NCBI GenBank assembly: GCA_001824215.1
Contig: MHWS01000003.1
Coordinates: forward strand, 1-41,561
DNA length: 41,561 nt
Source: Candidatus Zambryskibacteria bacterium RIFCSPLOWO2_12_FULL_39_16
Lineage (GTDB): Bacteria > Patescibacteriota > Minisyncoccia > Phycocordibacterales > WO2-35-19
Direction of reading: 5' to 3'
Shown: one piece after another, positions 1 through 41,561 of the stretch
Numbering within the stretch: position 1 is the stretch's first letter
Layout of the letters: each line of letters opens with the position of its first letter
Position numbers and translations under genes: made by a program
Notes under the pieces: model-generated
The model's input: only the letters and a program-made list of their open reading frames with translations
What the model was told of the DNA's origin: nothing
The model's database searches: none

Positions 1-61
1 TAGAAAAAGTTTTTTGGGTTATAAATGATAGCAGAATTAGCGATGGTAGAGGAGGTGTATC

Positions 62-700
62 TTGCCCGAACAACGGTTGCCCAATCATGAGGATTTTTCA
101 GTTTTTGAAAAGGAATTGGCAAAGAGGGGATTTCGTCGAATTTCAAGCCCGGAATTCTCTTCCCAATTTTATAGATTGGGACTTAAAGCTCCTCGTCCCC
201 GTAAGGGTAGGGAGCTCGGGTATCTCTTTTACGCCAATGAGTACAGTGTTTTTGTCTGGACTACTTGGCTTCCAAAAGAAGAGGTGGCCAGAGCAAGCGA
301 CGCCGGCTGGGTCTTAATCGCCGAAAGAGATAATGTCTTGTACTTTTCACATCCCATACACAGAACTAAGAATTTTCTCCAAAACCTCCTGATGCAAGCT
401 CGTATCGCTTGCTGGAAGGTCAGGCATCGCCCGCTTTGCCCCGAGTGCAGCAATTTTATGAACATTGTCCAAGGCCGAGCTTTAAAGCAAAGGTTTTGGA
501 AATGCGACCGTAAAAAGTTGCATACAGGCGGTGTAGACAGGTTTAGAAGTTGGGATTACGGATTACCCGAAGATGTAATCAACTTTCTCAAGCCTATCCG
601 TAAGAGGAGAAGAAAGAGATACGCCACTCTTCGGACAACAGGTAGAGAACCTCATCAAGCAATGCTTAGTAGAAAAAGGTGGGGCAAAAGAAAACAGTAG
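62..700 (+). CDS. Basic zinc-ribbon-like protein of unknown function
   Basis: I do not recognise this 212-residue protein. The start is TTG at 62, chosen because a strong Shine-Dalgarno sequence (GGAGG, 51-55) lies six bases upstream; the next in-frame ATG is far downstream. A possible zinc-binding patch, CPEC near residue 127 followed by a single Cys and His (FWKCDRKKLH), resembles half of a zinc ribbon. The C-terminal 45 residues are very rich in Arg and Lys, which suggests nucleic acid contact (inference). There is no signal peptide or membrane segment. The gene is closed by its own terminator hairpin and is not part of the ribosomal operon that follows. Confidence 0.7.
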   Translation: MPEQRLPNHEDFSVFEKELAKRGFRRISSPEFSSQFYRLGLKAPRPRKGRELGYLFYANEYSVFVWTTWLPKEEVARASDAGWVLIAERDNVLYFSHPIHRTKNFLQNLLMQARIACWKVRHRPLCPECSNFMNIVQGRALKQRFWKCDRKKLHTGGVDRFRSWDYGLPEDVINFLKPIRKRRRKRYATLRTTGREPHQAMLSRKRWGKRKQ

Positions 701-705
701 AAATC

Positions 706-742
706 AGGTCGTCTGTGAAGTTCGCAGACGACCTCTTGTTTG
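706..742 (+). terminator. Rho-independent terminator after the zinc-ribbon-like gene
   Basis: AGGTCGTCTG (706-715) pairs perfectly with CAGACGACCT (725-734); the stem can extend inward over a few more pairs. A T-rich tail (CTTGTTTG) follows directly. It lies six bases after the stop codon and separates this gene from the ribosomal promoter. Confidence 0.75.
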
Positions 743-768
743 ACAATAAACCCTTATTTCTAACGGGG

Positions 769-796
769 TTGACTTAAAAGCCTTATTTGGTAATAT
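769..796 (+). promoter_or_regulatory. Probable sigma-70 promoter of the ribosomal operon
   Basis: A -35 box TTGACT (769-774) and a -10 box TAATAT (791-796) are 16 bases apart. They sit just after a terminator and 50 bases before rpsS, so the operon most likely begins here. Confidence 0.65.
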
Positions 797-803
797 ATCG
801 TAG

Positions 804-818
804 TCCGCCTAAGGCGGA
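804..818. repeat. Small TCCGCC/GGCGGA palindrome in the rpsS leader
   Basis: TCCGCC (804-809), loop TAA, GGCGGA (813-818). It would form a 6-bp hairpin in the 5' leader of the ribosomal mRNA. Similar TCCG...CGGA palindromes occur inside comF (5153-5168) and at the core of the uvrB insertion (25551-25566), so it probably belongs to a dispersed repeat family rather than being a dedicated regulator. Confidence 0.55.
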
Positions 819-846
819 TTAAATTTGCCAGTGAAATAATATATTT

Positions 847-1194
847 ATGTCACGATCACTCAAAAAAGGCCCTTATGTTGACCCAAGGGTAATGAAAAAA
901 ATTGAAGGAAAAAAACCACAAGAAACTGGGGTTATTAAGACTTGGTCAAGAGCTTGTGTCATCGCTCCGGAGATGATTGGCTTCATTTTTGGCGTCCACA
1001 ACGGCCGAGATCATATTGAAGTTTTCGTTACCGAAGATATGGTTGGTCACAAATTGGGAGAGTTTTCACTTACTCGCAAATTTATAAAACACGGAGGCAA
1101 AATACAGAAAGAGCTTGAAGCTAAGAAAAAAGAAGATGAAATAATGGCAGCTAAGGGAGCTAAAGAGGCGACAACAGGGGCAGTCAAGAAATAA
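847..1194 (+). CDS. rpsS: 30S ribosomal protein S19
   Basis: S19 binds 16S rRNA in the head of the small subunit together with S13. The N-terminus [12 protein letters not shown] and the central block [13 protein letters not shown] are family hallmarks. At 115 residues it is longer than the usual ~92 because of a Lys/Glu/Ala-rich C-terminal tail after residue ~90. It is the first gene of the operon; rplB, its normal upstream neighbour, is absent, and a promoter stands in its place. There is no clear Shine-Dalgarno site. It lies 10 bases before rplV. Confidence 0.96.
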
Positions 1195-1204
1195 TTTTAG
1201 TATC

Positions 1205-1579
1205 ATGAATGAAATAACCGCACAACTAAATGATTACAGACAATCACCAAGAAAGGTAAGGGTGGTGGCTGACACTATAAAGGGTAAATCGGTTGTTGAC
1301 GCCAAAAATAGATTGGATTTTATAACCAAACGAGCCACCGGTCCTTTGAATAAACTTTTGAGTTCAGCCATTGCCAACGCCAAAAACTCCGGAGCAAATG
1401 TAGAAAATCTTTGGATTAAGTCCATCACTGTCAATGCAGGTCAAATATTGCACAGACGCAGACCTGTTTCCCGCGGGTCATCCCACCCTATCAACAAGCG
1501 CACTTCCCATATTAAAATAGTTTTGGTGGAGAAATTAAAAGAAGCAAAGAAGGAAAAAAGTAAAGATAAAAATAAATAA
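1205..1579 (+). CDS. rplV: 50S ribosomal protein L22
   Basis: L22 lines the peptide exit tunnel and binds several 23S rRNA domains. The 124-residue protein shows the family opening (YRQSPRKVRVVADTIKGK) and the tunnel-hairpin region with GQILHRRRPVSRGSS followed by the conserved HIKIVLVEK strand. A Lys-rich tail ends the protein. It follows rpsS and is four bases before rpsC, so all three are translated from one transcript. Confidence 0.96.
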   Translation: MNEITAQLNDYRQSPRKVRVVADTIKGKSVVDAKNRLDFITKRATGPLNKLLSSAIANAKNSGANVENLWIKSITVNAGQILHRRRPVSRGSSHPINKRTSHIKIVLVEKLKEAKKEKSKDKNK

Positions 1580-1583
1580 AATC

Positions 1584-2258
1584 ATGACCCATACCGTACA
1601 TCCATATGCACATAGGCTTGGTATCATCCGCGACTGGAAGTCGCGTTGGTTTAGCGTCAAACCCAAATACAAAGAAAATTTGAGAGGTGATGTTTTGATT
1701 ATGGAATATCTTAAAAAGCGCTTGAAAGGATGCTTCGTTAATTCCACCGAAATTGAAAGAAGCGCTAAAACTTTCAGGATTATCATTGAAACTTCTCGTC
1801 CTGGCTTTATTATAGGCCGAAGTGGTGAGGGGATGATCAAACTTCGAGGAGATATTATTGCTTTCATGAAGAAGCATGATTTGAGCACCAAGGAAGAATT
1901 AAAAATAGATGTAAAAGAAGTAAAATCACCGGAATCAAGCGCTATGATAGCTGCTCAAATGGTGGCCGAAGGACTTGAAAAGAGGATGCCTTTCAGAAGG
2001 GTGACGAAAACTATGGTTGAAAAAGCTTTTGCCAACCGTGATGTAAAAGGTGTCAAAATAACAATTTCCGGCATTATGGGAGGCTCCAATATGGCTAGGA
2101 TTGAGACCAAAAAAGTGGGCCGTATTCCGCTACAGACTTTGAGAGCCGATATTGATTACGCTTTTTATGAAGCTCTTTTGCCGCTTGGAAAAATCGGTAT
2201 AAAGGTCTGGATTTATAAAGGGGATATATTTAATAAAGATAAGAGTGTTAAGCCCTAA
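1584..2258 (+). CDS. rpsC: 30S ribosomal protein S3
   Basis: S3 is at the mRNA entry site of the 30S subunit. The 224-residue protein begins MTHTVHPYAHRLGIIRDWKS, where the usual S3 has GxKxxPxxxRLGI. A type-2 KH domain follows with the GxxG loop seen as IIGRSGEGM (near residues 75-83). The C-terminal S3 domain has ISGIMGGSNMAR and the PLQTLRADIDYAF block. It lies between rplV and rplP with gaps of under 10 bases. Confidence 0.97.
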   Translation: MTHTVHPYAHRLGIIRDWKSRWFSVKPKYKENLRGDVLIMEYLKKRLKGCFVNSTEIERSAKTFRIIIETSRPGFIIGRSGEGMIKLRGDIIAFMKKHDLSTKEELKIDVKEVKSPESSAMIAAQMVAEGLEKRMPFRRVTKTMVEKAFANRDVKGVKITISGIMGGSNMARIETKKVGRIPLQTLRADIDYAFYEALLPLGKIGIKVWIYKGDIFNKDKSVKP

Positions 2259-2267
2259 TTTAATACC

Positions 2268-2687
2268 ATGCTATTTCCCAAAAAAGTTAAACATAGAAAG
2301 TGGCATACCATGCGCAAAAATCCAAACAAAGTTGGACCGGCTACTCGCGGCGTCAACGTCTCTTTTGGTTCATATGGTCTCAAAGCATTGACTCCTGGCA
2401 GGATCACTTCAAACCAGATTGAATCAGCCAGAAAAGCCATCATCCGCAACTTGGGTAAAACAGGCAGAGTTTGGATACGTATTTTCCCAGATATGCCTTT
2501 TACAAAGAAACCAGCCGAAGTAAAGATGGGTAAAGGCAAAGGAGATATCCAAGGCTACCATGTCAGGGTTTTGGCCGGACAGGTTTTGTTTGAAGCCGAT
2601 GGTGTGGCTCCGGTAGTGGCTATCGAATCTTTGCGTAAAGGTGGCACCAAAATGCCTGTAAAAACCAAAATTGTAACCAGACATTAG
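2268..2687 (+). CDS. rplP: 50S ribosomal protein L16
   Basis: L16 sits near the A-site and helps place the tRNA elbow. The 139-residue protein has the family pattern: N-terminal PKKVKHRKWH, then FGSYGLKAL, the ITSNQIESARKAI helix, and RIFPDMPFTKKPAEVKMGKG. Length is normal (~136-144). It is followed by an unusual 54-base gap that holds a hairpin, whereas the other gaps in this operon are short. Confidence 0.97.
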   Translation: MLFPKKVKHRKWHTMRKNPNKVGPATRGVNVSFGSYGLKALTPGRITSNQIESARKAIIRNLGKTGRVWIRIFPDMPFTKKPAEVKMGKGKGDIQGYHVRVLAGQVLFEADGVAPVVAIESLRKGGTKMPVKTKIVTRH

Positions 2688-2694
2688 TAAAAGC

Positions 2695-2723
2695 GTCGCA
2701 CTCCAAAGGACGTATCGTGCGAC
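2695..2723 (+). promoter_or_regulatory. Hairpin between rplP and rpmC
   Basis: GTCGCAC (2695-2701) pairs with GTGCGAC (2717-2723) across a 15-base loop that itself holds TCC/GGA. No T-run follows, so it is not a standard terminator. It may be an mRNA processing or stability element, or a small dispersed palindrome; the sequence does not decide which. Confidence 0.45.
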
Positions 2724-2741
2724 ATAATTACGCTAAATTAA

Positions 2742-2924
2742 ATGAAAAAAGAATTATCAAAAAAGAGCCAAGTCGATTTGATGAGAGAGCTAGATGAAAA
2801 GCGTCTTTCTTTGCGAGATATCCGGTTTGGCACCGCCGGAAGTAAAAGTAAAAATGTCAAAGAACAAAAAACGATAAAGAAAGATATCGCCAGAATAAAG
2901 ACAGTATTAAGTATTAAGAAATAA
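2742..2924 (+). CDS. rpmC: 50S ribosomal protein L29
   Basis: A 60-residue two-helix protein next to the exit tunnel. The middle shows the family core: LMRELDEKRLSLRDIRFGTA and then KDIARIKTVL near the C-terminus. Position between rplP and rpsQ is the conserved order. Start is ATG 18 bases after the upstream hairpin, without a clear Shine-Dalgarno site. Confidence 0.92.
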   Translation: MKKELSKKSQVDLMRELDEKRLSLRDIRFGTAGSKSKNVKEQKTIKKDIARIKTVLSIKK

Positions 2925-2929
2925 ATATT

Positions 2930-3193
2930 ATGAATAAGAAAAAAACAGAAAAGAATACGGTAAAAAAGATAAACAGCAAAATCCTTAGCGGTATTGTGGT
3001 ATCGGATAAGATGAAAGATACTTGCGTCGTTTCGATTACCAGATTTGTGAAGCATAAAAAATATAAGAAATATTATAAAGTAAGCAAGAAGTATAAAGCC
3101 CATAATGTCGGCAATACCAAAAAAATAGGGGATAAAGTATCGATAATTTCAAGCAGGCCGATTTCAAAAGATAAACATTTTATAGTTATATGA
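2930..3193 (+). CDS. rpsQ: 30S ribosomal protein S17
   Basis: S17 binds 16S rRNA in the body of the small subunit as an OB fold. The 87-residue protein has an extra Lys/Asn-rich stretch of about 18 residues before the core strand LSGIVVSDKMKDTCVVSITR; the loop with Lys/Tyr repeats and GDKVSIISSRPISKDKHFIV match the family. The stop overlaps the rplN start (ATGA at 3190-3193), a sign of translational coupling. Confidence 0.94.
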   Translation: MNKKKTEKNTVKKINSKILSGIVVSDKMKDTCVVSITRFVKHKKYKKYYKVSKKYKAHNVGNTKKIGDKVSIISSRPISKDKHFIVI

Positions 3194-3567
3194 TTCAACC
3201 AAGATCAATAGTAAAAGTAGCCGATAATTCAGGAGCCAAAATAGGCCGAGTCTTTAAGGTATTGGGCAGTTCCAAAAAAAGATACGCTAGAATCGGCGAA
3301 TTGGTTATTTTTTCCGTTCAGAAAGCTGAACCTCGCAAAGAAATTAAGAAAAAAGCGGTACTTTTGGGTTTGGTAGTCCGCCAAAAAGCACCGCTTAAAA
3401 GAAAGGATGGTTCCTATATCCGTTTTGATGAAAATGCGGTTATTGTGGTGGAGCAAAAAAAGGGTGAGATCTTGCCTAAAGCCGGCAGAATATTTGGTCC
3501 TATTCCAAGAGAAATCGCCGAAGCCGGACATCAGGCAATCGTTTCCTTGGCACCCGAAATAATATAA
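3190..3567 (+). CDS. rplN: 50S ribosomal protein L14
   Basis: L14 sits at the subunit interface. The opening MIQPRSIVKVADNSGAK is nearly universal for the family, and the middle KRKDGSYIRFDENAVIVV and the end with GRIFGPIPREI also match. Length 125 is slightly above the common 122. The start overlaps the rpsQ stop by four bases. The 63-base gap after it holds a long C-rich/G-rich hairpin repeat. Confidence 0.97.
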   Translation: MIQPRSIVKVADNSGAKIGRVFKVLGSSKKRYARIGELVIFSVQKAEPRKEIKKKAVLLGLVVRQKAPLKRKDGSYIRFDENAVIVVEQKKGEILPKAGRIFGPIPREIAEAGHQAIVSLAPEII

Positions 3568-3610
3568 CCTCACCCCCTCCCCCTCTCCTAGATACAGGAG
3601 AGGGGGAGGG
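3568..3610. repeat. CCTCACCCCC-type palindromic repeat between rplN and rplX
   Basis: A perfect 15-bp stem: the left arm (3575-3589, CCCTCCCCCTCTCCT) pairs with the right arm (3596-3610), loop AGATAC. It is preceded by CCTCACC. The same opening and arm sequence occurs in frame inside uvrB (25896-25933), so this is one repeat family found both between and inside genes. As RNA it would form a very stable hairpin in the middle of the ribosomal mRNA. Confidence 0.75.
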
Positions 3611-3630
3611 AAAGAAAAACAAACAAAAAC

Positions 3631-3849
3631 ATGAAAATAAAAAAAGGAGACAAAGTAAAAATAATAACAGGCAAAGACAAGGGCAAAACCGGTGCTGTTA
3701 TAAAATCATTCCCAAAAGATTTTGCTGTATTGGTGGAGGGTATAAATAAAAAGAAAGTACATCAAAAACCAAGAAAAGGCGGAGAAAAAGGTAAAATAAT
3801 AGAACAAGCGGCACCGGTGCATGTCTCAAATGTCCAAAAAATAAAATAA
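3631..3849 (+). CDS. rplX: 50S ribosomal protein L24
   Basis: L24 starts assembly of the large subunit. This is a short form (72 residues; many are ~100) holding mainly the KOW motif: IKKGDKVKIITGKDKGKTG at the start, and KKKVHQKPRKGGEKGKI later. The protein ends soon after the second conserved block, so the C-terminal extension is missing, as in other compact L24 proteins. It lies two bases before rplE. Confidence 0.94.
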   Translation: MKIKKGDKVKIITGKDKGKTGAVIKSFPKDFAVLVEGINKKKVHQKPRKGGEKGKIIEQAAPVHVSNVQKIK

Positions 3850-3850
3850 T

Positions 3851-4387
3851 ATGAAATTAATGAAAGAAAAAACAAAAGAAATCTTCAAAGAACTCAAAGG
3901 AAAATTGGGATTGAAAAATATTATGCAATCTCCGAAAATCGTTAAAGTAACAGTTTCTTCCGGTGTCGGCTCTTTTAACGATAAAAAGAAAATAGACGTT
4001 GTTATTGACAGACTAGCCAAGATTACCGGCCAAAAACCGGTTAAAAGAGGAGCTAAAAAATCAATCGCCACTTTTAAGTCAAGAGAAGGAGACACTGTAG
4101 GGGTGCAAGTAACCCTCCGAGGGGAGAAAATGTGGGGCTTTTTGGATAGGCTTTTTAATGTTGCTCTGCCTCGTACTAAAGACTTCAGGGGTATCCCGCC
4201 AAGCGCTATAGATGAAATGGGGAATTATACTCTTTCAATAAAAGAACACACTATATTTCCGGAAACCGCCGACGAAGACCTCAAAGATGTTTTTGGTTTT
4301 GCTGTCACCATTGTCACCAGCTTGAAAAACAAAGCTTCTACTTTTGAATTCTTCAAAGCTCTCAACCTTCCGTTCAAAAAGAGATAA
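3851..4387 (+). CDS. rplE: 50S ribosomal protein L5
   Basis: L5 binds 5S rRNA in the central protuberance. The 178-residue protein shows PKIVKVTVSSGVGSF, the ITGQKPVKRGAKKSIATFK block, the VTLRGEKMWGFLDRL block and PRTKDFRGIPPSAIDEMGNY; all are L5 hallmarks. It is the last ribosomal gene here. The usual next genes (rpsN, rpsH, rplF) are not present; instead a new promoter and a receiver-domain gene follow. Confidence 0.97.
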   Translation: MKLMKEKTKEIFKELKGKLGLKNIMQSPKIVKVTVSSGVGSFNDKKKIDVVIDRLAKITGQKPVKRGAKKSIATFKSREGDTVGVQVTLRGEKMWGFLDRLFNVALPRTKDFRGIPPSAIDEMGNYTLSIKEHTIFPETADEDLKDVFGFAVTIVTSLKNKASTFEFFKALNLPFKKR

Positions 4388-4416
4388 GAGCTACACTATT
4401 GTTTCGATTACACTCT

Positions 4417-4445
4417 TTGCTTTTAAGTCTCTGTTGTGCTATAAA
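4417..4445 (+). promoter_or_regulatory. Probable promoter of the lone response regulator
   Basis: TTGCTT (4417-4422) and TATAAA (4440-4445) are 17 bases apart. A GGAGG Shine-Dalgarno core (4452-4456) lies downstream, before the ATG at 4469. Confidence 0.55.
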
Positions 4446-4468
4446 AAGTACGGAGGTTATGGTTATAT

Positions 4469-4846
4469 ATGAAAAATGCACATGTTTTTGTTGTTGAAGA
4501 TATGGCGCCTATACGAAGAGAAATTCGTGAACATCTTAAACTTTCAGGCCATAAACTTGTTTTGGAAGCCACTACTTTGGAGGAAACTTTCAATATTATC
4601 AAAAACGGTGAGCTGGGAAAAGAGGCTGTGAATATTGTTATTCTTGACGCCAATTTTCCCGAGAAAGCTGGCAAGGAAACTGAATATCTTGGACCAAGAG
4701 TTGCCACGGTACTCAAACACCGTTATCCAGATGTGAAAGTGATGGCTTTCACCGGTATGTCAAAAGAGTATGCTACATACGGTGATATCTACGTTGACAA
4801 AAGTTATGGGGTAGAACATCTCATTGAAGCCATAACATCTCTGTAA
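4469..4846 (+). CDS. Single-domain response regulator (receiver)
   Basis: The 125 residues form one receiver (REC) domain with no output domain. Visible residues are the acidic pair E10/D11 (VVEDM), the phosphoacceptor D60 (VILDANFP), T95 (AFTG) and K111 (VDKS). Such stand-alone receivers act by binding a partner after phosphorylation by a histidine kinase; no kinase gene lies in this window. The gene has its own promoter and is not part of the ribosomal operon. It is convergent with the ComF-like gene. The target is unknown. Confidence 0.88.
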   Translation: MKNAHVFVVEDMAPIRREIREHLKLSGHKLVLEATTLEETFNIIKNGELGKEAVNIVILDANFPEKAGKETEYLGPRVATVLKHRYPDVKVMAFTGMSKEYATYGDIYVDKSYGVEHLIEAITSL

Positions 4847-4863
4847 ACAAATTGTTTCGTTTA

Positions 4864-4906
4864 GGAAATCGTTTCCGATTTTCTGGATGGAGCGATTTTC
4901 TTTTTA
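4864..4906. terminator. Weak hairpins between two convergent genes
   Basis: AAATCG (4866-4871) pairs with CGATTT (4876-4881), and a second CGATTTTC with a T-run lies at 4893-4905. This may serve as a shared terminator for the two convergent genes, but the stem is short. Confidence 0.35.
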
Positions 4907-5581
4907 ATGTGCGATGAAGAGGCCGATGACGCGCTTACAGCCGGCAGATAAGAGGGCTCGACGGGCTTCGGTGAAGGAGGCACCAGTCGTATAGACATCA
5001 TCTATTACTATGACTATACGACCCTGAGTTTGCCCTCGGGTGGCCTCCATTGAGTCTTTTACGTTTTCTGTCCTTTTTTCTCTACTCAAAGTCGTTTGTC
5101 TTTCGGTTTCTCTCACTTTTTTTAAAGTATTATAGGAAACTTCTATGCTCTCTCCGTCAGCCGGCGGACCCAATTTTATTATTTCTCTGCATAATTCTTC
5201 GCATTGGTTAAAACTCCTGTTTCTCAATTCTTTTTTGCTCATAGGCATTGGCACAAGAAGAGGTAAGGCACCGTGAAAAAGAGCGATTTCAGAAGAGATA
5301 TCCAATATTTCTTCATACAAATAAATGGCGATTCTCTTTCTTAAACTGGCATTATTTTTATATTTGATTGATTTGACCATGAGCCGGACGATTTTGTTTT
5401 GATAATCAAACAGGACAAAAATATCCTTCATATAGACGGGAGATTTTGGCAAAAGGTCTCGCATTGTACTTGCCGGAAAGTCCAAAAGCTTTTGGATTTT
5501 TATATCTTCCGGCACCAAAATGTCAGTAACGGCTTCTATAAGTTTTTTTGTCCAGTTTACAAATGACTTTATAATAAGCAT
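4904..5581 (-). CDS. comF: ComF-family phosphoribosyltransferase-like protein
   Basis: ComF proteins are linked to DNA uptake for natural transformation. The C-terminal half carries the phosphoribosyltransferase PRPP loop (IVIVIDDVYTTGASF, near residues 190-204) and the ComF block VPMPMSKKELRNRSFNQ. The usual N-terminal CxxC zinc finger is missing; residues 1-60 are a different sequence with no cysteines. A short palindrome (5153-5168) codes for PADG in a loop. The divergent start lies 44 bases from pilM, the first gene of the type IV pilus cluster, which fits a role in DNA uptake (inference). Confidence 0.8.
   Translation of the reverse strand: MLIIKSFVNWTKKLIEAVTDILVPEDIKIQKLLDFPASTMRDLLPKSPVYMKDIFVLFDYQNKIVRLMVKSIKYKNNASLRKRIAIYLYEEILDISSEIALFHGALPLLVPMPMSKKELRNRSFNQCEELCREIIKLGPPADGESIEVSYNTLKKVRETERQTTLSREKRTENVKDSMEATRGQTQGRIVIVIDDVYTTGASFTEARRALLSAGCKRVIGLFIAH
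5153..5168. repeat. TCCG...CGGA mini-palindrome inside comF
   Basis: TCCG (5153-5156) and CGGA (5165-5168) flank an eight-base centre. It encodes Pro-Ala-Asp-Gly in a loop of the ComF-like protein and resembles the palindromes at 804-818 and 25551-25566. Membership of one family is an inference. Confidence 0.35.
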
Positions 5582-5625
5582 TGTGATACAATTATGATTG
5601 AATTAAGTGAAATTTTACAATCGTT

Positions 5626-6732
5626 ATGAATTTTATTTCTGATATTTTTAAAAAGAAAACCACAAGTGCTTTGGGTATTGATATAGGCTCCTCCTCAATA
5701 AAGGTAGTACAACTTCAGAAAAAAGGGAACAAAGCGGTCTTGGAAACATATGGTGAACTTTCCCTTGGACCATATGGCGGAGTTTCTGTCGGCCAATCTA
5801 CCAATTTGACCACCGATAAAATAGCCCAAGCGGTGAATGACCTTCTTAACGAAAAAGAAGTCGCCATTACTACCAAAGTCTGCGGGCTAGCCATCCCTTT
5901 CAAGGCTAGTTTGCTCCTGACTATGGAAATGCCTGACATAGGACAAAAAGAACTAGCCTCTATGGTGCCGATAGAAGCTCGCAAATATATACCGGTACCG
6001 ATATCAGACGTCACCATTGATTGGTCAATTATACCAAAGTCGAAGGTTGAGGAAAGTGTTTCTCAAGAAGAAAATAAAGGTAAAATAAAAACCTTGGATA
6101 TTTTATTGGTGGCTATACACAACAATATTATCAATCAGTATAAGGAAATTGTTTCTAAAACCCAGCTTGATGCCAAATTTTTTGAAATAGAAATATTTAG
6201 TTCTATGAGAGCTATTCTTGAAGGTGTACAGTGGCCTGTTATGATTTTTGATATGGGCGCTTCAACTACCAAACTTTACACGGTAGACAGAGGTGTAATT
6301 GAACATTCACACACAATAAACAAAGGCTCTCAGGATATAACTTTAAATATTGCTAGGATCTTGAATATTCCGGTAGAAGAAGCGGAAGTTTTAAAAAGAT
6401 CTGTTGGTATGGGTAAAACTGCAGATGGTGTGGATCTTTCGGAAACTGTATCTGTTGTCGCCGATAGCATATTTACCGAGGCAAATAGATTTTTGTTTGA
6501 TTTCCAAAAGAAGAAAAATCAAAATATGAAATCGATATTTCTAACCGGTGGCGGTTCGGCTCTCCGAGGTTTTAGAGATTTGGCCGCTAAAAATTTTAAA
6601 GTAGAAGTGATTTCTGGGAATCCTTTTGAAAAAGTTGAGACTCCTGCATTTTTGGAAAATATACTTAAAGTGACTGGCCCTGAATTTACGGTTGCTGTAG
6701 GTGTCGCTCTGCGCTGTCTCCAGGAAATTTGA
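5626..6732 (+). CDS. pilM: Type IV pilus assembly ATPase-fold protein PilM
   Basis: PilM is a cytoplasmic, actin/FtsA-like protein that binds the N-terminal tail of PilN and links the pilus ATPases to the inner-membrane complex. The 368 residues show the actin-fold phosphate loops: ALGIDIGSSSIKVVQL (residues ~15-30) and VMIFDMGASTTKLYTV (~205-220), plus the adenosine motif IFLTGGGSALRG (~305-316). The gene begins the pilus cluster, divergent from comF. It is followed by a 66-base gap with a TATAAT box before pilN. Confidence 0.92.
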   Translation: MNFISDIFKKKTTSALGIDIGSSSIKVVQLQKKGNKAVLETYGELSLGPYGGVSVGQSTNLTTDKIAQAVNDLLNEKEVAITTKVCGLAIPFKASLLLTMEMPDIGQKELASMVPIEARKYIPVPISDVTIDWSIIPKSKVEESVSQEENKGKIKTLDILLVAIHNNIINQYKEIVSKTQLDAKFFEIEIFSSMRAILEGVQWPVMIFDMGASTTKLYTVDRGVIEHSHTINKGSQDITLNIARILNIPVEEAEVLKRSVGMGKTADGVDLSETVSVVADSIFTEANRFLFDFQKKKNQNMKSIFLTGGGSALRGFRDLAAKNFKVEVISGNPFEKVETPAFLENILKVTGPEFTVAVGVALRCLQEI

Positions 6733-6779
6733 TTGTTTAGTAATCAACAATATTTGTACACTTACATATATTTATAGAG

Positions 6780-6785
6780 TATAAT
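6780..6785 (+). promoter_or_regulatory. Possible -10 box before pilN
   Basis: TATAAT (6780-6785) lies 13 bases before the pilN start. No convincing -35 box is found at the right distance, so a promoter here is only possible. A short TTGATT/AATCAA hairpin overlaps the pilM stop. Confidence 0.35.
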
Positions 6786-6798
6786 TAGAGCGAGTATT

Positions 6799-7368
6799 AT
6801 GGCACCAAATTTTCAATCATCATTCATACCTAAAAATCCGACCACGGAAAGGGTTTTTCAAAAGAAAAAAACCGGTATGGTTGGTGTTTTGGTGGTTTCT
6901 TTATTCGTCATTTCAATTATTGCTTCTATAGGGTTATTTATATACAGTGGCATAGTAAAGAACGACATCCAAAGTCTAGGGTCTCAGATTATAGAAGCCG
7001 AAAAAAATGCAGACAAAGAATCAATAAATCAGATGTCCCAGTTTAGTAACAAATTGAGTGCAGTTAAAATCATAGTCAACAGGCACAGAGTAATATCAAA
7101 TTTTTTAAATGCTTTTGCTTCTTCGGTCGTCAACACAGTTCAATTTACCAGTTTTAATTATGGAAACCTGACAGGGAGTGAGCTCGCTGTCAATTTGAAA
7201 GGCAAGGCTACCGGCTATTCCAGCATTGCTTTACAAGAAGATGTATTTTCTCATAATAAAAATTTTAAATCGATGACATTTTCAAATTTAACTTTGGCTG
7301 AAGGAGGCATGGTTTCTTTTGATTTAGAGATTTTGGTAGACCCACAAATTGCTACTTATTCCCCATAA
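6799..7368 (+). CDS. pilN: PilN-like type IV pilus inner-membrane protein
   Basis: The 189-residue protein has a cytoplasmic N-terminal tail of about 30 residues, one membrane helix (VGVLVVSLFVISIIASIGLF, ~30-50) and a coiled-coil/ferredoxin-like domain beyond. This is the topology of PilN, which joins PilM (through the tail) and PilO. Sequence identity alone is weak; the call rests on topology and on the order pilM-N-O. Start ATG follows a TATAAT box. Confidence 0.78.
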   Translation: MAPNFQSSFIPKNPTTERVFQKKKTGMVGVLVVSLFVISIIASIGLFIYSGIVKNDIQSLGSQIIEAEKNADKESINQMSQFSNKLSAVKIIVNRHRVISNFLNAFASSVVNTVQFTSFNYGNLTGSELAVNLKGKATGYSSIALQEDVFSHNKNFKSMTFSNLTLAEGGMVSFDLEILVDPQIATYSP

Positions 7369-7378
7369 AATTAAAAAT

Positions 7379-7924
7379 ATGAGCAATACCTCGATAATCG
7401 CATACGCAGTCCTTACTCTCTCAATCGGGTATGCCTTTGTCTACCCTTCATTTGGGGATTTAAACAGTCTTCTAGATAAAAAACAAGAATATGCCAATGC
7501 TCTAAATACAATCAGCAATATTGAAGATAAAAAAAATGAACTGCTGACTGAGTTTAATAACATATCTGAGGCTAAAAAAACAGATATAAACATCGTCTTG
7601 CCCAGTTCTTTGGATTTTGTGAGATTGATTTCTCAAATTGATACAGTTGCTGCAAGCCATGGCATATCTATAGATAAAATTTCTTCAAAAAATGTTGATT
7701 CTCCCGTTGGAACTTCAATAGAGAATCCAGAACCCCAAAATCCTTACAATTCTTCAATTATTGGATTTTCTTTTGTTACCTCATATGATAATTTTAAAGC
7801 TTTTTTGAGTGATTTGGAAAAAAGTTTGCGAATTTTAGATGTCAAATCCACAAGGATAGAGACTCAAGATAAGAATGGACTGTATTTGTATGATGTTGAA
7901 TTTGAAACTTATTGGCTTAAATAA
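7379..7924 (+). CDS. pilO: PilO-like type IV pilus inner-membrane protein
   Basis: The 181-residue protein has one N-terminal membrane helix (residues ~5-22), a coiled coil (~30-65) and a C-terminal alpha/beta domain ending YDVEFETYWLK, typical for PilO. ATG at 7379 is preferred over the TTG at 7349 because the latter overlaps pilN and adds residues before the membrane helix. PilO pairs with PilN in the alignment complex. It sits 10 bases after pilN and two before the next gene. Confidence 0.78.
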   Translation: MSNTSIIAYAVLTLSIGYAFVYPSFGDLNSLLDKKQEYANALNTISNIEDKKNELLTEFNNISEAKKTDINIVLPSSLDFVRLISQIDTVAASHGISIDKISSKNVDSPVGTSIENPEPQNPYNSSIIGFSFVTSYDNFKAFLSDLEKSLRILDVKSTRIETQDKNGLYLYDVEFETYWLK

Positions 7925-7926
7925 TT

Positions 7927-8223
7927 ATGAAAAATTCAAAAAATAAACGAACTGTTATTCTAGTCATAATTCTTTTGGGGCTCTTGATTATTGCTTATAA
8001 GGTTATCTTTATGCCCGGAACCTCTGTTGATGTAGTTGATACCATGGACACAACGGATATCTTAGCAAATAGCAGTACGGGAGATATTTTGAAAGAAATA
8101 GAAAGTATAAATTTTGATACAAGCATAATGGATGATCAAAGTTTCAAATCTCTTAAAAGTATTGAAACTCCTTTAATATCATTGCCGATTGGTAGAAACA
8201 ACCCATTTTCTAGTTCCAATTAA
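7927..8223 (+). CDS. Small membrane protein in the PilP position
   Basis: A 98-residue protein with one N-terminal membrane helix (TVILVIILLGLLIIAYKVIF, ~9-28) and a soluble acidic tail that ends LPIGRNNPFSSSN. Short GRxNPF segments are typical of pilus alignment proteins of the PilP group; here the domain that would bind a secretin is missing. Its place after pilO and before pilB supports a role in the pilus machine (inference). The usual lipoprotein cysteine of PilP is not present. Confidence 0.7.
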   Translation: MKNSKNKRTVILVIILLGLLIIAYKVIFMPGTSVDVVDTMDTTDILANSSTGDILKEIESINFDTSIMDDQSFKSLKSIETPLISLPIGRNNPFSSSN

Positions 8224-8234
8224 TATTTCAAATC

Positions 8235-9998
8235 ATGAGTATTTTAGATATTCTTGTAAAACAAGGCCTAATTGAGACTAAAGACCTTTCTTCTATAAAA
8301 GAAAAGACTCAATCTTCCGTACAAGAACTTGAGGACACTCTTTTGTCTTTAGGAATCAGTGAAGAAGATATTCTGAGAGCCAAATCTGAATATTACGCTG
8401 TACCTGTTAAAAAAATTGATGCCTCGTTGATAACAAGCAAAGTTCTTGATTATATTCCAGAAGAAGCTGCTGTTTATTACCAGTTTGTGCCAATAGGAGT
8501 AAACAACGGTGTTTTGGAAGTTGGAATAATTGACCCCGATAATATATCTGGTCGTGACGCTTTAAATTTCATATCATCAAAAATAAACTTGCCATTCAAA
8601 ACCTTTATCATCTCTAGAGGTGATTTTGATAAAATTATAAACTTGTACAAAGGCCTATCTGGTGAAGTGACCAAAGCGTTATCAGAACTTGAAACTGAAT
8701 TATTAACGGAATCTGAGGAAAAGGCCGGTAAAAACCAAAGTGGAGATAAGAAAGAGAAACTAACAGAAATTGAAGAAAATGATTTAGGTACATCCGAAAG
8801 CAAAAACACTAAGGTGATAGAGAATGCTCCTGTTACCAAAATCGTAGCCACCGTTTTAAGATATGCCATTGACGGTAGAGCTTCCGATATTCACATAGAG
8901 CCAACCGGATCAAATGTCAGAGTTAGGTTTCGTGTGGACGGCATCATGAATACAAGCATAGTTTTACCTTCCAGGGTAAGCAGCGCTATTGTGGCTAGGA
9001 TTAAAATTATGTCCAATATAAGGCTTGACGAAAAAAGAAAACCTCAAGATGGAAGATTTTCAGCAAAACTAAATGACAGAAAAATAGATTTCAGAGTATC
9101 TACCTTCCCAACTTTTTTTGGTGAAAAGGTGGTTATACGTATTTTAGATCAGGAAAAGGGGATAAAGCGATTGAGTGAACTTGGTTTGAGTAAACTCAAT
9201 CTGGAACAAATTATGAAAGTTATAGATAGGCCATATGGACTCATTCTCATATCCGGTCCGACCGGATCAGGTAAATCTACTACCTTATACGCAATGATGA
9301 ATGAAGTTGATAAAGACCATAAAAATGTCCTTTCTCTCGAAGACCCGATTGAATACAATATGGAAGGCATGAGTCAATCTCAAGTTGTGCCCGAAATTGG
9401 CTATACTTTTGCTTCCGGTCTTCGTACGACTCTCCGTCAAGACCCGGACATAATAATGGTGGGAGAGATTAGAGATAAAGAGACGGCCCAACTAGCCATT
9501 CAAGCGGCTCTTACCGGGCACTTGGTTTTTTCTACTATTCACACCAATAACGCCATAGGAGTGATCCCTAGGCTCATTGATATGGGTATAGATCCGTATC
9601 TCATAGCACCCACTCTAGTGTTGGCAATTGCTCAAAGACTGGCCAGGGCTCTTGCTCCCGGTGCCGGTAAGGCGGTACCAATAGATGCAAGCACAAAAAT
9701 GGTTATAGACAAGGAATTTGCAGATTTACCGGAAGTTTACAAAAAACAAATTACATTTGGGAAAGAAATTTACAAAATTTCTCCGGCTCCAAACTGTCCC
9801 AGCGGCATTCAGGGTAGAGTAGCTATCATGGAAGTTCTTGAAATGGACAAAGAAATGGAGCAGATTATCCTTAAAAACCCGACTGAACAGGAGATCTGGA
9901 AATATGCCAGATCTAAAGGTATGCTTACAATGAGGGATGACGCTCTTATAAAAGTTTTTAATAAGACTATTCCTTTTGAAGAATATAACACTTTTTGA
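8235..9998 (+). CDS. pilB: Type IV pilus extension ATPase PilB (GspE family)
   Basis: A hexameric cytoplasmic ATPase that drives pilin polymerisation. The N-terminal MshEN-like domain covers residues ~1-140, followed by a charged linker (~150-195). The ATPase core has Walker A GPTGSGKSTT (341-350), the Asp box (SLEDPIEY), Walker B (IIMVGEIRDKETAQ) and the His box (TGHLVFSTIHTN). The four-cysteine zinc motif of most PilB/GspE proteins is lost; only one Cys (NCPSG, near residue 519) remains in that region. It follows the PilP-position gene by 11 bases. Confidence 0.95.
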   Translation: MSILDILVKQGLIETKDLSSIKEKTQSSVQELEDTLLSLGISEEDILRAKSEYYAVPVKKIDASLITSKVLDYIPEEAAVYYQFVPIGVNNGVLEVGIIDPDNISGRDALNFISSKINLPFKTFIISRGDFDKIINLYKGLSGEVTKALSELETELLTESEEKAGKNQSGDKKEKLTEIEENDLGTSESKNTKVIENAPVTKIVATVLRYAIDGRASDIHIEPTGSNVRVRFRVDGIMNTSIVLPSRVSSAIVARIKIMSNIRLDEKRKPQDGRFSAKLNDRKIDFRVSTFPTFFGEKVVIRILDQEKGIKRLSELGLSKLNLEQIMKVIDRPYGLILISGPTGSGKSTTLYAMMNEVDKDHKNVLSLEDPIEYNMEGMSQSQVVPEIGYTFASGLRTTLRQDPDIIMVGEIRDKETAQLAIQAALTGHLVFSTIHTNNAIGVIPRLIDMGIDPYLIAPTLVLAIAQRLARALAPGAGKAVPIDASTKMVIDKEFADLPEVYKKQITFGKEIYKISPAPNCPSGIQGRVAIMEVLEMDKEMEQIILKNPTEQEIWKYARSKGMLTMRDDALIKVFNKTIPFEEYNTF

Positions 9999-10045
9999 TA
10001 GCAGTGAGAGCTCTTTAAATGTATAATAGAGATAATAATAATATT

Positions 10046-10447
10046 ATGGCTATAGAAGAAAAAAAAGAATATAAAATAATGATAGTTGATGACGATGATT
10101 TTTTGGTTAATATGTATGCCACCAAATTTGGTCTTAGTGGTGTTTCGGTAGATGCCTGCAATTCTGGTAAAGCTTTATTAGAAAAATTGCATGCCGGGGC
10201 AAAACCAGACATTATACTTTTGGATATTGTAATGTCAGATATGAACGGTATAGAAACTCTAAAAAAGATACGTCAGGAAAAATTGGTAGAGGGAGTTCCG
10301 GTGATAATGCTTACAAACCAGAATGACCAAAAAGAAATAAATGAATCCAAAGAACTCGGAGTCTCCGTCTATATAGTCAAATCAGCGGCTACACCACTTG
10401 AAGTGGTGAACGAAGTTATGAGTATTATAAAAAAGTCGCAACCCTAA
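10046..10447 (+). CDS. Response regulator inside the pilus cluster
   Basis: A single receiver domain of 133 residues. Visible are the acidic pocket VDDDD (14-18), phosphoacceptor D60 (ILLDIVM), T90 (MLTN) and K112 (VKSA). The ATG at 10046 is chosen; an in-frame ATG at 10019 would put a TATAAT-like sequence (10022-10027) inside the gene, which may instead be a -10 box. It sits between the extension ATPase pilB and the retraction ATPase pilT, so it may switch or steer pilus motion in the way CheY-like proteins do in twitching systems (inference). Confidence 0.88.
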   Translation: MAIEEKKEYKIMIVDDDDFLVNMYATKFGLSGVSVDACNSGKALLEKLHAGAKPDIILLDIVMSDMNGIETLKKIRQEKLVEGVPVIMLTNQNDQKEINESKELGVSVYIVKSAATPLEVVNEVMSIIKKSQP

Positions 10448-10458
10448 TATTATTTCTT

Positions 10459-11508
10459 ATGGAGGATTTGAATAAACTTACAGAACTTGTGATCAAAGAG
10501 GGGGCTTCAGATTTGCATATTTCTGAAAATAGAAACCCATATATCAGAGTTGCTGGTCAGCTGGTACCTCTCTTAAAGTATCCAAAATTCACCAAGGCTT
10601 TAATGGAAGATATTGTAAAAGAAGTCCTTTCTGATTCGAAAAAGACTATATTTAAATCCACCCACAGCGCCGACTTCTCTTATACTCATGACGGAGAAAG
10701 ATTCAGGGCCCATGTTTATCTGGAGCAGCAGAAAATTTGTATGACGTTTCGTCATGTGCCCAAAAAGATACAGTCATTCCCCGAATTAAATCTCCCAAGT
10801 AGTCTGGAATATTTTGCAAAATTAAAGTCGGGGTTTTTCTTGGTAACCGGTCCAACCGGACATGGTAAATCGACTACTTTGGCCTCTATGATAGAAACTA
10901 TAAATAATGAGAGATTGGAAAATATAATTACTATAGAAGATCCGATAGAATATTTATTTACTGCCAATAAATCCGTTATTCACCAAAGAGAAATTGGCAT
11001 GGACACGCCTGATTTTGCGACTGCTTTGCGCAATTGTTTCAGGGCCGATGTAAACGTAATAATGGTTGGCGAGATGAGGGATGCAGATACTATATCTACT
11101 GCAGTTTCCGCAGCAGAAACTGGCCATTTGGTATTTTCTACTCTCCACACTAACAGCGCTGCCCAAACAGTTGATCGCATCATAGACTCATTTACGGCCA
11201 ATCAACAAATTCAAATTCGTATTCAGTTGGCCTCTTCTTTGTCTGGCATATTTTCTCAGCGGCTTATTCCTAGAATATCAGGTGGTCTTATCCCAGCCTA
11301 CGAACTTTTAATAAATAATACGGCCGTCTCTAATCTTATTCGTGACAAAAGAACTCATGAATTGGATATGGTGATTGAAACAAGTTCTCAAGAAGGCATG
11401 ATTGATTTCAACAAGTGTTTAGTAGAAAGAGTAAATAAGGGTGAAATCAGCATTGAAAACGCTTATCTCTACTCGAACAATCCGCGGTCTCTAGAAAAAA
11501 TGTTATAA
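10459..11508 (+). CDS. pilT: Type IV pilus retraction ATPase PilT
   Basis: PilT disassembles the pilus and powers retraction, twitching and DNA uptake. The 349 residues have the PilT opening (EGASDLHIS), Walker A GPTGHGKSTT (131-140; His replaces the common Ser), the Asp box TIEDPIEYLF, the Walker B block VIMVGEMRDADTISTAVSAA and the His box TGHLVFSTLHTNSA. The C-terminal AIRNLIRE-type motif is seen as VSNLIRDKRTHEL. It lies 11 bases after the receiver gene and 4 before pilC. Confidence 0.95.
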   Translation: MEDLNKLTELVIKEGASDLHISENRNPYIRVAGQLVPLLKYPKFTKALMEDIVKEVLSDSKKTIFKSTHSADFSYTHDGERFRAHVYLEQQKICMTFRHVPKKIQSFPELNLPSSLEYFAKLKSGFFLVTGPTGHGKSTTLASMIETINNERLENIITIEDPIEYLFTANKSVIHQREIGMDTPDFATALRNCFRADVNVIMVGEMRDADTISTAVSAAETGHLVFSTLHTNSAAQTVDRIIDSFTANQQIQIRIQLASSLSGIFSQRLIPRISGGLIPAYELLINNTAVSNLIRDKRTHELDMVIETSSQEGMIDFNKCLVERVNKGEISIENAYLYSNNPRSLEKML

Positions 11509-11512
11509 AAAT

Positions 11513-12724
11513 ATGCTTTTTTTATACAAAACAATTAATAAAAATGGGGAGAGGGAAGAGGGCAGTATAGAAGCTTTCAATATGGATATAGCCATAACTT
11601 CTCTGCAAGGGAAAGGTTTGGCTGTTTCTTCAATCAAACCAAAAGACGAATATGATGGAGATATATTAAAAAAAATTCCTTTTTTTAACAGAGTTACCAA
11701 CAAAGAAATTGTTGTTCTTTCAAGGCAGATGTCGACTCTTTTCGAGGCGAAAGTCTCTGCTTTGAAAGTTTTTCAACTTGTTGCTTCCGGAAACGATAAT
11801 CCGGCTCTAAGAAAGCATCTTCTTGGGGTAGTCGATGATTTGCAGGGTGGAGCTTCGATATCATCTGCTCTCTCCAAACATCCCGACGTGTTCTCTGATT
11901 TTTACGTTAATATGATAAAGTCCGGAGAAGAATCCGGCCATATAGACCAGACTTTTTTATATCTCGCCGACTACCTTGACCGTACTTATGCAGTTTCCTC
12001 AAAAGCAAAAAATGCCCTTATTTATCCGGCTTTTGTTATATTTACTTTTATATCCGTTATGATTTTGATGTTTACGGTCATTGTGCCAAAAATCGGCGCT
12101 ATTATAAAAGAGTCTGCTCAAGAAATACCTTTTTATACAAAAATCGTTTTTTGGGTGAGTGATTTATTTGTAAATAATTGGGCATTAATGCTTTTGGTGC
12201 TCGTAAGCTGCGTAACGTGTTTTGTTTGGTATGCAAGAACTAATGAGGGCAGAAGATGGATTTCAAATACAAGACTCTATATTCCTTATGTAGGCGACCT
12301 CTATCGTAAATTGTATCTCTCTCGTTTTTCCGACAATATGAGCACTATGATTCTCTCTGGTATTCCCATGCTCAAAGCGATTGAAGTGACTTCTTTTGTT
12401 ATAGATAATGAGATATATAAGGAAATTTTAAATGAGGCGGTAGCTAAAGTTAAAGCTGGTCAGCCGCTTTCGATGGCTCTTGCTGACAGAGAGGAAATAC
12501 CAAATATTTTAACTCAAATGGTAAAAGTGGGAGAAGAAAGCGGGGAACTCGGAAATATACTGAAAACCATGTCGAAATTTTATCAAAGAGAGGTTATAAA
12601 TGCGGTAGATACTTTAGTGGGTATGATTGAACCTATTATGATTGTGACCCTTGGCGTCGGTGTAGGTATCCTTCTAGCGTCAGTCCTTATGCCTATATAT
12701 AATATTGCAGGGTCTATATCATAA
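11513..12724 (+). CDS. pilC: Type IV pilus platform protein PilC (GspF family)
   Basis: The inner-membrane platform on which PilB and PilT act. The 403 residues contain two T2SS-F domains (~70-190 and ~270-395), each with the GEESG block (KSGEESGHID and KVGEESGELG). Membrane helices lie at ~170-195, ~218-238 and ~372-398. It follows pilT by four bases and precedes the first pilin gene. Confidence 0.95.
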   Translation: MLFLYKTINKNGEREEGSIEAFNMDIAITSLQGKGLAVSSIKPKDEYDGDILKKIPFFNRVTNKEIVVLSRQMSTLFEAKVSALKVFQLVASGNDNPALRKHLLGVVDDLQGGASISSALSKHPDVFSDFYVNMIKSGEESGHIDQTFLYLADYLDRTYAVSSKAKNALIYPAFVIFTFISVMILMFTVIVPKIGAIIKESAQEIPFYTKIVFWVSDLFVNNWALMLLVLVSCVTCFVWYARTNEGRRWISNTRLYIPYVGDLYRKLYLSRFSDNMSTMILSGIPMLKAIEVTSFVIDNEIYKEILNEAVAKVKAGQPLSMALADREEIPNILTQMVKVGEESGELGNILKTMSKFYQREVINAVDTLVGMIEPIMIVTLGVGVGILLASVLMPIYNIAGSIS

Positions 12725-12764
12725 AATAATAATACTAATACCCAGCATGATTTTGCTAAATCAT

Positions 12765-13235
12765 ATGAAAAAATTTAAAAAATTAAAAAGGCGTGGGTTT
12801 ACACTCATTGAATTGCTCGTAGTTATTGCGATTATAGGGATTTTGTCCACTATAATTTTGAGTGCTCTATCAAATTCAAGGTCCAAAGCTTATGATGCAA
12901 AAGTAAAACAGCAGCTTAGCGGTTTTCGTACCGCGGCAGAAATATATTTTACTAATCAACTTCCAACTCGTTATACCGCTGTTCTGGGTACGCCTATTGC
13001 CAATTGTGTTAGTGGCCTGTTTGTTGATTTTAATACGGTCAACGGTTCTCCGGGGTCTTATATCCTTTCGGCCAATCTTCCGACCGGTACTACCGTAGAT
13101 TGTCGCGCCAATGATTCGGCTTATGCTGTCGAAGCTTCACTTTATACCTCTGGCAGTTATTGGTGTGTTGATTCAAAAGGAGCCTCAAGAGCTGAGGTTT
13201 CAGCTCTACCTGCTAACCAAACTTTTTGTAATTAA
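12765..13235 (+). CDS. Type IV pilin (major-type), first copy
   Basis: A pilin of 156 residues with a short basic leader ending RRG, then FTLIELLVVIAIIGILSTI: cleavage by prepilin peptidase after Gly, with Phe+1 and Glu+5. Four cysteines in the C-terminal half (NC, DC, WC, FC) may form the disulfide-bound D-region. ATG 12765 gives the leader closest in length to the next pilin; an in-frame ATG at 12747 is possible. The second pilin (13405) is a paralogue with the same N-terminus and the WCVDS motif. Confidence 0.9.
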   Translation: MKKFKKLKRRGFTLIELLVVIAIIGILSTIILSALSNSRSKAYDAKVKQQLSGFRTAAEIYFTNQLPTRYTAVLGTPIANCVSGLFVDFNTVNGSPGSYILSANLPTGTTVDCRANDSAYAVEASLYTSGSYWCVDSKGASRAEVSALPANQTFCN

Positions 13236-13290
13236 AGTGGGCTTGTTCTGTAGTGAATTTTGTTCTGGTACAGGGTTATCCCCATATTTT

Positions 13291-13319
13291 TTACCAAAAA
13301 ATACAGCTTTGCTTATAAT
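13291..13319 (+). promoter_or_regulatory. Probable promoter of the second pilin gene
   Basis: TTACCA (13291-13296) and a perfect TATAAT (13314-13319) are 17 bases apart, giving an expected transcript start near 13326 and a leader of about 80 bases before the pilin ATG. A private promoter fits a highly expressed major pilin. Confidence 0.6.
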
Positions 13320-13325
13320 ATATTA

Positions 13326-13382
13326 AAGCTTGAGGGACTTAAAATAAGGTCGATTACAATCAAGCTTCTCTCTCGAGAGAGA
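13326..13382 (+). promoter_or_regulatory. Structured 5' leader of the second pilin
   Basis: AAGCTTGA (13326-13333) pairs with TCAAGCTT (13360-13367), and a second, self-complementary block TCTCTCTCGAGAGAGA follows (13367-13382). Together they would fold the leader into two adjacent hairpins that begin at the predicted 5' end. A 5'-terminal hairpin commonly protects mRNA from decay; this role is an inference. Confidence 0.5.
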
Positions 13383-13404
13383 TTAGTTAATTTCATTTAA
13401 AAAT

Positions 13405-13815
13405 ATGTTTAAATCTAAAAAAGGTTTTACACTTATAGAACTTCTGGTCGTTATTGCTATTATTGGTATATTGTCTTCTGTAGTCTTAGCTTCCTTAAAC
13501 TCTGCCCGAGGCAAAGGCAATGATTCTAAGGTAAAAGCTCAATTAGCTGGTGCTCGGGCTGCGGCGGAAATATTCTATGATAATCAGTCGCCAAATAGCT
13601 ATACGGGCTTATGTTCCGGTCCTGAACCCATGGCTTCGTATGTGTTACAAACCAATTATCCTACTGGTGCTACCGTAGCATGTCTTTCTGATGCCGATAG
13701 TTATTCAATCACGGCTTTACTTCCTGGTGTTGGAGGCACTGCTAGATGGTGCGTTGACTCACTTGGAGTTTCTAAACAAGTTGCTGGCGCTGGGACCGCC
13801 AATGGTTGTCCGTAA
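13405..13815 (+). CDS. Type IV pilin (major-type), second copy
   Basis: A pilin of 136 residues with a seven-residue leader (MFKSKKG) cut before FTLIELLVVIAIIGIL; Glu+5 is present. The globular part carries a Cys pair (LC, AC) and a C-terminal pair (WCVDS, NGC). It has its own promoter, a folded leader and a strong terminator, so it is the best candidate for the main structural subunit. It is a paralogue of the pilin at 12765. Confidence 0.93.
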   Translation: MFKSKKGFTLIELLVVIAIIGILSSVVLASLNSARGKGNDSKVKAQLAGARAAAEIFYDNQSPNSYTGLCSGPEPMASYVLQTNYPTGATVACLSDADSYSITALLPGVGGTARWCVDSLGVSKQVAGAGTANGCP

Positions 13816-13839
13816 TTTTTCTGTAAGTTTTTCTTAGCA

Positions 13840-13876
13840 AAAAGTGTCCCGATGAATATCGAGACACTTTTGTGTT
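13840..13876 (+). terminator. Rho-independent terminator after the second pilin
   Basis: AAAAGTGTC (13840-13848) pairs with GACACTTTT (13863-13871); an inner CGAT/ATCG pair closes the loop GAAT with one mismatch between. A T-rich tail follows. It ends the pilin transcript just before the prepilin peptidase gene. Confidence 0.8.
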
Positions 13877-13889
13877 ATTATTTAAGTAA

Positions 13890-14726
13890 ATGGAATATAT
13901 TTTTGGAGCAATAATATTTTTATTTGGCGCGGCTCTGGGTAGTTTTGTTGCGGTGATAGCAAATAGGTTCAATACGGGGATGTCTTTTTTAAAAGGTCAC
14001 TCAATCTGTTTTTCTTGCAATACCGAACTTTCCAACAAAGATTTAATACCAATATTTTCCTTTCTTTTCCTCCGGGGCAAATGCCGTTATTGCCAATCAA
14101 AAATTCCAGTGGATACGCTTATTGTGGAAATCGCTATGGGGATATTATTGGTGATAGCTGCTCTAAAAACCGGAATTTTTGATAATTTTCAATTTCTAAT
14201 TTTCAATTTTCAATTAATTTCTAATTTTTTAATTTTAACTGCCATTTTCGCTGTTATCCTTCTGATTTCTACATATGATTTGAAACATTTCATCATACCT
14301 GACTCTTTTCTCTTTTCTTTTTTCATCTTGTCTTTTTTATATCTTTTGATGTTTGGTTCTCTCGGTTTTCAAACCCTAATCAGTCCAATTATTTTAACTT
14401 TGCCTTTTTTTCTAATTTTCCTGATTTCAAAAGGCACCTGGTTTGGGTTTGGTGATGTCAAATATATATTAGTTTTGGGGTTTTTCTTGGGGCTTAGCCA
14501 AGGTTTGTCAGCTGTAATTTTAGCTTTCTGGATAGGGGCGGTTTTTTCTATTATTGCTCTTTCCTTAAAAAGACTTACACCCCATATAAATTTGCCTCTA
14601 TTTAAAAATAATCTTACAATTAAGTCTGAAATTCCTTTTGGACCATTTCTTTCTCTTGGAATTATAATAAGTTTTTGCTTAAGTTTGGATCTGTTTCAAA
14701 TTCATGAAATTTTCAACACATTCTAA
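13890..14726 (+). CDS. pilD: Prepilin peptidase / N-methyltransferase PilD
   Basis: A membrane aspartyl protease that cuts pilin leaders after Gly and methylates the new N-terminus. The 278 residues have the N-terminal GSFVAVIANR block, two CxxC pairs (C40/C43 and C65/C68) that bind zinc, and the catalytic aspartates D130 (STYDLKHFIIPD) and D189 (GFGDVKY). About six more membrane helices follow the cytoplasmic loop. A run of AATTTTCAATT-like repeats (14184-14235) codes for an Asn/Phe-rich stretch at ~99-115. The end overlaps the next gene by 23 bases. Confidence 0.94.
   Translation: MEYIFGAIIFLFGAALGSFVAVIANRFNTGMSFLKGHSICFSCNTELSNKDLIPIFSFLFLRGKCRYCQSKIPVDTLIVEIAMGILLVIAALKTGIFDNFQFLIFNFQLISNFLILTAIFAVILLISTYDLKHFIIPDSFLFSFFILSFLYLLMFGSLGFQTLISPIILTLPFFLIFLISKGTWFGFGDVKYILVLGFFLGLSQGLSAVILAFWIGAVFSIIALSLKRLTPHINLPLFKNNLTIKSEIPFGPFLSLGIIISFCLSLDLFQIHEIFNTF
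14184..14235. repeat. AATTTTCAATT tandem-like repeat inside pilD
   Basis: Several degenerate copies of an 8-11 base AATTTTCA/AATTTCTA unit in a row. The reverse complement of the same unit occurs at 15899-15930 in a minor pilin gene. Here it encodes the hydrophobic NFQF.LIFNFQ segment between membrane helices. Confidence 0.6.
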
Positions 14727-15339
14727 AAATAAAGGTTTACCCAGCACCACTTTTGGCATTACAAAAAGTGGTGCTGGGTTTACCCTCATTGAGCTTATTG
14801 TTGTTATGGCTGTAGCTACGGCTGTAATGACTTCTGTCGTCATTCAGCAAAATGTATGGAACGACCGTCTAGCTGTAAACACCCAAGCCTATGAATTAGT
14901 TTTAATGATACGCCAAGCCCAGATTTATGCTTTAGGAGTGAGAGAAGATAAAGCTGGTACAGAAACTGATAAATTTAATATTGGTTATGGGGTTTATTTT
15001 GATACAGTCAATACGAGATATATATATTTTGCCGATAGAAACGGAAATCTAAGATATGATTCTGGAGAAGAAATAGGATCTCCCATAATATTTACCAGGG
15101 GTGTGACTATAAAAGACGTTTGTGGAAGTTCCATGTGTATTTACACAGGAGGCGGTTCTTTCCGACAAGCGAATATTTCTTTTTTTAGGCCGAATCCCGG
15201 AGCAATCATAAAACTTTTAAATAATGGAGGAGGAAATGCGACTAACCCGCCGGTTACTATCAGTTTGCAATCTGCTGGAGGCAAAGTTTATTCCGTAACA
15301 GTTCGGACCAACGGCCAGGTTTCTGTCATACAAATTTAA
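14704..15339 (+). CDS. Minor pilin / pseudopilin (GspH-like)
   Basis: A 211-residue pilin-like protein. The mature start is FTLIELIVVMAVATAVMTS, with Glu+5. The leader is long (25 residues) because a 16-bp palindrome (14739-14779) adds about 14 residues just before the cleavage site. The globular part is a GspH-type beta domain (IRQAQIYALGVRE.., then YFADRNGNLRYDSGEE). The start ATG overlaps the end of pilD by 23 bases in another frame. It opens a run of four minor pilins, likely the priming tip complex. Confidence 0.85.
   Translation: MKFSTHSKNKGLPSTTFGITKSGAGFTLIELIVVMAVATAVMTSVVIQQNVWNDRLAVNTQAYELVLMIRQAQIYALGVREDKAGTETDKFNIGYGVYFDTVNTRYIYFADRNGNLRYDSGEEIGSPIIFTRGVTIKDVCGSSMCIYTGGGSFRQANISFFRPNPGAIIKLLNNGGGNATNPPVTISLQSAGGKVYSVTVRTNGQVSVIQI
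14739..14779. repeat. Perfect 16-bp palindrome in a pilin leader
   Basis: ACCCAGCACCACTTTT (14739-14754) pairs with AAAAGTGGTGCTGGGT (14764-14779), loop of nine bases. The element lies in the coding sequence just before FTLIE, and GGTTTACCC-like sequence occurs on both sides, as if the junction was copied on insertion. Confidence 0.75.
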
Positions 15340-15884
15340 TGAAAAATAAATTTAAAAATCAGTCCGGGTTTACGCTTGTAGAAATGCTCATTGCCATATC
15401 TCTGTTTATTGCGGTGGTTACCATTTCTATTGGGGCGCTACTCAGTATTTTTGATGCCAACAGCAAAGCCCAAGCGACCAAAACCGTGGTTGATAACCTA
15501 AATCTTTCTATTGAAAATATGACTAGAATAGTGAGGTTTGGTAGCAATTATTACTGTGGTATTTCATCCAACGAAAATAGTGTAAGCAATTGTTCTGGTG
15601 GGGGGAATTCTTTCTCTGTTACATTTGATGGTAGTAGAATAATTTATAGATTGAGTGGCACTACAATCCAAAGGTCAGATAACGGTGGGTCTTATACTGA
15701 TATTACTTCACCAGAAACAGTAATTCAGTATTTAAGGTTTTATGTTTTCGGCAGTGATACTTCTGATAGTATTCAACCATACGTTATTGTCGTCATAAAA
15801 GGTTATGTAGGCAATAAACCTACAACCCAATCTATATTTTCCATAGAAACTTTAATGTCCCAAAGGAAGCTTGATTTTAATTAA
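15339..15884 (+). CDS. Minor pilin / pseudopilin (GspJ/PilW-like)
   Basis: The leader MKNKFKNQSG is followed by FTLVEMLIAISLFIAVVTIS with Glu+5, so it is processed by PilD. At 181 residues it is the size of GspJ/PilW proteins; the segment VDNLNLSIENMTRIVRFG after the helix fits that group (a Met/Arg-containing helix linking to the beta domain). The A of its ATG is the last base of the previous stop codon, so the two are translationally coupled. Substrate or partner specificity cannot be read from the sequence. Confidence 0.83.
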   Translation: MKNKFKNQSGFTLVEMLIAISLFIAVVTISIGALLSIFDANSKAQATKTVVDNLNLSIENMTRIVRFGSNYYCGISSNENSVSNCSGGGNSFSVTFDGSRIIYRLSGTTIQRSDNGGSYTDITSPETVIQYLRFYVFGSDTSDSIQPYVIVVIKGYVGNKPTTQSIFSIETLMSQRKLDFN

Positions 15885-15887
15885 GAT

Positions 15888-16484
15888 ATGATTAAAAAAT
15901 TGAAAATTGAAAATTGGAAATTAGAAATTCCCACGAAGCGGGCTGGGTTTACAGTACTAGAGTCTATTGTGGCGATTGCCATATTGTCTCTTTCCATATC
16001 CGGAGCTTTTTCTGCGGTCCAGCAAAGCCTTTCTGAATATATAATTACAAGAGATGAAACGAGGGCTTTTTATTTGGCTCAAGAAGCAATCGAAGTGATT
16101 AGGAATAAACGAGATAACAATCAGCTTAACAGGATAGCAAATCCTGCTTCTCCAAATACTTGGCTTTATGGGATAACCCAAAATGCTTCCGATCCTTGTT
16201 ATTTCGGTAGAGTGTGTCGAGTTGATGCAGTCTTTACTCCGCCCTCTTTAACCTACTGCAATTCTTCTTCTTGGGGTAATTGTAGTTACCTAAAGCAAAA
16301 TCAATCAACATTTATGTATGGTTATACCACAGGGAACACAACCACTTTCAAAAGAGAAGTACAGATAGAATCAATAACTGCCGATGAAATAGCTGTTATA
16401 GTGAGAATTTCTTGGAATAAAGGTCCTATTAGTAAAAATTTTATGATCAAAACATTTTTGTTTAACTGGGCAGGTACTTTATAA
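15888..16484 (+). CDS. Minor pilin / pseudopilin (GspI/PilV-like)
   Basis: A 198-residue pilin-like protein. The mature start is FTVLESIVAIAILSLSISGA with Glu+5, after an unusually long leader that contains repeat-encoded residues (KLKIENWKLEI). After the helix, TRAFYLAQEAIEVIRNKRD is the classic PilV/GspI motif (A..LAqe.iE.iR). It begins three bases after the previous gene and ends two before the PilX-like gene. Confidence 0.85.
   Translation: MIKKLKIENWKLEIPTKRAGFTVLESIVAIAILSLSISGAFSAVQQSLSEYIITRDETRAFYLAQEAIEVIRNKRDNNQLNRIANPASPNTWLYGITQNASDPCYFGRVCRVDAVFTPPSLTYCNSSSWGNCSYLKQNQSTFMYGYTTGNTTTFKREVQIESITADEIAVIVRISWNKGPISKNFMIKTFLFNWAGTL
15899..15930. repeat. AATTGAAAATTG repeat in a minor pilin leader
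   Basis: Three to four degenerate copies of an AATTGAAA/AATTAGAAA unit directly after the ATG. It is the reverse complement of the run at 14184-14235 in pilD. It codes only for leader residues that PilD removes. Confidence 0.6.
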
Positions 16485-16486
16485 AC

Positions 16487-19067
<2,581 letters not shown>

Positions 19068-19101
19068 GTTTTGCTTCTTACTCAGAGATAAATTGGTCGT
19101 T

Positions 19102-19380
19102 TTACCTCTTTCTCATACTCCGTCTGGCTGACTTAATTTTTTCGCGTTCTACCAATATTCCCTGAAGTTTTTGAATAAATTCCTCCTCATTTAATCCACA
19201 GGCTTGAGTAATCTTCTTTGCTCTGGCAAGAGGAGGAAGACTAGTCCCACTTTCCCACCTTCCAACGATTGAAGGATCAACTCCCAAACGTTCAGCCATT
19301 TCTTCCTTACTTTTCTTCATACCCACTCTGGCATTTCTTAGGGAACGGCCGAAATCTTTTTCCATGTTTTCTAGGTTCAT
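19102..19380 (-). CDS. XRE-family helix-turn-helix regulator
   Basis: A 92-residue protein with a Cro/C1-type helix-turn-helix: SLRNARVGMKKSKEEMAERL, then GVDPSIVGRWESG (recognition helix) and LPPLARAKKI. A Lys/Arg-rich C-terminal tail follows. A good Shine-Dalgarno site (AAGGAGA) lies before the ATG at 19380. It is divergent from gatC with facing promoters in the 85-base gap, so it could regulate gatCA or itself (inference). It converges on ligA. Confidence 0.85.
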   Translation of the reverse strand: MNLENMEKDFGRSLRNARVGMKKSKEEMAERLGVDPSIVGRWESGTSLPPLARAKKITQACGLNEEEFIQKLQGILVEREKIKSARRSMRKR

Positions 19381-19399
19381 GATCTAATCTCCTTTTATT

Positions 19400-19428
19400 A
19401 TTAAATCATAAATAGTTGAATGATACAA
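19400..19428 (-). promoter_or_regulatory. Possible promoter of the XRE regulator
   Basis: Read on the minus strand: TTGTAT (19428-19423) and TTTAAT (19405-19400), 17 bases apart, upstream of the Shine-Dalgarno site and ATG. Confidence 0.45.
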
Positions 19429-19429
19429 A

Positions 19430-19458
19430 CTGACGAATTTTAAGAAATGAGGTATTAT
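19430..19458 (+). promoter_or_regulatory. Possible promoter of gatCA, likely leaderless
   Basis: CTGACG (19430-19435) and TATTAT (19453-19458) are 17 bases apart. The expected transcript start coincides with the gatC ATG at 19466, and no Shine-Dalgarno site is visible, so the mRNA may be leaderless. Confidence 0.45.
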
Positions 19459-19465
19459 TTAATAC

Positions 19466-19771
19466 ATGATTTCCAAAGAAGAGATTAAAAAACTGGCTGA
19501 TTTGGCCAGAATAGATATAGGAGAAATGGAACAAGAAAAACTCGCTTCAGAAATAGATGCAATTTTAGGATATGTGAAGTCCATCCAAGGACTTCATCCT
19601 GATAAAACATTTTCTTTAGAAAATGTTGAAGAAGGATTAGAAGTTGGAACTCCCCGAAATATAATGCGAGAAGATATCAATCCGACAGAGCCGGAAACTC
19701 ACAGCAAAGAATTAATCGCCGAATTTCCCAATAGTGAAAATAACTATTTGAAAGTTAAGAAAATTTTGTAA
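19466..19771 (+). CDS. gatC: Asp-tRNA(Asn)/Glu-tRNA(Gln) amidotransferase subunit C
   Basis: GatC is the small belt subunit that wraps around GatA in the transamidosome. The 101 residues have the family opening (ISKEEIKKLADLARIDIGE), the middle EIDAILGYVKSIQGL, and LREDinPT-like IMREDINPTEPE near the end. The final A of its stop codon is the first base of the gatA start, so the two are coupled. gatB is not in the window. Confidence 0.93.
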   Translation: MISKEEIKKLADLARIDIGEMEQEKLASEIDAILGYVKSIQGLHPDKTFSLENVEEGLEVGTPRNIMREDINPTEPETHSKELIAEFPNSENNYLKVKKIL

Positions 19772-21192
19772 TGGATATTTCAAACCTAACAATCAAAGAA
19801 ACTCGCCGGCTTCTTGATTCAAAAGAGTTAAGTACAAAAGAACTTGCAAAAAGTTGCCTTAAAAATATTGAGAATAAAAACAAAGAACTCAATATTTTTT
19901 TGGAAGTTTATGAAGATGTTATAAAACAAGCTATTCTTGCCCAAGAAATCATTGATAAGGGCGAGGCCAAATATTTGACTGGCATACCGTTAGCTATTAA
20001 AGATAATATTTTAATAAAAGGAAAAAAAGCCAGCGCCGCTTCAAAAATCCTTGAAAATTATAGGGCTACTTATACCGCTACTGCTGCTCAAAAATTGATT
20101 GACCAAAGTGCCATATTTATAGGTAGGACAAATATGGACGAATTTGCGATGGGTAGCTCGACCGAAAATTCTGCCTTTGGGGTAACCAAAAACCCTTATG
20201 ATATCTCTCGGGTGGCTGGTGGCTCTTCTGGCGGCTCAGCAGCTGCTGTGGCGGCAAATATGGCTCTAGGAGCCCTTGGTTCTGATACTGGTGGGTCAAT
20301 AAGGGAACCAGCAAGCTTTTGCGGGGTAGTGGGATTGAAACCTACCTATGGCAGCGTTTCCCGTTATGGTTTAATGGCCATGGGCTCGTCTTTAGATGTT
20401 ATAGGTCCGATTGCCAAAACGGTCTCTGATACCGAAATAATTTTTAATGCAATAAAAGGCAGAGATAAAATGGACAGTACAAGTAGAGAAGGAAAGAAGG
20501 AAAGGTTAAAAGAAGAAAAGATTAAGATAGGAGTGCCTTATCATATTTTAGACCAAGAGGGTATATCAAAAGAAGTCAGGAAAAATTTTGATGAATCAAT
20601 AGAAAAAATTAAAAATCTTGGCTTTGAGATTAAAGATATAAAACTTCCAAATATGGACAAATCTTTGGCTGTTTATTACATCATTATGCCAGCCGAAGTT
20701 TCTTCCAATATGGCGAGATATGATGGGATTAAATACGGCCTTTCTGTAAGCGACAGGGACTTATTAAGTGTTTATAAAAAAACAAGAGGAGAGGGATTTG
20801 GCAGGGAAGTCAGGAGAAGAATTATTTTAGGCACCTATGTTCTTTCCTCCGGCTATTACGATGCATATTATGGTAAAGCTATGATGGCTAGAAAAATAAT
20901 TAGCGATGAATTTAGGGTCGCCTTTGACGCGGTAGATGCCATACTCACCCCAACTACGCCTGCTCCAGCTTGGAAAATTGGAGAAAAAAGTAGCCCATTG
21001 GAAAATTATCTGGCTGACATTTTCACTGTGACTGCAAACATTGTAGGCGCGCCAGCCATATCTCTACCATCTGGATATGCTAAAATTGAGGATAGTCTGT
21101 CAGCTGGGCTTCCATTAGGTATACAATTAATGGCGTCGCATATGTCGGAAGATATTTTATTTGAAATAGGTAAAAAATTTCTCAACGAATAA
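19771..21192 (+). CDS. gatA: Asp-tRNA(Asn)/Glu-tRNA(Gln) amidotransferase subunit A
   Basis: Glutaminase subunit that releases ammonia for conversion of mischarged Glu-tRNA(Gln) or Asp-tRNA(Asn). The 473-residue amidase-signature enzyme shows the catalytic Lys (GIPLAIKDNI), the glycine/serine-rich region (VAGGSSGGSAAAVAA) with the cis-Ser, and the nucleophilic Ser in GALGSDTGGSIREPAS. The YYDAYYGKA block and the C-terminal ITVTANIVG-type sequence (FTVTANIVGAPAISLPSG) also match. It overlaps gatC by one base and the next gene by one base. Confidence 0.96.
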   Translation: MDISNLTIKETRRLLDSKELSTKELAKSCLKNIENKNKELNIFLEVYEDVIKQAILAQEIIDKGEAKYLTGIPLAIKDNILIKGKKASAASKILENYRATYTATAAQKLIDQSAIFIGRTNMDEFAMGSSTENSAFGVTKNPYDISRVAGGSSGGSAAAVAANMALGALGSDTGGSIREPASFCGVVGLKPTYGSVSRYGLMAMGSSLDVIGPIAKTVSDTEIIFNAIKGRDKMDSTSREGKKERLKEEKIKIGVPYHILDQEGISKEVRKNFDESIEKIKNLGFEIKDIKLPNMDKSLAVYYIIMPAEVSSNMARYDGIKYGLSVSDRDLLSVYKKTRGEGFGREVRRRIILGTYVLSSGYYDAYYGKAMMARKIISDEFRVAFDAVDAILTPTTPAPAWKIGEKSSPLENYLADIFTVTANIVGAPAISLPSGYAKIEDSLSAGLPLGIQLMASHMSEDILFEIGKKFLNE

Positions 21193-21875
21193 TGCCTCCT
21201 AAAGATAAAAAAGAAAAACCAAAAGAAAAGCCGTCGGGTTGGGATTTTGATCCGATAGAAGGGATAGTAATCTTACTTCTTTTTATAGCTATTGCTGGTT
21301 CTCTCTTAACGATACTGTTAAATTATTTTGCTTCCGGAGATATTTCTTTTTATGGCTATAAGCTTTCTAATATAGTAGATTTCTTCAGATCAAACTCCTT
21401 ACTTTTCAAAATTCTAGGTTATATTGTCTCCGGTGCGGCCGCTATTGGTACTTTTATATTTATTAAAAAAGGGGATAGTATTTGGCGAGAAGAAAAAGCA
21501 AAACTTTATCCAAAAAATATACCAATAGTTTCTTCAAGTATTGGGCAGGTAAAAAATCAAAAACTGGAAAAATGGGAAAAAATCATTAAACTTTCAGAGT
21601 CCGAAAGTTCTTCTGATTGGCGGCTCTCGATTATAGAAGCCGATGTTATGCTTGGCGAGCTTTTAGAAAAACTTGGGTTACCGGGGGAAACAATGGGAGA
21701 AAGACTAAAAGCAGTGGAAAAAAGTGATTTTACGACTATAGAATATGCATGGGAAGCTCACAAGTTCCGTAATGTGATAGCTCATGGAGGAAATGATTTT
21801 CTTATTAACCAACGCGAAATCCGCCGCATCATTTCTTTATATGAAGCGGTCTTTAAGGAATTCTTCCTTATTTAG
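21192..21875 (+). CDS. Membrane protein with HEPN-like C-terminal domain
   Basis: A 227-residue protein of unknown function. After a Lys/Pro-rich N-terminus come two membrane helices (~23-46 and ~72-92), then a cytoplasmic helical domain. This ends in HKFRNVIAHGGND: R193 and H198 form the Rx4H motif typical of HEPN domains, which are often RNases or nucleotide-binding modules. The helix after it (REIRRIISLYEAVFKEF) fits HEPN as well. It shares one base with the gatA stop, so it is in the gatCA operon. The HEPN call rests on the motif and helical pattern only. Confidence 0.7.
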   Translation: MPPKDKKEKPKEKPSGWDFDPIEGIVILLLFIAIAGSLLTILLNYFASGDISFYGYKLSNIVDFFRSNSLLFKILGYIVSGAAAIGTFIFIKKGDSIWREEKAKLYPKNIPIVSSSIGQVKNQKLEKWEKIIKLSESESSSDWRLSIIEADVMLGELLEKLGLPGETMGERLKAVEKSDFTTIEYAWEAHKFRNVIAHGGNDFLINQREIRRIISLYEAVFKEFFLI

Positions 21876-21907
21876 ATTTTCCCTTCTCTACGCTTAGTGA
21901 TTTCGTG

Positions 21908-21979
21908 TTGCGGGGTTTAGATTTGCACTAAAATTTCAAGGTTATGAGCCTCGCGAGTTACTATTACTCTACCCCGCAA
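21908..21979 (+). ncRNA. tRNA-like cloverleaf fold, possibly a decayed tRNA gene
   Basis: TTGCGGGGT (21908-21916) pairs perfectly with ACCCCGCAA (21971-21979). Between them lie three small arms: TTTAG/CTAAA (21916-21920/21928-21932), AGG/CCT (21939-21941/21949-21951) and GAGT/ACTC (21955-21958/21966-21969), the last two with seven-base loops. The layout is that of a tRNA, but the T-loop lacks the TTC consensus and the D-arm is abnormal. It stands 60 bases before two real tRNA genes. It could be a pseudo-tRNA, a small RNA, or chance. Confidence 0.4.
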
Positions 21980-22038
21980 TAAGCTTACATTATATACTCT
22001 TTTGGTTTTTTGGCAATTTATGATAAAGTGTAGAAACC

Positions 22039-22112
22039 GTCGGCGTAGCTCAGTTAGTTAGAGCGTGGGACTCATAAGCCCAAGGTCAGAGGTGCAATTC
22101 CTCTCGCCGACA
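22039..22112 (+). tRNA. tRNA-Met(CAT), elongator type, or tRNA-Ile2
   Basis: Acceptor GTCGGCG pairs with CGCCGAC; D-arm GCTC/GAGC; anticodon loop CTCATAA with anticodon CAT; T-arm AGAGG/CCTCT. A G1-C72 pair excludes the usual initiator form. The pair next to the anticodon loop is an A-G mismatch. CAT could also be tRNA-Ile2 after lysidine modification; elongator Met is preferred. CCA is not encoded. Confidence 0.9.
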
Positions 22113-22165
22113 CCCTAAGGATTTAGTGGCATTTTTTGAAAAAATCTGCTAAATTTCTCTTGTTT

Positions 22166-22239
22166 GCGGTCGTAGCTCAACTGGTTAGAGCACTCCCCTG
22201 TCACGGGAGAGGTTGCCGGTTCAAGTCCGGTCGACCGCG
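22166..22239 (+). tRNA. tRNA-Asp(GTC)
   Basis: Acceptor GCGGTCG pairs with CGACCGC; D-arm GCTC/GAGC; anticodon stem CTCCC/GGGAG around loop CTGTCAC (anticodon GTC); T-arm GCCGG/CCGGT (last pair G-T) with TTCAAGT. The discriminator base is G, as expected for Asp. CCA is not encoded. It lies 53 bases after the tRNA-Met. Confidence 0.96.
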
Positions 22240-22242
22240 CAA

Positions 22243-22264
22243 AAAACTGCCGAAAGGCAGTTTT
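22243..22264 (+). terminator. Terminator hairpin after the tRNA pair
   Basis: AAAACTGCC (22243-22251), loop GAAA, GGCAGTTTT (22256-22264): a perfect nine-bp stem with a tetraloop directly behind tRNA-Asp. The U-tract is short. Confidence 0.75.
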
Positions 22265-22379
22265 CGCGTACGAAGAAATATTTGGGTGATATTCCGTCCA
22301 GACTTGAACCTTTGTGGTGTTTTTTGTTTTATGAGCGTATAATAAAGCCAGTTATTAACCTAATGTTTTGATAAATTTT

Positions 22380-22742
22380 ATGACAAATGAAAAGAAAATT
22401 GAATGGATTTTGAGAGTTGGTGTGGCCGGCGAGTTTTTAGGTCACGGTGTCTTTGCTATTTTAGGCAAAGCTGATTGGATAAAGTGGACTGAGCAATTGG
22501 CTGGATTTGATACAGCAACTGCCACAACATTTATGCTTGTCGTAGGATTAGTGGATGTTGCATTAGCAATTTTGGTATTAACTAAACCAATCAGACCTAT
22601 TTTACTTTGGATGGCTTTTTGGGGGTTTTGGACCGCTCTTGTCAGGCCTTTAGTAGGCTTACCTGTCTGGGATTTCGTTGAGAGATTTGCCAATTGGGCA
22701 GCTCCTTTGGCGCTTTATTATTTCTACAAATCTAAAAAATAA
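22380..22742 (+). CDS. DoxX-like four-helix membrane protein
   Basis: A 120-residue hydrophobic protein with about four membrane helices (~11-31, ~47-67, ~74-93, ~103-117). The N-terminal RVGVAGEFLGHGVFAI and the second helix VVGLVDVALAILVL resemble DoxX-type proteins, whose function in bacteria is mostly undefined. ATG 22380 is used instead of the TTG at 22368. A TATAAT box (22338-22343) without a clear -35 box stands upstream. It is the first gene after the tRNA terminator. Confidence 0.65.
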   Translation: MTNEKKIEWILRVGVAGEFLGHGVFAILGKADWIKWTEQLAGFDTATATTFMLVVGLVDVALAILVLTKPIRPILLWMAFWGFWTALVRPLVGLPVWDFVERFANWAAPLALYYFYKSKK

Positions 22743-22769
22743 AGATTTTAATCATCAATTCCAAAAAAT

Positions 22770-23261
22770 ATGTTTGAATCATTTAGATTTGGCAAAAAAG
22801 CACCTCTAAGTCTTGATCTGAATAAAGAGAGTCCTAAAAAAATAAATGGAGAAGAGATAGATGCTGAAATAATAAACAAGGCAGAAAAAGAACATTATGA
22901 AAAAGAAGCTTTAAAAACTGGTGAAGAATTTGATCGTATTGTATTTGATATGAAGGTTCAGAGAAGAGAGGCTAATGAAATTATTAATTTTGTAAATGAT
23001 TGTATTGCAAAAAATCCTGATAGAGTAAATAAGGCTATGCCTCTGGATTATTTTTTTGATTTTATAGATAATGATGAAAGCGATTTTAGCTCTGAGACCA
23101 TAGCTTTGGCAGGGTCTTGGGTTAATAAATATAATAAAGAGATAGATCCTGGAAAACCCCTGGAAGAGTTCTTAAATTTTGTTATAAAAAAAGCACAGGA
23201 AGCAAACTTTTTGTTAAACCCAAATCTTAAAGAAAAATTACAAAATACGGATAGAAGTTAA
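22770..23261 (+). CDS. Hypothetical soluble protein
   Basis: I do not recognise this 163-residue protein. It is acidic and mostly helical by composition, with no cysteines other than one near residue 75, no signal peptide and no membrane segment. The N-terminal 30 residues are polar and probably disordered; a charged helix (EIINKAEKEHYEKEALK) follows. It lies 27 bases after the DoxX-like gene and may share its transcript. A short AT-rich palindrome (23272-23287) follows the stop. Confidence 0.6.
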   Translation: MFESFRFGKKAPLSLDLNKESPKKINGEEIDAEIINKAEKEHYEKEALKTGEEFDRIVFDMKVQRREANEIINFVNDCIAKNPDRVNKAMPLDYFFDFIDNDESDFSSETIALAGSWVNKYNKEIDPGKPLEEFLNFVIKKAQEANFLLNPNLKEKLQNTDRS

Positions 23262-23463
23262 ACCTGTGAAAAATAAAGAACTTTATTAATAATATAAACA
23301 TATGCGCATCATCTTATCGATTGTAAGCACTGTCTTACATCAGTTTGGTAAAGGTCTGTCCGAAAACAAACAATCTCCAACTGCCTAAACATAAATTCTA
23401 GCTTGAAAAATAAGGATTTTTTAGCTGGTTTATTTTTTAGTGGAATAGGAGTAAAGTTTTGAT
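23262..23463. other. Gene-poor gap before the HIT gene
   Basis: This 202-base gap holds a weak AATAAAG/CTTTATT palindrome (23272-23287) and a 28-codon ATG reading frame (23302-23388) with no supporting signal. No tRNA or clear promoter is seen. An AGGAG sequence near 23447-23451 may serve the HIT gene. Confidence 0.5.
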
Positions 23464-23925
23464 ATGAAAGATTGTGTATTCTGTAAAATCGTAAAAGGGG
23501 AGATGCCAAGCCATAAAATATGGGAAGATGAAAAACATCTTGCTTTTCTCTCTATTTTTCCAAACACAGAGGGTGCAACAGTGGTAATTCCCAAAGCTCA
23601 TTATTCAAGCTATGCTTTTGATTTGCCTGATAAAGTGCTGAATGAATTGATGCTTGCGACTAAAAAAGTAGCAAAGCTTCTTGATTCCAAGCTGGATGAT
23701 GTCGGTAGGACAGCCATGGTCTTTGAAGGATTCGGAGTTGATCATGTTCATTCAAAACTTTTTCCGATGCACGGGACAGAAAACATAAAAGAATGGAAAC
23801 CGATTTTATCAAGTAAAGATACACACAAATATTTTGATAAATACGAAGGATATATTTCCTCCAATGACTACGAGAGAGCAGATGATGAAAAACTTTCCGC
23901 TCTAGCCAAGAAAATAAGAGAATAA
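23464..23925 (+). CDS. HIT-family nucleotide hydrolase-like protein
   Basis: Histidine-triad proteins hydrolyse or transfer nucleotides (for example AppppA or AMP conjugates). The 153 residues start with the zinc-type CVFCKIVKGEMPSHKIWED block, followed by a core with PNTEGATVVIPKAHY. The active-site motif reads DHVHSKLFPMH: the first two histidines are present (the second is the usual nucleophile), but the third His of HxHxH is Lys. Activity may be altered or use the later His. Confidence 0.88.
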   Translation: MKDCVFCKIVKGEMPSHKIWEDEKHLAFLSIFPNTEGATVVIPKAHYSSYAFDLPDKVLNELMLATKKVAKLLDSKLDDVGRTAMVFEGFGVDHVHSKLFPMHGTENIKEWKPILSSKDTHKYFDKYEGYISSNDYERADDEKLSALAKKIRE

Positions 23926-23934
23926 AATAAAGAT

Positions 23935-24051
23935 ATGAAAGCGATAAGGATTATACTTCTCATACTCATAATCATCGGAATTATTTTGCTTGTCACTCAA
24001 AAATTTTGGGTGGACCCTCTCGTCAATTTCATATTGGCCCACGGAGGCTGA
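23935..24051 (+). CDS. 38-residue single-helix membrane peptide
   Basis: A short reading frame (ATG 23935, TGA 24049-24051) that codes for a basic start (MKAIR), one strongly hydrophobic helix of about 16 residues, and a short tail with KFWVDPLVNFILAHGG. It starts nine bases after the HIT stop and ends 22 bases before the next gene, so it fills an otherwise unused gap. The membrane-helix-plus-tail pattern suggests a real small protein; function unknown. Confidence 0.5.
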   Translation: MKAIRIILLILIIIGIILLVTQKFWVDPLVNFILAHGG

Positions 24052-24073
24052 TAAAAAATGGTAGAATGAACTC

Positions 24074-24493
24074 ATGATTTTAACAAACCACGCTATAACG
24101 GGAGCGGCTCTGGCCAGTTTAGTACCAAATGAACCGCTGATTGGTTTTTCTGTCGGTTTCCTTTCTCACTTTGTCTTGGATGCTATACCTCATTGGGATT
24201 ATAAGTTAGGAAGTAAAAAAGAAGATGGTAATAAGATGAATGATGATTTGGCTATAAACAGAAAATTTATAAAAGATATTTTAAAAATTGGCACTGATGG
24301 TATGACTGGCCTTTTGCTAGCGTACTTTTTATTTAGTTTTTATATGAAAGTTTCAGTTTTTGCTGTTTTGTGCGGAGCTATCGGAGCTATGACCCCGGAT
24401 GCGTTGCAGTTTGTTTATATGAAATGGAGGTATGAACCTCTCATTAGTCTCCAACGATTTCATATCTGGATTCATGCTGATGAAGTTAAATAA
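24074..24493 (+). CDS. YdjM-like membrane protein (putative metal-dependent hydrolase family)
   Basis: A 139-residue protein with hydrophobic segments at ~5-20, ~20-38, ~80-97 and ~97-117. The N-terminal NHAITGA, then SHFVLDAIPHWDY and the C-terminal HIWIHADEVK give spaced His and Asp residues like those of the YdjM/PF04307 family, often labelled membrane-bound metal-dependent hydrolases. The match is by motif pattern only. It lies just before uvrB, with a 37-base gap. Confidence 0.6.
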   Translation: MILTNHAITGAALASLVPNEPLIGFSVGFLSHFVLDAIPHWDYKLGSKKEDGNKMNDDLAINRKFIKDILKIGTDGMTGLLLAYFLFSFYMKVSVFAVLCGAIGAMTPDALQFVYMKWRYEPLISLQRFHIWIHADEVK

Positions 24494-24530
24494 ATAGATT
24501 TTGAGGGATAGTGTGGTAGATTTAGCTATC

Positions 24531-26774
24531 ATGAAATTCAAGATTAAAAGCGGTTTTAAGCCGGCTGGCGACCAGCCGCAAGCAATAGAAAAGCTGGTGG
24601 AAGGCTTAAAAAAAGGTTTGCGTCACCAGACCCTTTTGGGTGTAACTGGCTCAGGTAAGACATTTACAGTAGCAAATGTTATAAATGAAATCCAAAAACC
24701 GACTCTTGTTATCGCTCACAACAAAACTCTGGCTGCTCAGTTGGCTCAGGAATACAGAGAGTTTTTTCCTGAGAACGCTGTGCATTATTTTGTTTCTTAC
24801 TACGACTATTATCAACCGGAAGCATATATGCCGATTTCTGACACTTATATAGAGAAAGAGGCAATGATAAACGAAGAAATAGATCGGTTACGCCATGCTT
24901 CTACCCAAGCCCTTCTGACACGTAAGGATGTTATTATTGTGGCCTCGGTTTCCTGTATTTATGGATTAGGTTCTCCGATAGAATATGAAAAAGTGAATCT
25001 GAAAATTGTAAAAGGAGATAAAATATCTCGGACAGAATTTGTTCGCAGCTTAATTGGTATACATTTTGAACGTACTACCGCAGACCTTTCTTCTGGCCAA
25101 TTTAGGGCGGTCGGCAACACAGTGGAAATAATGCCAGTGTCTGAAAAAGTAATTTACAGAATTGAAATCGATGACGGAATAATAAAAGATATTTTAAAAA
25201 TAGACGCTATTACACGGACCATTTTGGAAAAAATAGAAGCTTTTTTCCTTTTCCCGGCAAAACATTTCATATCCACCAAAGAACAAAATGAAAGAGCTTT
25301 TAAAACAATCAAAACCGAACTGGCGGAGCGCTTAAAACAGCTTGAAAAAGAAGGAAAGCTTTTGGAAGCAGAACGTCTGAAACGTCGCACCAGTTATGAC
25401 TTGGCTCTTATCCGAGAAATGGGCTATTGCAACGGCATTGAAAATTACTCACGCCATTTCTCCGGCAAAAAATCAGGTGAAGCTCCCGATACCTTACTTT
25501 CGTATTTTTCTTCACCGGAAATCAGGGAAAAATTTAGTCCGCTTCACCCTGTCCGCACCAGCGGACGGGACCCTCACGGATCTAAATTTTTCCCTGATTT
25601 CCTTACTATCATTGACGAATCTCACGTCACCGTGCCACAAATTGGTGCAATGTATTCGGGAGATGCATCACGCAAACAATCACTAGTTGATTATGGATTT
25701 CGTCTACCTTCAGCCAAAGATAACAGACCGTTAAAATTTAAGGAATTTGAAGAGAGGGTCGGGCAGGTGATTTATACAAGTGCCACACCGAGCAATTATG
25801 AAAAGGAGCACAGTGAGCAGATAGTGGAACAAGTGATACGACCGACGGGCTTAGTTGACCCGGAAGTTCTGGTGCGCTCAATTACAGAAAGAAAAACCTC
25901 ACCCCCAACCCCTCTCCTTGCAAAGGAGAGGGGAGAAAAAAATAGAATTCCTGAGAACTCGAAGAAACCTTCTCGAGAGCAACTTTCGGAGCGCGACTGG
26001 CACGAGAAGGAGGGGATTTTTCAGCAGAAAAATACCCCGTTTGCTCGAGAGAACGGTTTTTTGGGTTCTTATTCGGGACAAATCGCTGATTTTATTTCCG
26101 AAGCAGAAAAAAGTATAAAAAAAGGAGGCAGAGTTATTGCAACCACTCTTACCAAAAAAATGGCGGAGGATTTGAGCGAGTACTTGAAAGAAAAAGGGAT
26201 TAAAGCTGAGTATTTGCATAGCGGCATAAAAACAATTGAAAGGATTGAAATTTTGACTCGGCTAAGGAAAGGAGAATTCGATTGCATAGTCGGAGTAAAT
26301 CTCCTTCGGGAAGGTTTAGATTTACCGGAAGTGACACTTATAGGAATTTTGGATGCAGACAAAGAAGGCTTTTTGCGTTCGGATACCTCGCTTATCCAAA
26401 TCATCGGCCGAGCGGCCCGAAATGTGGACGGCAAAGTTATTTTGTATGCCGATGTTATGACAGGCTCAATGGAGAGAGCCATAGATGAGACAAATCGTCG
26501 CCGGGAAAAACAAATCATTTATAATAAAAAGCATAACATCACTCCTAAAACAATCATAAAGAAAATCCAGGATATCACCGACCAGTTGCAATCCAAACAC
26601 CAAAAAACAGTCAAGGAACTTTTAACTTTTGACATAAAGACCGAAAAAAATATCAAAGCTCTGATTAAATACAAAGAGAAGCAGCTGAATTCTGCAGCGA
26701 AAATATTGGATTTTGAAACAGCGGCTCTTTTGCGAGATGAGATAAAAGAATTGGAAAAAATAAGAAAAGAGTGA
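24531..26774 (+). CDS. uvrB: Excinuclease ABC subunit B with palindrome-encoded inserts
   Basis: UvrB is the helicase-like damage verifier of nucleotide excision repair. ATG 24531 (rather than TTG 24501) begins at the conserved KFKIKSGFKPAGDQPQAIEK. Motifs: Walker A GVTGSGKTFT, beta-hairpin YYDYYQPEAYMP, IDESHVTVPQ (motif II), LRKGEFDCIVGVNLLREGLD, motif VI IQIIGRAARN and a C-terminal UVR motif. At 747 residues it is ~75-85 longer than usual UvrB. The excess is two blocks: ~27 residues (about 330-357) just before DESH, and ~59 residues (about 456-515) between the RPTGL block and the ATTLTK motif. Both blocks are DNA palindromes. Confidence 0.95.
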   Translation: MKFKIKSGFKPAGDQPQAIEKLVEGLKKGLRHQTLLGVTGSGKTFTVANVINEIQKPTLVIAHNKTLAAQLAQEYREFFPENAVHYFVSYYDYYQPEAYMPISDTYIEKEAMINEEIDRLRHASTQALLTRKDVIIVASVSCIYGLGSPIEYEKVNLKIVKGDKISRTEFVRSLIGIHFERTTADLSSGQFRAVGNTVEIMPVSEKVIYRIEIDDGIIKDILKIDAITRTILEKIEAFFLFPAKHFISTKEQNERAFKTIKTELAERLKQLEKEGKLLEAERLKRRTSYDLALIREMGYCNGIENYSRHFSGKKSGEAPDTLLSYFSSPEIREKFSPLHPVRTSGRDPHGSKFFPDFLTIIDESHVTVPQIGAMYSGDASRKQSLVDYGFRLPSAKDNRPLKFKEFEERVGQVIYTSATPSNYEKEHSEQIVEQVIRPTGLVDPEVLVRSITERKTSPPTPLLAKERGEKNRIPENSKKPSREQLSERDWHEKEGIFQQKNTPFARENGFLGSYSGQIADFISEAEKSIKKGGRVIATTLTKKMAEDLSEYLKEKGIKAEYLHSGIKTIERIEILTRLRKGEFDCIVGVNLLREGLDLPEVTLIGILDADKEGFLRSDTSLIQIIGRAARNVDGKVILYADVMTGSMERAIDETNRRREKQIIYNKKHNITPKTIIKKIQDITDQLQSKHQKTVKELLTFDIKTEKNIKALIKYKEKQLNSAAKILDFETAALLRDEIKELEKIRKE
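25517..25602. repeat. 86-base palindromic element inside uvrB (21-bp perfect stem)
   Basis: Bases 25517-25537 are the exact reverse complement of 25582-25602. The stem continues with TCCG/CGGA after one bulged T, and the core has GTCCGC/GCGGAC (25551-25556/25561-25566, loop ACCA). The reading frame runs through without a stop. Confidence 0.85.
25896..25933. repeat. CCTCACCCCC-type palindrome inside uvrB
   Basis: CCCCTCTCCTT (25909-25919), loop GCA, AAGGAGAGGGG (25923-25933), preceded by CCTCACCCCC. It is the same family as the repeat between rplN and rplX (3568-3610). It codes for SPPTPLLAKERGE in UvrB. Confidence 0.75.
25955..26068. repeat. Second long palindromic element inside uvrB
   Basis: Outer arms GAAC...GAAACC (25955-25969) and GGTTTTTTGGGTTC (26055-26068) pair imperfectly. 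Inside are CCTTCTCG/CGAGAAGG (25968-25975/26003-26010) and GGGGATTTTTC/GAAAAATaCCCC (26012-26022/26027-26038). Its core resembles the uvrC element at 29852-29931. Confidence 0.65.
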
Positions 26775-26840
26775 TATCATACTGAATGCAATGATTTATA
26801 TACACCCTATTGGGCAAACCTTGGGTGAATTTCTGTGTTT

Positions 26841-29462
26841 ATGATAAAAAAAGAAGAAAAAATAGTAGTCAAAGGGGCGAGGACTCACAATCTAAAGAAT
26901 ATTACGGTTGAGATGCCCCGAAACAAAATGATTGTTTTTACAGGACTTTCCGGCTCGGGCAAGTCTTCTTTGGCGTTTGACACTATTTTTGCCGAAGGCC
27001 AAAGGCGATATGTTGAGTCGCTTTCATCCTATGCTCGCCAGTTTCTCAGGCAAATGCAAAAGCCCGATGTTGATGAAATCACGGGGCTTTCGCCTGCTAT
27101 TTCTATAGACCAAAAATCCCGTTCCAACAACCCTCGCTCAACGGTTGCCACCATAACCGAAATTTATGACTACCTCCGCATTTTGTACGCTCGAGTGGGG
27201 CATCCCCACTGTCTGGTATGCGGCGACGAAATCAAAAAACTTTCAAACGAAGAAATAAAAAATTTTGTTTTGGAAAGGATTTCCAAAATAAAAATAAATA
27301 GTGGAAAAAATTCCCAAAAAATACCATTACCAATTTACGTGGAAATTTTTGCTCCGGTGGTGCGTGGCAGAAAAGGGGAGTATTACCAACTGCTTTACGA
27401 TTTGCTAGGCAAGGGGTATTCGCATGTACTGATAGACGGTAAAAAGAAAGCTTTGCGTGAACAAATCATATTGTCAAAAAATAAAAGACACAACATTGAT
27501 ATCTTGGTTGATAGCATCAGCATGCTTGATTTCAGTAATGATACCAAAAGCGCCGAAGAAAGATTGTCGGAAGATTTAGAAAAAGCTTTAGCTGAGTCGG
27601 ATGGTTTGGTAAAAATTATTTTTAATGATACCGCGAACCCGCCTTCGCGAAGCTTCGGCGAGGCAAGGGAATTTTTTATGTCCAGCAAACTATCTTGTCC
27701 CAAAGATGGATATTCATATCCGGAAGTGGAACCACGGCTTTTTTCTTTTAACTCGCCATATGGGGCTTGCCCGGAATGCAACGGTTTGGGTACTAGGCAT
27801 TTTTTTGGCGATGAAGTTTGTCCCGTGTGTTTAGGCAAGAGGCTGCGTCCAGAAGCTCTTCATGTATTTATTGGGAAAAAGAATATTGTTGAATTGACGG
27901 CGATGTCTATAAAAAACTCCTACGATTTTTTTGCTGAACTTAAGCTTACCGAAAGAGAAAAAAATATTTCAAAAGTGATAATGAAAGAAATAGAATCGAG
28001 GCTAGAGTTTATGATAGACGTAGGCATCGAATATTTGTCGCTTGACCGTAGGGCGCATACGCTCTCCGGTGGCGAGGCTCAGCGTATCCGCCTTGCAAGC
28101 CAGCTTGGCTCAGGACTGGTCGGTGCTTTGTATGTTTTGGATGAGCCGACCATTGGGCTTCATTCTCGCGACAATGACCGCTTGGTAAAAACACTTCTTT
28201 CCCTTAGAGATCTTGGCAATACTATAATTGTAGTGGAGCATGATGAAGATACTATTTTTTCGTCCGATTATATTGTTGATATCGGTCCTAGAGCTGGGAT
28301 TCATGGAGGTGAAGTGATAGTTTCCGGATATTTGGATGATTTACTGACGGCAAAGCAGAATAAATCCGGATCTGTAACCTTGGATTATCTGCGCGGAGAC
28401 AAAGTTGTTCCGATTCCGGAAAAAAGAAGGGAAAGTTCAAAAGGTGAACTTCAAATAAGCGGAGGCAAAATTTTTAATATCAAAAATATGAATGTAAGTA
28501 TTCCGCTTGGAAAATTTGTAGCGGTAACGGGTGTTTCCGGCTCAGGTAAATCTTCTTTTGTCTATGAAATTTTACATAAAAATCTGCAAGCCCGCTTTGA
28601 ACGCAAATACCGTTCGGCGCAAGTTTTTAACTGCACATCTTTTATTGGCACCGAATATCTGGGTCGCTCTATTTTAATAGACCAGTCTCCGATCGGTCGC
28701 ACTCCGCGGTCAAATCCAGCCACTTACACCGGAGCTTGGACATTTATACGTGATTTGTTTGCCGAGACTTCCGAGACGCGGGCTCGCGGCTGGAAAGCCA
28801 ACAGGTTTTCTTTCAATGTAAAAGGAGGTAGATGCGAGACTTGCAGTGGTAATGGCGAAATAGAAGTGGAAATGCATTTTTTACCTACGGTTTATGTGCC
28901 TTGCGATGTTTGTAGGGGCAAAAGATTTATGAAAGAAACTTTGGAAGTAAAATACAAGCATAAAAATATTTATGAAGTGCTGACTATGACGGTAGAGGAA
29001 TCTTTGAAATTTTTTGAAGACATACCCGCTATTTACGACAGGCTTAAATCTCTCGATGATGTTGGTTTGGGGTATCTTGAGCTTGGCCAGTCTGCCACTA
29101 CTCTTTCCGGCGGTGAAGCTCAAAGAGTAAAGATTTCCTCCGAGCTTTACAGACCTCATCTGCAAAAGACTATTTATCTTCTTGACGAGCCTACCATCGG
29201 CTTGCATTACGAGGACGTCAAAAAATTGATTGAGATTTTGCAAAAATTGGTAAATAAAGGCAACACGGTTGTAGTCATAGAGCACAATATGGATATTATA
29301 AAATCCTGCGATTATGTTTTGGATATTGGTCCCGAAGGAGGGGATGCCGGCGGAAATCTAATAGCAAAAGGAACGCCCGAAGAAATAGCCAATAATGAAA
29401 AAAGCTATACCGGAAAATATTTGAAAAAATCATTGAAGCAATACAGGGCACATACAAGATGA
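26841..29462 (+). CDS. uvrA: Excinuclease ABC subunit A, shortened form
   Basis: UvrA is the ATPase that finds DNA damage. ATG 26841 gives 873 residues against ~940 usual. Two ABC modules are seen: Walker [13 protein letters not shown] with signature [14 protein letters not shown], and [13 protein letters not shown] with [14 protein letters not shown]; both DEPTIGLH motifs are present. Between [10 protein letters not shown] and CPVCLGKRL about 80-90 residues of the first ATP-binding module are absent, which explains the length. In the first zinc module CPxC is CPKD, so one Cys is missing; the second (CETC...CDVC) is intact. A repeat (27636-27668) adds ~11 residues near 266-276. It overlaps uvrC by four bases. 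Confidence 0.96.
27636..27668. repeat. AACCCGCC...GGCGA repeat inside uvrA
   Basis: An imperfect palindrome with AACCCGCC at one end, CTTCGCGAAG as a perfect 10-base palindrome in the centre, and GGCGAGG near the other end. It encodes [10 protein letters not shown]. The reverse complement of the prfB repeat (32817-32849) starts and ends alike. Confidence 0.6.
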
Positions 29463-30856
29463 AAAAAGAAGATATTAAGAAAGTAATATCAAAATTACCT
29501 GATACACCGGGGGTGTATAGATTCTTGCGTAAAAATAAGATTTTATATATAGGCAAAGCGACTTCGCTTAGAGATAGAGTCAGAAGTTATTTTAATGCTG
29601 GTATTGTAACTGTTCGTAGTCCTCTTATTTCCAAGATGCTTTCAAAATTTGACGATATTTCATTCCAGAAGACGGATTCGGTTTTGGAGGCTCTGGTTTT
29701 GGAAGCCAACTTAATCAAAAAATATCAGCCGACCGCCAATATAAAAGAAAAAGACAACCGCAGCTTTAATTATATCGTTATTACTAAAGAAGACTTTCCG
29801 AGAGTGCTTGTGATGAGAGAAAGGGAACTAGAGAAATTATTTGAGCTGTCTTCCCTCGAAAACCCTCGGAAGGAGCGACGGCGACGGACGGAGAAAATTT
29901 TTAGCAAAAAATTTTTGTGGTTTACGAGGGATGCGGTGAAAAATAATTTTGCTCAAGATGCCTCAAAGAATTTTTCAATTGCTCAAACATTCGGACCATT
30001 TCCAAACGGAAGCCAACTTAAAGAAGCAGTGAAAATTGTCCGTAAAATGTTCCCATTTAGAGATAAATGTTTGCCATTGCAAGGTAGGCCTTGTTTTAAC
30101 CGTCAAATCGGGCTTTGCCCGGGTGTTTGCACTGGTGAGATAGACAAAGAAGATTATGCCAAAATCATCAAAAATATAGTTTTATTTTTTGAAGGCAATA
30201 AGAAAAAACTGATAAAAAATTTGGAAAAACAGATGAAAGATTTTGCTAAAACTAGAGAATTTGAAAAAGCTCAAAAAATAAAAAAGACAATTTTTACTTT
30301 AAACCACATTCAAGATATTTCTTTACTAAAGATAGATCCGGTAGTAGATTTTGGCATCGCACTTCGTGCAGGGGCGAAGCCTAATGCCAAAATTCACTAC
30401 CGGATAGAAAGTTATGATATTGCTCATTTTTCCGGTACAAATGTGGCAGGAGTGATGATTGTAATTGAAAATGGAGAAGTTAAAAAATCTGATTACCGCA
30501 AATTTAAAATTAAAAATCACGGAATAAACGATACCAAAGCTCTTTCCGAAATTTTATCCCGTCGGCTGGCGCATTTAGAGTGGCCGAAACCAGACCTTAT
30601 CGTCGTTGACGGGGGAGCGGCTCAAAGACGGGTTATGGAAAAAGTTTTAAAAGAAAATGGAATCGATATTCCGACTGTCTCTGTTGTCAAAGATGTAAGG
30701 CATAGGCCAAAAGAAATTTTGGGTACCGCTTCGCTTAAGCTTCGCGGCACAAGCATGAATTATTCTGAACTTGAATCCTTGATACTCCTTGCCAACGCTG
30801 AGGCTCATAGATTTGCTATCGGTTTTCACAAACAACTTCGCAGAAAGTTGCCATAA
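29459..30856 (+). CDS. uvrC: Excinuclease ABC subunit C, shortened form
   Basis: UvrC makes both incisions in excision repair. Domains: GIY-YIG nuclease (GVYRFLRKNKILYIGKATSL, ~18-37), a Cys-containing linker (GRPCFNRQIGLCPGVCTG), UVR motif (MKDFAKTREFEKAQKIKK) and the RNase H-like C-terminal nuclease (ESYDIAHFSGT and DLIVVDGGAAQ). At 465 residues it lacks the final helix-hairpin-helix domain of the ~600-residue form. An 80-base palindrome (29852-29931) adds residues ~132-158 between the GIY-YIG domain and the GPFPNG motif. It overlaps uvrA by ATGA, so all of uvrBAC forms one block. Confidence 0.95.
   Translation: MKKEDIKKVISKLPDTPGVYRFLRKNKILYIGKATSLRDRVRSYFNAGIVTVRSPLISKMLSKFDDISFQKTDSVLEALVLEANLIKKYQPTANIKEKDNRSFNYIVITKEDFPRVLVMRERELEKLFELSSLENPRKERRRRTEKIFSKKFLWFTRDAVKNNFAQDASKNFSIAQTFGPFPNGSQLKEAVKIVRKMFPFRDKCLPLQGRPCFNRQIGLCPGVCTGEIDKEDYAKIIKNIVLFFEGNKKKLIKNLEKQMKDFAKTREFEKAQKIKKTIFTLNHIQDISLLKIDPVVDFGIALRAGAKPNAKIHYRIESYDIAHFSGTNVAGVMIVIENGEVKKSDYRKFKIKNHGINDTKALSEILSRRLAHLEWPKPDLIVVDGGAAQRRVMEKVLKENGIDIPTVSVVKDVRHRPKEILGTASLKLRGTSMNYSELESLILLANAEAHRFAIGFHKQLRRKLP
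29852..29931. repeat. 80-base palindromic element inside uvrC
   Basis: TCCCTCG-A-AAACC (29852-29864) pairs with GGTTT-A-CGAGGGA (29919-29931), 12 of 13 positions. The centre has AAATTTTT and AAAAAATTT arms around AGC. It encodes a basic stretch, KERRRRTEKIFSKK, close to the UvrB stretch SERDWHEKEGIFQQK in sequence and frame. Confidence 0.75.
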
Positions 30857-30872
30857 ATGCTAAATTTTAAGT

Positions 30873-31775
30873 ATGAAGATTTTGAAAAATATCATAGCCG
30901 TTATCGTATTAGCTGGAGCAATCGGGTATTCCGGATATACTATTTATCAGAATTCTCTTGGTCCTTGCGATAAACCGTTTGAGTATAGTATCGGCAGATT
31001 TGACATCCAATTTGGTGTTTCCAGAGGAGATTTTACATCTTATATCACCGAATCCGGCTCGGTCTGGGAGAAGGTTTTAAACAGAAAAATTTTTATTTAC
31101 AATCCAGATGCCAGTTTCAAAATAAATTTGATATATGATCAAAGACAGCTCTCTACGATCCAAAAACAAAAAACCGAATTTGGCCTCTTGGCGGTAGAGG
31201 ATACTTTCAAAAAACTTGATGTTGATTTTAATTATTTTAAAAGCCAGTATGATCAGAAAATTTCTTTATACAATAAGGCCTTAGTTTTGTATCAAGACAG
31301 GAAATCTGCCTATGACGCGGAAGTGATTTTTTGGAACAATAAGGGTGGTGCACCAAAGGACAAATTCAACTCTTTGGAGGAGGAGAGACAGTATCTGAAT
31401 GCAGAAGTGCAAAGTTTGAATAGAGAAGCTTCTTCCATAAGCGCTATGGGGGATCAATTAAATTCTTTACTAAACGTGCGAAATACCAAAGCTGTTGAAT
31501 ATAATAAAATAGCTGCAGAATACAACAAAAAATTTAATGGTGGCCTTGAATTTGATCAGGCCGAATACACCGGTAAGGAAATAAATGTTTATCAATTTGG
31601 TAACAAAAGAGATTTGGTTCTGGCTCTGACTCATGAACTCGGTCACGCTCTCGATATGAATCATGTGGAAAATCCAAAATCAATAATGTACTACATCACC
31701 GGAATTAATGCAGAAACAGCTCTTACTCCATCAGCTGAAGATTTAGTAGAATTGAATAGGGTATGCAAAATGTGA
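30873..31775 (+). CDS. Membrane-anchored metzincin-type metalloprotease
   Basis: A 300-residue protein with an N-terminal signal/anchor helix (~6-25), placing the rest outside the membrane. The centre (~95-215) is rich in charged residues and Ala/Leu and probably forms coiled coils. Near the C-terminus HELGHALDMNH gives the zinc ligands H254, H258 and H264 with catalytic Glu255, followed by NPKSIMYY, which fits the Met-turn of metzincins (matrixin-like). The substrate is unknown; a cell-surface or host-contact role is only an inference. Confidence 0.82.
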   Translation: MKILKNIIAVIVLAGAIGYSGYTIYQNSLGPCDKPFEYSIGRFDIQFGVSRGDFTSYITESGSVWEKVLNRKIFIYNPDASFKINLIYDQRQLSTIQKQKTEFGLLAVEDTFKKLDVDFNYFKSQYDQKISLYNKALVLYQDRKSAYDAEVIFWNNKGGAPKDKFNSLEEERQYLNAEVQSLNREASSISAMGDQLNSLLNVRNTKAVEYNKIAAEYNKKFNGGLEFDQAEYTGKEINVYQFGNKRDLVLALTHELGHALDMNHVENPKSIMYYITGINAETALTPSAEDLVELNRVCKM

Positions 31776-31779
31776 TAGT
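31752..31779 (+). promoter_or_regulatory. Possible tRNA-Thr promoter inside the protease gene end
   Basis: TTGAAT (31752-31757) and GATAGT (31774-31779) are 16 bases apart, and a TGn extension (31771-31773) precedes the -10 box. The expected start is about six bases before the tRNA. Confidence 0.45.
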
Positions 31780-31792
31780 ATTTTTGAAGTAA

Positions 31793-31864
31793 GCTGGGGT
31801 AGTTCAGTGGCAGAACGCCGTCTTGGTAAGACGGAGGTCGAGAGTCCGATTCTCTCTCCCAGCT
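31793..31864 (+). tRNA. tRNA-Thr(GGT)
   Basis: Acceptor GCTGGGG pairs with TCCCAGC (last pair G-T); D-arm GTTC/GAAC; anticodon stem CCGTC/GACGG around TTGGTAA (anticodon GGT); T-arm GAGAG/CTCTC with TCCGATT. Discriminator T. CCA is not encoded. Its 5' half is closely related to the tRNA-Thr at 32406. Confidence 0.95.
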
Positions 31865-31959
31865 CAATTATATTTGGCATTTATTTGTTGGTTTATTAAA
31901 TATAACTGCGGACTATGTTATAAATTTACTTTAGTACGCAGATTGGTTATACTTAAAGC

Positions 31960-32415
31960 ATGTCTAACCCCAAAAAACCAAGAAAAAATTGCCCAGTTTG
32001 CGGAAAAGAACCTTACCGTTCCTACTATAAATATTGTAGTAACGCATGTCAGCAAAAATACCAATCCAGCATTTATGTAGAGAAATGGAAAAAAGACGAA
32101 TTGAGCGGTCTTCAATCTTCAGGTATTGTTACGACATACGTGAAGAGATATCTTCGTGAAAAATATGGAGACAAATGTTGTTTGTGCGGCTGGTCAAAGA
32201 TAAACACAAAATCGAGCGTTGTCCCACTAGTTGCCGACCATATAGATGGCAATTGGAGAAATAATAAAGAAAGTAATCTGCGTTTGATTTGTCCCAATTG
32301 CGATTCTCTCAACCCTACTTATTCTGGATTGAATAGGGGAAATGGTAGAGGGAATAGAGTTATAAGTAAGAGAGCGAAAGAGGGTCGTTTATTTGTTACA
32401 AAAAAGCCAAAGTAG
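31960..32415 (+). CDS. HNH-type zinc protein between two tRNA-Thr genes
   Basis: A 151-residue protein with two zinc modules. The first is CPVCGKEPYRSYYKYCSNAC. The second is an HNH nuclease core: CCLCGW, then VADHIDGNWRNNKESNLRL and ICPNCDSLNPTYSG. The catalytic His (DHIDG) and Asn are present; the common His after CPNC is Asp. Such HNH proteins occur in phages and as free-standing endonucleases. Its last 10 bases overlap the start of tRNA-Thr(CGT), and it lies 95 bases after tRNA-Thr(GGT). The position suggests past mobility, but function is not shown. Confidence 0.8.
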   Translation: MSNPKKPRKNCPVCGKEPYRSYYKYCSNACQQKYQSSIYVEKWKKDELSGLQSSGIVTTYVKRYLREKYGDKCCLCGWSKINTKSSVVPLVADHIDGNWRNNKESNLRLICPNCDSLNPTYSGLNRGNGRGNRVISKRAKEGRLFVTKKPK

Positions 32416-32479
32416 TTCAGTGGCAGAACACTGCTTTCGTAAAGCAGGAACGTGAGTCCGATTCTCACCTTTGGCTCCA
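32406..32479 (+). tRNA. tRNA-Thr(CGT) with encoded CCA
   Basis: Acceptor GCCAAAG pairs with CTTTGGC; D-arm GTTC/GAAC; anticodon stem CTGCT/AGCAG around TTCGTAA (anticodon CGT); T-arm GTGAG/CTCAC with TCCGATT. Discriminator T, then CCA encoded (32477-32479). The first 10 bases are also the end of the HNH gene, and the prfB start follows seven bases later. Confidence 0.94.
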
Positions 32480-32485
32480 AAATTT

Positions 32486-33397
32486 ATGGACAAGCAAAAA
32501 ACAGAGCAAAAAATAAAGGAATTGGAAGAGGCGATGATAGAGCCTGATTTTTGGAATAATAAAGATAGAGCCCAGGCTACCATAAAAGAAATCCAAAAAT
32601 TAAAAGATAATTTAGAGGGGGTAGGGCAGTATGACAAAGGAGATGCCGTAATGACTATTTTTTCTGGCGCCGGAGGAGACGATGCCGAAGATTTTTCGGC
32701 CATGCTTTTGCGCATGTATTTTAAATATTTTGAAAAGAAAAAATGGAGCTATTCCGTTTTACATGAAAATAAAAACGACCACGGTGGATACAGGAACATA
32801 ACTGTAGAGATTACCAACCCAACCTTCGCCAAGGCTACGGCGGGTTTCGGTCCTTATGGGACCTTAAAAAATGAATCGGGAGTGCATCGATTGGTCAGGA
32901 TTTCTCCTTTTAATGCAAATCAAAAAAGACACACAAGTTTTTCAATGGTGGAAGTTATTCCTAAGTTTGAGAAACAAAATGAAAACGATATAGAGTTGAA
33001 AGATGATGATTTGAAAGTAGAACTTTCGCGCTCTTCTGGCCCTGGCGGACAAAATGTAAATAAAAGAGAGACAGCGGTTCGTATCGTCCATATTCCAACA
33101 AATCTTTCAGCTCAAGCAGATGGCGAAAGAAGCCAGGCCCAGAATAAAGAAAAAGCCTTGGCCATTTTGAAAGGCAAAATATACAAAGCTTTGGAAGAAA
33201 AAAGAATATCAAAAGAAAAGGGCATGTATATAAGCAAAACCACTGAAATTGAATGGGGTAACCAGATTCGCTCTTATGTCTTGCACCCGTATAAAATGGT
33301 CAAAGACCGCCGTACCGGGGTAGAAACCAGTAATGTGGAAGCTGTATTGGAACAAGGTGAATTAGATGAGTTTATAGAAGCGGAGAAAAGTTTGTAA
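32486..33397 (+). CDS. prfB: Peptide chain release factor 2, short form
   Basis: RF2 releases the peptide at UAA and UGA. It has the SPF stop-recognition tripeptide (LVRISPFNAN) and the catalytic GGQ (SSGPGGQNVNKRET). ATG 32486 gives 303 residues; E. coli RF2 has 365. About 50 residues of the domain-1 coiled coil are absent: PDFWNNKDRAQATIKEIQKLK runs almost directly into the GAGGDDAEDF block. There is no in-frame TGA frameshift site. A repeat (32817-32849) adds about ten residues (TFAKATAGF) before GVHRLVR. Confidence 0.93.
   Translation: MDKQKTEQKIKELEEAMIEPDFWNNKDRAQATIKEIQKLKDNLEGVGQYDKGDAVMTIFSGAGGDDAEDFSAMLLRMYFKYFEKKKWSYSVLHENKNDHGGYRNITVEITNPTFAKATAGFGPYGTLKNESGVHRLVRISPFNANQKRHTSFSMVEVIPKFEKQNENDIELKDDDLKVELSRSSGPGGQNVNKRETAVRIVHIPTNLSAQADGERSQAQNKEKALAILKGKIYKALEEKRISKEKGMYISKTTEIEWGNQIRSYVLHPYKMVKDRRTGVETSNVEAVLEQGELDEFIEAEKSL
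32817..32849. repeat. AACCTTCGCC...GGCGGGTT repeat inside prfB
   Basis: AACC and CGCC in the left arm pair with GGCG and GGTT in the right arm, with TT bulged. It encodes PTFAKATAGF. Its reverse complement begins AACCCGCC and has GGCGAAGG, as the uvrA repeat (27636-27668) does, so both look like one family in opposite orientation. Confidence 0.6.
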
Positions 33398-33425
33398 AAA
33401 AAATTAATGAGGTTATAATGAGAAG

Positions 33426-34106
33426 GTGATAGTTTTTGATAATGTCTCAAAAAAATATAACGATAATTATGTCGCTTTGGATAAGGTTTCTTTTGTTGTG
33501 AATCCTAATGAATTTGTCTCTATTGTGGGGCCAAGTGGCGCTGGTAAAACCACTCTTTTGCGGATGCTTTTGGCTGAAGAGAAGCCAACTGAAGGTAAGG
33601 TGTTTTTGCACGATACTGATATAAATACTCTTTCTGGTGAAGATATAAATTTCGTTAGAAGGAAAATAGGAGCTGTTTTTCAGGATTTTAGGCTTCTGCC
33701 GCAGAAAAATGTCTATGAAAATATAGCCTTTGCCATGGAAGCTGCCGGCCGGCCGGACGAGGAGATAGAATCCGATGTGCCCCATGTCCTTGAATTGGTA
33801 GATTTGGCTTCAAAAATATGGAATTTTCCAAGCACACTTTCTGGCGGTGAAAAGCAAAGAGTGGCTATCGCTAGAGCGATCGTCAATCAACCTGATATAA
33901 TTATCGCAGATGAGCCGACTGGTAATCTTGACCCAATCAATACTTACGATATTGTCCAAATTTTAAAAAAAATAAATGATCTTGGAACAACCGTGATCCT
34001 TACCACTCACAATAAAGGGGTGATAGATTCAATAGGTAGACGGGTTATTACCATGCAGGAAGGCAAAGTGGTAAGAGATGATCCTGCGGGCAAGTATATT
34101 TTATAA
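33426..34106 (+). CDS. ftsE: Cell division ATP-binding protein FtsE
   Basis: ABC-type ATPase that works with FtsX to activate cell-wall hydrolases at the division site. The 226 residues show Walker A GPSGAGKTTLL, Q-loop AVFQDFRLLP, signature LSGGEKQRVAIARA, Walker B IIIADEPTGNLDP and the H-loop TTHN. The start is GTG at 33426; the nearest upstream ATG hits a stop after three codons. It is two bases before ftsX. Confidence 0.95.
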   Translation: MIVFDNVSKKYNDNYVALDKVSFVVNPNEFVSIVGPSGAGKTTLLRMLLAEEKPTEGKVFLHDTDINTLSGEDINFVRRKIGAVFQDFRLLPQKNVYENIAFAMEAAGRPDEEIESDVPHVLELVDLASKIWNFPSTLSGGEKQRVAIARAIVNQPDIIIADEPTGNLDPINTYDIVQILKKINDLGTTVILTTHNKGVIDSIGRRVITMQEGKVVRDDPAGKYIL

Positions 34107-34108
34107 AA

Positions 34109-35047
34109 ATGGAGAAAATAGAATTTAAAACCAAATTTAAAAGAGTATTAAAAGCCGGCCTTTTTAATTTTTGGCGCAGCAGTTATATATCGCTCGCTTC
34201 AATATTGGTGATGGTGGTTACTCTTTCGGTCATTGGCTCAGTTGTTTTCGTCGGGGCGGTGCTCAATACCACTATGAACGAATTGCGCAATAAGATTGAT
34301 ATAAATGTTTATTTTGTAACTTCTGCCCCTGAAGCGGACATATTATCTTTGCAGAAAAAAATAGAAACTTTGCCGGAAGTTTCCAGTGTATCTTATGTAA
34401 GCAGAGACCAAGCACTCCAAAATTTTAGGTTTAAGCATGAGAACGATCAAATAACTATCCAAGCGCTTGATGAATTGTCCGATAACCCACTGGGTGCTGC
34501 CCTCAACATAAAAGCCAAGGAACCTTCTCAGTATGAAGGCATTGCTAATTTCTTAAATGAAGACAACATACTCTCAAGTGGTGGTCAAAAAATAATTGAC
34601 AAGATTAATTATTTTGAAAATCGCGCCGCTATAGACAAGCTTTCTCGCATTATAAACTCCACCGAAAATCTTGGATTTGCTCTTTCTTTAGCTTTGGTGA
34701 TTATTTCTATTATCATTACCTTCAATACCGTCCGTTTGACCATTTATATTTCCAAGGAAGAAATATCGGTGATGCAACTTGTCGGGGCCAGTAAAAATTA
34801 TGTCAGAGGACCTTTTGTGGTTACCGGAATTATTGTCGGACTTGTTGCGGGACTAATCACCATGATTATTTTCTTCCCGGTCTGTTACTGGCTCGGCAAT
34901 ACTACCCAAAATTTTTTCATAGGCTTCAATATTTTTGACTATTACATAAGTAATTTCTTTGAAATCATCTTCATTGTTATCGGCGCCGGTGTTGCCATAG
35001 GGGCGGTCTCTAGTTTTTTGGCTGTTCGCAAGTATTTGAAGTTATGA
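34109..35047 (+). CDS. ftsX: Cell division protein FtsX
   Basis: The membrane partner of FtsE. The 312 residues have the FtsX topology: cytoplasmic N-terminus, helix 1 (~27-52), a large extracellular domain (~53-185, with the family pattern VYFVTSAPEADILSLQKKIE and later NPLGAALNIKAK), then helices at ~188-209, ~235-258 and ~282-303. The cytoplasmic loop holds KEEISVMQLVGAS, typical for the family. It ends 113 bases before pyrG. Confidence 0.94.
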   Translation: MEKIEFKTKFKRVLKAGLFNFWRSSYISLASILVMVVTLSVIGSVVFVGAVLNTTMNELRNKIDINVYFVTSAPEADILSLQKKIETLPEVSSVSYVSRDQALQNFRFKHENDQITIQALDELSDNPLGAALNIKAKEPSQYEGIANFLNEDNILSSGGQKIIDKINYFENRAAIDKLSRIINSTENLGFALSLALVIISIIITFNTVRLTIYISKEEISVMQLVGASKNYVRGPFVVTGIIVGLVAGLITMIIFFPVCYWLGNTTQNFFIGFNIFDYYISNFFEIIFIVIGAGVAIGAVSSFLAVRKYLKL

Positions 35048-35061
35048 TATGTTAGGAATGA

Positions 35062-35162
35062 ATCCCGTTAAAGTTTTACATATATGTAAGGTGGTAATAG
35101 CGTTATTGTGCAGATAATCATATTATTTAGTTTAATTAATCAATCAAAAACTCTAACGGGAT
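35062..35162 (+). promoter_or_regulatory. Long inverted-repeat leader closing over the pyrG start
   Basis: Bases 35062-35077 (ATCCCGTTAAAGTTTT) pair with 35147-35162 at 15 of 16 positions; the right arm includes the first two bases of the pyrG ATG. The 69-base interior has the perfect palindrome TTACATATATGTAA (35076-35089, partly shared with the left arm). As RNA this would sequester the start codon. It may be a control element for CTP synthase or a dispersed palindrome. Confidence 0.6.
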
Positions 35163-36810
35163 GAAGAAAAACCACAAATATATTTTTGTAGTAGGAGGTG
35201 TTATGTCGGGAGTCGGGAAAGGGATAGCTTCATCGTCAATCGGCAAAATTCTTCAAAGCAAAGGTTTCAAAGTCAACCCTATAAAGGTTGACCCTTATTT
35301 AAACGTAGATGCTGGCAATATGAATCCGATAGAGCACGGCGAAGTGTTTGTGCTGGATTCGGGGCTTGAGACTGATCAGGATATGGGCAACTATGAGCGT
35401 TTTTTGGAGATGAATCTCAATAGCGAGGATTATATGACCTCTGGCAGTGTTTATAAGCATGTTATAGAAAGAGAGCGCAATTTAGGCTATCGCGGCAAAT
35501 GTGTTGAAGCTATACCTCATATTACCGAAGAGATTTTAAGGCGCATAAAAAAAGCGGCTGATGAGCACCAGTCTGATATTTCTCTCATTGAGATAGGAGG
35601 GACGATAGGTGATTATCAAAATATTCTTTTTATTGAAGCGGCAAGAACTCTCAAAATAAAACATCCTCAGGATGTCATTTTTATTATGGTAAGTTACTTG
35701 CCTATACCGGGGTCGCTTGGTGAAATGAAAACACGCCCAACCCAGAACGCAGTTCGTCAACTCAACTCTTATGGTGTTCAACCCGATATAATCATCGCCA
35801 GAGGCGCTCAGTCTCTTGATTATAAACGCAAAGAAAAGATAGCCATGGCTTGCGCTATTGCTCCGGAGAATGTCATTTCGGCACCGGATATTGCAAGTAT
35901 TTATGATGTACCTATTAATTTTGAAAAAGATAAAATCAGCAGCATTATACTTAAAATTTTTCACCTTCGGTCAAAAACAAACGGCAATTCTCTGAAATAT
36001 TGGAAAGATTTCGTGCATGAAAGAGCTCAAGCTAAAAAAGAATTGCAAATCGCTGTGGTTGGAAAATATTTTGATACTGGTGATTTTGTCTTGTCCGACG
36101 CTTATGTTTCTGTCATTGAAGCTATTAAATTTTCATCTGCTTGGAAAGGGGCGCGAACTAATCTTACGTGGATAAATTCAAAAGAATATGAAACAGACCC
36201 TAAAAAAATTTCCGAATTAAAAGATTATGATGGCATTATTGTGCCAGGAGGATTTGGCGAGAGTGGGGTAGAAGGGGTAATCATGGCCGTAGAATACGCC
36301 AGAGTTAACAAAATACCTTACTTAGGTCTCTGCTACGGTATGCAGCTTGCGGTTATTGAATTTGCCAGAAATGTCATCGGTTGGAAAGATGCACACACAT
36401 CTGAAATAAATCCAAAATCATCCCATGTAGTCATAGATATCATGCCGGAGCAGAAAAAACTTTTGGAGGAGGGAAGATACGGAGCGACGATGCGACTTGG
36501 GGCATACCCTGCTATTTTGAAAAAGGGGACAATAGCTTACGGAGCATATGGTGAAAAAAATATTTCCGAAAGGCACAGGCATCGCTATGAAGTTAACCCT
36601 GAGTATATCGCTGACGTAGAAAATGCGGGGATGGTTTTCTCCGGCACTTCGCCCGACAGAAGGCTTATGGAAATCGCTGAACTTCCCAAAAACATTCACC
36701 CGTTTTTCCTTGGCACTCAATTTCATCCAGAATTTAAAGCTCGTCCTCTCCATCCGCACCCTCTTTTTACTGCCTTTATTGACGCTTGTTTGAAGAATAG
36801 ACAATCATAA
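35161..36810 (+). CDS. pyrG: CTP synthase
   Basis: Makes CTP from UTP, ATP and glutamine. The 549-residue protein has the synthetase domain with the P-loop GGVMSGVGKGIASSSIG and KVDPYLNVDAGNM, and the class I glutaminase domain with the oxyanion block IVPGGFGE, nucleophile Cys in GLCYGMQLA, and the His-Glu pair in TQFHPEFKARP. Length is normal. The start lies in the right arm of the leader inverted repeat; there is no Shine-Dalgarno site. Confidence 0.97.
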   Translation: MKKNHKYIFVVGGVMSGVGKGIASSSIGKILQSKGFKVNPIKVDPYLNVDAGNMNPIEHGEVFVLDSGLETDQDMGNYERFLEMNLNSEDYMTSGSVYKHVIERERNLGYRGKCVEAIPHITEEILRRIKKAADEHQSDISLIEIGGTIGDYQNILFIEAARTLKIKHPQDVIFIMVSYLPIPGSLGEMKTRPTQNAVRQLNSYGVQPDIIIARGAQSLDYKRKEKIAMACAIAPENVISAPDIASIYDVPINFEKDKISSIILKIFHLRSKTNGNSLKYWKDFVHERAQAKKELQIAVVGKYFDTGDFVLSDAYVSVIEAIKFSSAWKGARTNLTWINSKEYETDPKKISELKDYDGIIVPGGFGESGVEGVIMAVEYARVNKIPYLGLCYGMQLAVIEFARNVIGWKDAHTSEINPKSSHVVIDIMPEQKKLLEEGRYGATMRLGAYPAILKKGTIAYGAYGEKNISERHRHRYEVNPEYIADVENAGMVFSGTSPDRRLMEIAELPKNIHPFFLGTQFHPEFKARPLHPHPLFTAFIDACLKNRQS

Positions 36811-36822
36811 ATAATTATTAAC

Positions 36823-37065
36823 TTATTTATTAAACAAATTTAATTTCCTCTTTCTTTTCCAACTTTTTATCTCAGATTCTCTCCCCCGAGCTTTTTTAAG
36901 TGTTTTGAAAGTTTCTTGGTATTTCAACACCACTGGTCTGCGTATCTTTGTATAATGAGCTCCTGATTTCGAAGTATTGTGTTGTTTCAATCTTTTTATC
37001 AGATTATTAGTGCAACCTATATAGAGAGACCTATCGGCACATTCTAAAATGTAAGTGATATACAT
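36823..37065 (-). CDS. GIY-YIG domain protein (YhbQ/URI type)
   Basis: An 80-residue single-domain GIY-YIG protein: YITYILECADRSLYIGCTNN, then the conserved Arg/His/Asn block IKRLKQHNTSKSGAHYTK, and the Glu-containing helix GRESEIKSWKRKRK. Small proteins like this are common in bacteria; their DNA target is mostly unknown. It converges on pyrG with a 12-base gap and no clear terminator. Confidence 0.88.
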   Translation of the reverse strand: MYITYILECADRSLYIGCTNNLIKRLKQHNTSKSGAHYTKIRRPVVLKYQETFKTLKKARGRESEIKSWKRKRKLNLFNK

Positions 37066-37131
37066 AAAACTTTATTCTTCAGTACCTACGCTCTGCTTCG
37101 GTCTGAGACGAAGTTGGAACCTTATTAGTAA

Positions 37132-38706
37132 CTACTCTATCTTAAATTTAAACATCATCCCACTTTCGAGGTGTTCGGCAATATGACAATGCGCCATCCA
37201 TGTACCAGGATTTTCCATGTCTACCAGAATTTCAATAGTATCTCCTTTTTGAATAAGAGTCGTATCTTTCCAAACTAGATTATCATTTTTTACACCGTTT
37301 GTTGAAAGAACTAGAAATTTCTGACCGTGAATATGAAATGGGTGTTGCATCGGATGCATGGATTTTGGATCATTGTATATCTTTATCTTAACCTTATCAC
37401 CAACCTTAAACTCCCAATCAATATCGTCATTAGTTTTTTTAGTATCTTGGTCAATAATTTTCCATTTAATAACATTTGCCAGAGACATCGAATTCATCAT
37501 TGCCATGTTGTCTTCCCACTCAATCTTTTCATTGTCATTCCCGCCCATCATCATTCCACCATTACTCATCACTGCCCCATCGGGCATCATATGACTTCCC
37601 ATCATGCCCATATCCCCCATATCAACTGTAAAAACAAGACTCTTGTCTGCCTTTTTATCAAAATACTGACGAAGTAGTTCAATACTTGCAATGGTGTCAC
37701 TATTTGTTCGAAGCGTGAGAAATTGAGACCTGTACGAAGTTGCTACTTTTTCAGAAGATACATTTATTATTCCTATTGTGTATGTTTTCTCTGGAGTTTT
37801 ATGTTGGAGTGTATAAGTACCAGAAGTATCAAACAGAACTTCGATCACGGCACGCTCTGAAGGGCCAAGAAGTACACTGTCAACAAACGTCTCGTGTTCA
37901 TACTTTCCATTGTCGCCACCGACAAGCTTCATCTTTGCGCCAGGGATAGTGAGATTGAATACGCGAGTGTTCGCTGTATTAGTTATGTAAAAACGAGCTA
38001 CCTCACCTTGTTTAACAGTAAGGTTGTAGTTGTCTAACCCATTTACAAGCATCACATTCCCGAAACGACCCATCAGTGCATGGTCAGCAACAGAAACAAA
38101 CGGAGCGACTTTTCCATTTTCAATCAAAATATCATCAACCATAAGTGGCACCTCCTCATTCACTGGAGACCAATAGTTAGGATTATCCGAAGCCACTATG
38201 TAGTTACCGTAGAGACCCAATTCCTGTGCGTAGTCTTCTCTTACGTGGGGATGGTACCAATAGACACCTTCGTCTGGAAACTTTATTTTGTAGCTAAATG
38301 ATTGGCCGATACCTACCTCCCTTTGTGTCACATCCGGTACTCCGTCAAATCTGTTATCCAATCGAACTCCGTGTGAATGAATTGTGGTCGGTACATCAGT
38401 ATTATTAGTAAAATTAATGGTGACTTCTGATCCCTTGGAAACCTTAATGATAGGTCCTGGGATTGAACCGTTATAAGCAAGCATTTTTATTTCATTGCCC
38501 GCAATTACTTTTTTAACAATACTTGCCGTAAGATTGTACGTATCGCCATTTTTAAGTTCGACAATTTCCGGCTGTTTGGCGAGGAGGTAGTTTGAATTAT
38601 CCTGCACTTCAGGTTTTGGAGAAATCGTATTGTTGCTAAATATAAAATAGCCACCGATTAAAACAATGATGCCAATAATGGTGTAAATGATTTTTTGATT
38701 TTTCAT
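37132..38706 (-). CDS. Multicopper oxidase (CueO/laccase-like)
   Basis: A 524-residue membrane-anchored oxidase that uses four copper ions. The start at 38706 is chosen because the next gene upstream in the operon begins with the same MKNQKII; a second ATG lies nine bases earlier. After the anchor (~6-24) come three cupredoxin domains. Copper motifs: HSHG (110-113), WYHPH (150-154), HPMQHPFHIHG, and HCHIAEHLESGMM with type 1 ligands C507, H512 and M517. A Met-rich insertion (MGDMGMMGSHMM) resembles the one that binds Cu(I) in CueO. Role likely oxidation of Cu(I) at the cell surface. Confidence 0.93.
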   Translation of the reverse strand: MKNQKIIYTIIGIIVLIGGYFIFSNNTISPKPEVQDNSNYLLAKQPEIVELKNGDTYNLTASIVKKVIAGNEIKMLAYNGSIPGPIIKVSKGSEVTINFTNNTDVPTTIHSHGVRLDNRFDGVPDVTQREVGIGQSFSYKIKFPDEGVYWYHPHVREDYAQELGLYGNYIVASDNPNYWSPVNEEVPLMVDDILIENGKVAPFVSVADHALMGRFGNVMLVNGLDNYNLTVKQGEVARFYITNTANTRVFNLTIPGAKMKLVGGDNGKYEHETFVDSVLLGPSERAVIEVLFDTSGTYTLQHKTPEKTYTIGIINVSSEKVATSYRSQFLTLRTNSDTIASIELLRQYFDKKADKSLVFTVDMGDMGMMGSHMMPDGAVMSNGGMMMGGNDNEKIEWEDNMAMMNSMSLANVIKWKIIDQDTKKTNDDIDWEFKVGDKVKIKIYNDPKSMHPMQHPFHIHGQKFLVLSTNGVKNDNLVWKDTTLIQKGDTIEILVDMENPGTWMAHCHIAEHLESGMMFKFKIE

Positions 38707-38726
38707 ATACTTCATATCTAACAGAT

Positions 38727-40292
38727 TTACGGGGTAACATTTATATCAAGCTCTAGTTTCAATACCGGATTAATTGCGGAATCGGTTTCTATATAGACAA
38801 TCTTTTTAGCGGGACCCGTTCCTTGGGGACCGTGTGCCGCTGGGTCTACTAATACATCAATGTTTATTTCTTTTCCTGGATTCACTACTTCATCTATTTG
38901 CGATGAAGGTCCTCCACGACCAGGCATACCAAATGGCCCCTTACGCGAGGTTTCGTTTATGAGCGTTGCTTCTGTGCACATACACGATGTATATATTTTG
39001 GTAATTTTAATTTGAGAGTCTCCGGAATTTTTTAATTTGAATGAATGTTCTACCTTTCCCTTAGCCATCGAAACTAAGCCAAAATCAAATGACTTTTCTT
39101 CTGACACAAGCTCGCTGTAGTTTCCAGAACCGATCCCACCCTCTCTATACCACAAACTTATTCCATTGGGCATCTTACCAACTTTTATTTTCACAGTTTC
39201 TTTTCCAAGAACAGTATCAATCACAGACACATCATCACTAAGTAGATTGGTCACATACACGAATTTTCCGTCTTTGGAAACAATCACTCCGTGTGGCGCT
39301 GACCCAGCAAGAACCGTTTGAGTTACTTTCATTTCTTGTAGATCAATTTTATAAACCAGGTTCCCGGTAGGTTGATCAAAATAATAGCCCTGGTCAGCAA
39401 CAAAAACAAAGCGAGAATCGGGCGTCGGATAAATCTGAACTGGGCCCTTCGCTTCTTTCGGCAAATCAACATAACTCAATTTTGCGGAAGCAATGTCGTA
39501 CACCGCCAAACTTTTTGTGTCATATACCGAGGCCAGAGCATACTTGCCATCCGGCGTCACCCCCGTCTGCACCGCTGCTCCCTTGAATTCAATATCTCTT
39601 AAAACAAAGCTTTCTATATCAAGAATTCCCAAACTTTTGCCTCCCAGCATTGCGATATAGGCGGTCTTGCCATCTGGGGAAATACGGAGCCCGTGAGGTC
39701 CATCGCCCTTTTTCGTAACGGTTTCTTCCTCCACTTCAAACGTAGTGGCATTTATCTTATAGATGACTCCTTTTTCCTGCGAAGCGACAATGGCATAGGA
39801 ACTATCCGGGGTAAGAGAAACATGCGAGAGATGAAGATTCTGTCCTATTTCAATTCTTTTTACAATCGCGTCTGAAAATGGGTCTATGACGATCACTTCA
39901 TCTTTACTTTTTCCCATATCCACTACTTCATCGCCATGACCTTCATCGGCTTGCGCTCTCGGTATGATCCGAAAAGACATTTCCATCTCTTCTTCTGCCG
40001 CGTTGGCGGTCACCCACACACTTTTATTATCTGGTGCAACTTGGACATTGTGGGCCATGTAGCCGACGGTCATACCATTTTTGTCTTCGGATAGATCAAT
40101 TCTTTTCAAGACCTGATTTGTCTTTGTGTCTATCACCGCTATTTCCCCAGTTCCTTCAACCGCCACATACGCTTTTTCCAGTACTCCAGAAACAATTCTA
40201 TTGCCGCCTTTGTCTCCAGTGCTCAAAACAATAATAACTCCGACGAGAGTGATAAAAAGAATTGAGGTAATAATGATTTTTTGATTTTTCAT
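38727..40292 (-). CDS. YVTN beta-propeller fused to a DUF1573 domain
   Basis: A 521-residue membrane-anchored protein (helix ~6-24). Residues ~40-385 are YVTN/YncE-type propeller repeats: AYVAVEGTGEIAVID, PHGLRISPDGKTAYIA, KFVYVTNLLSDDVSVID and more. Residues ~391-521 form a DUF1573-like Ig domain (SFDFGLVSMAKGKVEHSFKL, then TSCMCTEATL with Cys437 and Cys439). The insertion EGHGDEVVDMGK near 115 is rich in His, Asp and Glu. It sits between the copper ATPase and the oxidase, all in one direction with gaps of 20-32 bases. The CxC pair could bind copper (inference). Confidence 0.85.
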   Translation of the reverse strand: MKNQKIIITSILFITLVGVIIVLSTGDKGGNRIVSGVLEKAYVAVEGTGEIAVIDTKTNQVLKRIDLSEDKNGMTVGYMAHNVQVAPDNKSVWVTANAAEEEMEMSFRIIPRAQADEGHGDEVVDMGKSKDEVIVIDPFSDAIVKRIEIGQNLHLSHVSLTPDSSYAIVASQEKGVIYKINATTFEVEEETVTKKGDGPHGLRISPDGKTAYIAMLGGKSLGILDIESFVLRDIEFKGAAVQTGVTPDGKYALASVYDTKSLAVYDIASAKLSYVDLPKEAKGPVQIYPTPDSRFVFVADQGYYFDQPTGNLVYKIDLQEMKVTQTVLAGSAPHGVIVSKDGKFVYVTNLLSDDVSVIDTVLGKETVKIKVGKMPNGISLWYREGGIGSGNYSELVSEEKSFDFGLVSMAKGKVEHSFKLKNSGDSQIKITKIYTSCMCTEATLINETSRKGPFGMPGRGGPSSQIDEVVNPGKEINIDVLVDPAAHGPQGTGPAKKIVYIETDSAINPVLKLELDINVTP

Positions 40293-40324
40293 ATTCGTGT
40301 CGTTATATAATTAATAAATGTTAC

Positions 40325-41561
40325 TCATATAGGAACCAGATCTTTCTCGACACGCTTGAGCAAGACTGCGTTCGTCGCCACAATTATCGAAGAGATACTC
40401 ATAAGAAGTGCCGCGAATTCTGGACGAAGCATGATACCAAAACTTGGATATAAGATTCCGCCAGCAATCGGTATGGCAAGGACATTATAAATTGAGGCCC
40501 AGAAAAGATTCTGCTTCATTTTGCGCACCGTTGCCTTACTGAGTGTAATGGCTCGAAGTATATCCAAAGGATCAGATTTCATAAGAACAACTTTTGCTGT
40601 TTCAATCGCTATATCCGTGCCTGCACCAATGGCAATACCGACATCAGATTGAGCGAGTGCCGGTGCATCGTTAACACCATCACCAACCATTGCCGTAAAT
40701 TTTCCTTCTTCTTGAAGTTTTTTGACGTAGCTCGCTTTGTCCGCAGGCATTACTTCTGCAAACACTCTTTCTATACCAATTTGACTCGCTACTTTCTCTG
40801 CGGTCATTTTATTGTCGCCGGTGATCATAGCAATCTCAATGCCTAAAGCCTTTAAACGATTGACTGCTTTTATGGCGTTAGGTTTTATTGGATCTTGCGC
40901 TCCGATAACAGCTTTGATGACTCCGTCAACAGCAAGAACCATTATCGTTTCTCCTTTTTCTAGAAACTCATTTATTTTTTTCTCCAATGTACCAAGAGTA
41001 ATGTTACTTTCTCTCATAAGCCTCACCGTGCCGATGAGTACAGGTTTCCCATTCACTACAGCTCTCACTCCCAAACCGGAAAGGTTTTCAAATTTATCAA
41101 CTGATTCTGGCAATGTAAGGCCGCGCACTTTAATCTCATCGAGCACAGCGCCTGCCAAAGGGTGGGATGATTTCGCTTCTGTCGCACCGACTAAGCGAAG
41201 TGCTTCATCTGCGTCGTATCCATCTGCCGTAGCTATATCGGTTACTTTTGGTTTTCCTTCGGTGAGTGTGCCTGTTTTGTCGAGTACAATGGCTTGAATT
41301 TTTGAGACTTGTTCGAGAGTCGGGGCGTCTTTTATAAGAATATTGTGTTTTGCTCCAAGTCCAGTACCGACAGCTACAGCCGTCGGAGTGGCAAGACCGA
41401 GCGCATCGGGGCAGGCAATGACAATCGTAGCGATCGCAAAGGAAAGTGCCAAGAGAAGCGGTGAGCCGACAATAAAATGCCAAATAATAAATACCAAAAG
41501 ACCTGATCCTACGGCCGCAATGACTAAGTACTTTGCAAACTTATCAGCAATTCTTTGTCCC
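40325..41561 (-). CDS. Cu+-type P1B ATPase, N-terminus beyond the window
   Basis: The visible 411 residues are the C-terminal two thirds of a heavy-metal P-type ATPase; the frame stays open to the window edge, so the start lies outside. Motifs: CPDALGLATPT in the metal helix, phosphorylation site VLDKTGTLTEG, SSHPLAGAV, MITGDN and MVGDGVNDAPALAQSD. Helix 7 (NLFWASIYNVLAIP) and helix 8 (PEFAALLMSISSIIVATN) match the Cu(I)-type P1B-1 signature fully, but the usual CPC is CPD. It likely exports copper and supplies the copper proteins downstream. Confidence 0.93.
   Translation of the reverse strand, partial: GQRIADKFAKYLVIAAVGSGLLVFIIWHFIVGSPLLLALSFAIATIVIACPDALGLATPTAVAVGTGLGAKHNILIKDAPTLEQVSKIQAIVLDKTGTLTEGKPKVTDIATADGYDADEALRLVGATEAKSSHPLAGAVLDEIKVRGLTLPESVDKFENLSGLGVRAVVNGKPVLIGTVRLMRESNITLGTLEKKINEFLEKGETIMVLAVDGVIKAVIGAQDPIKPNAIKAVNRLKALGIEIAMITGDNKMTAEKVASQIGIERVFAEVMPADKASYVKKLQEEGKFTAMVGDGVNDAPALAQSDVGIAIGAGTDIAIETAKVVLMKSDPLDILRAITLSKATVRKMKQNLFWASIYNVLAIPIAGGILYPSFGIMLRPEFAALLMSISSIIVATNAVLLKRVEKDLVPI

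Follow-up and report, generated by a model that had tools for sequence, protein, structure and literature searches.

The window is a whole contig of 41,561 b (G000:C3) in which three closely spaced genes lie on the minus strand: a P1B ATPase gene is followed after 32 bases by a gene for a propeller-DUF1573 fusion protein, and this after 11 bases by a multicopper oxidase (MCO) gene. The features of the locus, in plain terms, are as follows.

40325..41560, minus strand: P1B heavy-metal ATPase (P0003), C-terminal 411 residues, cut by the contig end
38727..40292, minus strand: propeller-DUF1573 fusion protein (P0001), 521 residues, from its open reading frame and Pfam matches
40221..40283, minus strand: N-terminal membrane helix of the fusion protein, residues 4-24, a helix in the AlphaFold2 model with hydrophobic sequence
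39138..40178, minus strand: seven-bladed YVTN propeller, residues 39-385, from PF21783, conservation, and model strands
39903..40001, minus strand: low-confidence blade 1 loop with Met and His, residues 98-130
38730..39110, minus strand: DUF1573 domain, residues 395-521, from PF07610
38976..38984, minus strand: C437-M438-C439 of the TSCMCT motif
37132..38715, minus strand: MCO (P0002), 527 residues, 11 bases downstream of the fusion gene

The fusion protein scored 61.8 bits against the YVTN/YncE-type propeller family PF21783 (cut-off 27.1) and 47.2 bits against PF07610 (DUF1573; cut-off 26.1), and the strand pattern of its AlphaFold2 model (mean pLDDT 89.9) has seven blades. The preliminary description of a YVTN propeller with a C-terminal DUF1573 domain and a CMC pair is borne out by the reading frame, the Pfam matches, and C437-M438-C439. 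Its placement of the gene between a copper ATPase and an MCO is correct in gene order, although the ATPase is incomplete and its metal motif is CPD, neither CPC nor CPH. Because the window is the whole contig and the gene is cut at the contig end, only the 411 C-terminal residues are present; these scored 417.8 bits against the P1B heavy-metal ATPase model TIGR01525 (cut-off 346.25), and the truncated protein scored 375.4 against the P1B copper ATPase model TIGR01511 (cut-off 397). The ATPase is 90% identical to that of G206, a genome that also has the fusion, and 89% to that of UBA926. Across the fetched loci, the membrane metal site of the P1B ATPases was CPD in 13, CPH in 31, and CPC in 21, some of the 13 CPD cases stemming from overlapping loci.

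A search with the UBA926 ATPase (L006) located the missing N-terminus (71% identical) on contig C1 of this assembly, where it runs up to the contig end; directly before it stands a gene that appears, from its sequence type as judged by eye, to encode CsoR. If the two contigs are joined through the ATPase across a gap of approximately 0.6 kb, as these matches suggest, the unit would read CsoR - P1B ATPase - propeller-DUF1573 - MCO. The MCO gene is complete; its product matches the Pfam families Cu-oxidase, Cu-oxidase_2, and Cu-oxidase_3, carries the T1-T3 ligand motifs HSHG, HPH, HPFHIHG, and HCHIAEHLESGM together with a Met-rich stretch, and is 53-60% identical to MCOs adjoining copper ATPases in other CPR. 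It scored 165.4 against the CueO equivalog NF008205, below the cut-off of 525.

Full-length fusions 73-74% identical to that of the window are found in Yonathbacteria and the GTDB family to which they belong (L002-L004, G206, and G284), a recurrence that argues against chance; in GW2011_GWA1_40_21 (L005 = G004), the fusion is split in two halves by contig ends. Propellers without DUF1573, at 45-52% identity, were found in several CPR groups (L006-L011). In a tree of the DUF1573 domain, all seven fusions formed one clade (100/100), and the stand-alone copies from four other members of the window's genus fell outside it; those four have the ordinary operon described below instead, as far as their contigs reach. 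The fusion may thus have arisen once and later moved between lineages. The genomes are mostly MAGs in overlapping sets (for example, L004 = G055 and L003 = G124), and several loci are cut by contig ends.

A P1B ATPase lies in the fetched neighborhood of 14 of the 16 distinct propeller loci, and the other two (L037 and L138) are on short contigs of 8.1 and 9.7 kb; the neighborhood expected by chance is approximately 5%, estimated from two pumps per 0.7-Mb genome. The neighborhoods were also searched for fusions standing apart from copper genes, and the fusions were not mostly copper-free. The copper linkage cannot be called complete, given that the contigs of several loci are short and that a P1B ATPase is missing from some of the long ones. 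The gene arrangements vary. The P1B ATPase (CPC) and the propeller form a single 1141-residue open reading frame in a Moraniibacteriota genome (L010:5616-9041), and in L008 one operon encodes the DUF1573-CMC protein and the propeller in two distinct genes. In L139 (7788-9674), a lipoprotein-like double propeller, in which a BNR-like propeller follows the same YVTN propeller, lies between a copper ATPase and an MCO in the same order as in the window. The best evidence that ATPase, propeller, and DUF1573 work together is that this propeller has become joined to the pump in one lineage and to DUF1573 in others.

The MCO is a less regular neighbor. It occurs at four of the 16 propeller loci (the window, L006, L007, and L139), and no MCO was found nearby at the six other fusion loci, L005 and those of Yonathbacteria among them; in the Yonathbacteria loci, a gene for a protein with CC/CNHGMA motifs stands behind the fusion, where the window has the MCO. 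The steady partner of the fusion is the ATPase. An MCO was found in 24 of the 297 genomes of the window's order, and only two of these (G000 and G057) also have the propeller. The closest relative of the window MCO (G202, 76% identical) is in a CsoR-ATPase-MCO unit without the propeller fusion, and five of eight further MCO loci pair the ATPase with the MCO, in most cases along with CsoR, and have neither propeller nor DUF1573.

In the same order, G247 and G219 (L226, L229, and L230) belong to a genus in which TGA is apparently read as Trp, as all six alignable in-frame TGA codons (three in MCO genes and three in rpoB) stand at Trp positions of relatives. A search for prfB detected only one weaker release-factor-like gene in G247, itself with three TGA codons, none in G219, and two each in G186 and G202. 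The CPR are known for reading TGA as Gly, so that TGA as Trp would be another code in this genus.

Both cysteines of the CxC pair are invariant in all 68 aligned DUF1573 domains, and the lack of conservation that would speak against the preliminary description was not seen. TSCMCT is present in 64 of the 68, usually together with AHGP and the insert GPFGMPGH, and the remaining four have CxC without the Met/His-bearing insert; more distant CPR domains have C-[MDGNTHS]-C. We refer to domains with TSCMCT, GPFGMPGH, and AHGP as the CMC copper-operon subtype. All three elements are found in the window protein, with Arg459 in place of the GMPGH His. In the propeller, H81, H157, H200, Q242, Q286, H334, and N376 stand near the start of each innermost strand, and this ring, to which each blade contributes one residue (four His, two Gln, and one Asn in all), is the same in all intact propellers. 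The ring was compared with 1l0q from the PDB alignment, as a regular expression applied to unrelated CPR propellers gave too few repeats; judged by eye, the repeats of 1l0q have M, Q, L, K, S, and A at the equivalent positions, mostly non-ligand and variable residues. From the blade topology, the Met/His-containing loop of blade 1 is predicted to lie on the same face as the ring. PDB matches of the model comprise 1l0q, YncE, NirN/NirF, NosZ, thiocyanate dehydrogenase, AztD, and many metal-free propellers.

Stand-alone DUF1573 genes were placed in context by annotating the fetched loci with profiles built from neighboring genes. The common set in CPR and Betaproteobacteria consists of CsoR, a P1B ATPase, a small membrane Cys protein, DUF1573, a CcdA-type protein (assigned from a weak PF02683 match), and the CC/CNHGMA protein, joined by one of two small families (c5/c9) and sometimes by a thioredoxin-like protein. 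In three partly overlapping samples, the genes beside stand-alone DUF1573 included the P1B ATPase in 26/37, 21/24, and 12/17 loci, the CcdA-type protein in 36/37, 21/24, and 16/17, and the CC/CNHGMA protein in 29/37, 20/24, and 5/17. DUF1573 domains picked by the Pfam model, mostly of other CxC types, had an adjoining P1B ATPase in 17 of 20 loci, so that the association with copper genes in CPR extends beyond the CMC type. These other types had been considered as a non-copper control set, which was dropped as they also occur in copper operons.

The CC/CNHGMA protein (L004:9584-10570 and homologues) has the invariant motif RPCC..N...FPDCNHGMAM and no match in Pfam or NCBIfam, and its confident AlphaFold core has no fold match in the PDB (best E 2.6). 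Among the 297 genomes of the order, 41 have both this gene and DUF1573, 13 and 8 have one of the two alone, and 235 have neither (Fisher p ~1e-30, a value that ignores relatedness). A plasmid search with this protein returned nine Burkholderia/Paraburkholderia plasmid genes annotated as hypothetical, and a search with the DUF1573 protein returned one distant Parabacteroides match only. The small membrane protein (smM; L004:7575-7970 and homologues) has a Cys/His loop, stands directly before DUF1573 in most loci, and has no Pfam match.

The domain make-up, the operon, the conservation, the gene fusions, and the recurrent linkage to ATPase, CsoR, and CcdA, all directly observed, support a role in handling copper on the outer side of the membrane, close to the pump. 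Our preferred reading, in which we have about even confidence, is that the fusion protein binds copper outside the membrane as part of a copper-export operon under CsoR control. On sensing Cu(I), CsoR would release the operon, and the P1B ATPase would export Cu(I). The fusion protein, anchored in the membrane through its N-terminal helix, could then take up the exported Cu(I) at the pump exit through its CMC pair, aided by the conserved Met of GPFGMPG and by His487 (AHGP), and either hold it or hand it to a partner. This partner may be the neighboring MCO in the window genome and the CC/CNHGMA protein in Yonathbacteria; the acceptor is not identical everywhere, given the lack of an MCO near the other fusions. 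The propeller would offer a platform for docking and, through the His/Gln/Asn ring at one channel mouth, probably a further metal site. Cu(I) binding by the fusion protein, as well as the donor and recipient named here, we infer from these observations. Neither a CcdA-type protein nor COX1 was found in the window's genome as assembled, which makes cytochrome oxidase an unlikely destination of the copper; with no COX1 present, this destination was rejected for the window genome.

DUF1573 may alternatively be a thiol-redox module, a reading we regard as unlikely. The CxC pair would cycle between dithiol and disulfide with electrons from CcdA (and the thioredoxin-like protein), keeping the Cys of outside copper proteins reduced or repairing them under copper stress, and the fusion would be a version working with another donor. 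The nearly constant CcdA-type protein at stand-alone copies speaks for CxC reduction, as do the thioredoxin-like neighbor at some of these loci and the known DUF1573 selenoproteins, which have Sec-Gly-Cys (the UGC form) at the CxC position, selenocysteine replacing the first Cys (PMC9312934; PMC13188914). The UGC form, together with CxC in non-CMC domains, suggests redox chemistry over metal transfer and thus weighs against our preferred reading, as do Arg459 at the GMPGH His position and the lack of an MCO near the other fusions. On the other hand, no CcdA was found around the fusion loci or in the whole window genome as assembled, and the fusions are accompanied by copper ATPase and CsoR without it, which speaks for a function independent of CcdA. 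Copper binding by a reduced CxC is compatible with both Cu(I) carriage and thiol cycling.

It is improbable that the protein is a new copper enzyme whose ring holds a copper site like that of nitrous oxide reductase or of thiocyanate dehydrogenase, the CMC pair of DUF1573 replacing the cupredoxin of NosZ as an electron-transfer or loading site. NosZ and thiocyanate dehydrogenase are seven-bladed propellers with channel His, and Foldseek matched the model to NosZ across both domains and also to thiocyanate dehydrogenase; the invariant four His, two Gln, and one Asn on the innermost strands, at positions that are mostly non-ligand and variable in 1l0q, would fit such a site. However, metal-free YVTN and WD40 propellers match equally well, the ring has just four His, fewer than that of NosZ, and no substrate or electron-carrier gene was recognized in the operon. 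An assignment to L-NosZ, the clade III nitrous-oxide reductase (NF052460), was rejected at 67.6 bits against an equivalog cut-off of 700.

The preliminary description proposed that the CxC pair hands copper to the MCO, which would make the fusion protein a dedicated chaperone. The genes are adjacent, the propeller-MCO neighborhood occurs again in L006, L007, and L139, and CutF and CutO provide a precedent (PMC8456105), so such a hand-over may happen in the window genome. It is not a general rule, since fusions without a nearby MCO occur in Yonathbacteria and L005, and the fusion is missing from other MCO cassettes, including that of the closest MCO. The Yonathbacteria fusions and the G202 unit indicate that MCO loading is not what keeps the fusion, and we consider a dedicated chaperone improbable. 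An S-layer-type surface or adhesion protein with copper neighbors by accident is highly improbable: the best PDB sequence and fold match is the Methanosarcina YVTN-PKD surface-layer protein 1l0q, likewise a YVTN propeller with a beta-sandwich, but the copper ATPase link recurs over many families with rearranged gene order, and the ring and CxC are invariant.

To our knowledge, DUF1573 occurs widely and has no assigned function, and no link to copper handling was found in the portions of the open-licence literature available. The conserved CsoR-P1B-DUF1573-CcdA operon gives this domain a testable role. The preliminary description knew of no described system with the gene set of the window, and none was found in the open-licence literature; the copper-handling operon is widespread in tiny CPR bacteria yet undescribed. 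If our preferred reading is true, an elaborate outside copper system is maintained in CPR bacteria, even in one with no detectable cytochrome oxidase subunit I. A bolder proposal, which we put forward tentatively and hold to be unlikely, is that the propeller holds a novel type of copper site and is linked in one chain to a Cys-Met-Cys DUF1573. CPR bacteria would then have a class of outside copper protein of their own, acting as an enzyme or a store, produced together with the pump and fused to it in one lineage.

Extracytoplasmic copper handling is of a known kind, and the parts found here are undescribed. Like NosZ, the window protein combines a seven-bladed propeller with a C-terminal domain; in NosZ this is a beta-sandwich metal domain, a cupredoxin, whereas here it is DUF1573, and the sequence is far below the NosZ family cut-offs. 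The best PDB match, 1l0q, is likewise a YVTN propeller followed by a beta-sandwich, although it has a PKD domain in place of DUF1573 and does not have the His/Gln set at the ring positions. We know of no propeller or DUF1573 in the copB-mco and copXL loci of Staphylococcus aureus. In the portions of the sources available, these operons likewise pair a P1B exporter with an MCO or a second copper-resistance gene (PMC6191537; PMC5947656). The DUF1573 selenoprotein belongs to the same Pfam family as the window protein, whereas the available portions of its descriptions mention neither a copper operon nor the CMC subtype with the GPFGMPGH insert (PMC9312934; PMC13188914). In Rhodobacter capsulatus (cutFOG), the small Cys-motif protein CutF adjoins the MCO CutO, whose activity requires CutF and is also dependent on CopA (PMC8456105). 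The likeness lies in an outside Cys-motif protein, a neighboring MCO, and a pathway with a P1B exporter. However, CutF is small, with CXXXC, a proline-rich C-terminus, and DUF2946 as its closest Pfam family, whereas the window protein is a 521-residue propeller fusion that has CxC only and ends in NVTP, without the CXXXC and C-terminal PP motif of CutF-like proteins (PMC8456105). CutF is thus no relative by the features tested, but its role for CutO is the closest functional precedent for the fusion protein.
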